NCBI GenBank assembly: GCA_011364925.1
Contig: RDOA01000032.1
Coordinates: 1 to 40,468 of the forward strand
DNA from: Promethearchaeota archaeon
GTDB taxonomy: Archaea > Asgardarchaeota > Lokiarchaeia > Sigyniarchaeales > SOKP01
Length of the DNA stretch: 40,468 nt
Direction: 5' to 3'
A model generated the notes under the pieces. That model saw only the letters and a list, made by a program, of their open reading frames with translations, searched no databases and had not been told where the DNA came from. Shown here piece after piece: positions 1 through 40,468 of the stretch. Within the stretch, counting starts at the first letter, position 1; each line of letters starts with the position of its first letter. The translations under genes were made by a program, and so were the position numbers.

Positions 1-498
1 ATATTTAGCCGTCCATGATTTAGCTTTTGCTTCAAACTTCTTTTGAGCCCTGAAATATTGCTCACCCGCCTCGTGGTTAAGAGGGTCTCCGGGGTTAAAG
101 AAGGGAGGTTCAACATGCATCATACCTTTTAGGGCTTCTATAATATTTGTTAAAGTTTTTGAAGGAGTCCAACCTGATGCACCCGTAGAAGCATCTACCT
201 TACCAACTAAGTCAGGATTAATCAAATCTAAACATATGTTAAGTTTTCCAGGAGGAATACTGCTATCGATATTAGGATGCCACATAAGTGTAACTGCGTA
301 GGCATAAGGCGGCGCAAATGGATAATTCTCAGGGAATTTGATCTCAAAAATGAACTTTCCTTTTGCGTATGGAGTTCCTTCCTTACCAATAATAGTTAGA
401 CGAAGGTGATCAATACTCCGACCCCAAGGTTCGATGATGACATTGCTATCATTTTTATACGCTTCAATGGCTTCAGTATAATCGGTTTCTTCTCTCAT
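1..498 (-). CDS. Ubiquitin-conjugating enzyme (E2), 3' end missing
   Basis: E2 enzymes carry ubiquitin on a catalytic cysteine and pass it to a substrate, usually with an E3. I translated the minus strand from ATG at 498; it stays open for 166 residues to the window edge, so the C terminus is missing. Seen: the UBC-fold strand FEIKFPENYPFAPP (51-64), the HPN triad (74-76), and the active-site Cys89 in KLNICLDL. Then comes a long loop before GWTPSKTL (109-116) and a helix NIIEALKGMM. The Cys-to-Trp spacing is 21 residues, much longer than in UbcH5-type E2s (about 8) and the same as I recall for Cdc34/UBE2G. An upstream ATG at 508 hits a stop at once, which supports 498 as the start. No E1, E3 or ubiquitin gene lies in the window; partners may lie to the left. 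The family call is strong; partners and substrate are unknown. Confidence 0.9.
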   Translation of the reverse strand, partial: MREETDYTEAIEAYKNDSNVIIEPWGRSIDHLRLTIIGKEGTPYAKGKFIFEIKFPENYPFAPPYAYAVTLMWHPNIDSSIPPGKLNICLDLINPDLVGKVDASTGASGWTPSKTLTNIIEALKGMMHVEPPFFNPGDPLNHEAGEQYFRAQKKFEAKAKSWTAKY

Positions 499-771
499 GA
501 GATTTCACATTAATTTTGAATTTTTTAAATTTTAATAAATATTAGTTAGGGTTTTCTTTAAAAAAATTTGTGCTATTTTAGATTTTTATTTTAAAAAGAA
601 CAAATTTGAAAATGTATCAAGATTGAAAAGTATTGTTTTTAAAAATTATAAATATCTATAATTAGATTGACATCTAAAAGAAAATCGAAAAAATTATATT
701 ACTACAATAATTAAAAAAATATATTAAGTCCCACCCCCCTTAGCTCAGTTGGTCAGAGCGCGCGGCTGTAG

Positions 772-816
772 ATATCGCGTACTAAGGTGCTTACCTATGA
801 AGTATTGTCAGCCGAT
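772..816 (+). other. Intron 1 of tRNA-Tyr (position 37/38)
   Basis: These 45 nt separate G37 from A38. Removing them leaves a normal seven-base anticodon loop CTGTAGA closed by CGCGG/CCGTG. The 3' part of the intron (CAGCC, 809-813) can pair with GGCTG around the anticodon, as in pre-tRNA splicing substrates. A strict 3-4-3 bulge-helix-bulge at these ends is not formed, so the boundaries may shift by a few bases. Confidence 0.7.
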
Positions 817-838
817 ACCGTGAGGTCCTCGGCTCAAA

Positions 839-867
839 TGAGTTTTCCGTTTCGGAAATAATGGGTC
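839..867 (+). other. Intron 2 of tRNA-Tyr (T-loop, position 59/60)
   Basis: Removing these 29 nt restores a seven-base T loop CTCAAAT between CTCGG and CCGAG. The junction makes an exact bulge-helix-bulge: CTCA (833-836) pairs with TGGG (862-865) as four base pairs including one G-U. The three-base bulges are AAT (837-839) and TCT (866-868), cut after the second base of each. Inside is a hairpin TTTCCG-TTT-CGGAAA. Position 59/60 is a known but uncommon archaeal intron site. Confidence 0.8.
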
Positions 868-1080
868 TCCGAGAGGGGGGACTAATTTTTTCTATTTCGT
901 GCTAATCTTTTTCCAATTTTGAAAAGCTACGATAAAACTAATTTAAGTTATATTACAATATTTTTCTTCATTTATTGGAATCAACTATTATCAGAATTTA
1001 CAAGCAATATAAATTGATAAGTGTTATTGACTGATCTCTTTATCTTAATAAAATTATTATTTTGACCATTATTATTTTCC

Positions 1081-1090
1081 TATATAAATT
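1081..1090 (+). promoter_or_regulatory. TATA box of the Gfo/Idh/MocA gene
   Basis: TATATAAATT lies 16 to 25 nt before the ATG at 1106. That distance places transcription start at or next to the ATG, so the mRNA is probably leaderless. It favours ATG 1106 over the in-frame TTG at 1097. Inferred from sequence only. Confidence 0.5.
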
Positions 1091-1105
1091 GTATGATTGA
1101 GTGAA

Positions 1106-2023
1106 ATGAAAAAGAAGCGAACGGCTGTTATCGGTGCAGGTTGGTTTGGTAGGGCTCATATAAGAAATTTTAATGAGCTTTCTGAGCTTGTTGGTATTTG
1201 TGATACAAATGAGTTCAAATTAAAACAAATATCTGAGGAGTATGAAGGTGTTAACATCTATAATGATGTAGACGACTTAATAAATAACGAAAATATCGAC
1301 GCAGTAAGTATAGTAACCCCCCCAAAATACATCCCGAATATAGCAAAAAAATTTGCACGAGCTGGAATAGATATACTAATGGAGAAACCAATGGCTTTAA
1401 AATTGGAGGATTTGATTTCATTTAAAGAATTTGATAATATTAGAATAATGCCTGGTTTTATTGAGTTGTTCAATCCTGTAGTAGAAAAAGTTCTAAGCTA
1501 TATTGAACAAATTGGAGAAATTATCTCAGTTGCTTCAAAACGCGTTGGATTATACCCTAAGAGAGATTGGGACATGGGTGTTATACTAGATTTGTCTATA
1601 CATGATATTTATTTACAAGAGAAAATTTTTGGAGATATTGAGATTAAAAACGCGTATGGTGTGAAAAAATGCTACAAAGACTCTATCCATGCGGATGCTG
1701 CATTCATTATATTAGATTTTGGAAAAGCTATTGGCCAGATCGAATCAAATTGGCTTACTCCCTCAAAATTTAGAAGAATATATGTTAATGGGGAATTTGG
1801 AGGAATTTCTGCTGACTTTATTACCCAACAGATAAATATTCGAACTGGCATTGATTTACAAGGTGATCATCCAATAACAAAAGATACGATTTTTACGCCA
1901 TTAAAAGGCGATGAGCCTTTAAAGAGAGAGATCCATAATTTTCTCTATGATAAAGAGCAAAGTGTTACTTTAGATGACGGAATAAGAGCACTTGAAATTG
2001 CTTTAAAAATAGTAAATTCTTAA
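1106..2023 (+). CDS. Gfo/Idh/MocA-family NAD(P)-dependent oxidoreductase
   Basis: A soluble dehydrogenase-like protein of 305 residues. The N terminus is a Rossmann fold with GAGWFG (10-15) for the dinucleotide. The family EKP motif is at 93-95 (LMEKPMAL), where the lysine normally takes part in catalysis. The C-terminal half is the expected alpha/beta substrate domain, including LDLSIHDIYL near residue 170, which resembles the family GxxxDxxxH helix with Asp and His kept. Length is a little short for the family (about 330-380). I take ATG 1106 over TTG 1097 because of the TATA spacing. Members act on sugars, inositol or biliverdin; the substrate cannot be read from sequence and the neighbours do not help. 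Confidence 0.8.
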   Translation: MKKKRTAVIGAGWFGRAHIRNFNELSELVGICDTNEFKLKQISEEYEGVNIYNDVDDLINNENIDAVSIVTPPKYIPNIAKKFARAGIDILMEKPMALKLEDLISFKEFDNIRIMPGFIELFNPVVEKVLSYIEQIGEIISVASKRVGLYPKRDWDMGVILDLSIHDIYLQEKIFGDIEIKNAYGVKKCYKDSIHADAAFIILDFGKAIGQIESNWLTPSKFRRIYVNGEFGGISADFITQQINIRTGIDLQGDHPITKDTIFTPLKGDEPLKREIHNFLYDKEQSVTLDDGIRALEIALKIVNS

Positions 2024-2058
2024 TTTCAAGGAATATTACCAAGGATGAGGTTTTAGTG

Positions 2059-2487
2059 ATGAATGAAGATAATAACGATAGCGAACAACACGAACTAGAG
2101 AAGCTGCGATTAAAAAAAATGAAAGCTTTAATGGACGCTCAAAAAAGACAACAAACTACACAAGAACGAGTAGTTTCCATAACTGACAAAGTTCTTTACG
2201 TTTTAAGAGTAGTTTTGACTCCAGATGCTTTTTCTTACTTCGAAAAGATTAGATCAAGCGAACCAATGGTATATCAGGCAATATATAGCGAATTAGTTAG
2301 TCCTGATGTAATTCAAAATATAGATTACTTAATTGCGATTATCAATCGACAAGGGGGTGTGCCTAGAAAGATCCCTATAGACGCAATTGTTTACTTAGAA
2401 CGTAAAGTTAAAGGAGTAAAAAGTAAGATACAGGTGAAAAAAGGGGATGGCGAAATGATGGATCTAAGTTCATTCTTGACTAAATAG
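2059..2487 (+). CDS. PDCD5 (TFAR19)-like DNA-binding protein
   Basis: A 142-residue protein with the archaeal/eukaryotic PDCD5 layout. A charged N-terminal helix (LEKLRLKKMKALMDAQKRQQ) is followed by a compact helical core with VVLTPDAFSYFEKIR and a basic C-terminal tail. In archaea this family is conserved beside translation and transcription genes and can bind DNA; its exact role is not settled. GTG at 2056 is also in frame; I choose the adjacent ATG at 2059, with a purine-rich AAGGATGAGG a few bases before it. It follows the oxidoreductase by 35 nt on the same strand, so co-transcription is possible. The C terminus is somewhat divergent. Confidence 0.75.
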   Translation: MNEDNNDSEQHELEKLRLKKMKALMDAQKRQQTTQERVVSITDKVLYVLRVVLTPDAFSYFEKIRSSEPMVYQAIYSELVSPDVIQNIDYLIAIINRQGGVPRKIPIDAIVYLERKVKGVKSKIQVKKGDGEMMDLSSFLTK

Positions 2488-2516
2488 GATATAGTATCTC
2501 CTGTTTAAGAGGAGAT

Positions 2517-3071
2517 TTATTGCTCTCTTGCTGATATTATAGCGTTAACTTCCCATTCTCCATTATTCAATAAGCTAGCGTCAATACTAGAAAATTGAAA
2601 AGCAAATGGTCGTTTAAAAATTTGTTGAATCATTGGACTAAAAGAACTTACTGCAAAGATAAGAAGTCTTTTTAATATGCTTTCTACTTTTGTTTCTATA
2701 TTCAAAGTATTAATTGTTTCTTTAATTACATCAATTTCTGCTAAATTATAATGATAATTGTAAATTAATTTGAAATCTACGGGTGTTGGAGCTTCCGGAT
2801 GCGATAAAGTTAAACCTCTTTTTCTGAATGGAAAAAGTGTGTTTAGGTAAAAATTAAAGATTTCTTCGTAATGATCCTTAAGTAAATAGGAAATTCGGGA
2901 ACCATCCTTATATTTTGGCCAATAAGATTGCATTAGTTCGAGTAACCGAGGATAATTTTTGAATTTGTTTTCACTCTCTTTTTGTAAATAGTTTAAAAGC
3001 TTGTTCTTTAAAGGTTTGAATTCATTGTCTTTAGCAACGCGTTCGACAAATTTCCTAAATCTTTGGCTCAT
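2517..3071 (-). CDS. Hypothetical protein, mostly helical
   Basis: I do not recognise this 184-residue protein. It starts at ATG 3071 with a basic helical segment (SQRFRKFVERVAKD) and has no signal peptide or clear membrane helix. The middle has an aromatic stretch (IYNYHYNLAEIDVIKETI) and the C terminus looks like alternating strands (QFSSIDASLL, WEVNAIISA). It converges with PDCD5 (30-nt gap) and diverges from the HDAC gene, with its own promoter region between 3072 and 3249. No cysteine pairs or catalytic motifs are seen. Coding is supported by length and clean spacing only. Confidence 0.6.
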   Translation of the reverse strand: MSQRFRKFVERVAKDNEFKPLKNKLLNYLQKESENKFKNYPRLLELMQSYWPKYKDGSRISYLLKDHYEEIFNFYLNTLFPFRKRGLTLSHPEAPTPVDFKLIYNYHYNLAEIDVIKETINTLNIETKVESILKRLLIFAVSSFSPMIQQIFKRPFAFQFSSIDASLLNNGEWEVNAIISAREQ

Positions 3072-3249
3072 TTTATGAAGAAGAGGAATAATTTACTTGG
3101 TACATTACACTAATACCTATAATTCTTAATATGATACTCCGATAATATATTTTATGGTGTTCTAAGGGTTATTCCAAGTATAAATTTAATAGATCAATTT
3201 ATAAAATATCTTTAGTAAAAATAAAAAGATGATTTAATTTATTTATATC

Positions 3250-4440
3250 ATGCGAGACAAGGTTGCTTTAATTTATACTGATAAATACCAAGATTACAAT
3301 TTTGGTCCAGATCATCCTCTACGTCCTCTTAGGTTAGAATTGACGTACGATCTTATGAAAAAACTAAATCTTCTAAATCATAAAAGGATTGAATTAAAAG
3401 AACCCTCCTCAGCTACCAGAGAGCAAATTGAACGCGTCCATGATCCGGAATATGTAAATATTGTTAAAAAGTTAAGTGATAATCCAAACGATAGCTCGAT
3501 TCACCCATATGAATATGGTTTAGGTCCAGGGGATAACCCAATATTTAAAGGAATGTATGAAGCATCTGCGTTAGTCTGTGGAGCAAGTATATTAGCTGCA
3601 GATTTAGTTTGGAATAATGAGGATACCATGGTTGGTTTTAATCCCGCAGGGGGTTTACACCACGCGGGCAAGAGAAGAGCTTCAGGATTTTGTATATTCA
3701 ATGATATTGCAGTTGCTATGCATCACTTAAAACAACTGAAAAAAGATATAAGAATTGCTTATGTAGATATAGACTGTCATCACGGAGATGGAGTACAATG
3801 GCTGTTTTACGACGATCCTAATGTTCTAACCATATCCTTTCATGAAAGTGGAAATTTTCTTTTCCCGGGTACAGGACATTCCAACGAAATTGGTGAGGGA
3901 GCGGGAAAAGGTTATTCCATAAACTTTCCCCTACTTCCAAATACTAGTGATAGAATGCTAGTTAAATTATTTAGATATTGCGTACCAAGGCTTTTGGATG
4001 CTTATGATCCTGATATTCTATTTACTCAACTTGGAGTAGATATGCATTATAACGACCCACTCACTCAGATGGGGGTTTCTATATCCGCATACAGAGACAT
4101 TGCTCAAACAATTTATACAAGTACTCATGATTATTGTAAAAACAAATGGGTTGCTGTCGGAGGTGGTGGGTATTTAATGACTGTCGTACCCCGAGCATGG
4201 TCCATTTTTCTTGCTCGAATGTTAGATGTTGATTTAAAGAATGAACTTCCTCCTGAATGGATAGAAAAAGTAAAAAAAGATGTTCCTGGAGAGGAAGTTC
4301 CTTATTTATTGTGGGATCGGGACGATAGAACCGAAGTTCAACTCCTCTCCCATCCAGAATTAACAAAAAAGATGATTGATTACAACAATAGCTTAAAATC
4401 TCTCTGTGATAACGAATTCGTGCCAAATATCTCTAGATAA
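3250..4440 (+). CDS. Class I HDAC / AcuC-like zinc deacetylase
   Basis: A 396-residue arginase-deacetylase fold enzyme that removes acetyl groups from lysine or small amides. Catalytic residues are all visible: the His pair in GLHHAG (137-138), zinc ligands Asp175 and His177 in DIDCHHGDG, Asp264 in LGVDMHYNDP, and the transition-state Tyr308 in GGGGY. The substrate tunnel sequence SGFCIFNDIAVA (145-156) is typical. Family length is 370-400, so it looks complete. AcuC homologues deacetylate acetyl-CoA synthetase in bacteria; the target here is unknown and no acetyltransferase is nearby. TTTATATC directly precedes the ATG, and another AT-rich box is at 3196-3207. Confidence 0.92.
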   Translation: MRDKVALIYTDKYQDYNFGPDHPLRPLRLELTYDLMKKLNLLNHKRIELKEPSSATREQIERVHDPEYVNIVKKLSDNPNDSSIHPYEYGLGPGDNPIFKGMYEASALVCGASILAADLVWNNEDTMVGFNPAGGLHHAGKRRASGFCIFNDIAVAMHHLKQLKKDIRIAYVDIDCHHGDGVQWLFYDDPNVLTISFHESGNFLFPGTGHSNEIGEGAGKGYSINFPLLPNTSDRMLVKLFRYCVPRLLDAYDPDILFTQLGVDMHYNDPLTQMGVSISAYRDIAQTIYTSTHDYCKNKWVAVGGGGYLMTVVPRAWSIFLARMLDVDLKNELPPEWIEKVKKDVPGEEVPYLLWDRDDRTEVQLLSHPELTKKMIDYNNSLKSLCDNEFVPNISR

Positions 4441-4622
4441 CTATAGAGATTACTATTAATACTTTCAAAATTCAAATTCAATTAAGCCTATAGGATATTA
4501 TTATTGTAACATAAAGGAATATAGGTAAGTTGACATTTTTTAAAGGGGATAAAAATAAATTTTGGTATTTTATTATGAATTTAAAAAGATCCGTTTAGTT
4601 AAACCATGTTTTTAATTTGAAA

Positions 4623-5897
4623 ATGCGTGAACTTAAAACTTTTTTTGCATATGAATTAGAGGACACAGGAGAACGCAGGGAGTTGGATTTTTCTGAGAGC
4701 GAGATAGAACAAAATCTTCATCCAGAACAAGTTCTGGTACTTGTTCGAGAAGATTTAAGGAGAATATTCATATGGAAAGGAGCTAAATCTCCCGTGAAAA
4801 GACGATTTATAAGTTCTAAAGTAGCACAGGAAATTCAGGTAGATCTAATGAAGGATTCTCGTTTCCATCAATGCAAAATTGTATCTGTTGATCAAGGAGA
4901 CGAGATTCAAGAATTTCTTGATGCATTTAATATGGAACCAATGAAAGTGAAAGAAAAATTACCCGATATGAGGTATATTCGTAACAGTGAAAAACCCCGT
5001 TTTAAAAAAACAAGAGTTTTTTCCGTTTTTCACGATAAATTCTTACAAGAATTCAATGATAGAACGCTTAATCGAAAAGCAGATGAATTTTGTGAAGAAC
5101 AAGAATTTAGAATAAGTGAACACCTCACTTTAAAATTAATAAACGGACACACAATTATACATATAGACAATGAACCATTCCGTCAATGCAAGTACCTACT
5201 TTTGAACCTCACTTCAAAAGATTTTGCCAAATTTGAACATATTGATTCGATTGATGAGGCTTTTGAGATTTATAACAGAATGGATAAAAAGCATGAAGAA
5301 GATCATGATTTAATTGATCCAGTATCTGAATTTGTTGGGCATTGTTCTAATCTTCAAGCGTGGTATGAAAATGATTACGATCTTAGAATTCTACATAGCA
5401 GTTTGTCCATTCCTTTACTGAAAAAACTTGCCTTTTTAGGGGATAAAATGGCTGCTATTCGGCTTAAAGAGAGCATTGCAACTAGAATTGCTTCTAAAAA
5501 TTACAATACAATCATTTTTTATCTAAACGAAAAATACTTAAAACTATTTTCAAACGAAGAGTTAGAAGGAATGTTTGAAGATTGGCTAGATCAGGACATT
5601 AAATTCACCTTGATGGAGAAAAGGAGATTATGGTATCCCCTGCTTAAAGAATTGATTGAAAGGGGAATATCTAAAGCGCAAAAAGTAATCAAAGATGAAA
5701 TTAAATATTATCTAAAAGAAGACAATTTTGATGCGTATCGGTATCTATTAAATAAAGATTTTTTTAAACATCTTACTATAGAAGATCTGGAAGAAATTTA
5801 TGAATTCGTTCCAAAGAAAGATAAAGTCGCTCTACAACGTATTGAATCGTCAATCCTTAAAGCCACTCTTAAAAAGAGAAGAAATTCAGAAGTTTAA
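4623..5897 (+). CDS. Gelsolin-like domain fused to a helical domain
   Basis: A 424-residue two-part protein. Residues about 36-102 read like a gelsolin repeat: VLVLVREDLRRIFIWKGA, then a basic helix with FISSKVAQEIQVDL, then CKIVSVDQGDEIQEFLDAF. Gelsolin repeats bind actin and calcium in eukaryotes, and Asgard archaea encode actin, profilin and gelsolin-like proteins. A second beta-rich part is at about 145-200. The remaining C-terminal half is helical and contains VGHCSNLQAWYENDYD and PLLKKLAFLGDKMAA. I recall similar text at the C termini of Lokiarchaeal LRR proteins. TTG 4617 is in frame; ATG 4623 is preferred. An actin-regulating role is inference. No actin gene is in the window. Confidence 0.6.
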   Translation: MRELKTFFAYELEDTGERRELDFSESEIEQNLHPEQVLVLVREDLRRIFIWKGAKSPVKRRFISSKVAQEIQVDLMKDSRFHQCKIVSVDQGDEIQEFLDAFNMEPMKVKEKLPDMRYIRNSEKPRFKKTRVFSVFHDKFLQEFNDRTLNRKADEFCEEQEFRISEHLTLKLINGHTIIHIDNEPFRQCKYLLLNLTSKDFAKFEHIDSIDEAFEIYNRMDKKHEEDHDLIDPVSEFVGHCSNLQAWYENDYDLRILHSSLSIPLLKKLAFLGDKMAAIRLKESIATRIASKNYNTIIFYLNEKYLKLFSNEELEGMFEDWLDQDIKFTLMEKRRLWYPLLKELIERGISKAQKVIKDEIKYYLKEDNFDAYRYLLNKDFFKHLTIEDLEEIYEFVPKKDKVALQRIESSILKATLKKRRNSEV

Positions 5898-5928
5898 AGA
5901 ACATAGAAAAGATTTAAAATTCATTCTA

Positions 5929-6642
5929 TTAGCTCTCAAGAATACTATTCTTTTTTAATATCCAATTATCAATCATGAAATTTTGGGAAATATTATTAAT
6001 AGAATTATAATTGGAACGAATTAGTGATTTTGGAATCCAGATTTCTTTTTTATCTCCAAACTGGATAAGCAAAGCTTTTTCAGTTTCTCCTTCAATAACA
6101 CCATTAATGTTTGTGATTTCGTTTTCATTATGCTCTACAGATTCTTTAACAGATGGAAGCTCGTTTGAATTTTGTAATTTCTTGGTTATCTTCTTATGTT
6201 TCGGATTTTCTATAGCTATTTTAGAAGGCACCAAATTTGGAACTGTAGCAAACTCAATTTTTTCTTTAATCAAATGGTTTATTAACCGCCTAAAGATTTC
6301 AATTTGGGCAAAATTTAGCATTTTAGAATAATTACCAATATATACTAAAAGTTTATTTTTCTTTTGGTCTTCCCACTTAAATGAAATTTGTGTCTTTACA
6401 TCATTAAAATTATGAAAACTTGACCAAGATTCTAGATTTCTCTCCAAAACTTCAAAAATCATCACAATTTCGTCTAGATTGCATTTAATCGTTTTTCCTT
6501 CCCCTAAAGACGGTTTTTCCCATGATCCATCAGGTTTCCTCTTGATACACTTTAAAAATATATGAGGTTCTGATTTTGAAGAACTAATTATTGTTAGCCC
6601 TGTTGATTGCCCAAAAAAACTTTGACTATGCTTATCTACCAT
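5929..6642 (-). CDS. Unknown two-domain protein, possibly nucleic-acid binding
   Basis: A 237-residue protein. The N-terminal part (about 10-135) has FLKCIKRKPDGSWEKPS, a GEGKTIKCNLDEIVMIFEVL stretch and then NYSKMLNFAQIEIFRRLI. That pattern of strands and one long helix resembles PC4/whirly-like single-stranded DNA-binding modules, but I cannot confirm it. A low-complexity linker (about 145-180) leads to a C-terminal beta domain (GVIEGETEKALLIQFGDKKE, IWIPKSLI). That second part looks like a short module found at the ends of archaeal proteins. Start: ATG 6642 is chosen over GTG 6651 because GTGATA lies just upstream as a weak ribosome site. It converges with the gelsolin-like gene. Confidence 0.55.
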   Translation of the reverse strand: MVDKHSQSFFGQSTGLTIISSSKSEPHIFLKCIKRKPDGSWEKPSLGEGKTIKCNLDEIVMIFEVLERNLESWSSFHNFNDVKTQISFKWEDQKKNKLLVYIGNYSKMLNFAQIEIFRRLINHLIKEKIEFATVPNLVPSKIAIENPKHKKITKKLQNSNELPSVKESVEHNENEITNINGVIEGETEKALLIQFGDKKEIWIPKSLIRSNYNSINNISQNFMIDNWILKKNSILES

Positions 6643-6828
6643 TTTTATCACGAATTAATAGTAAAATTCACTTTTTTATTGTATACAGTTAAATGAATTT
6701 TTAATACACTAATCTTATTTAAAGAAAAAATTGGGCTAAAATTCAAGAATTTGCCAAACTGTTTTCATATATTAATTATTTGAAACTACAGCTAAAAATA
6801 GAATATTTTCATCCAAATTTTTGGCGAC

Positions 6829-7650
6829 ATGAAAGAAATCTCACTAATTAGCACTCCCGCAGAATCTTATTCACATAAGGCAATTAAACTCTTTTTGTAT
6901 AAATATATCTATGAAAATGATAAACAAGTTGAAGTAAGATCTCTTGAAAAGTTCTTTGGTAATCGATTTGCCGATGTTTATTTTCGACTTAAGGATGGCC
7001 AAGAAATAGCGGTAGAAGTTCAGAACTCTAAAATTTCACCAAAAGAAATCATTAATAGGTTTAACGATTATAACAAACTAGGAGTGTATGTCCTTTGGAT
7101 TTTGTACGGGGAGGGAAAATGCGTTGCTTCACATAAATACCCAAATAACGCTAAACTTGTGAAGATTAGTTTAGCAGAAAAAACTCTTCACCACATTTAT
7201 GGTGGTCGCGTTTATTATGTTAATCTCGATTTTCGTGATAATAAAATTTCTCTTCAACACCCTTTTGCTCTTCATTTTTCAAAGCCCTTCCAAAAAAAAT
7301 TCAGGGGTATTTTTAAAGCTCGCTACGACAGCTATTTTTACCGAGATTCTATCTTTACTATGATCCCAAATTGGAATTTGATGTGCACGAAATTTTCCGG
7401 ATATAAAATTGCTCGGTTTTATGATAAAAATCTAAAAATAGTGTTAAAAGAAAAGGTGAAAAAAATTTACGATGGAGAGAAAACGAAGAGTAGAAACGAT
7501 AAAAAAATACTTCAGGTTTTGTTAGATACTTTCGAGAAAAATTATGGACGATATATGGTTTTTTATGTGATATTTGAATTATTAAATGAAAATAAAATCG
7601 AATTTTGTAGAAAAGTTCAAGTAAGAATAAGAAAAAAAATCTTTAAGTAA
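6829..7650 (+). CDS. CoiA-like PD-(D/E)XK nuclease family protein
   Basis: A 273-residue protein. Residues 14-100 match the competence CoiA-like nuclease layout: SHKAIKLFLYKYI with a His at 16, then RFADVYF with Asp49, then EIAVEVQNS with Glu63 and Gln65. These are the PD-(D/E)XK catalytic positions (D...EXQ). The following helix RFNDYNKLGVYVLWIL is also typical. The C-terminal 150 residues are lysine- and aromatic-rich with no domain I know. In bacteria CoiA promotes recombination after DNA uptake; many archaeal relatives are uncharacterised. It stands alone, with no helicase, recombinase or uptake genes beside it. Confidence 0.7.
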   Translation: MKEISLISTPAESYSHKAIKLFLYKYIYENDKQVEVRSLEKFFGNRFADVYFRLKDGQEIAVEVQNSKISPKEIINRFNDYNKLGVYVLWILYGEGKCVASHKYPNNAKLVKISLAEKTLHHIYGGRVYYVNLDFRDNKISLQHPFALHFSKPFQKKFRGIFKARYDSYFYRDSIFTMIPNWNLMCTKFSGYKIARFYDKNLKIVLKEKVKKIYDGEKTKSRNDKKILQVLLDTFEKNYGRYMVFYVIFELLNENKIEFCRKVQVRIRKKIFK

Positions 7651-7792
7651 TTTGCGTCAAATTTTTTTTTGTATTCTATAATTTTTCATACTTTCAAGAA
7701 ATTTTTAACAAAATACTTTAAAATTTCGATTAAAAAAATAGTAGTGAACACGATTTAGATTTTCCTTTTTGTCATGTGAAAATATAGATATC

Positions 7793-7800
7793 TTTAAATA
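7793..7800 (+). promoter_or_regulatory. TATA-like box before the candidate RNA
   Basis: TTTAAATA sits 38-45 nt before the first base of the predicted closing stem at 7838. Transcription would start near 7825-7830. There is no open reading frame downstream until 8211, which fits an RNA gene. Inferred only. Confidence 0.35.
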
Positions 7801-7837
7801 GTTATGCAATCAATATTAAACTAGTAAAAAAAAAATT

Positions 7838-8010
7838 GGAGACCACGATTACATAATATATTCTTATACCTAAAGAGTCTAAGGACTCAATACCTCAACC
7901 CTTAAAAAAGTTCGGATTTACCGATTTTCGAGGAACCCTGTTATTAGATAAATACGTCTCCTCTTTTTATATTTTTGAACATCGTGGCTTCCGATTTTTC
8001 CTCCTTTTTT
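7838..8010 (+). ncRNA. Candidate structured non-coding RNA
   Basis: This lies inside the 560-nt gap 7651-8210, where no convincing reading frame is seen. Paired elements: GGAGAC (7838-7843) with GTCTCC (7956-7961); CCACGAT (7843-7849) with ATCGTGG (7981-7987); hairpin GAGTC-TAAG-GACTC (7875-7888); and CCTC (7893-7896) with GAGG (7930-7933) enclosing TCGG-ATTTA-CCGA (7912-7924). The first two pairings cross, so they form a pseudoknot or two exclusive folds. The 3' end is a pyrimidine tract CCTCCTTTTTT (8000-8010), like the terminator near 37890. It does not match tRNA, 5S, SRP or RNase P as I know them. Strand and ends are inferred. Confidence 0.4.
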
Positions 8011-8210
8011 AACAATCATAAGGTTTTAGTAAAATTATTCAACATTAGAGCCTTTCTGAATCTCTAGATAACTAGGTATTTTTTAGGATTAGACTCAAAA
8101 ATCAGAATTCTTATACAATTAAATCGTTTATTTAAATGCACTTTTTAAAGTCTAATAAAATTTATAAAAAAATAGTCTATTAATATATAAGAAGCAAAAT
8201 AATTATTGAG

Positions 8211-8669
8211 ATGAGGTTAGGATTGGTCAAAGAAGTAAAATTAAGGAATGGAACTGTTGTTGAATTTGACGAACATGAACCCGATACTCTTTATGAGACG
8301 ATAATTCGTGAAGTGTTAATACCAAGATATCAGGAGAATAATGATTGGAACTTAACGATAAATATTATTATAGAGGAAATGAACGAACTCATAACTAAAT
8401 ATGAATTGGATCCAAAATTAAAACTAGGATTGTTAAATCAAGTAGAAGTGCATTTAGATAAAGAGATTGAAGAGTTAACAGGATGCGATAAAATTGAAAT
8501 TCTTTTCTTGAACATGGATGATTATGTTGAAGACATTGAGAGATTAATTTCTTCCGGGAAAGATAAACAAGAGTTAAGGAACGATATGGCTAATCTAATA
8601 TTTCCTCTCACCGTTTTTGAGTTAGGCGAGCTTTTTATCTATTTAGGGAGAAGAGCTTTTTTAAAATAA
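8211..8669 (+). CDS. Hypothetical acidic protein
   Basis: An unrecognised 152-residue protein. A short beta start (LVKEVKLRNGTVVEFDEHE) is followed by acidic amphipathic helices (IIEEMNELITKYELDPKLKL, HLDKEIEELTG). There are no membrane helices, cysteine motifs or catalytic signatures. ATG 8211 follows an AT-rich tract with a TATA-like TTAATATATAAG at 8180-8191, about 25 nt before the start, consistent with a leaderless message. It lies 68 nt before the hydrolase gene on the same strand, so a shared transcript is possible but not shown. Confidence 0.55.
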   Translation: MRLGLVKEVKLRNGTVVEFDEHEPDTLYETIIREVLIPRYQENNDWNLTINIIIEEMNELITKYELDPKLKLGLLNQVEVHLDKEIEELTGCDKIEILFLNMDDYVEDIERLISSGKDKQELRNDMANLIFPLTVFELGELFIYLGRRAFLK

Positions 8670-8737
8670 TACGATTTAGTCACATTGTAGACCGTTAAAT
8701 TCAAAAAATTTTATCTTTATATAATTTTTAAAATATT

Positions 8738-10741
8738 ATGCCACGAAATTTTGATCCTAAAGAAATAAGGATCGGTTTGAAATTACCAATTTTAATAGCT
8801 CCTCTGAATTCGATTTTCATTAGGATGTCATTTTTAGTAGATTACATAGGTTCTCCTTTATTTAAAATATTTAAGCTTATAGGACGCGTTACTCGGCTTC
8901 GTAGAATTAATTTTCTTCCCGAAAACGATGTGAGAAGAGTAAAAGAAGTTTTAATTGAATTAGAAGATGGTGGCAAATTAGCTACTGATGTTTATCTCCC
9001 TAAATATATTTACGATAAAAAAGGCAAAGAAGCAACGATTCTATTGAGATTACCGTACTGGAAAAATCGACTTAGCATCTTAGGTTATTTCTTGGCATCT
9101 AAGGGTTATGTTGCTGTTATTCAAGACATTCGAGGATGCGCTAGCTCGAGCGACTATGGCACTAATTCGCTTTACATATATGAACGAAAAGATGGATTAG
9201 ACACTTTAAGGTGGATAACAAAACGATTTTGGTACAATGGAAAAATCGGAATGTGGGGATTGTCATATTTAGGGATAACACAGTTAGCTGTATCTTGGGA
9301 TAATGATAATCTAATTACGTGTTTAAATCCTATTCATAGTTCTTTTTCAAATGTGTTTTGGCATCCTAAAGGATTATATCCAATTGGACTATCTGGCGCA
9401 GTTTATTTGATAATGCTCTCGACTGCTACGATGAAAAACTTATCGTCTATGGATTTTGATAAATGGGATAAGAATGGACTTTATAAAAAACTGATTTTTA
9501 ATCCTTCAAATAGCTTTTATAACGAACCACTTAAGATTAAAAAACCTAAATTATCAGATTTGGCAAGCATTGAAAGTCCTAAATACATAATAAAATTGAT
9601 GAATAGTGTTTATAAAACTAATGTTGATGTATCAAAAAAGGATCAAGGCTCATTTTTAAGTCTCATAAAGAAAATCTTTTATGACAGGGAACTCCTTCAA
9701 AACTATGATTTATCTCCTTACGTTTTTGGGTTGGATTACAAATTTAATTCTCCTATGCTATTTATTGGAGGGTGGTATGATATGTTCATAGAGCATATGA
9801 TGCGAGATGTGATGCTAATTCAAGAAACCGCCCCCAATTTTTTTAAGGATAAATTTAAAATGATTATAGGCCCTTGGTCCCATATAAACATGGAAAAGTT
9901 GTTTATTAAGCCTTTAAAATATTCGAATCTAAAAGATGATTTTACTTTCTTCAAAACAATACTCCCTTTTTGGTGGTACGATTCGTGTCTAAAAGGAGAA
10001 TCGTCAAAATTGCCAGAAACACCTCCAATTAAAGCTTTTATATTAAATAAAAATGTGTGGAGACCATTTACCAAATGGCCACCTTCTTCAGCAAATTTGA
10101 ACTTATATATGCACTCAAACGGTAAAGGTAACAGTTCACTAGGTGACGGAGTACTCTCAAAAAACTTGCCAGAACAAGAAGCCTCCGATATTTTCCAATT
10201 CGACCCTTCTGATCCCGTAATAACTAAAGGTGGGAGAAATTTATTCTTACTAAGCGGTCCGCAAGATCAGACGACTATCGAAAAAAGGGACGATGTTTTA
10301 GTATATACTACGAAATCTCTCGAAAAAGGATTAGAAATTATAGGGGAAGTTAAAATCATTCTATTTGCATCAACCACCGCAGAAGATACAGACTTTATGG
10401 TAAAATTAGTTGATGTTTATCCAAATGATAAAAAAGCTATAAATATATTAGATTCTGGAATTAGAACTCGTTATCTCAATGGAGACTTAGATAATCCTTC
10501 GTTCATTACACCATACAAAATATATAAATATGAAATAGCTATAGGAACAACTGCTATTTATTTTCCTAAGAAGCATAAAATTCGTGTGGAAATCTCATCT
10601 AGTAACTTCCCTCGGTTTGATGTAAATTCCAATCTTGCTGGGAAGAAGAGCGAGAAAAAGTATGAAATTGCAACTCAAACGATTTATCACGATAAGGAAT
10701 ATCCCTCTCATTTAATCCTTCCCATATTTAGCGAAGAATAA
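8738..10741 (+). CDS. CocE/NonD-type S15 alpha/beta hydrolase
   Basis: A 667-residue serine hydrolase of the X-Pro dipeptidyl-peptidase/cocaine-esterase family. Catalytic Ser176 sits in MWGLSYLG, Asp348 in GGWYDMF and His382 in GPWSH, the expected order and spacing. The oxyanion region AVIQDIRGC (126-134) is present. After the catalytic domain comes the beta-rich PepX_C domain (about 430-660; for example LVYTTKSLEKGLEIIGEV). The N-terminal 60 residues are an extra hydrophobic and basic segment (LPILIAPLNSIFIRMSFLV), possibly a membrane association region rather than a cleaved signal. Likely an ester or amide hydrolase; the substrate is unknown. Confidence 0.85.
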   Translation: MPRNFDPKEIRIGLKLPILIAPLNSIFIRMSFLVDYIGSPLFKIFKLIGRVTRLRRINFLPENDVRRVKEVLIELEDGGKLATDVYLPKYIYDKKGKEATILLRLPYWKNRLSILGYFLASKGYVAVIQDIRGCASSSDYGTNSLYIYERKDGLDTLRWITKRFWYNGKIGMWGLSYLGITQLAVSWDNDNLITCLNPIHSSFSNVFWHPKGLYPIGLSGAVYLIMLSTATMKNLSSMDFDKWDKNGLYKKLIFNPSNSFYNEPLKIKKPKLSDLASIESPKYIIKLMNSVYKTNVDVSKKDQGSFLSLIKKIFYDRELLQNYDLSPYVFGLDYKFNSPMLFIGGWYDMFIEHMMRDVMLIQETAPNFFKDKFKMIIGPWSHINMEKLFIKPLKYSNLKDDFTFFKTILPFWWYDSCLKGESSKLPETPPIKAFILNKNVWRPFTKWPPSSANLNLYMHSNGKGNSSLGDGVLSKNLPEQEASDIFQFDPSDPVITKGGRNLFLLSGPQDQTTIEKRDDVLVYTTKSLEKGLEIIGEVKIILFASTTAEDTDFMVKLVDVYPNDKKAINILDSGIRTRYLNGDLDNPSFITPYKIYKYEIAIGTTAIYFPKKHKIRVEISSSNFPRFDVNSNLAGKKSEKKYEIATQTIYHDKEYPSHLILPIFSEE

Positions 10742-10770
10742 TTACATTAGCTAACAGTTTAACATTTTTT

Positions 10771-11568
10771 CTACTTTAATTCTACAAGTTTAGCTGTTTT
10801 ATAAAGATAATTGAAGTAATAATTGCTAGCCGGCCCAAAAGCGATGTGATCTGTATCCACACCAAAATAACTCATTCCCTTAAAAATTTCCTGAGTTAAA
10901 ATAATAAACGCTTCTTCCCCTTCATCCATTACGATACTAGTTCCAAAAACTTGGTCGCGGGAGCAAACCTCACAAACTTGAGAGTATTTTCGAATGATTT
11001 CCTTAAATTTATCGTCTTCTAACGCATGTTCCTCGATTAACAATTTAATATCTATTACTCCACGAGCTCTAGCTTTTTTAATATCGTCATAAAAAATCTC
11101 TAAAAATTCATAATAGGGCGCTACAATATAAAGAGAATTTTTAGCGTGTTCAATAATCTTCAAACTTCTGTTTATACATACATCTCTTCCACGATGAATG
11201 TATAATGCTACTTTTATTGGTGTGTCGTGCGATTCATAAATAGGTGTTAAACTTCTAATAATATCATTGCTATGCTTGTCAAATTGGACGTTGTATTGTT
11301 TTTTAGCAATAATCAATGCCTCATCTGGACTTTTGGCAAAATATCTGCTAGGACGGGATTCCTCTTCCTTGATAATCCACTTCTTCTCTTTTTCTAATTG
11401 GGTTAAAATATTGTATATTCTTGAGTAAGGCACAGCACTGGTATCAGATAACTCCCTTGCGTCCATAGGTCCTTTTGAGATCAGAGTTAAGTAAATAGCA
11501 ATCTCATAATCGGTGAGTCCTATGGCTCGTAAAGCATCCTTAACATTATCGGGAGTTTCATTCGACAT
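10771..11568 (-). CDS. TrmB-family transcriptional regulator
   Basis: A 265-residue archaeal regulator. The N-terminal winged helix (about 10-90) has the family text LRAIGLTDYEIAIYLTLI followed by SAVPYSRIYNILTQLE, the DNA-recognition helix. The C-terminal part (about 115-260) resembles the phospholipase-D-like effector domain of TrmB proteins (IEHAKNSLYIVAPY, IKLLIEE), but no HKD catalytic motif is seen, so a ligand-binding role is expected. TrmB proteins usually control sugar uptake or metabolism; no sugar transporter is adjacent. It converges with the hydrolase gene (29-nt gap), so its target is not obvious. ATG start at 11568. Confidence 0.8.
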   Translation of the reverse strand: MSNETPDNVKDALRAIGLTDYEIAIYLTLISKGPMDARELSDTSAVPYSRIYNILTQLEKEKKWIIKEEESRPSRYFAKSPDEALIIAKKQYNVQFDKHSNDIIRSLTPIYESHDTPIKVALYIHRGRDVCINRSLKIIEHAKNSLYIVAPYYEFLEIFYDDIKKARARGVIDIKLLIEEHALEDDKFKEIIRKYSQVCEVCSRDQVFGTSIVMDEGEEAFIILTQEIFKGMSYFGVDTDHIAFGPASNYYFNYLYKTAKLVELK

Positions 11569-11695
11569 AATTAAGTGATTACAATCAAAATAATGTAATT
11601 AAAGAGGTTTTAAACACTTATAAGAATTTTGTTAATTAATATACTAGATAATGCTACATACTATATATATTATTATTAGTATTAATTTTATTAAC

Positions 11696-11737
11696 CCTTG
11701 CAAGGTTAGTCATCTTGCGGCTAAGATTTTTCCGCAA
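11696..11737. terminator. Two hairpins downstream of the small membrane protein
   Basis: CCTTGCAAGG (11696-11705) is a 10-bp perfect palindrome. TTGCGG (11715-11720) pairs with CCGCAA (11732-11737). They lie 56-97 nt past the stop of the minus-strand 47-residue gene and upstream of the TrmB start. Read on the minus strand they could end that transcript, but there is no strong T run after them. A regulatory or RNA role is an alternative. Confidence 0.3.
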
Positions 11738-11792
11738 AAATCATCCTTTTTTACTTCAAATATAAACTTACCATAATATTGCATATATTAGG

Positions 11793-11936
11793 TCATCCTC
11801 CTCCTGTGTCTTCGAGCGATACATAATAATAGATAATCAGTGATATCAATATGGCAGAAGTAATAATCAGCGCAGTGAGCACGATATAGAGGATGATTCT
11901 ATTTACTTTCCTATTTTCAACTACTTTTAACGGCAT
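11793..11936 (-). CDS. Small single-pass membrane protein, 47 aa
   Basis: I translated this by hand from ATG 11936 to TGA at 11793. The protein has a basic N-terminal segment (KVVENRKVNR), one strongly hydrophobic helix (about 14-38, rich in Ile and Leu), then a short acidic/glycine tail ending EDTGGG. By the positive-inside rule the N terminus is in the cytoplasm and the tail outside. A TATA-like TATATATAAAAA on the minus strand at about 11968-11957 is roughly 25 nt before the ATG, which supports real, leaderless expression. No family is recognised. It is divergent from the radical SAM gene. Confidence 0.6.
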   Translation of the reverse strand: MPLKVVENRKVNRIILYIVLTALIITSAILISLIIYYYVSLEDTGGG

Positions 11937-12049
11937 AAGAAAAGTCTTATTTTATTTTTTATATATATTAATCTCAGAGATATTTATAGCTTTTTCAAAT
12001 ATTAAGATTAGATTATATTCTCAAAATAGTAGAGTGTTGAAAGATTAAA

Positions 12050-12865
12050 ATGAAGACTACCCTTCGAGAGGCTAAAAGCATTATTACAAAGAGTAATATT
12101 CCCGAAATTGATTTTGTTATAAATCCGTATATTGGCTGCCAACATGGGTGCATCTATTGCTACGCTGAATTTATGATAAGATTTACAGGACATAAGGGAG
12201 ATAAATGGGGGCATTTCTTAGATATCAAAACATTTGATTTCAGTAAAATTAAACCTCAGAAATATGATAATACGAGAATATTATTGAGTTCAGTAACAGA
12301 TCCTTATATTCCATTAGAATTGAAATATAAAAATACTCGAAAAATCTTAGAAAATCTAGTGGGGACTAAAGCTCACATCTCAATTTTAACAAAATCAAAA
12401 TTTGTTGTGAGAGACATAGATTTATTTAAAAAATTTGATAATCTTGAAGTTGGGATATCCATTAATACTTTAGACGATGAATTCGCACAAATTATTGAAA
12501 GAGGTGCTTCTAAACCCACTGAAAGATTAAAAGCGCTTAAAGAGGTTTACGATAATGGGATCAAGACATATACATTTATATCTCCCTTTTTCCCAAAAAT
12601 AACAGATTATAAAGCCATTATACAAGAAACTCTAGACTATACTGACTCATATATGTTAGAAAATTTAAATTTTAGGCCGCATAATGCGCCAAGAATCTTT
12701 AAGGTTATTAAAGACTCTTATCCTAAATTATTACCTGTTTATGAAAAGTTTAAGAGAGATCACACTGAATGGAATTTAATAGCACTTCAGATAAAAAGCT
12801 ACTGTGATGATTTAAAGCTCAATTATAAAATCGAGTTTCATCACGGTGGATTTTCAAAAAGTTAA
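12050..12865 (+). CDS. Radical SAM protein, SPL-like
   Basis: A 271-residue iron-sulfur enzyme. The cluster motif is CX3CX2C at Cys30, Cys34 and Cys37 in NPYIGCQHGCIYCYAEF, the form seen in the spore-photoproduct-lyase-like/Rv2578c radical SAM group. Later strands LLSSVTDPYIPLE and ISILTKS match the barrel of this group. The family cleaves SAM to a 5'-deoxyadenosyl radical; most members of this subgroup have no proven reaction. Length is close to the family's 270-330. It stands alone between the small membrane gene (divergent) and a convergent gene. DNA photoproduct repair is possible but should not be assumed. Confidence 0.8.
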   Translation: MKTTLREAKSIITKSNIPEIDFVINPYIGCQHGCIYCYAEFMIRFTGHKGDKWGHFLDIKTFDFSKIKPQKYDNTRILLSSVTDPYIPLELKYKNTRKILENLVGTKAHISILTKSKFVVRDIDLFKKFDNLEVGISINTLDDEFAQIIERGASKPTERLKALKEVYDNGIKTYTFISPFFPKITDYKAIIQETLDYTDSYMLENLNFRPHNAPRIFKVIKDSYPKLLPVYEKFKRDHTEWNLIALQIKSYCDDLKLNYKIEFHHGGFSKS

Positions 12866-12889
12866 GCGATAATTTGTCACTCTACATTT

Positions 12890-13378
12890 TTAATAGATTT
12901 CATTAATTTGAGCTTTTAATTGTTCGATATTATCAAAATAAAACAAACTAGAATCTTCTTTGAAAAACGGTGTTAACAATCCTCCTCTGTTCAAGACCTC
13001 GGTAATTTCCACATCTTTTCGTACAAAAACCTTTGTTTTTTTGTAATATTCCCTAAACGCGAGGATGATACCCATTTCAATCATATGACCTCCTTTATCG
13101 TGCTCTATTACCATTATTATTTCATCAGAAAATTTGGCAATAAGATCAAACTTTAAAATAAGGTTCTCGAGATGGGTGCGCCTAAATTCCTTTTCGAAAA
13201 ATCCTAAATTATTTGGATTTTCATTTATTATTTTTTGTACCTCCTGGAGATTAGGATAAGTTTCATCGCTGTATGAACCACATATGAAGATTTTATGTTT
13301 TAAAATATCGAACACTGAAAAAACGCTAATGAATTCGTCTAAAAATTCATCCCAGGCATTGTGATGAGAAATCTCCAT
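12890..13378 (-). CDS. Nucleoside deoxyribosyltransferase-like (SLOG/NDT fold) protein
   Basis: A 162-residue protein with a Rossmann-like layout: first strand and glycine loop KIFICGSYSDE, then DLIAKFSDEIIMVIEHD, then GGHMIEMGIILAFREYY. The last has the E-x-G helix position used by nucleoside deoxyribosyltransferase-like folds for nucleotide or base binding. The C terminus (SSLFYFDNIEQLKAQI) ends with a strand and helix. ATG 13378 is chosen over TTG 13402 because AGGGGG lies 7-8 nt before it on the minus strand. It is divergent from the winged-helix gene at 13552. Function could be base exchange or nucleotide-signal sensing; I cannot tell which. Confidence 0.5.
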   Translation of the reverse strand: MEISHHNAWDEFLDEFISVFSVFDILKHKIFICGSYSDETYPNLQEVQKIINENPNNLGFFEKEFRRTHLENLILKFDLIAKFSDEIIMVIEHDKGGHMIEMGIILAFREYYKKTKVFVRKDVEITEVLNRGGLLTPFFKEDSSLFYFDNIEQLKAQINEIY

Positions 13379-13440
13379 ATAATTCCCCCTAAACGATACC
13401 AAACATATTAGAGATTCATTTATGCTATAAATTATTATAT

Positions 13441-13456
13441 GTCAATAATAATTGAC
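13441..13456. promoter_or_regulatory. Inverted repeat between divergent genes
   Basis: GTCAAT-AATA-ATTGAC has 6-bp arms and a 4-nt spacer. It lies between the deoxyribosyltransferase-like gene (minus, starts 13378) and the winged-helix regulator (plus, starts 13552). A self-regulated operator for the regulator is a reasonable guess; no other copy with this arm order was found. Confidence 0.3.
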
Positions 13457-13551
13457 TCTATTAGATTTGAGTTAGATTTAAATATGAAATAACACATATT
13501 TACTTTGGAATTAAAAGAAGAATCAATTATAAATAAGAGGAGAGAGCTGAT

Positions 13552-13905
13552 TTGAAGCTTTCATCAAAATTTGAGAATAAACGAAGAGATTTAGAATTTA
13601 TATCGGAAAAAACCCGTTATAAAATATTGCTAACTTTATTGGCTGAAGACAGTCTTTCTTTTATGCAGTTAAGAGATCTCCTATCTTCAATCCCAGAAAA
13701 TAATTTAAATTATCATATAAAAATCTTGAAAGAAAATGGTTATATTAAGAACAAAAAGGTTCAAGATTATAAACGCTCTGAACCAAGATCGTTTTATTCA
13801 TTAAGTAAACATTCTATTGAACTTCTTGAAGATTTAGGACTGACTGACATAAAACCAGAATTACACGCTTTACTACATTCAACAACTGATGAAATAGGAG
13901 AATAA
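13552..13905 (+). CDS. ArsR-like winged-helix regulator
   Basis: A 117-residue DNA-binding protein. The helix-turn-helix is at about 18-65: SEKTRYKILLTLLAEDSLSF, then NNLNYHIKILKENGYI as the recognition helix and wing start. It resembles archaeal ArsR-type regulators that read the state of a neighbouring gene. No metal-binding cysteines are present. The start is TTG 13552, since no ATG occurs before residue 38 and a GAGGAGAG ribosome site lies about 8 nt upstream. It ends 4 nt from the convergent TIGR04076-like gene. The inverted repeat at 13441 may be its operator. Confidence 0.7.
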   Translation: MKLSSKFENKRRDLEFISEKTRYKILLTLLAEDSLSFMQLRDLLSSIPENNLNYHIKILKENGYIKNKKVQDYKRSEPRSFYSLSKHSIELLEDLGLTDIKPELHALLHSTTDEIGE

Positions 13906-13909
13906 AATC

Positions 13910-14236
13910 TTAAATAAACTCATCCAATCTTTCTACTTTGAAATAAACAGGTCTAAACCAATCAGAACAACCGGTAATAGCTACTCCTTTTTCTTTCATG
14001 GCTAAAATATTTCCTCCTGAAGCAATTAGATTGATATCATCTCGGATGTCTGCCCAAGCCCATTCACAAAATCCTTCAGGAACAGAGGCTAAATTATGAT
14101 TAATAACAAATTCTTGGCCAATTTCAAACTTATCACAAGCCTTCATTCCCTTGTATTCTTCTACAAGAAATTCATCTATTAAATCTTTGTTAAGCGTTTT
14201 TTTTACAATTGTAATTTTAATTTTCGGTAATTTCAT
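13910..14236 (-). CDS. TIGR04076-like small protein
   Basis: A 108-residue protein with the family pattern: KIKITIVKKTLNKDLIDEFL, then Cys and FEIGQEFVI, then PEGFCEWAWADI, then ITGCSDWFRPVYFKVERLD. The conserved cysteines in FCEWAW and GCSDWFRPV could bind metal or be redox active. The role of the family is unknown in all organisms. ATG 14236 is preferred over TTG 14242 because GGGTGATT precedes it on the minus strand at normal ribosome-site spacing. It lies downstream of the Cys-rich gene on the same strand, 88 nt away. Confidence 0.65.
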   Translation of the reverse strand: MKLPKIKITIVKKTLNKDLIDEFLVEEYKGMKACDKFEIGQEFVINHNLASVPEGFCEWAWADIRDDINLIASGGNILAMKEKGVAITGCSDWFRPVYFKVERLDEFI

Positions 14237-14324
14237 TCTCAATCACCCGTAATTATTATTAAATTTTTATTTCCTCTGTTAATTTATCAGATGAAATAGG
14301 AGAATAAATCTTTTCTTTCAATAA

Positions 14325-15323
14325 CTATAACCTCATAGTGTTTAAGAATTTATCTGGTATTTCTACGGAGAACCTACATTCGAAATCTCCATTAAGAGCA
14401 GTTTTTATAGGTAAGACTTTTACTGGCTGCTCAAAAACCTGGTCCCAGTATAATTTATACCAACCAGCACTACAATGACAGAAAGAATTTGATATAGAAT
14501 CATCAGTCCCTTCTTTTAAGGCTCCTCTAACCCAAGGGCAATAACAAAGATAGAATCTTTTCAATTTATCATCCTTAGAGTTTAAAAATTTCTTGGTTTG
14601 ATAGGGAATTTTGCTAATATAAATGAAATTTCCATTTCTTATTCCAGCACCATATATTTGGTTACTTCTTATAAGATCGATTACTTCGTCAGTTACTCTC
14701 TGTGCAAATTCTAAAGTGCCTTCATCTCTGTGTTTCTCAAGTCGCTTTATTATATCTTGGTATTTTTTAAGCAAAAAACCATCAATTCCTAATTCAGCTA
14801 GCAGTTTTTTATCCCCTTCGATATCATCAGGAGGACGCCCGTGAAGGCAAGGGGAAAGAAGCTCGATGAGGGATTCTTGACCAAGTTTATCTTCTATTCT
14901 TCTCAAAATGGTTTTAGTAAAATCAGGTTTTTTTTCTGGATGCACTCCTAACGGAGGAATCTCTAAATCTTTAAAGATCTCATCCCTAGTTTGTACTCCA
15001 TGAACCTCTGCGATTCTCGAAGATAAATTATCCATAGCATCATAGGACTCTACAATATTTATTGTTTCAGTGATGAATTCATCCATCTTGGCGTATCTCG
15101 CATAACTTAAAATGGCTCGAAGAAAATTAATTACAGAATTTCTATCTGTAGAGACTAAGTATTCGGTATATTCCACTAATTTATTAGGATTAACTGTGTT
15201 AAGAGTCAAGTTTTCATTTTTTAGATAAGCATTGTAATCTCTCAGTTTTGAAAGAAAGAGTTTTATTACATTTGTTTCAAGTTTGTTCTCTTTCAAAAAT
15301 TTTTGAAAATTCCTTTCATTCAT
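14325..15323 (-). CDS. Cys-rich C-terminal domain protein with integrase-SAM-like N terminus
   Basis: A 332-residue fusion. Residues 1-100 look like the helical core-binding (SAM-like) domain of tyrosine recombinases: VIKLFLSKLRDYNAYLKN, LVEYTEYLVS and FLRAILSYARYAKMDEF. No recombinase catalytic domain follows. The C-terminal part has CYCPWV (Cys260, Cys262), FCHCSAGWYKLYW (Cys282, Cys284) and GDFECRFSV (Cys316), a pattern I associate with uncharacterised DUF6144-like or V4R/thiazoline-hydrolase-like proteins. The cysteines suggest metal or small-molecule binding. ATG start 15323. The combination is unusual; function is unknown. Confidence 0.55.
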   Translation of the reverse strand: MNERNFQKFLKENKLETNVIKLFLSKLRDYNAYLKNENLTLNTVNPNKLVEYTEYLVSTDRNSVINFLRAILSYARYAKMDEFITETINIVESYDAMDNLSSRIAEVHGVQTRDEIFKDLEIPPLGVHPEKKPDFTKTILRRIEDKLGQESLIELLSPCLHGRPPDDIEGDKKLLAELGIDGFLLKKYQDIIKRLEKHRDEGTLEFAQRVTDEVIDLIRSNQIYGAGIRNGNFIYISKIPYQTKKFLNSKDDKLKRFYLCYCPWVRGALKEGTDDSISNSFCHCSAGWYKLYWDQVFEQPVKVLPIKTALNGDFECRFSVEIPDKFLNTMRL

Positions 15324-15451
15324 TCTCTAAAGATATCATTGTATCCTAATAAGGTTTTTTCCATGAATGCAAACCTAAGCTCAATAAATCCATCATTGAG
15401 TAATTGATTTCTAAATTAAAAACAGTTAAGTTAAAAGGAATAATTCTATTA

Positions 15452-15461
15452 TTTTATAAAA
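15452..15461 (+). promoter_or_regulatory. TATA box of the FKBP gene
   Basis: TTTTATAAAA is centred about 26 nt before the ATG at 15483, the distance expected for a leaderless archaeal transcript. Confidence 0.5.
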
Positions 15462-15482
15462 AACATACTAGTTGGATTTAGC

Positions 15483-15968
15483 ATGGCTATAAAGATCGGC
15501 GATATCATTAAGGTTGAATACGAAGGACGATTAGAGGATAGAACTATATTCGATTCAACTGAACTTCAAGGAGGGGAGCCCTTAAAGTTTGAAGTTGGAG
15601 CTAGAATGCTGATTCGAGGATTTGATGATTCTGTCATTGGTAAAGAAGTAGGAGATGAGTACGAAATTACTTTAACCCCTTCTGAAGCTTATGGTGAGAT
15701 TGATCCTCTCTTAGTTCAAACTGTTAGCTCAGATCAATTACCAGAAGATTTAGATCCCGAAGTCGGAATGATGCTTGGAGTCGGGGACGCTAACGGGACC
15801 CACTCAATGGCTTGGGTAAAAGAAGTTGATGATGAATTTATCACTATTGATATGAACCATCCTCTAGCGGGAAAGACGCTTCATTTCAAAATTAAAATTT
15901 TAGAAACTGGTTGCGAACCAGATCCACCAGATGTTCATGAGTGTGGATGTGGTTGTAATGATCATTAA
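15483..15968 (+). CDS. FKBP-type peptidyl-prolyl isomerase, SlyD-like
   Basis: A 161-residue cytosolic folding helper that speeds proline isomerisation. The FKBP half is at the ends of residues 1-140 (VEYEGRLEDRTIFDSTE; MLIRGFDDSVIGKEVGDEYE; EAYGE). The chaperone 'insert in flap' lies at about 70-125 (LPEDLDPEVGMML...ITIDMNHPLAGKTL), as in archaeal and SlyD enzymes. The last residues are a Cys/His tail, HECGCGCNDH, resembling the nickel-binding tail of SlyD though much shorter. It is complete for the short archaeal class. It has its own promoter and lies upstream of the acyl-transferase gene by 93 nt. Confidence 0.9.
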   Translation: MAIKIGDIIKVEYEGRLEDRTIFDSTELQGGEPLKFEVGARMLIRGFDDSVIGKEVGDEYEITLTPSEAYGEIDPLLVQTVSSDQLPEDLDPEVGMMLGVGDANGTHSMAWVKEVDDEFITIDMNHPLAGKTLHFKIKILETGCEPDPPDVHECGCGCNDH

Positions 15969-16061
15969 ATAAGATTGTATCGTTAATAATCATTTTTTTA
16001 TTTCTCTTTGTATGATATGAAAAATTGAATTTATTTATCTTAAATTATTATAGAACTAGAT

Positions 16062-17387
16062 ATGAGCTATAAATTTACAAAAGAAGAATTAGAGGAACTT
16101 CTAATAGATTATAATAAGATCGGAATAAAAGAGCAAAAACTTGACGTACCATCAGAAGTTTGTATCTGGGACGAAACTTTAAGGGATGGTGAGCAATCTC
16201 CTACGGTTTATCTTACTTTGGATGAGAAAATCCATTTGGCAAAATTACTTGATGAAATCGGAGTAAAAATGATAGCTGTTGGTTTTCCTGCCGTCTCGAA
16301 AACAGAAAAAAAAATTGTTAAGACCATTGTAAACGAAAATTTCAATAATACAATCATCCTAGGTATTGCTCGCCCAAGAAAAGAAGATATTGATGAGTGT
16401 ATCGATGCGGATCTTAAAGAGATTGTAATTTTTATGCCAATATCTCCTATTTTTAGGAAGACTCTGAAACAAAAACCGGAAGAACAACTGGATATGATGA
16501 GAGAGGGTATTCATTACGCAATTGAAAATGGTTTTAAAGTGAATTGGGTCTCTGAAGATGGCACAAGATGTGATTTCCAGCACTTATCGAACGTTTTTAA
16601 AACTGCAATTGAAGCTGGAGCAGAAAGAATTGTTCTTGGAGATACTGTAGGTGTTTTAACACCACTCTCTACATCACACCTAATCAGACGAATTAAGAAT
16701 GAAGTGATTACTCCGCTTAATAAGAAAGTCCCAATGGGAATTCATACTCACAACGATTTCGGTTTAGCAGTTGCTAACACAATTACAGGGGTATTTGAAG
16801 GTTGTACGTATCCTCACACTTGCGTAAACGGATATGGCGAAAGAGCAGGAAATGCAGCTTTAGAAGAAGTGGCAACAAATTTAGAACGCATTGGTATAAA
16901 AACCGGTATAGATTTAACAAGATTACCAGAAATTAGTGAAGTATGTGAAAAGTACTTTAACCAACCTTTAGCGTTAAACAAGGCTATTGTAGGAAAACAC
17001 GCTTTTGCACACGAGAGTGGGTTACATATTGCAGCTATACTTGCTCATCCATTGACATACGAGCCAATTAACCCGCATATGGTTGGAAGAAGAAGAAAAT
17101 TCTATTTGGGTAAGTTTTCTGGTTCAAAATCAGTATTACATGCGCTACAGAAAAAGATTAAAATCTTAGATTTAGATATTCCTAAAGATGTTATTAAAAA
17201 AATTGTATCCGAAGTGAAGGAGGTGCACGGGGAAGCTTCAAAAAAGGAATTAAGAAAATCGTTCAATAAAATTAAAGAGGAATTAGATAAAATCTCGATG
17301 GGAGTTGGTGATAAAGAGTTCTTCAAAATCGTAAATAAATATGCTCAACCATATGTTCCTGACGATTTTAAACCAAAAAAAGAGTAA
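16062..17387 (+). CDS. Homocitrate/2-isopropylmalate synthase family enzyme
   Basis: A 441-residue HMGL-like TIM-barrel enzyme that condenses acetyl-CoA with a 2-keto acid. Seen: DETLRDGEQSP with Arg41-Asp42, metal-binding His228 and His230 in IHTHNDFGLAVANT, VNGYGERAGNAA (255-265), and HAFAHESGLHI, typical of homocitrate and isopropylmalate synthases. The C terminus is short and lacks the full LeuA dimerisation/leucine-feedback domain. Homocitrate synthase, isopropylmalate synthase and Re-citrate synthase all remain possible; sequence alone does not separate them. No other leucine or lysine pathway gene is adjacent. Its stop codon abuts the convergent GIFT gene with no gap. Confidence 0.8.
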   Translation: MSYKFTKEELEELLIDYNKIGIKEQKLDVPSEVCIWDETLRDGEQSPTVYLTLDEKIHLAKLLDEIGVKMIAVGFPAVSKTEKKIVKTIVNENFNNTIILGIARPRKEDIDECIDADLKEIVIFMPISPIFRKTLKQKPEEQLDMMREGIHYAIENGFKVNWVSEDGTRCDFQHLSNVFKTAIEAGAERIVLGDTVGVLTPLSTSHLIRRIKNEVITPLNKKVPMGIHTHNDFGLAVANTITGVFEGCTYPHTCVNGYGERAGNAALEEVATNLERIGIKTGIDLTRLPEISEVCEKYFNQPLALNKAIVGKHAFAHESGLHIAAILAHPLTYEPINPHMVGRRRKFYLGKFSGSKSVLHALQKKIKILDLDIPKDVIKKIVSEVKEVHGEASKKELRKSFNKIKEELDKISMGVGDKEFFKIVNKYAQPYVPDDFKPKKE

Positions 17388-18755
17388 TTATAGCTGCTTA
17401 TCGATTTCATCTATTTTGTCTTGAGTGGTTTTTAGATCGCTTTTTAATTGACTTATGCGCTTTTCGTATGATTTCTTATCCATTTGTTCCGATGAATATT
17501 TTTTCTCTATAAATTCAATTAAATTTCTAACTGAATTAAGTTTACTCTCTAACGCATTTTTGTGCTCTATTAATTCACTCTTTTTCGATTTTTTACCAGA
17601 TTTTGGTTTTGGGAGGGGTGCTAGTTTTTCTTCCGAATCGAGTTTCGGTAGTCCTATAAGATCTTCTTTCTTCTTTAAACTATCGGGTTTAGGTGGTAAC
17701 TCTGACAAATCTTCAGGAGGAGCTAACAACTCATCAAATCCGTCTGCTATGGAAGACTTTGGTTTTTTTGATGAACTATTGCTTGGATTTTTCCCTAAGC
17801 TCTTTGATGTAGTAGAACTTATCTCAGAAGATGTAGCTGTTTTCACGAGTTTATCAATAGTAGTTTTAATCATTTCAATTTGACTTTGGAAGATTTTTAG
17901 TAATTCTACTAACTCACTTTGCTTTGATATATTCATAGAAAAGTTAATATCGACTTTTTGGCCACTTTCGGAGCCAGATTGAGAAGTGGATGGAATATAA
18001 TCTGAAGATTGATGAACTTCTGATTCTACTTGAGGTGTGATTGCCGGAATTGCCCCTCTTGAATGCAATTCCATTCTATATTCTGAAATTAACCACGAAA
18101 AAACATTAAACGCAAAATTGGGATGCTCGTCATTACTAAATCCACCACCTACTCTATCCCTAAACAGCTCATAGCTTCCTATCGCGCAAATTCTCCCATT
18201 ATCGGGTTCAGATACACAAACTAGTGCCGAGGAGAATGGTTCGGAAGTTTCATTAGATGATACGATTGATATTGCACTTCCTAAAACACTTAGAGAGCAA
18301 CCAGAACGATAACATAGGGAACTAATACCATTTGTAATTGGATGTGGTGGTATGAATGCTGTAATAATCGGCATATTCTCCATACCTAAATTGTAGGTTG
18401 TGTCTAAAACTTGATCATTTTCGAAAACAATACCAAAATTTTGACTAAGTTCGCTTAAATTACTATTTCGTCCTCGATCTCCACCAGCATGGGACAAAAG
18501 CAATAAACCTCCTCCATCTTGTCTAACCCAGTTATTTATTTCGGTCATCTCCATTGTAGTAATTCTAGCAAAATCAGGACAAACAAATACTAAGATATCA
18601 AAAGGTTTCAATGAATTTTGAGTAATCGGCGTTTCTAAGAAGTTATAACAAAGAAAATCGTTTGAATTTAAGAAATCTCTTAATTCCGTGAGATTCTCAT
18701 CTATTTTTCCACGAGGTTTATGTGCTACATCAAACGCGATATTATATTTTGGCAT
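17388..18755 (-). CDS. IFT52/GIFT-domain-like protein with coiled-coil tail
   Basis: A 455-residue protein in three parts. Residues 1-235 look like the GIFT (ABC-type, DUF4350-like) domain of eukaryotic IFT52: LTELRDFLN, FDILVFVCPDFARITTMEM, INNWVRQDGGGLLLLSHAGG, ELSQNFGIVFENDQV and, later, GRICAIGSYELFRD and NVFSWLI. The order and spacing match IFT52 as I remember it. Residues about 240-390 are Ser/Pro/Lys-rich and probably disordered, with a helix (SELVELLKIFQSQIEMIKTT). The tail (about 390-455) is a coiled coil, NLIEFIEKKYSSEQMDKKSY, with a faint likeness to the ESCRT-I steadiness box. Cargo, membrane or protein-complex roles are inference. Confidence 0.6.
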   Translation of the reverse strand: MPKYNIAFDVAHKPRGKIDENLTELRDFLNSNDFLCYNFLETPITQNSLKPFDILVFVCPDFARITTMEMTEINNWVRQDGGGLLLLSHAGGDRGRNSNLSELSQNFGIVFENDQVLDTTYNLGMENMPIITAFIPPHPITNGISSLCYRSGCSLSVLGSAISIVSSNETSEPFSSALVCVSEPDNGRICAIGSYELFRDRVGGGFSNDEHPNFAFNVFSWLISEYRMELHSRGAIPAITPQVESEVHQSSDYIPSTSQSGSESGQKVDINFSMNISKQSELVELLKIFQSQIEMIKTTIDKLVKTATSSEISSTTSKSLGKNPSNSSSKKPKSSIADGFDELLAPPEDLSELPPKPDSLKKKEDLIGLPKLDSEEKLAPLPKPKSGKKSKKSELIEHKNALESKLNSVRNLIEFIEKKYSSEQMDKKSYEKRISQLKSDLKTTQDKIDEIDKQL

Positions 18756-18869
18756 AAAATCACAAAATCTCTTTATAATTAATATTATTTTAACTAAAAT
18801 ATATTTTACGACATTAATTAAAATTTCTTAATATCTCTTAAATATCCTCAGCCAAATAAATAATCGTGA

Positions 18870-19967
18870 TTAGAAAATACTTTTGTCTCCTATAATTAAG
18901 TTATTTTTGATAATATTTTCAACTTTTACATTACTACCGATTATAGATTTCTCAGAAATTACATTTTTCAAGTTTGTATTACTTTCAATAACACAATCTT
19001 CTAAAATACAATTTTCTATAATAGAATCAGCTCCAATCGAGGCGAAAGGTCCCACTACCGAATTGATTATTTTAGAATTTTCTCCAATAAACACTGGGTT
19101 TTTTATGTAGGATTTTTCTGTTGTTATGTTTAATTCCTTAAAGTCTTCAACTTTAAGAGAATGTTGTTCTAATAAATACTTGTTTCCCTTTAAAACTTCA
19201 GAGGGTCGACCAAAATCCAGTATCCCTTTTTTCAGATTAATAGCTGCAATTTTGAAGCCATTATTGATTAAATCTTGCAAACTCTCTGTTAAATAGATTT
19301 CTTTAGAATCTTCCGCTCTCTTATCTAAATAGCCCTTAATTATCTCAAAAAGTGCTTTAGTTGCAGAGTTAGAGAATGCGTAAATTCCTGCAATAGCTAA
19401 ATTGGAGACGAATTCTCTAGGTTTTTCAATCAAGTTTTGAATTATTGAATTCTCATCAACAACAACTACACCATAGGAGCTTGCATCCTCATTAGGTACT
19501 TCCATCACAGTTATGATTCCATCAACATCAGATTCATAATAACGATACATTAAATAGGAATATTCTTCAATTGGTATCATATCAGCTAAGAATATTAAAG
19601 ATCCATCACGCTTATCTGCTTCATTATTTGGATAACTTATTTCTTCAAATCTCGTATTAGCTAAGTAGACTGCTTCTCCTAATCCCCAATAAAAAGGGAC
19701 ATCATCATTGTACCCACGAGGTTCTTGCTCAATGAAAGTCAATTTAAATTTATCACTATACTTTTTTTTGACGAATTCTGTAATTTGCCTTTTCCTATAT
19801 CCTACAATTAGAATCAATTCTGTATCTGAGTCAAATGTATCACTGAATTTATTTAAAATATGTTCTAGGACTGTCTTGCCAGCAATATTGATAAAAGTTT
19901 TAGGCTTACTCAATGTAAATGGGCGTAATCTCGACCCTATACCAGCACATGGACCTATAATTTTCAT
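18870..19967 (-). CDS. Sugar-1-phosphate nucleotidyltransferase
   Basis: A 365-residue enzyme that makes NDP-sugars from a sugar-1-phosphate and NTP. The N-terminal motif GIGSRLRPFTLSKPK (9-23) is the family GxGxRLxPxTxxxPK, with an alanine-glycine-isoleucine variation. Further family text: LIFLADMIPI and YGVVVVDENS, then IEKPREFVSNLAIAGIY. The last 90 residues have repeated hexapeptides (INSVVGPFASIGADSIIENC), a left-handed beta-helix as in GlmU/RmlA2-like enzymes. Glucose, mannose and acetylglucosamine are all possible substrates. It is likely for surface or lipid glycans. Its own TATA-like sequences lie just upstream; the neighbours are not glycan genes. Confidence 0.85.
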   Translation of the reverse strand: MKIIGPCAGIGSRLRPFTLSKPKTFINIAGKTVLEHILNKFSDTFDSDTELILIVGYRKRQITEFVKKKYSDKFKLTFIEQEPRGYNDDVPFYWGLGEAVYLANTRFEEISYPNNEADKRDGSLIFLADMIPIEEYSYLMYRYYESDVDGIITVMEVPNEDASSYGVVVVDENSIIQNLIEKPREFVSNLAIAGIYAFSNSATKALFEIIKGYLDKRAEDSKEIYLTESLQDLINNGFKIAAINLKKGILDFGRPSEVLKGNKYLLEQHSLKVEDFKELNITTEKSYIKNPVFIGENSKIINSVVGPFASIGADSIIENCILEDCVIESNTNLKNVISEKSIIGSNVKVENIIKNNLIIGDKSIF

Positions 19968-20021
19968 GTTTTATTAAAAATTAACATTATATAACCTATT
20001 TTGATATATAAATTCACTAAC

Positions 20022-20798
20022 TCAATAAAACTTTGACTTATCTGAATCGAATAATCTTTGCATATAGCCAAACAAGAGATCTAATCCTTGTTCTTCTTTT
20101 ATTGAACAGGGGATCAATTCAGAAGTAGAGCCTAATTGACTGAATACTTCTGATATGAGCATAGACAATTCTCTAATAAGCCCACTTTCCCTTTCATTGG
20201 TAGAGTCTTCTAAAGCCTTAAAATCTTGGCTCCAATTAACGATCATTTCAATTTGTTCTTCGTTTAGTAAGTCTACTTTTGACAATACATTAATTTGCGA
20301 TATATTTCTAAATCTAAATTGCACTGAAGCAGCAAGTAGGAGCGTTGAGATAAAACCGTTTGGTCTAAGCACGAAATTTGCATCAAAAAGGAAAGCTACA
20401 GCCCGTTGGATTGTTCCAAATCCTAACGTACTAGCTATCAACGGTCCTGTCTCTCTAAAAGCGAATAGTTCGAGTTGTCCTGCAGTATCCACAAAAACCC
20501 AATCGGGATTAAATTCATCGATTTCATCCTTTATATCATCCAAATAATTAACCATTAAATCAGACGCTAAGATCATTCCTCCATTAGGCCCTAATCCGTA
20601 TTCTGTCATCACTTCTTCGAGAACTATAAAGTCTCTTATATCTATATCAGGAGCATACGGTAAAATTTTGACACCAGGATCCAAGTTTAATGTAATAGCG
20701 GATATCTCTGGATCTCGATCTGTAACATAGTCTTTAAACAATCCTGTTAAAGAACTCTTGCCACTTCCAGCTGTTCCTATAAAATAACATAATAAAAT
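20022..20798 (-). CDS. GPN-loop GTPase with non-standard start
   Basis: A homodimeric P-loop GTPase; eukaryotic relatives help assemble RNA polymerase II. The loop LGPNGG (69-74 in this numbering) defines the family, with VDTAGQLELFAFRETGP as the Walker B/G3 region and NVLSKVDLL as G4. Walker A, GTAGSGKSS, lies 9 residues after the chosen start but upstream of any ATG, GTG or TTG in this frame; the first ordinary start is TTG 20741, which would cut it off. An in-frame stop sits at 20841-20843. I place the start at ATT 20798. ATG 20790 lies one base out of frame; removing one T from the following T4 run would give MLFIGTAGSGKSS. The family is certain; the start is not. Confidence 0.8.
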   Translation of the reverse strand: MLLCYFIGTAGSGKSSLTGLFKDYVTDRDPEISAITLNLDPGVKILPYAPDIDIRDFIVLEEVMTEYGLGPNGGMILASDLMVNYLDDIKDEIDEFNPDWVFVDTAGQLELFAFRETGPLIASTLGFGTIQRAVAFLFDANFVLRPNGFISTLLLAASVQFRFRNISQINVLSKVDLLNEEQIEMIVNWSQDFKALEDSTNERESGLIRELSMLISEVFSQLGSTSELIPCSIKEEQGLDLLFGYMQRLFDSDKSKFY

Positions 20799-20905
20799 GA
20801 TTATATCAACTCTAATGAGTTTAATGTCCTCATTTATATCTTAATTTTTAAAGCTAATTAAAGATTTATGCTAAGGCAACAATAAAAACTAGAAAGAAGA
20901 TACGA

Positions 20906-21886
20906 TTATTGTGGTGCTTTTAATTTTTCTAATTCAATTTTTTCTTCTTGTTGCTTTTTAAATCGCTTAATTTGATTAGCAATTGCCACTTCCTCCTTTT
21001 TTACGAGTTCTTCATCGCATAATGTGATTGCTTGAAGTTCCTTTTCATCCATTGGTTTTAAGATATCTTTAATGCTAAAACCATTATTTTTTTCAGTTGT
21101 TTCTCTGAAAATAGTTTTCATTTCCTTTATTACGAGAAGCTTAGCCGAGGATCCTGAACCTGGCATCATTGACTGCATTTCTTGGCTTCTAATTCTTTCA
21201 ATAGATGGACCGGGAATTCTCTGAGGAACACCAGAGGGTGGAGCATAAGAAATTGGATTAGTAGGCATATTCTGCAATGTCAATGCAAGGTTTGCTAAAT
21301 GTTTTTCAATATTTTTTAAAGTTTTATTACTCTCGTTCATCATTGCAATTACAGAATGATCCATTGGAATGCTTTCTATGCTACTTTTCTCGTATATGAC
21401 AGTTTTCTCTTCTTTTTTTTGATTGAAATCAGTTTTTGTTGCTTGAACTACTCTCTCTTGAGTAACCTTTTTTCTCTGATTTTTAGGTGATCTTAAATCA
21501 ATAAATTGAAAACCTGCGTAACAATCGTCATTCACCCATATATCAGAGACATTGAATTTCTCTGAAAAAGAATATTCAATTCTCTCACCAGAATAAAGAT
21601 AAATCGTTAACATTAATATTTTAATCTGAATATCAGAATATCCGTGAATCTCATCTAATTCAATTGTAAAACCCAAATATTCGGTTGAGTGGTATATTTT
21701 TTTAATTGAGAGCAAAGAGGGAGATTGCTTGTAGTATATCTCGTGTTTAACAATTTTCGAAAGTTCAAACTGGATATTTAAGCGGTTTATCCTCTCAGGA
21801 AGAAATAGAACTTGCTCTTCCTCGTCTTTTTTGAATTCTAAAAAAAGTTTCTTTTGATCGTCCCAAGACACTTGGAACAATTCCAT
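20906..21886 (-). CDS. Hypothetical protein with beta N terminus and helical C terminus
   Basis: An unrecognised 326-residue protein. Residues 1-140 alternate strands (FLEFKKDEEEQVLFLPERI, YLGFTIELDEIHGY, MLTIYLYSGERIEYSFS) and look like one beta domain. A linker follows, with a Pro/Gly/Ser-rich part (PTNPISYAPPSGVPQRIPG) and a helix before it (VIAMMNESNKTLKNIEKHLA). The C-terminal 60 residues are charged helix (EELVKKEEVAIANQIKRF). No membrane helix or catalytic motif. It starts at ATG 21886 and lies 107 nt upstream of the GPN GTPase start on the same strand, so they might share a transcript. Confidence 0.55.
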   Translation of the reverse strand: MELFQVSWDDQKKLFLEFKKDEEEQVLFLPERINRLNIQFELSKIVKHEIYYKQSPSLLSIKKIYHSTEYLGFTIELDEIHGYSDIQIKILMLTIYLYSGERIEYSFSEKFNVSDIWVNDDCYAGFQFIDLRSPKNQRKKVTQERVVQATKTDFNQKKEEKTVIYEKSSIESIPMDHSVIAMMNESNKTLKNIEKHLANLALTLQNMPTNPISYAPPSGVPQRIPGPSIERIRSQEMQSMMPGSGSSAKLLVIKEMKTIFRETTEKNNGFSIKDILKPMDEKELQAITLCDEELVKKEEVAIANQIKRFKKQQEEKIELEKLKAPQ

Positions 21887-22043
21887 TTTGACTATATCCC
21901 GTGATATCGTTAAATTTCCAATTTATTGTATTATTATTAAAATCTGTTCTAGGCTTTAATAAATAACGACTTTACTAAATTAATGATTTTTAAGTCTTAA
22001 ATCATAATGTAATCAGCAGATTTTAACACAAAAAAACTAAAAA

Positions 22044-22430
22044 CTAAATCTTTCTTAATCCCGACAGGTAATATATAGGTTTATGTAAGTGAGATTCGAA
22101 ATGTTCAATTTCTTCTCTTGATTGTTTTCCAATATAGTTATCAACATCAAGGACTAATATTGCATCCTGATCCTTTAATTTTCGGATTGCAATCTCTTGA
22201 AGTTTATCCCATTCTTGATCATTAAACTTCTCTTTATTTAATAGTCCATCCACTGAGCAAACTCCAACAAGTTTTTTATAAATAATTTGTAATATTGACT
22301 CGATTTTAATGAAATGATCCTTAAAGCGAATAGAACCAACTAAGTAGATTTTTTCCTCTTTAATTTTCGAGAAATCGTAAGCTTCAAATTCATCCAAGAA
22401 ATTCTTATTTAACCTTTCTTTCTTCATCAT
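22044..22430 (-). CDS. Nucleoside deoxyribosyltransferase-like protein
   Basis: A 128-residue protein with KIYLVGSIRFKDHF as a first strand and phosphate/base loop, then DAILVLDVDNYIGKQSREEIEHFESHLHKPIYYLSG. The last is close to archaeal NDT-like text (DVDxYIG...EIExAESLxKPVxYL), where the glutamate is the usual nucleophile position. Likely a small Rossmann-like nucleotide or base-handling enzyme. ATG 22430 is chosen over 22448 because a TATA-like AATTATATAG on the minus strand (22460-22451) lies about 25 nt upstream. It is divergent from the DNA methyltransferase. A paralogue-like gene with the same fold is at 12890-13378. Confidence 0.6.
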   Translation of the reverse strand: MMKKERLNKNFLDEFEAYDFSKIKEEKIYLVGSIRFKDHFIKIESILQIIYKKLVGVCSVDGLLNKEKFNDQEWDKLQEIAIRKLKDQDAILVLDVDNYIGKQSREEIEHFESHLHKPIYYLSGLRKI

Positions 22431-22465
22431 AATTGCAAAAATGTACATTCCTATATAATTCTCAT

Positions 22466-23266
22466 ATGAAATTAAACGCTGTCTATCTCGCAGACAACCT
22501 AGAATTTATGAGGAAATTGGATTCAGAAGTAATTGATCTTATCTATATCGATCCTCCTTTCTATAGTGGTGTTGATTATAAAGAATTCAATGATTTATGG
22601 AAAACACTAACAGATTATATGGACTTTATGAAGCCAAGGATAAGAGAGGCTCATCGGATCCTTAAGATAACAGGTAGTTTTTATCTACATTGTGACACTA
22701 ATGCAGTTTTTGATTTAAAACCGATATGCGATGATTATTTTGAAAGACAAAACTTTAGGAGAGAGATAATTTGGAATGTTGGGAGTGTTTCGGGTTTTAA
22801 AAGCCAAGTAAAAGGATGGGTTCGCCAACACGATACGATATTGTATTACACAAAATCAGATAATTTTACATATAATAAACAATATATACCCTATCGAGAA
22901 GATTATATTAATAAAATGTTTCGATATAAAGATGAAGATGGGCGCATTTATAGAAAAAGAAGAAATGGAAAGCAATATCTCGATGAAAGTCCCGGTACTT
23001 TAGTTGGCGATGTTTGGAACGATATCTATTCATATCAAACTATAACGAGAGCAAAAGAATACCACGGATACCCAACCGAAAAACCTGAAAAATTATTAAG
23101 AAGGATTATATTAGCATCATCTAAAGAGGGTGAAATTGTAGCAGATTTTTTCTGTGGATCGGGGACAACATTATCCGCTGCTCAAAAACTAAAAAGAAAA
23201 TGGCTTGGAGTGGATAATAATCCTAAAGCAATAGAGATGTGTAAGAAAAGGTTGAGAATAAGTTAA
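22466..23266 (+). CDS. Orphan DNA methyltransferase (N6-adenine or N4-cytosine, beta class)
   Basis: A 266-residue SAM-dependent DNA methyltransferase. Motif IV is YIDPPF (27-32) and motif I is DFFCGSGTT (227-235); motif IV before motif I marks the beta class. PTEKPEKLLRRIILAS is the conserved region just before motif I. No restriction endonuclease is next to it, so it may act in gene control or protection rather than as a pair. TTG 22433 is in frame; ATG 22466 fits the family N terminus (MKLNAVYLADNLEFM). It is divergent from the NDT-like gene and 18 nt before AOR, so co-transcription with AOR is possible. Target sequence unknown. Confidence 0.85.
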   Translation: MKLNAVYLADNLEFMRKLDSEVIDLIYIDPPFYSGVDYKEFNDLWKTLTDYMDFMKPRIREAHRILKITGSFYLHCDTNAVFDLKPICDDYFERQNFRREIIWNVGSVSGFKSQVKGWVRQHDTILYYTKSDNFTYNKQYIPYREDYINKMFRYKDEDGRIYRKRRNGKQYLDESPGTLVGDVWNDIYSYQTITRAKEYHGYPTEKPEKLLRRIILASSKEGEIVADFFCGSGTTLSAAQKLKRKWLGVDNNPKAIEMCKKRLRIS

Positions 23267-23283
23267 AATCAAATTGGCAACTT

Positions 23284-25257
23284 ATGTTTGAGGGCTATTT
23301 TGGCAAAATATTGTGGATTGACTTATCAAGTGAAAAGATTTCAGTTCAGGAAATTTCTGAAGAGATGATAAGGCAATACATTGGTGGCTATGGATTGGCT
23401 TGTAGGTTAATTTACGAAAACAATCGTCCTAAAAAGGATGCTCTTAGCCCCGATTCTCTTTTAGGATTTTTTCCAGGGTTGTTAACAGCTACACCCGCAC
23501 CTCTCTCGGGAAGATATATGGTTGCTGGTAAATCTCCTTTAACGAATACATGGGGGGACGCAAATAGTGGAGGTACTTTTGGTCCGGAGATAAAGAAATG
23601 TGGTTTTGATGGTATTTTAATCAAAGGTACTGCTCAATCTCCTAAATATATCTCAATTTTTGACAACAATATCGAAATTTCAGATGCTTCTAAATTATGG
23701 GGTCTTGATATAATTGAAGCTGAGAATAAACTCAAAACGCAGCATGGAATTTTCATCAAAACAGCTGGTATTGGAAAAGCTGGAGAAAAATTATCCAGAA
23801 TTTCTGGTATTGCTAATGACAGAGGAAGAATTGCTGCTAGATCAGGACTAGGAGCAATCATGGGTGCAAAAAAGCTAAAAATGCTTGTACTGAAAGGAAA
23901 AAACCAAGTAAAATATCATGATAAAGAATTATTTTTAAACTTGGTGAAAGAATACTATAAGGAAAACAATCCTAAAAACATTTCCAGTTTTGAAAAGCAA
24001 TTTTTTGGTAAGTTTATGAACATGGTGAAAACTTTAAGAAGACTTAAAATCGGAATGAACGCATCTGCTAAAATAAAAAGAGGTATAAGTAGAAACTTTG
24101 GGACGTGTAGTGGGAATACCTATTGTGCGGAAGTAGGAGATTCTCCAATAAAGAATTGGTCAGGTATTGGTATGTACGATTTTAATTATGATCGGACTAG
24201 AGATATTTCTGCTTTTGAAATAAATAAATTTAAAATACGAGAATATGGGTGTTTTAGTTGCCCTGTTCAATGTGGTGCAATCCTTAAAATTCCTGAATTA
24301 AATTTGGAAGAAACTCATTTACCTGAATATGAGACTTGTAGTGCATTTGGTTCATTATTAATGAATTCTGATCTCTTGTCCATTATCGAAATTAATGAAA
24401 TGTGTAATCGGGCTGCAATTGATACAATCTCAACTGGATCAACAGTAGCTTTTGCTATTGAATGTTTTGAAAAGAATTTAATTACAAAGGATGATACTAA
24501 TGGATTAGAACTACAATGGGGAAATTCTAAAGCTATAGTTGAACTAGTTAAGATGATTATAGAAAGAAGGGGTATAGGGGATATCCTTGCTGATGGTTCC
24601 AAAAAAGCGTCAGAACTAATAGGTAAAAACAGCAAACAGTATGCGATTACATCTCTTGGTTCAGAATTACCAATGCATAATCCAAAATTTATTAATTCGC
24701 TGGGTTTCTCATATGCTTACGATCCAACGCCAGGAAGACATACGACTGCTAGCATAGATTATATGGAAGCAGGTCCATTTGATGATTTTGAGAAAAAACT
24801 AATGTTCCCTAAAAAAAGAAAGAGTGATTATCATCAGAAAATTAAGTCCCAGATAATAGCTACAGGATTTCACCAAGTTTTATGTGCCTCAGGTCTATGC
24901 ATGATGGCACCCCAATTTGGATATTACCCATTTTTAGATCTTATAAACGCACTAACTGGATGGGAGATGGATATTGATGAATGCATCAAGATAGGTATAA
25001 GGATCCAAACATTAAGACAAGCATTCACATTAAGGGAAGGCGTTGATATCGCTAAAAATGTCTTACCGGGAAGATCTATTGGGGATCCCATTGATGAGAG
25101 AGGCCCTACTAAAGGTGTTAAGGTAAAATATGAACAATTTTATAAGGACTACTGTAAAGAGATTGGGTGGAATCCTGACAATGGATACCCATTAGAAAGA
25201 ACTTTGAAAAACTTGGATCTCGATTTTGTTAGAAAGGATCTTTACGGAGAGAATTGA
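23284..25257 (+). CDS. aor: Tungsten-containing aldehyde ferredoxin oxidoreductase
   Basis: A 657-residue AOR-family enzyme that oxidises aldehydes to carboxylic acids with ferredoxin as electron acceptor. Seen: the N-terminal domain (GGYGLACRLIYE; PLSGRYMVAGKSPLT; WGDANSGGTFGPEIK), which binds the bis-pterin tungsten cofactor, and the [4Fe-4S] cysteines Cys323, Cys326 and Cys330 in GCFSCPVQCG. A later pair (Cys534, Cys539 in VLCASGLCMM) holds the expected fourth ligand. Length is a little above typical (about 605-620). It starts 18 nt after the methyltransferase. In Asgard archaea such enzymes are linked to amino acid or aldehyde catabolism; which aldehyde is unknown. Confidence 0.9.
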   Translation: MFEGYFGKILWIDLSSEKISVQEISEEMIRQYIGGYGLACRLIYENNRPKKDALSPDSLLGFFPGLLTATPAPLSGRYMVAGKSPLTNTWGDANSGGTFGPEIKKCGFDGILIKGTAQSPKYISIFDNNIEISDASKLWGLDIIEAENKLKTQHGIFIKTAGIGKAGEKLSRISGIANDRGRIAARSGLGAIMGAKKLKMLVLKGKNQVKYHDKELFLNLVKEYYKENNPKNISSFEKQFFGKFMNMVKTLRRLKIGMNASAKIKRGISRNFGTCSGNTYCAEVGDSPIKNWSGIGMYDFNYDRTRDISAFEINKFKIREYGCFSCPVQCGAILKIPELNLEETHLPEYETCSAFGSLLMNSDLLSIIEINEMCNRAAIDTISTGSTVAFAIECFEKNLITKDDTNGLELQWGNSKAIVELVKMIIERRGIGDILADGSKKASELIGKNSKQYAITSLGSELPMHNPKFINSLGFSYAYDPTPGRHTTASIDYMEAGPFDDFEKKLMFPKKRKSDYHQKIKSQIIATGFHQVLCASGLCMMAPQFGYYPFLDLINALTGWEMDIDECIKIGIRIQTLRQAFTLREGVDIAKNVLPGRSIGDPIDERGPTKGVKVKYEQFYKDYCKEIGWNPDNGYPLERTLKNLDLDFVRKDLYGEN

Positions 25258-25288
25258 GATTATTATTTATTTCAATCGAAATTTCCTT

Positions 25289-26383
25289 TTAATATCTGTT
25301 ATCAATCAGATTAAGAACTTGAATTATTTCTTCTTCTTTCTGCATAAGCGTTAAGAAAAATTGACTAAATTTATTTCGACCATTTTGTGTTTGCATTAGC
25401 TCATAAAGTGGAATTTGATTATCCTTAATCCATAATAGATTAGTCTTGTATTTCTCAGCCTCCTCGAGAAATATAAGTTTCAGATTACTTTCAAAGTAGG
25501 TGGTAAATTCATTGTAGATTCTACTGGCTTGGGTAAGATATTTGGCTATATCCAGTGAAACGAATTTTATACATTCTGCAAGATAATATTGGGCATATAA
25601 TCTTGCTTGATAGAGTACTTCTAGTTGCCAAAATATAAAATGTTCTTTGAGTGAATATAATTCGTCGGTAGGGTGAAGTGATTTCACCATTTCTGCGTGT
25701 AATTTATAAGCCTTTACTCCACAAACCCATTTTTCTTCTTCTTGTGGAGCATCGATTATTCCCTTGATTAACAGTTCCGTTGCGTTAGTGATACTATTTC
25801 TAACTGCTTGTTCCATTGGCAATGGATTTGATAATTTGTTTCCGATAACCACAGCATAATGCAATTCATTAGGGTGGATTATAACATAATCTTCCACTTC
25901 TGTAAAATCATAAATTCGTCCATAAAAAACATTTTGAGAAGTATCATAACCTGTAATTATGACATTATGACCTCGTCTTTCAATTGGAAACCATTCTACA
26001 GCAAAAACTGGTACATTTTTATCAATAGATCCTATAATTTCTTCTTTGAACCCTTCTTCGGCTTGACGGATGATTTTTGTTTCTCGACCAAGAGTATTGA
26101 ATAAATTTTTTATCCCCGGCTCATCTTTTCTTGGAAATTGATAAATAGAGCCTCCCATACCCGATAAAAGAGTCTCAGCATTCCATCCAATAAAAAAAGC
26201 TGCGCCAGAAAGACCAGCAATAAAGATTTTTGAAAGATGATTCTCCTTTTCAATGTAATCGAATATAATCTTCATCGTTGGCACAATATTCAGATCATCG
26301 GTGACTTGATCATTTGTCACCAATTCTCTGCCAATTCCCATCCAAATCAGAGGTTTTACATTAGGTAAATTTTTGTCTACCAT
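25289..26383 (-). CDS. BtrH_N/C39-like domain protein
   Basis: A 364-residue protein. The N-terminal half (about 40-185) resembles the butirosin-BtrH N-terminal/C39-like papain fold: FIAGLSGAAFFIGWN, then VPVFAVEWFPIERRGHNVIITGYDTSQNVFYGR-type text (glycine-histidine at the usual His position), then YGRIYDFTE. A catalytic Cys is not seen where such domains carry one (it reads SGAAF), so peptidase activity is doubtful. The C-terminal half is helical (FIFWQLEVLYQARLYAQYYLAE). Start ATG 26383. It converges with AOR and is followed on the minus strand by nothing close. Binding or acyl-transfer roles are possible. Confidence 0.5.
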   Translation of the reverse strand: MVDKNLPNVKPLIWMGIGRELVTNDQVTDDLNIVPTMKIIFDYIEKENHLSKIFIAGLSGAAFFIGWNAETLLSGMGGSIYQFPRKDEPGIKNLFNTLGRETKIIRQAEEGFKEEIIGSIDKNVPVFAVEWFPIERRGHNVIITGYDTSQNVFYGRIYDFTEVEDYVIIHPNELHYAVVIGNKLSNPLPMEQAVRNSITNATELLIKGIIDAPQEEEKWVCGVKAYKLHAEMVKSLHPTDELYSLKEHFIFWQLEVLYQARLYAQYYLAECIKFVSLDIAKYLTQASRIYNEFTTYFESNLKLIFLEEAEKYKTNLLWIKDNQIPLYELMQTQNGRNKFSQFFLTLMQKEEEIIQVLNLIDNRY

Positions 26384-26462
26384 TAGAAATCTATAGAAAT
26401 ATTAATTTGAAAAACATGGATTTTAATTTTGTAATAGATGATTTTTATTTAGAGTTTTAAGA

Positions 26463-26843
26463 CTAATCCTTCTTGAAAATTACTTTTTCTATACCAACCC
26501 ATTCTTTCGCTTCTTCTAAACTAGAGACAATTTTCCTTTTTGGAGATTTGGCACGATTTATGAGATATTGAAATTCTTCATCTAAAGGGGGATTTTTTGA
26601 AATGATGAAAGCCGATCTAAACAATCTTTCGTTGTTTCTCCTTAAGAGGTCAAGGATTATTTCAATTGAATCAATGTTTAAAAGAATAGCGTCAGTAATG
26701 TCGACGATTACACTCATTTTCTCATGGACATCTTTGGTTAATTCACCAAACTCTTTTATAAATCTTTCAGCTACTGGTGGAGGAAACGTACCCGTCGCTT
26801 TTATATAAAAACTGGTCTCGTTAAGCTTTTCAATTTGGTACAT
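26463..26843 (-). CDS. STAS-like small protein
   Basis: A 126-residue protein with a STAS/SpoIIAA-like alternation of strands and helices: YQIEKLNETSFYIKATGTF, VAERFIKEFGELTKD, MSVIVDITDAILLNIDS, IEIILDLLRRNNERLFRSAFI, KIVSSLEEAKEWVG. Such domains act as binding partners or sensors. Members of this STAS-like group (SpoIIAA/lipid-binding type) have no assigned role in archaea. ATG 26843 is preferred to TTG 26849. It is divergent from the MFS gene starting at 26990 and lies 80 nt upstream of the BtrH_N-like gene on the same strand. Confidence 0.6.
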   Translation of the reverse strand: MYQIEKLNETSFYIKATGTFPPPVAERFIKEFGELTKDVHEKMSVIVDITDAILLNIDSIEIILDLLRRNNERLFRSAFIISKNPPLDEEFQYLINRAKSPKRKIVSSLEEAKEWVGIEKVIFKKD

Positions 26844-26989
26844 ACACAATTCATACCTTCAATTATAAATTTAATTTATTCACTTTGTTCATATTAACTT
26901 TTTTATTCTGATGGTATCACGACTCTATTTCCATCAAAAACTTTTTTTAGAAAAAAAACGATTTAAGGCTTGTTCTATTTAAAAATTTA

Positions 26990-28240
26990 ATGAGTACTGA
27001 AGAGAAAATATCAAAAGGATTACCCATACTGGATAAAACAAATCATGTTAAAATGAGAAATCTCATTGCTCAAATTTTTATGAACTTAATTCACGGATTT
27101 GGGCTTGGAACATTTAACGTCGTTTTCACGCCTTTCCTTAAAGATTTTACTGGGTCCCTCTTCTACACTGGAGTTATTATTTCTTTTTCAAGTATAATGC
27201 AATTTATACCGATGCCATTAATCGGTAAGTTATCAGATAGATTTGGCATCAAGAAAGTTTGGTTATTCGGTCCTCCATTGTATGCTTTAGGTTTAATAAT
27301 TTTATTTTTCTCGAGTACTATCCCTATACTTATCTTGGGTGTGATAGTGTATATCTTAGGGATGATAACAAATAGCATGAATTTTCAATTGTTTGTTGCT
27401 GAAAACAGTGGTGATTCTAAAAAGGGAATAATGTATGGTCTGGTTTTCTTCGCATTCTTTGGCGGAAGTATTGGAGGAGCCTCTTTTGTCATGCTCAATC
27501 CAAATTTTACCTCACAATTCTATTTTCTATTCTTTACTATAATTTTAATTGTGGAATGGCTTATATTGGCTCTCATAATTAGAACTCCAATATCAAAGAG
27601 TGATACACAACCACTAGAATTACAAACTTTGGAAAAAGACGACAAAATCAAACGCCCAAAACTCTTTCAAAATCCCAAAATAAAAGTAGCGACAATATTC
27701 TTCGCATTAGACGTTTTCGTGTGGGGTATATCCTTGTCAATATTCAATGCGGGATTGTCATCATACTATAATTTTACAGATTCAGAAATTGCTTCTGTAG
27801 TTGTCTGGTTTCACGTTTCAAATATGGTTACCCAAATCCCAGCAGGTAGAATCGCAGATAAGATTGGGAAAAAAAAATGTTTGATAATAAGTCAGTACTT
27901 TGGGATGGTGTTCTTTTCCATGAATATATTAGTTTCGATTTTATGGTCAAATGGGATTACAGTCTTCTTATTTCCGGGTTTAATTATTGGGCAAATCTTT
28001 TATGCAATTGCTGTAACCACCTTCATTCCATCTGAACAGATGACATTGACTAACCTAGGTAATAATAGAAAAGCCGAATCTTATGGGATTGTACTTTTTT
28101 TCAGAAGCGTTGGATTGATGCCTACCGGTGCAATTGCTGGTTTTCTTGCTGAAAATGTGCATTATATGGCGCCATTTGTTGTTAGTTTTGTGGGACTATT
28201 TGTTGAAATATGGTTTTTAAGGAGATATTTTAAAGATTAA
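26990..28240 (+). CDS. MFS transporter (12 TM)
   Basis: A 416-residue major facilitator superfamily protein in the cell membrane. Twelve hydrophobic segments are visible in two halves of six, separated by a charged loop (about 200-222, SKSDTQPLELQTLEKDDKIK). The first-half signature GKLSDRFGIKKVW (between TM2 and TM3) and the second-half copy GRIADKIGKKKC match the MFS loop motif. Substrate unknown; drug or metabolite export are both possible. ATG 26990 starts a soluble cytosolic leader of about 25 residues. It converges with the LRR gene. Confidence 0.85.
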   Translation: MSTEEKISKGLPILDKTNHVKMRNLIAQIFMNLIHGFGLGTFNVVFTPFLKDFTGSLFYTGVIISFSSIMQFIPMPLIGKLSDRFGIKKVWLFGPPLYALGLIILFFSSTIPILILGVIVYILGMITNSMNFQLFVAENSGDSKKGIMYGLVFFAFFGGSIGGASFVMLNPNFTSQFYFLFFTIILIVEWLILALIIRTPISKSDTQPLELQTLEKDDKIKRPKLFQNPKIKVATIFFALDVFVWGISLSIFNAGLSSYYNFTDSEIASVVVWFHVSNMVTQIPAGRIADKIGKKKCLIISQYFGMVFFSMNILVSILWSNGITVFLFPGLIIGQIFYAIAVTTFIPSEQMTLTNLGNNRKAESYGIVLFFRSVGLMPTGAIAGFLAENVHYMAPFVVSFVGLFVEIWFLRRYFKD

Positions 28241-28263
28241 TTTCAGGCAAGAAATTCCAATAT

Positions 28264-29127
28264 TCATAATTTCTTCCACTCTCGATAAGATTGTATTAAT
28301 TTTATTACTTTTTCTCGTTCGATATTATCCTCAGCAAATCGCTTTTCTTCGCCTTCGATGGGATTCATCCCTAAAAATAGAACTTTAAGTTTTTCAAACT
28401 TTTCAAACTTTTCCAAGTTTTTTAAACTGGTTAACTTATTTGTATCCAGATAAAGAGTATCAAGGTTAATTAACGATTCCAGATTTTTTATTTCTTTAAT
28501 ATTGTTATTGTTGAGATATAACACTGTAAGTTTACTCAATGCATCCAAGTCTTTGATTTCCTCAATTTGGTTGTATGCAAGAAACAACCGCTCAAGGTTA
28601 GTTAAATTGCTCAAATTTTTGATTTCTGTTATTTGGTTGCGATTAAGGTCCAAGGTTACAAGATTAGAGAGGTTTTTTAAACCACGTATTTCTGTTATTT
28701 GATTTCCGGTAAGGGTTAGCTTTATAAGATTAGTTAACGAGTCTAATCCTTTAATTTCAGAAATCTTATTTTTATTAAGCTCTAGCCATTGAAGGTTGGT
28801 TAGGGAATCAAATCCTTTTAACTCACGAATCTGATTTCCATTAAGGAAGATACGATCGAGTTTAGTTAAATTATCAAGCCCTTCTATCACCTGGAACTCA
28901 TTATTACTAAGATGCAATTGCTTAAGGTTCGGTAGTTCCTCCAACCCTCTAAAATCTGTAATTTTATTGTTTGATAAATCTAAGGCTTCCACATTTTTTA
29001 ACTTATTAAGCCCTTTTAATTCTGAGATTTCTACTATATCCATATCGTTTACACTTAAGCGAATTAGGCCGAGTGCTTCTTTCACATTAAATTTTTTCCC
29101 TTTAACCTTTACTGATCCTAACCCCAT
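28264..29127 (-). CDS. SDS22-type leucine-rich repeat protein
   Basis: A 287-residue protein made of about ten 22-residue leucine-rich repeats of the SDS22 type (LxxLxxLxLxxNxIxxIxxL), for example NLQWLELNKNKISEIKGLDS and NLVTLDLNRNQITEIKNLSN. The first 45 residues are a cap and the last 40 a basic C-terminal cap (RKVxKLIQSYREWKK-like). The DNA shows the matching 66-bp period. LRR proteins of this form bind other proteins; SDS22 in eukaryotes scaffolds phosphatase PP1, and Asgard archaea carry many. It is divergent from the pseudo-GTPase gene and shares its upstream region, which contains an 18-bp palindrome. Confidence 0.9.
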   Translation of the reverse strand: MGLGSVKVKGKKFNVKEALGLIRLSVNDMDIVEISELKGLNKLKNVEALDLSNNKITDFRGLEELPNLKQLHLSNNEFQVIEGLDNLTKLDRIFLNGNQIRELKGFDSLTNLQWLELNKNKISEIKGLDSLTNLIKLTLTGNQITEIRGLKNLSNLVTLDLNRNQITEIKNLSNLTNLERLFLAYNQIEEIKDLDALSKLTVLYLNNNNIKEIKNLESLINLDTLYLDTNKLTSLKNLEKFEKFEKLKVLFLGMNPIEGEEKRFAEDNIEREKVIKLIQSYREWKKL

Positions 29128-29302
29128 TCTAATATTCCTACTATTGGTTAAAATTTTTTTGATTAGTATATTTGTACCCTAATTTAGTAATAAATCTTCT
29201 TTATTGGAAACTGAATCACTCTGATGTGATAACTTTTTTTAACATTTTTTTGCAAACATTTAAATAGTAAAATGTCCATATTTAAAATTGACGTTAGCAA
29301 TA

Positions 29303-29320
29303 ATTATTGACGTCAATAAT
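29303..29320. promoter_or_regulatory. 18-bp perfect palindrome, operator candidate
   Basis: ATTATTGACGTCAATAAT is its own reverse complement. It ends 10 nt before the GGAGG ribosome site of the pseudo-GTPase gene. A partial second site, TTGACG, lies at 28 288-29293 scale, that is 29288-29293, 20 nt upstream. TATA-like TTTAAATAG is near 29258. This is a typical shape for a dimeric regulator binding over a start region, and it could also control the divergent LRR gene. Confidence 0.45.
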
Positions 29321-29340
29321 AAATGAGATGGAGGATGAAA

Positions 29341-30189
29341 ATGAGTTCAAAATCCCATCCTTTTAAAGATAAGGAAATAAATGATTTAAAAACATATCTA
29401 CAGAAGATAGAAGTGCCTGTTGAGAACATTTCAAAAGATATTGATATTGAAGAACTCTCTTCTCAAATAAGTAAGAAATATGAAAAAACAATCAGTCCAG
29501 GGCAAGTTGAAGCAATTTTGCACCGAGTAATGGGAATTACTCTTACAGCTAAACAACGAACCCAATTATACGATTTACGGAAAAAAATTCAGAGATATGA
29601 AAAGTTCTTAGCTAATTTTAGAGAATGGGGAAAAAAGTATGATAATCAGCTAAAAATGATAATTCTTGGCTTAACAGAAGAGCAATCTGATTACCTCTCG
29701 CAGGTTTTAACTAAACCATTTATAGCTCCTGATAGGAATATAATAGGTGTTAATTTTATGACAAAATCAATTGAAAGTTTTGGCAAATTCTTGCCACAAC
29801 TTCAAATCTGGGATATCACCAATCAAGAGCGATTTGCGTTTATAAGACCTCAATTTTATAGAGGGGCTGCAGCAGCATTTCTGGTGTTTAATAAAGAAAG
29901 CCGCTCATCTTTTAATACGGTCAAGAATTATAGTAATGAAGTCAGGGAGGAAACAGGATTAAAATTTAAACTTAAAATCAAACATAAAACTCAGAAAGAG
30001 ATTTCTTTGCCTATAGGACTTATAGCTACTGGAAGAAACAATGTGATACCATATGAAGAAATCTTATCTCTCACCAAGGACATAGGAGCCAGCTACTATG
30101 AACTTGAAACTATAGAAGATGAACGTTTTCAGGAGATACTCATTGGTACAGCTATGGCAGTATTAGTAAGACTTCAAAATAGTTCCTAA
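29341..30189 (+). CDS. Degenerate Ras-like GTPase (pseudo-GTPase) with N-terminal helical domain
   Basis: A 282-residue protein. Residues 1-100 are helical (DLKTYLQKIEVPVENISKDI; LYDLRKKIQRYEKFLANFRE). From about 105 it reads as a Ras/Rab-type G domain: MIILGLTEEQSDYL where Walker A should be, RNIIGVNFMTKSI as switch I, LQIWDITNQERFAFIRPQFY as switch II, AAAFLVFNKESRSSF next. The P-loop lacks GK(S/T), DxxG is WDIT and the G4 motif NKxD is GRNN, so GTP binding and hydrolysis are doubtful. Start: ATG 29341 is six bases after GGAGG (29330-29334); earlier ATGs at 29323 and 29335 are less well placed. It converges with the longin-like gene 12 nt away. A protein-binding switch remnant is inference. 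Confidence 0.7.
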   Translation: MSSKSHPFKDKEINDLKTYLQKIEVPVENISKDIDIEELSSQISKKYEKTISPGQVEAILHRVMGITLTAKQRTQLYDLRKKIQRYEKFLANFREWGKKYDNQLKMIILGLTEEQSDYLSQVLTKPFIAPDRNIIGVNFMTKSIESFGKFLPQLQIWDITNQERFAFIRPQFYRGAAAAFLVFNKESRSSFNTVKNYSNEVREETGLKFKLKIKHKTQKEISLPIGLIATGRNNVIPYEEILSLTKDIGASYYELETIEDERFQEILIGTAMAVLVRLQNSS

Positions 30190-30201
30190 ATAATCTTTTT
30201 T

Positions 30202-30954
30202 TTAATTGTTCTCAAGTGTATTTAAATTTAGTTCAAAAAGTTTATCTTGAATTTTATTCTTTAACTCTTTAGCAAAATTGTTTGTAACTTCGTCTGGAAC
30301 ATAATTTAGGTACTCATTGATTTCATTTTGAATTATCTTGTCTAGCTCATCCATTAATTCTTCGGTTGTTTCGTGACTCCTTAAATAAAGATTCTTATAG
30401 GTATGAATATACCTTGTATTGAATTTTTTTAACCATTTTTTACCAACTTGCTCAAGCAGATTTAGAGTTGTTCTAGAACTAGGATCGTTAAAGTTCGCAA
30501 ACTCATATTCGTACTTAATTAGTCTCTCTTCGCAATATTTGACTACTTGGGCTTTTTGCTTTGAATTTAAATCTGTGTTGGCATTAAGAAATATGATAAC
30601 CATAAATTTTTCGAGTAAGAAATAGATTTGAACTTTAATATTTGAACCGTAAATTTCCAAGTTAGATAGGTTCTTAATGTTAGCTTGCCCTGCGAAGACT
30701 TTAAACGAGCTCAAATACATTGAGACAAGGTCAATCTCTAGAAAATTCTGTTGATCTTTCGACAGATAAGACTTTATTGACCCATATTTATCGTCTTCTA
30801 CTGAATCATACTCAAAGACCGTGATTGTGTTCCCATACTGATCTGCGATAATGATTCCAATAATCGGAGGGATCACATTAAAATTATTTGAGCGATAAGC
30901 GGTTTCGGTTAATCTTTGTTCAACGAAATCATCGCCTTTTCCCGCTTCAAGCAT
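30202..30954 (-). CDS. Longin-like domain protein
   Basis: A 250-residue protein. Residues about 31-155 have a longin/roadblock-like order: IIGIIIADQYGNTITVFEYD, then a helix DLVSMYLSSFKVFAGQ, then KVQIYFLLEKFMVIIFLNAN and helix QKAQVVKYCEERLIKYEYEF. Longins act with small GTPases in eukaryotic trafficking and occur in Asgard archaea. The C-terminal 90 residues are charged helices (ELMDELDKIIQNEINEYL). The gene ends 12 nt from the pseudo-GTPase and is on the opposite strand, so a functional link is only suggested by position. A hidden-Markov search would test the longin call. Confidence 0.5.
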   Translation of the reverse strand: MLEAGKGDDFVEQRLTETAYRSNNFNVIPPIIGIIIADQYGNTITVFEYDSVEDDKYGSIKSYLSKDQQNFLEIDLVSMYLSSFKVFAGQANIKNLSNLEIYGSNIKVQIYFLLEKFMVIIFLNANTDLNSKQKAQVVKYCEERLIKYEYEFANFNDPSSRTTLNLLEQVGKKWLKKFNTRYIHTYKNLYLRSHETTEELMDELDKIIQNEINEYLNYVPDEVTNNFAKELKNKIQDKLFELNLNTLENN

Positions 30955-31097
30955 AAATCTAAATTAACATAAACACTATAAATTAAAGAGGGTGTGCTGA
31001 TTTTTAAGAAAAGTTAGTAATTTTATGCGATTTATGATCGTGAAACATAAAATCGTGAAAAAATTTGGTTTTAACAATTGGTTTTAGGTAGGAAAGT

Positions 31098-32348
31098 TCA
31101 AATTTCTACTAAGACTTCATCTACAGGAATAATTTCTTTTGAAAAGCGTTTTATTGTTACTCGCTGTAATAATAAAAAACCTAAGATTGATAATATCGAA
31201 AGAATCCCAGCAAAATACCATACCCAGTTTGGTCCAATATATTCCATTACTAAACCCGCAACTAAAACCCCAAATAGATTTGGAATTGCCCATTGAAATT
31301 GAAAAACTGCCATATAACGACCTCGTTTATCTTCAGGAGCAAAAGATGCGGCTGCAACTTGTCCGATTGGAAACCAAATCATTTCTCCGACTGTTATGAT
31401 TGCCATCGCGATGAAAAACAAATATGGTTCAGATATAAAACCATACATGCTAAAGCCAACCATAAGAAATACCGCTCCAAATGCCATCATCTTCATGGGA
31501 GCATATTTAGAAACCCTCTTTGTTATCCAGAATTGAAGGAAAACTACCATAATAGCATTCATACTCAACAACCAACCAAAACCTTGCTCGGAGAATCCAT
31601 GTACATCTCGCAAGAATACTGACAGAGTGCTATTCATTTGCATGTAAACTAGCACTATTATAGCTGATAACAATAAGAATAGCACAAATACCCAATCCTT
31701 TAACACATCCTTATATCCTATTAAGGTTTTAGCAATGGATTCTTCGGGTTCATCACCTAACCGTTGAGGTTTTGTTTCAGGTATGACGAGATATACAATG
31801 AGAGCTGTAATTATGCTACTTACAGCATCTATAATAAACAATAACAGATAGGATCGAGTAGCTACAAAACCACCAAGAAGAGGACCTACAACTGCTGAAA
31901 GATTAAGTGCCACTCGCAGGATTCCAAATCCTTCAGCTCTTTGTTCTTTCGGAAGTAAATCTGCTACCATTGCTTGTCTTGCAGGACCTCCAAAATTCCC
32001 TACCAGTCCTGAAAATGCGCCAATTATGTAAAAAAGATTTAGATCATTCACTAATCCCATAAAGACATTTGATATTCCGCTAACAACCAAACCAAAGAGG
32101 ATCATAACGCGACGACCGTACTTATCCGCTAAAGCTCCTCCGAGCGTCCCACCAAAAATATTTCCTAAAGAAAAAATTGAAAAAAGGATTCCCACTTCAA
32201 CCATCCCAACCCCAAAATGCCATGTAATGTACAGAGAATAAAAAGGAAATAATATAAAAGCTCCTAATCTGTCAATGAAAGTAGCTAAGACTAAGACTTT
32301 AAATGCATTTGGATATTCCTTGTATGCGCTTTTAATTCTTGTAAACAT
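31098..32348 (-). CDS. MFS transporter, DHA1-like
   Basis: A 416-residue membrane transporter with 12 predicted helices. The A-motif GGALADKYGRRVM (about 71-83) between TM2 and TM3 and the R/D pattern RQAMVADLLPKEQRAEGFG fit drug/H+ antiporter-type MFS proteins. The second half has WFPIGQVAAASFAPEDKRGRYM, a common motif in this group. GAGGTTG lies 8 nt before ATG 32348 on the minus strand and TATA-like TTTTATATCG about 40 nt upstream, so the start is well supported. Substrate unknown. It is unlike the MFS at 26990 in sequence, so not a recent duplicate. Confidence 0.85.
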   Translation of the reverse strand: MFTRIKSAYKEYPNAFKVLVLATFIDRLGAFILFPFYSLYITWHFGVGMVEVGILFSIFSLGNIFGGTLGGALADKYGRRVMILFGLVVSGISNVFMGLVNDLNLFYIIGAFSGLVGNFGGPARQAMVADLLPKEQRAEGFGILRVALNLSAVVGPLLGGFVATRSYLLLFIIDAVSSIITALIVYLVIPETKPQRLGDEPEESIAKTLIGYKDVLKDWVFVLFLLLSAIIVLVYMQMNSTLSVFLRDVHGFSEQGFGWLLSMNAIMVVFLQFWITKRVSKYAPMKMMAFGAVFLMVGFSMYGFISEPYLFFIAMAIITVGEMIWFPIGQVAAASFAPEDKRGRYMAVFQFQWAIPNLFGVLVAGLVMEYIGPNWVWYFAGILSILSILGFLLLQRVTIKRFSKEIIPVDEVLVEI

Positions 32349-32524
32349 GTATGCAACCTCGAAGTGAGAGATTGAAACTAGTCGATATAAAACAATAATT
32401 TTCAGAGATATATTAATAGTGAAAAATAATCATAAATCTCCTAATAGGTGTTTAAAACAATGAGTATTTGTATTTATAGTTTAAAGAACCGAACTTTCAC
32501 CGAACTTCGAACTTGAAAATTAGA

Positions 32525-33943
32525 TCAGCCACTAATATTTCCTTTTAAATAATTTCGTTTTTGAAGTAATATTTGAATTTGTTCCTCTAAACGAGCTAAA
32601 TCCATTCTTTCCGCGATTTTTCCTCCACTTTTTCTCAACTTCTGCCACTTGATAAAATCTTTTGATAATTCAGTTTGTTCATCTTCAACTCGTTTAGCTA
32701 CTAAATTTAAGCCGTGTATATATGCTAAATTTAAAGCTTGGGTTAATAATTCTTTCGCCTCCTTAAATTCAAAGGAAACCAACTTCAATTTAGCTTGGAA
32801 TAAACACATCTCAGCGAGAAGGGAGTATACTCCATTATTTTCAGCAATAAACCGTATTTTATTAATATACGGTTGAATTTTATCCAATTCGTTTAAATTA
32901 CAGGTTTCTTTTAATCTTGTCAGATAAAGATCGCATATATTTACCAACGCAATAATTTTAAATTCTATAAATAAAGTCTCCTTATCAGCTACTTCCTTAA
33001 AGATTTTTTCTGCCTTCGTACGAGAGATTTCATCGGGTTTTCTTTTTAATAATTCTGCTTCTTGAAGACGATACGCAACCTCGTTAAACTTATAAGTTCC
33101 TTGCTTAACCAGATTACCCATTCGATCGTGACATTGTAGTGCTCGATCAAGACAATTACCTTTTAAATAAGCGTGAAAAAGAGAGCTACTTACAATAAAA
33201 GTTTTCCAACTGTTAATTTTGTAACATAGCGATAGACCCTTTTCTAAATGTTTTATGGCTTCATTAAGTTCACCTTTTTCAGTAAATATTATACCTAAAG
33301 TGTCATGAGCCCCAATAATTTCTTGTACGTCATTTAGTTCGATGGCTAATTCTAAATATCGTTTTTTGTACTCTAAAGCACGATTATGTTCACCTCTAAC
33401 ATCATATGTAATACCTAACCATTTGGAGATTTGAACAATTAGGTTTTTATCATTTATCTCATAAGCGAGTTGGGAAGCTTCACTTAAAAAACTTAAACAG
33501 TGGTTAAGATCGCCTATACCACAATAATAACGTCCCTTATTCAATAAAACATGTCCCTTCATCAATTTGAATTCTTGCGAGAATTTTGGATTAATTCTGG
33601 TTAAGATCTCTTCAGCTTCATTAATCATTTCTAGTTGATTATTTGGTTCAAGTAAACTTGCAAAAATATAACACTTCAATAAGAGAATTCTTATAGTATC
33701 ATAATCTGAATTTAACTCTTTGATTTCTTTATACGCCAGATCAGCGAATTTCGCCGCTTCTTTAGAATTAAGATTATCAACTAGAATTGAGGCTTTTAAG
33801 AAATAAAACTGAAATCGTTCTTGGGTTGTAAACTCTTCTCTATTAGTGAGATTATCCAAAATTTTGAGAGCTTCTTTGAGTTTCCAATTATTTTTAAGGT
33901 ATTCTGCGTGTTTTAACTCTTGATTGTTGATAGTAGGTATCAT
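32525..33943 (-). CDS. TPR-repeat protein
   Basis: A 472-residue protein of tetratricopeptide repeats, each two helices, for protein binding. Clear repeats: ELKHAEYLKNNWKLKEALKI, NLIVQISKWLGITYDVRGE, IIGAHDTLGIIFTEKGELNE and AIKHLEKGLSLCYKIN. About eight repeats are spread over the whole length, with a charged C-terminal helix (LARLEEQIQILLQKRNYLK). No catalytic or membrane part is seen. ATG 33943 is preferred to TTG 33973; GAGG lies 13-16 nt upstream, so the start is plausible, not certain. It lies 68 nt after the winged-helix gene on the same strand, so they may share a transcript. Confidence 0.75.
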   Translation of the reverse strand: MIPTINNQELKHAEYLKNNWKLKEALKILDNLTNREEFTTQERFQFYFLKASILVDNLNSKEAAKFADLAYKEIKELNSDYDTIRILLLKCYIFASLLEPNNQLEMINEAEEILTRINPKFSQEFKLMKGHVLLNKGRYYCGIGDLNHCLSFLSEASQLAYEINDKNLIVQISKWLGITYDVRGEHNRALEYKKRYLELAIELNDVQEIIGAHDTLGIIFTEKGELNEAIKHLEKGLSLCYKINSWKTFIVSSSLFHAYLKGNCLDRALQCHDRMGNLVKQGTYKFNEVAYRLQEAELLKRKPDEISRTKAEKIFKEVADKETLFIEFKIIALVNICDLYLTRLKETCNLNELDKIQPYINKIRFIAENNGVYSLLAEMCLFQAKLKLVSFEFKEAKELLTQALNLAYIHGLNLVAKRVEDEQTELSKDFIKWQKLRKSGGKIAERMDLARLEEQIQILLQKRNYLKGNISG

Positions 33944-34011
33944 AGATAACCAAATCCTCAATTTTGGAATCAAATTTTGATATTATTTCTTTAGTTAAGG
34001 ACCTCTCTTAA

Positions 34012-34662
34012 CTATTTCGCCATCTTTATCTTTTTTTTTAATTCAAATAGAGCTGCAAGAGGCAGAGAGATGTCAAAATAAACAAAAGCCTCCTCTGTAT
34101 TTAAATCTTCTTCCATTGCCAACTTCTGTAACTTCAAAATGTATTCGGCATGGAGATCCATCAGTGCTTCAGCTCGCTTTTTATCAAGATAAAACACAAC
34201 AGGTGCAGGAATAAAGGATAAAAATTCGTCATAGATTTCTTTAGATCTTTCAGGGTCATCTAGTTCACTTTCAAGAAGATTTAGTAGCGGGTCTAGATAG
34301 CTTAACAATTTACTTATGTTATATCCCGCTTTACGATAATGATTTATTACTCTTTTGTAAAAATTCTCCTCTTCCTCCTCTTCTTTTTTGAATTTCGGGT
34401 TGATTCTATAGATTTTTGGCGGGATTCTGCCTTTTATTACGCTTTTAGGTGTTTTACATAGAAGAAGCCCGTCCTTTTCCATGAGTTTTAGGTGCCTAGC
34501 AACGGTTGTTTTCCCTTGTTCAACATAATGAGAAATCTGAGTAACATTTAATTCAGTATGAAGTTCAAGGAGAGCCCATATATCAGATCTTACTTTATGT
34601 TTATTTATTAGTTGGTCCCATTCTTCTTCGAATCCATAAACTTTTTTGACATCTGACGAAAT
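34012..34662 (-). CDS. Winged-helix transcriptional regulator with non-ATG start
   Basis: A 216-residue regulator. The HTH lies at about 18-60: INKHKVRSDIWALLELHTEL, then NVTQISHYVEQGKTTVARHL (recognition helix) and LKLMEKDGLLL. The HTH is upstream of the only in-frame ATG (34482), which would remove it. Upstream to 34697 the frame holds no ATG, GTG or TTG. ATT 34662 has GAGGG 7-8 nt before it and gives MSSDVKKVYGFEEEW; I use it. ATG 34652 is one base out of frame, and one extra A in the A6 run (34642-34647) would give MSKKVYGFEEEW. The C-terminal half is helical with YLDPLLNLLESELDDPE. It may regulate the secreted-protein gene or the TPR gene. Confidence 0.6.
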   Translation of the reverse strand: MSSDVKKVYGFEEEWDQLINKHKVRSDIWALLELHTELNVTQISHYVEQGKTTVARHLKLMEKDGLLLCKTPKSVIKGRIPPKIYRINPKFKKEEEEEENFYKRVINHYRKAGYNISKLLSYLDPLLNLLESELDDPERSKEIYDEFLSFIPAPVVFYLDKKRAEALMDLHAEYILKLQKLAMEEDLNTEEAFVYFDISLPLAALFELKKKIKMAK

Positions 34663-34839
34663 TTTTATACCCTCTTTATTATTTAGTTTTAATTCTTAAT
34701 TATATTCCCACTAAATTTTTAATGTTGGGATTATTTGTAATTCTAGCAAGCATTTTACAAGATTTCCATTAAGGAATGATATTATTATTTAAATCTTTAA
34801 TTAATATATTGATTTTAAGTATAAAAAATTGATCGAAAA

Positions 34840-34850
34840 GTTTATATAGG
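34840..34850 (+). promoter_or_regulatory. TATA box of the secreted-protein gene
   Basis: GTTTATATAGG precedes ATG 34922 by about 75 nt, predicting a leader of some 50 nt. The leader holds an imperfect inverted repeat GCAC-12 nt-GTGC (34886-34905 region). No strong ribosome site is seen. Confidence 0.4.
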
Positions 34851-34921
34851 AAACGTTCTATTTTCCCCAATAATGGCACGATAACAAAATTGTGCTAATC
34901 TATAAGAAAAAGCGAAATTAG

Positions 34922-35560
34922 ATGAGTCGAACAAAATTAAAAACGAAAATATATATAATCCTTGTGATAGCACTCTTTTTCTTGGGCATTGCTTCAGTTG
35001 GAACAGCATGGAGCCCTCGAAGGAGCGTAACTTATAGACCCATAGGTGAATGGGTAGAGAGCAACCCAGTGGTCGTTTATGGCTTTACTACCAATTGGGA
35101 TCTCCTCCCAGAGGGATATATCCTAAGACCTGCTATAAATGATCCCAGTCAATACTCTGGTTATATCAAAGAAGAAGTTTTAGATGATGGGCGAGCAGAA
35201 CTTACAGTTGTTGTTTTTGGAAGAGGATTCCCAATACATTTATTCGGATTAAAAGATGCTTTTAATGGAATATGGGAAGATATAATGATAGACACTGCCT
35301 TCTATTGCATTTATGTAGAGAAATTTATTCTTCCCGAAGCTGGTATGGAGATACCTGAATTATGGGATATTTTTGATGGTATAGTAGGTGAAATGGTATC
35401 GGGTTATTCAATTGGATTTGGTTATGGAACTTTTACCGATTATGCAGAAACCTTAGGGTTCGCTTCAGGTGAGACAGGGAGAATTTTCCTTCACCAGGAA
35501 TTCTATTTCGACGAGGAAGGAAACGAAATATGGCCATACGAAACAATAAATATATTTTAG
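34922..35560 (+). CDS. Secreted protein of unknown function
   Basis: A 212-residue protein with an N-terminal signal peptide: basic start (MSRTKLKTKIY), hydrophobic core (IILVIALFFLGIASVG) and likely cleavage near GTA-WS around residue 29. The mature part is rich in aromatic and acidic residues (PIGEWVESNPVVVYGFTTNW; IWEDIMIDTAFYCIYVEKFI) and has no known motif; one cysteine only. It may be extracellular or surface-bound. It has its own promoter, is divergent from the winged-helix gene, and ends in a T-rich tract near 35641-35650, probably its terminator. No homologue recognised. Confidence 0.6.
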   Translation: MSRTKLKTKIYIILVIALFFLGIASVGTAWSPRRSVTYRPIGEWVESNPVVVYGFTTNWDLLPEGYILRPAINDPSQYSGYIKEEVLDDGRAELTVVVFGRGFPIHLFGLKDAFNGIWEDIMIDTAFYCIYVEKFILPEAGMEIPELWDIFDGIVGEMVSGYSIGFGYGTFTDYAETLGFASGETGRIFLHQEFYFDEEGNEIWPYETINIF

Positions 35561-35711
35561 TGTTAAGAGAGAAGGAGAGTTTAATTGAGGGTTGAAATCT
35601 TAAATAATAGTATAGAATGGGGGAATCCATTTCTGTACACTTTTTTTTTCCTTGATTGATATGTCTGATTAATATATTTGGAAGGGCAAATAGTATTCTA
35701 ATTATTTCTTT

Positions 35712-36980
35712 TTATTCAGCATGTTCACTTTTTTTAAATCTTCTTTTCAAGCGTAAAACTTCGAAAGCTAAAGGAAAGGCTAGTTTTGGCATAAAGAAAT
35801 TTATTTTCTTTTTCGAGCCAGTCATAATTTTACCCCATTCAACCATAAATTTATCCCCTTTTTTTAAACTCATAGAAGCAAAAGCGTCAAGAAAAATAGG
35901 GTGTTTTGCGCAAAAACGCGCCATTCTAATAGACCATTTAAAATCTTTTCCAAACGATTTCATCCATTGTTTATGGTATCGCTTGAGAAAATTCTTTGTA
36001 AAATCGCTATTTTGAAAAGCTTCAGAAATAGTATCAGCTGCGATTTCAGCAGCATCCATTGCATATTGTAATCCCTCTCCTGTTAAGGGATCGATCATCC
36101 CCGCAGCGTCTCCAACAATGAGTAAATGATCGTCATAACTTTGATTGATCCCACCAAAACGAATCGGAGCTGCTTTCATCTGCTCTAATTCTGCATTTGG
36201 ACCTATAGCTTCGCTAATAAAAGGGTCATTTTTAATTAAGTCGTGATGGAGATGATACAAATTTTCAGTTTTTGCTTCGCCAAATGGTATTATATAGCAA
36301 CAAAAAACTAAATCGTTATCAGCTTCTCGCATAAAAGCACAATACCCCGGAACAATTTTCATCGGGATAATAGTTAATCCATCGTATTTAAAATTGTAAG
36401 TTCCTGCTTTAATGTAAGCCCTACTACAAACTGCTTGGGGAGGTTCCTTTATATATCCTAGAGACTGTGCTATGCTAGAAGAAGATCCATCTGCTACAAC
36501 GAGGATCTTTGCGTGATATTCCTCTTGGTCTATTTGCTTAGATTTGATAATCCAATTTCCCTGATTACTGTCAAATCTAACCTCCTTGACGGAATAATTT
36601 TCTACCAATTCTGAACCTGCGGAGACTGCCGTTCTGACCAGCATTTCGTCCATAATTTTTCGCTTGACAGCAATAACCAAATGGGATCCAGTTTCAGCAT
36701 ACGAATCACCAATGTAAGTAATTCCGCTAGGGCTAACTAATCCTCCTACTGCTGTCCAGTGTCCTTTATTTTCATCAACTAATTTTTGCATTATCCCCAT
36801 TCGTTCTAAATGGGTATGACATCTTTGAGTAAACGCATCACCGCATATTTTGTCCCTAGGAAATTCTTTTTTCTCGAGAATTAAAGGCTTAAATCCTTTT
36901 TGAGTCAAGTAAAAAGCACAAGTCGAACCTGCAGGTCCAGCACCGATAATACAGACATCGTAAATTTTCTTGTCTACCAT
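35712..36980 (-). CDS. Geranylgeranyl-reductase family flavoprotein
   Basis: A 422-residue FAD enzyme that reduces double bonds of isoprenoid chains. The FAD site is IIGAGPAGSTCAFYL (13-27), the second motif is EKKEFPRDKICGDAFT (35-50), and the third, VGDAAGMIDPLTGEGLQYAM, is at about 297-316; all three mark the GGR family. In archaea these enzymes saturate membrane lipid geranylgeranyl chains, although paralogues act on other polyprenols. A C-terminal basic tail (KKINFFMPKLA, RLKRRFKK) may meet the membrane. ATG 36980. No lipid gene is directly adjacent, but the GDPD gene (phosphodiester lipid head groups) is divergent. Confidence 0.85.
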   Translation of the reverse strand: MVDKKIYDVCIIGAGPAGSTCAFYLTQKGFKPLILEKKEFPRDKICGDAFTQRCHTHLERMGIMQKLVDENKGHWTAVGGLVSPSGITYIGDSYAETGSHLVIAVKRKIMDEMLVRTAVSAGSELVENYSVKEVRFDSNQGNWIIKSKQIDQEEYHAKILVVADGSSSSIAQSLGYIKEPPQAVCSRAYIKAGTYNFKYDGLTIIPMKIVPGYCAFMREADNDLVFCCYIIPFGEAKTENLYHLHHDLIKNDPFISEAIGPNAELEQMKAAPIRFGGINQSYDDHLLIVGDAAGMIDPLTGEGLQYAMDAAEIAADTISEAFQNSDFTKNFLKRYHKQWMKSFGKDFKWSIRMARFCAKHPIFLDAFASMSLKKGDKFMVEWGKIMTGSKKKINFFMPKLAFPLAFEVLRLKRRFKKSEHAE

Positions 36981-37097
36981 TTGCGAACACTATTAATAAT
37001 ATATCTCTTAGGTTTTAAAGATTAAGATTAAAAAAAAAAAAAAATTATTTTTAGTATTATTGACCAATGGTGAAGAAGAATTTCCAAAAAAATAGAG

Positions 37098-37808
37098 TTG
37101 GTTGCTCATCGTGGCGCGAGTGATCAAGTTCCAGAGAATACGCTTCGAGCATTTGAGAAAGCGATCGAGCTTGGAGCTGATTACATTGAATTTGATGTTC
37201 GAAAGACTAAGGATAATGAGCTGATAATTATCCATGATCCTCTCACGCTCCGGACAACGAAATACTTAGGTTTTGTTAACAAAATGACGCTTGAAAAAAT
37301 AAAGACTCTAAAAATTAAAATCAATCAAGAAATACCAACACTGAGAGAATTGATAGAACTTTCAGGAAATAAGATAAGATTACTATGTGAAGTTAAAGTA
37401 AGAGGTATCGCAAAATTATTATTAAAAATTCTTGAGGAAATGAGTGTAACTAAGTCCACTCTCATCATATCGTTCAAACACGATGTGCTACATAGAATAC
37501 AAAAATTAAATAATGACATCCAAGTCGGATATCTTGAACCTAGGGGCCTTGGATGGTTATTTGAACCTCTTTTTACCAAACAAATCATAAAAAAAGCAAA
37601 ATTACACAAGATTAATTTAATTAATATTCAAAAATGGTATTTAAAAAAAAGTATGGTCGAGCGCGCTCATCAAAATGGCATAAGAGTATTCACGTGGACA
37701 ATAAATTCTGAAAGACAGCTAAAACAAGCCTTAAATAAAGGTGTGGATGGTGTGCTGACTAATAACATTAATAAAATCCAAGCGTTACTTAAGAATTATA
37801 GATCGTGA
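37098..37808 (+). CDS. Glycerophosphodiester phosphodiesterase (GDPD), start disturbed
   Basis: An enzyme that hydrolyses glycerophosphodiesters to glycerol-3-phosphate and an alcohol. Family motifs: AHRGASDQVPENT (His-Arg-Gly), YIEFDVRKTKDNELIIIHDP (metal-binding Glu/Asp and His) and CEVKVRG; a TIM barrel of 236 residues, typical. In this frame the first ordinary start is TTG 37098, giving MVAHRGAS. ATG 37067 lies one base out of frame; one A fewer in the A7 run at 37086-37092 would give MVKKNFQKIELVAHRGAS, a more normal N terminus. An in-frame stop lies further upstream. Family is secure, the start is not. Confidence 0.8.
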   Translation: MVAHRGASDQVPENTLRAFEKAIELGADYIEFDVRKTKDNELIIIHDPLTLRTTKYLGFVNKMTLEKIKTLKIKINQEIPTLRELIELSGNKIRLLCEVKVRGIAKLLLKILEEMSVTKSTLIISFKHDVLHRIQKLNNDIQVGYLEPRGLGWLFEPLFTKQIIKKAKLHKINLINIQKWYLKKSMVERAHQNGIRVFTWTINSERQLKQALNKGVDGVLTNNINKIQALLKNYRS

Positions 37809-37883
37809 AACAAGTCTTTCACGATGATTTTTACATCAATACTAATTTTTTTAAAAGTTTATTTTTAACGCAAGAGTAGTATA

Positions 37884-37928
37884 TAAAAAAGGGAGAAAAA
37901 AGGAGGTTATCAAACATCATTTTGATAA
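37884..37928 (-). terminator. Terminator between convergent genes
   Basis: Hairpin TTATCAAA-CATCAT-TTTGATAA (37907-37928) has 8-bp arms directly next to the stop of the minus-strand methyltransferase. On the minus strand it is followed by a pyrimidine tract CCTCCTTTTTTCTCCCTTTTTT (37906-37885), as in archaeal terminators. It may also stop the GDPD transcript, which ends about 100 nt before it. Confidence 0.55.
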
Positions 37929-37929
37929 T

Positions 37930-38721
37930 TTAGATCTTTTTTATAGTTGCAAGCCATATCAACGCGTCTCCTATAGCTCCCTCTAATCCCCGTTTCTCTA
38001 TAGAATCAATTGACCACCCATCAGAAAAAAATTCATTAATCTCTCTTTGTGATACTCTCTGGGGACAAAATGTTTCAGGCATTAAGCTACTAAAACATAG
38101 CAAATAAAATACTCCTTTTTTGTTTAACAATTGGCTTAAAATTTTCACATAACTTTCTTTAAGATTCTCAGTTAAGCCATGAAACAATCCACAATCAATA
38201 ATTGTATCAAAAGTCCCAATATATGATGTAATATTAAAAACATCTTCTTCTAAGAATTTTAACTCAAGTTTTTTATCTTTGATTTTTTCTTTTGCTTTTT
38301 TAATCGCTAATGTTGAAAAGTCAATTCCTACTACTTCAAAACCTTTTAAAGCAAGAAATATTGCATCATTTCCTGTACCACACCCCATATCTAAAACTCT
38401 GCCATTTATCCCTTTTTTTTGAACTAATTCTTTAATTACTGTGTGTGGTTTATTATAATCCCAAGGAGCAATTCCACTATATCGTCTATCAAAATATGAC
38501 TGTTTGTAGATTGGGGGATTTAGAGTTCCATCTTTATTGACTTTTAGCTTAAAGTTTAGAAGGTTGTATATATTAATATAAATTGTCTCAAGAATTGGAT
38601 TATTTTCCTTTACTGAATCAATTTTCGTTAAAATAGCTTCTAAATCCCCAACTAATTCTCTAAATATGGAACTATTAAAAATCTTACCAAAATCCGGCTT
38701 TTTTGTTTCCTGTTGAAGCAT
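37930..38721 (-). CDS. Class I SAM-dependent methyltransferase
   Basis: A 263-residue enzyme. Motif I, RVLDMGCGTGNDAIFL, is at 108-123 and binds SAM; the second loop GIDFSTLAIKKAKEKI follows, then DTIIDCGLFHGL and a later strand GVFYLLCFSSLMPE. This resembles thiopurine-methyltransferase-like and other small-molecule methyltransferases. Residues 1-75 are an extra N-terminal helical piece. The acceptor is unknown. GAGGGTGA lies just before ATG 38721 on the minus strand and supports the start. It has a good terminator at its end and does not share a transcript with the APH-like kinase upstream (192-nt gap). Confidence 0.8.
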   Translation of the reverse strand: MLQQETKKPDFGKIFNSSIFRELVGDLEAILTKIDSVKENNPILETIYINIYNLLNFKLKVNKDGTLNPPIYKQSYFDRRYSGIAPWDYNKPHTVIKELVQKKGINGRVLDMGCGTGNDAIFLALKGFEVVGIDFSTLAIKKAKEKIKDKKLELKFLEEDVFNITSYIGTFDTIIDCGLFHGLTENLKESYVKILSQLLNKKGVFYLLCFSSLMPETFCPQRVSQREINEFFSDGWSIDSIEKRGLEGAIGDALIWLATIKKI

Positions 38722-38739
38722 TATTCACCCTCATTTATT

Positions 38740-38760
38740 TGACATTATACATATTTGTCA
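38740..38760. promoter_or_regulatory. Inverted repeat over the methyltransferase promoter
   Basis: TGACA-11 nt-TGTCA spans a TATA-like TATAAT (minus strand) about 27 nt before ATG 38721. Binding here would block TATA recognition. The arms are only 5 bp, so it may be chance. Confidence 0.25.
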
Positions 38761-38913
38761 TCATTATTATGTAATACCTTTTACTAAGTGGGTTTTATAT
38801 TTAAAGATTATCTTTAAAAAATCACCAAAATACCATCTTTTAAGGCACAATTTTGAGTGACTTTTAAAAAATTATCAAGAAGGTAAAAAATAAAGAAAAT
38901 ATAGAATATAAGT

Positions 38914-39738
38914 TTAAGTTTTTAATAGCTTTAACTTTTTCAGAAGTTGATTTATTCGCTTAATTAGGTAATCTACCTCTTCAGATATATCTTCAGTTAA
39001 GCGAACTGCACAAATTATAATTTCCCAGGCACTAATTTCATTCTTTGAGACTTTAATTATCTTTTTATAATTTTTATAATATGAGCTATAAAAAAGCTTT
39101 CTAAAAAATTTCGCTACTGCTTTATATACAACGGAGCGGGGAGGAGCATTTGGATCTGTGCCTCTCTTTAATAAATAGATAGTCCTCGCGATATCAGCGT
39201 GATGATTTCCAATTGTTAGATTGCTCCAATCTATTACGAATGCTTTATTATCTGTTATTAGAACATTATCAGGATGTAAATCTCCATGACATAGAGCATC
39301 TTCATCTTCTAGACTATAAAGATACTCAATTATTACTTCTTTTTGTTTGTTTGTTAGGAACGATGTATCTCGAATTCTCTGTTCAAAATAGGGTTTTTGA
39401 GGCCGCATTTTATTTACTTTTTGTTTATGCATTTTAGCGTGTAAATATCCTAAACACTTACCAAATGACCGAATCTTTAAAAGTTGTTTCGATAAATTTT
39501 CATTCATTGTTGCTCCATCGATGAGTTCATAAAGAATGCCCTCTCTATCATCTAACCTAATTTTACCGAAAACTTTTGGGGCATATTGATAATGCGTTTG
39601 AACCAACTCGCTAATCTTATATTCAAGATCTATTCTCTCTGCTGATACTTTCGATCTGAATAATTTAAGGACTTGATTTTCGCCCCATAGAAATACTTCC
39701 GCCTCTCTGCCTTCCCCTATTAAAGCTCCTTTTTTCAT
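38914..39738 (-). CDS. APH/choline-kinase-like phosphotransferase
   Basis: A 274-residue kinase-fold enzyme. Nucleotide-binding Lys25 is in VLKLF after a glycine loop LIGEGREAEVF (6-16). The catalytic loop is CHGDLHPDN (150-158) with Asp153, and the metal Asp170 is in FVIDWSN. This is the aminoglycoside/homoserine/choline kinase form of the protein-kinase fold. C-terminal helices (YKAVAKFFRKLF; YLIKRINQLLKKLKLL) complete the lobe. Substrate unknown: antibiotic resistance is not implied. ATG 39738. It is divergent from the CapA-like gene. Confidence 0.8.
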   Translation of the reverse strand: MKKGALIGEGREAEVFLWGENQVLKLFRSKVSAERIDLEYKISELVQTHYQYAPKVFGKIRLDDREGILYELIDGATMNENLSKQLLKIRSFGKCLGYLHAKMHKQKVNKMRPQKPYFEQRIRDTSFLTNKQKEVIIEYLYSLEDEDALCHGDLHPDNVLITDNKAFVIDWSNLTIGNHHADIARTIYLLKRGTDPNAPPRSVVYKAVAKFFRKLFYSSYYKNYKKIIKVSKNEISAWEIIICAVRLTEDISEEVDYLIKRINQLLKKLKLLKT

Positions 39739-39899
39739 AATAGTTTTTCTACAAGATTTTTAAGATAAGTGATCTACATAATAATAATTATTTTTCAATA
39801 AGAATAAAGGATTTGAATTCTAATATAAAAAATATAAAAAATTTGTAAAAATGAAAACCTACATTTTTTTATTTATTGCTTTTCCTCCTCTTCGAACTT

Positions 39900-39916
39900 C
39901 TGTGAAAGTTTCACAG
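39900..39916. promoter_or_regulatory. 17-bp palindrome before the CapA-like gene
   Basis: CTGTGAAA-G-TTTCACAG has 8-bp arms and one centre base. It is 38 nt before the CapA-like ATG and in the region shared with the divergent APH-like kinase. A dimeric regulator site is likely. Confidence 0.4.
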
Positions 39917-39926
39917 TAAAAACCAT

Positions 39927-39946
39927 ATAACGAAGTCTATCGTTAT
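39927..39946. promoter_or_regulatory. Second inverted repeat before the CapA-like gene
   Basis: ATAACGA-6 nt-TCGTTAT has 7-bp arms and ends 7 nt before ATG 39954. It overlaps TATA-like sequence CATATAACG and GTTATAAAATAT. It could be an operator or a leader hairpin hiding the start. Confidence 0.35.
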
Positions 39947-39953
39947 AAAATAT

Positions 39954-40468
39954 ATGTTTGGAGTAAAAAAATATGATTTCACAAATAATAGCTTCTTGAA
40001 TAATGGTATCATACCTGGATCACCTTATTCATTTAAAGAGAACTTTGTTTGGTTAAAACGTCTTCTTACTGGTCCAAATACAAATAATGATAATAATGTT
40101 GATTATATCTCAAAACAATCTGTATTAAATAAAATCACGCCAAAATATACTATCTCTTTTATCGGGGATATATTGGATGTGAATTCGAGAGATTTATTAA
40201 TAGGCAAGAATGTTAAAAATTTTGTTAAGGGTTCGGATTTCCTAGTTGGGAATTTTGAAGCAACGATTACAGATAAAAACCTATTCAATGGTAAGCGTCA
40301 TAAACCACAGATTATGGATGCTCTTGCTGATCTCTTTAACCCAACAAAAACTTATTTATCAACAGCAAATAATCACAGTGGTGATTTCGGTGAGATCGAT
40401 TTCTTTAATTCTGTAAGTCAACTCAAAAGTCGTGGATTTCATGTATTTGGTACCGAAGAAACTCCTTT
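39954..40468 (+). CDS. CapA-family (poly-gamma-glutamate) metallophosphatase-like, 5' part
   Basis: I translated this from ATG 39954 to the window edge: 171 residues, so the C terminus is missing. Seen: YTISFIGDILDV (first metal-binding Asp), SDFLVGNFEATITD (Asn-Phe-Glu, as in CapA proteins), and YLSTANNHSGDFGEIDFF (Asn-His), the order and spacing of CapA/PgsA-type metallophosphatase folds. The first 65 residues are an N-terminal leader without a clear signal peptide. CapA proteins take part in capsule polymer export or act as phosphatases; in archaea the role is open. Two palindromes lie upstream. Confidence 0.75.
   Translation, partial: MFGVKKYDFTNNSFLNNGIIPGSPYSFKENFVWLKRLLTGPNTNNDNNVDYISKQSVLNKITPKYTISFIGDILDVNSRDLLIGKNVKNFVKGSDFLVGNFEATITDKNLFNGKRHKPQIMDALADLFNPTKTYLSTANNHSGDFGEIDFFNSVSQLKSRGFHVFGTEETP

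Follow-up and report, generated by a model that had tools for sequence, protein, structure and literature searches.

A predicted pseudoGTPase family of Asgard archaea, with relatives fused to a second Ras domain

Introduction

What can a Ras-like protein do once the residues that hold GTP are gone, and do the genes beside it say anything about its role? The locus that raises this question lies in a 40,468-nucleotide stretch of DNA from a Promethearchaeota archaeon (hereafter, the window), where a gene of this kind (P0002) stands between a gene for an LRR protein (P0001) and one for a roadblock-like protein (P0003). Asgard archaea encode eukaryote-like GTPases by the dozen, very little is known of what regulates them, and their partners can seldom be read from gene order (PMC10933270); the same paper describes Asgard GTPases fused to roadblock or longin domains and notes that the GTPase genes do not, as a rule, share operons with genes for either kind of protein. 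In eukaryotes, class-i pseudoGTPases are known and have a partner or adaptor kind of role (PMC5593906, PMC10211241), examples being p190RhoGAP pG1/pG2, CENP-M, and the fungal dynein LIC (Stiegler and Boggon 2017, PMC5593906).

Results

A Rab-like fold with eroded G1 and G4

All three ORFs are present at the coordinates and on the strands given by a first-pass annotation of the sequence (Table 1). The LRR and pseudo-GTPase genes are divergent and the pseudo-GTPase and roadblock-like genes convergent, and these orientations (-,+,-) rule out an operon.

Table 1. Features of the locus, in window coordinates
Feature	Position	Strand	Basis or comment
P0001, SDS22/internalin-type LRR protein, 287 aa	28264..29127	-	ORF, Pfam
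GGAGG, Shine-Dalgarno-like, 6 bases 5′ of the ATG at 29341	29330..29334	+	Sequence
P0002, pseudo-GTPase, 282 aa: N-terminal helical domain and Rab/Ras-like fold	29341..30189	+	ORF, Pfam, PDB sequences, AlphaFold, Foldseek
Helices 3-4 of the N-terminal domain, KTISPGQ...LTAKQRTQLYDLRKKIQRYEKFLANFREWG, residues 49-97; most conserved part	29485..29631	+	
P-loop (G1) position, eroded: GLTEEQSDYL, not GxxxxGK[ST]	29668..29697	+	Eroded in 18/18 aligned homologues
Switch II, partly retained: WDITNQERF versus WDTAGQERF; DxxG reads DITNQ	29809..29835	+	Alignment
NKxD (G4) position, eroded: IATGRNN	30022..30042	+	Missing in every aligned homologue covering the region
P0003, roadblock-like protein, 250 aa, long C-terminal helices	30202..30954	-	Model, Foldseek, orthologues

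P0002 is Ras-like (Pfam Ras, 4e-15), with a match that starts at profile position 15, past the P-loop; among PDB sequences it matches Rab4/Rab11-type proteins at 1e-13 to 1e-14, and a profile of the pseudo-GTPase family reaches Rab1/Sec4 at 1e-25. Its AlphaFold model (mean pLDDT 78) shows a G fold preceded by four helices, and Foldseek matches it to Rab structures with E-values of 1e-10 to 1e-11 and a probability of 1.00; these matches are confined to the GTPase part, the N-terminal domain not being matched separately. A Rab-like fold is thus shared with the Asgard Rab-like GTPases of PMC10933270. The first-pass annotation had described a Ras-like protein with no working P-loop and with a helical N terminus, and both descriptions hold: G1 is eroded, with NKxD gone as well, and the helical N terminus is conserved across the family.

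The genome from which the window comes has 53 Ras-like ORFs, five of which lack GxxxxGK[ST]. Among the five, the loop is still near-canonical in two and NKxD is retained in another two; P0002 additionally lacks NKxD. Given 53 Ras-like ORFs in the genome, this double motif loss is far from chance. P0002 has neither of the motifs, GxxxxGK[ST] and NKxD, that together mark a functional Rab/Ras GTPase, and we predict from its sequence that it does not bind GTP. With a small-GTPase fold, the loss of G1 and G4, and a maintained gene, it would fall among the class-i pseudoGTPases.

Elsewhere in the same genome (C108), two adjacent GTPase genes (L009 and L011) have the altered P-loops GDPNVGKE and GDASTEKT. 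The L011 product has a long C-terminal part that by eye resembles a 426-aa protein encoded in the window at 4617-5897, whose N terminus is gelsolin-like, again by eye only.

A maintained family lacking both motifs

Homologues of P0002 at E<1e-20, all single-GTPase proteins of one Asgard class, occur in 18 of 77 genomes, its own counted; with the N-terminal domain as query, matches extend to 21 of the 83 genomes of the class, and weaker ones to a few genomes of other classes. G1 is missing from all 18 rows of the alignment and G4 from all rows that cover it, and every inspected homologue, including one from another class, lacks both and has an open frame. The homologue from the other class (G137) is 35% identical over 251 residues, and its G1 reads GSSTEIRTK. 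Between species, the pseudo-GTPase dN/dS is about 0.25-0.30, indicating purifying selection, with lower values for the neighbours (0.08-0.13 for the roadblock-like gene and 0.07-0.18 for the LRR gene). Open frames and a dN/dS <1 in all comparisons rule out a pseudogene, and, judged by these alignments, the eroded P0002 is a member of a conserved Asgard family and no one-off decay. The gene has evolved more quickly than those beside it, its distribution across the class is patchy, and it is therefore not essential. Presence in two classes indicates that pseudoGTPases have a long history in Asgard archaea.

We consider it highly improbable that P0002 is an atypical working GTPase, or that it binds another nucleotide in an unusual pocket; switch II and the strand order are retained, but no homologue has the lysine-serine/threonine of G1 or the asparagine-lysine of G4. 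As in the class-i pseudoGTPases, the fold of P0002 appears to be kept by selection, and by analogy a scaffold role would be expected. Unlike p190RhoGAP, CENP-M, and dynein LIC, P0002 is archaeal and has its own N-terminal helical domain, and its loss of nucleotide binding is a prediction from sequence.

The LRR gene and the conserved gene order

P0001 consists of tandem 22-residue LRRs of the SDS22/internalin type (Pfam LRR_4, 2.4e-40), in agreement with the first-pass annotation, which had further proposed that the three genes form one functional module and had made this depend on their being neighbours in some relative. They are, in at least five: the complete trio lies on one contig in G002, G008, G009, G013, and G014; contig ends interrupt it in G003 and G017. 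However, in the same genomes the trio sits at the edge of a colinear block of >20 kb, from IPMS to a STAS-like gene, which makes adjacency the background expectation and thus weak evidence, and the trio was dropped as proof of function after this block was found.

The slot itself is variable, with single genes swapped into it. The LRR gene is missing from it in G021, G022, and G010, a GyrI-like gene has entered in G021, and in G004 a TPR gene takes the place of the LRR gene and most of the pseudo-GTPase gene; what remains of the latter are 43 C-terminal residues, up to 86% identical to G010, beside an intact roadblock-like gene. Within the genus, the pseudo-GTPase and LRR genes show no association (Fisher p 0.40). 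For the trio as a whole we found neither linkage beyond background synteny nor co-inheritance, and the proposed module is not borne out: its gene order is that of the surrounding block, the LRR gene is uncorrelated, and the roadblock-like gene persists in G004. The arrangement of the trio holds at genus level at most; the LRR gene is probably a chance neighbour of the pseudo-GTPase, and both flanking genes are tied to it only loosely.

A phylogenetic conflict is seen in G008, where the roadblock-like and LRR genes share 79% identity with their window counterparts and the pseudo-GTPase (L110:10237-11163) shares only 36%. The G008 pseudo-GTPase belongs with another lineage (the AU test speaks against the window-type grouping, p 7e-5), and the roadblock tree speaks against the reverse grouping (AU test p 0.006); the pseudo-GTPase has therefore been exchanged in place, with the flanking genes keeping the species phylogeny.

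The roadblock-like neighbour

Neither P0003 nor its family profile matches any Pfam family or PDB sequence, longins included. The model (pLDDT 79) has a helix at 4-22, strands at 31-38 and 43-48, a helix at 74-91, three strands, and a helix at 131-147, followed by long helices, and thus the α-ββ-α-βββ-α topology of Roadblock/LC7. Foldseek places it closest to MglB, LAMTOR, the Rag C-terminal domain, and MK-D1 Roadblock3 (9jue), with E-values of 4e-4 to 4e-3 and, for MglB and LAMTOR, a TMt of about 0.5-0.6. Because the Pfam roadblock profile does not match its sequence, we call P0003 roadblock-like and do not file it as a Roadblock/LC7 member. A longin would have no helix before strand 1 and two C-terminal helices, and PMC10933270 describes longins as being without the N-terminal helix found in roadblocks; helix 4-22, not decisive alone, precedes β1-β2 in P0003, and roadblock-like is for this reason the better name. 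The first-pass label "longin-like" thus gives way, a true longin identity being weakened by the model and the Foldseek matches, and we place P0003, from its predicted structure and with modest E-values, on the roadblock side of the roadblock/longin superfamily.

About two dozen P0003 orthologues occur across the family, and distant relatives of about 500 aa are Rag-like GTPases with a P0003-like C-terminal domain (checked in G031 and G028). In G028, two Rag-like GTPase genes lie 10 bases apart (L136:2767-5589), the second with such a domain. Two short P0003-like genes in tandem adjoin a metallo-beta-lactamase-like gene at L130, L131, L132, and L133, an arrangement kept in several genomes of the genus. 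In G041, a co-directional 174-aa gene (L123:10687-11211) lies 44 bases behind the pseudo-GTPase gene and is longin-like by eye; its 38% match is with the N-terminal end of a Lokiarchaeal ORF of 1126 aa in G020, no known longin matches it, and the longin reading is suggestive only.

MglB carries MglA, and Ragulator carries Rag. By its model, P0003 shares the roadblock fold of MglB, LAMTOR, and the Rag C-terminal domain, and one may ask whether P0002 and P0003 are a working pair, in which a roadblock dimer would carry a dead Rab-like subunit as a constitutive platform. We think this unlikely. The two genes are adjacent in 11 genomes, the window counted (2/11 at contig ends), and co-occur in the genus with a Fisher p of 0.004, uncorrected for kinship, completeness, or linkage; the predicted fold of P0003 and the fusion of its distant relatives to Rag-like GTPases also speak for a pair. 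Against it, the genes are convergent and their adjacency is expected from synteny, the roadblock-like gene is kept in G004 beside the pseudo-GTPase remnant, the two are unlinked in five genomes (G011, G015, G020, G079, and G087, far apart in the last two), no roadblock-like gene was found in G066, G090, or G137, and the G008 phylogenies conflict. Unlike MglA-MglB and Ragulator-Rag, the GTPase-like neighbour here is dead, sequence similarity between P0003 and MglB is below detection, and a complex is only conjectured.

The helical domain and its association with CDC48_N

Helices 3-4 of the N-terminal domain have a majority identity of 74-80%, versus a family mean of 61%, and the G domain is less conserved. 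The helical domain is a mobile Asgard domain that elsewhere is also joined to CDC48_N; in G125, from another class, it occurs together with CDC48_N and has no G domain. The CDC48 N-terminal domain is a substrate- and cofactor-binding barrel in Cdc48. Both of its parts, CDC48_N and CDC48_2, are matched in G079, G087, and G125, where, unlike in CDC48/VAT, they are joined to the helical domain (and to GTPase-like domains) and an AAA ATPase module is missing; the window's own P0002 lacks CDC48_N.

At the G125 locus (L192:37-3194), an ORF and a gene for an intact Ras-like GTPase run in the same direction as the gene for the CDC48_N/CDC48_2 protein, which bears the helical domain and C-terminal cysteine pairs. 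A roadblock-like reading of the ORF at L192:37-582 receives no support from the P0003 profile.

Fusion to a second Ras domain in three relatives

With the N-terminal domain as query, three genomes of genus g8 (G079, G087, and G090, the last at L172:4306-5877) yielded orthologue ORFs of 524-658 aa with the order helical domain, pseudo-GTPase, second Ras domain, Pfam Ras matching in two stretches of each. The pseudo-GTPase part is 37-39% identical to P0002. In the second domain, the motifs are intact in G090 (GDGRVGKTS/NKVD) and G087 (GDAEVGKTS/NKVD), and in G079 the P-loop is altered (GDTRAGTSS) and NKAD is present. The G079 and G087 fusions also have CDC48_N and CDC48_2 at the N terminus (CDC48_N at 8e-21 and 7e-10 in Pfam). 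A STAS-like gene lies beside all three fusions, as in the window's block, and those of G079 and G090 share five further flanking genes (MTase, g22044, g20906, GPN, and NTase); because of these common flanks we regard the fusions as orthologous to the window gene. G087 is a single 3.3-Mb contig, which argues against an assembly artefact, and in G079 and G090 an additional intact GTPase gene lies directly upstream of the fusion and co-directional with it. No stand-alone pseudo-GTPase member has the active half, and the fusion is accordingly a possible side branch and not the ancestral state. In the window's genome, six stand-alone GTPases (C56:15111, C23:12012, C48:78470, C48:85276, C65:5878, and C20:23476) are 57-64% identical to the fused second domain, the next best being 38%.

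That dead and live G domains are fused in three relatives suggests, as gene fusions do, that they act together, and offers a concrete, testable pairing. The first-pass view of the partners survives in part: P0002 does stand beside a gene of the roadblock/longin superfamily, and an active Ras-type GTPase has better support as its partner. We regard as doubtful a reading in which the neighbours have no functional link, being carried by slow rearrangement of the segment, and the role of the pseudo-GTPase has nothing to do with GTPase partners. The colinear block of >20 kb, the uncorrelated LRR gene, and the slot swaps in G004 and G021 agree with it, but the three fusions favour a GTPase-related role and are silent on the neighbours.

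A proposed role for P0002

To us the chances are about even that P0002 is a class-i pseudoGTPase adaptor that partners active Ras-type GTPases, in cis or in trans. A Rab-like fold minus the GTP-holding residues would not switch, and P0002 would probably be a fixed, nucleotide-independent binding partner of such GTPases, its conserved helical domain forming a second docking surface. In the fused relatives, an active GTPase and a CDC48 N-terminal domain in one chain may tether a live switch to cargo or a cofactor; in the window's species the pairing would be in trans, and the best candidates for the live partner are the six stand-alone GTPases. P0003, the roadblock-like neighbour, may have been recruited in this genus as a further platform. 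The adaptor role, the trans pairing, and any roadblock contact are what we infer from these comparisons.

A more specific version, which we hold to be improbable, is that the helical domain and pseudo-GTPase form an Asgard-specific regulator of a distinct GTPase subfamily, the 'KTIGAQF' paralogues, with dead and active GTPases paired in cis or trans and CDC48_N coupling switching to Cdc48-type cargo handling. If true, the 'KTIGAQF'/CDC48_N unit would control small GTPases in a way that eukaryotes do not show; the CDC48_N fusions themselves suggest that GTPases and the handling of Cdc48-type cargo are connected.

Unlike the eukaryotic class-i pseudoGTPases, P0002 has relatives fused directly to a GTPase and a CDC48_N domain. 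A literature search for pseudoGTPase together with Asgard, incomplete in its coverage, found nothing, and the main text of PMC10933270 does not use the term pseudo-GTPase and, in the sections available, mentions no P-loop-less family, CDC48_N, or GTPase-GTPase fusion. Within that coverage, the archaeal pseudoGTPase family, its helical domain, and its fusions with a live GTPase and CDC48_N are new.

Among the six 'KTIGAQF' GTPases of the window's genome, three (at L183, L184, and L185) adjoin large proteins with winged helix and TPR domains, perhaps another GTPase-linked unit.
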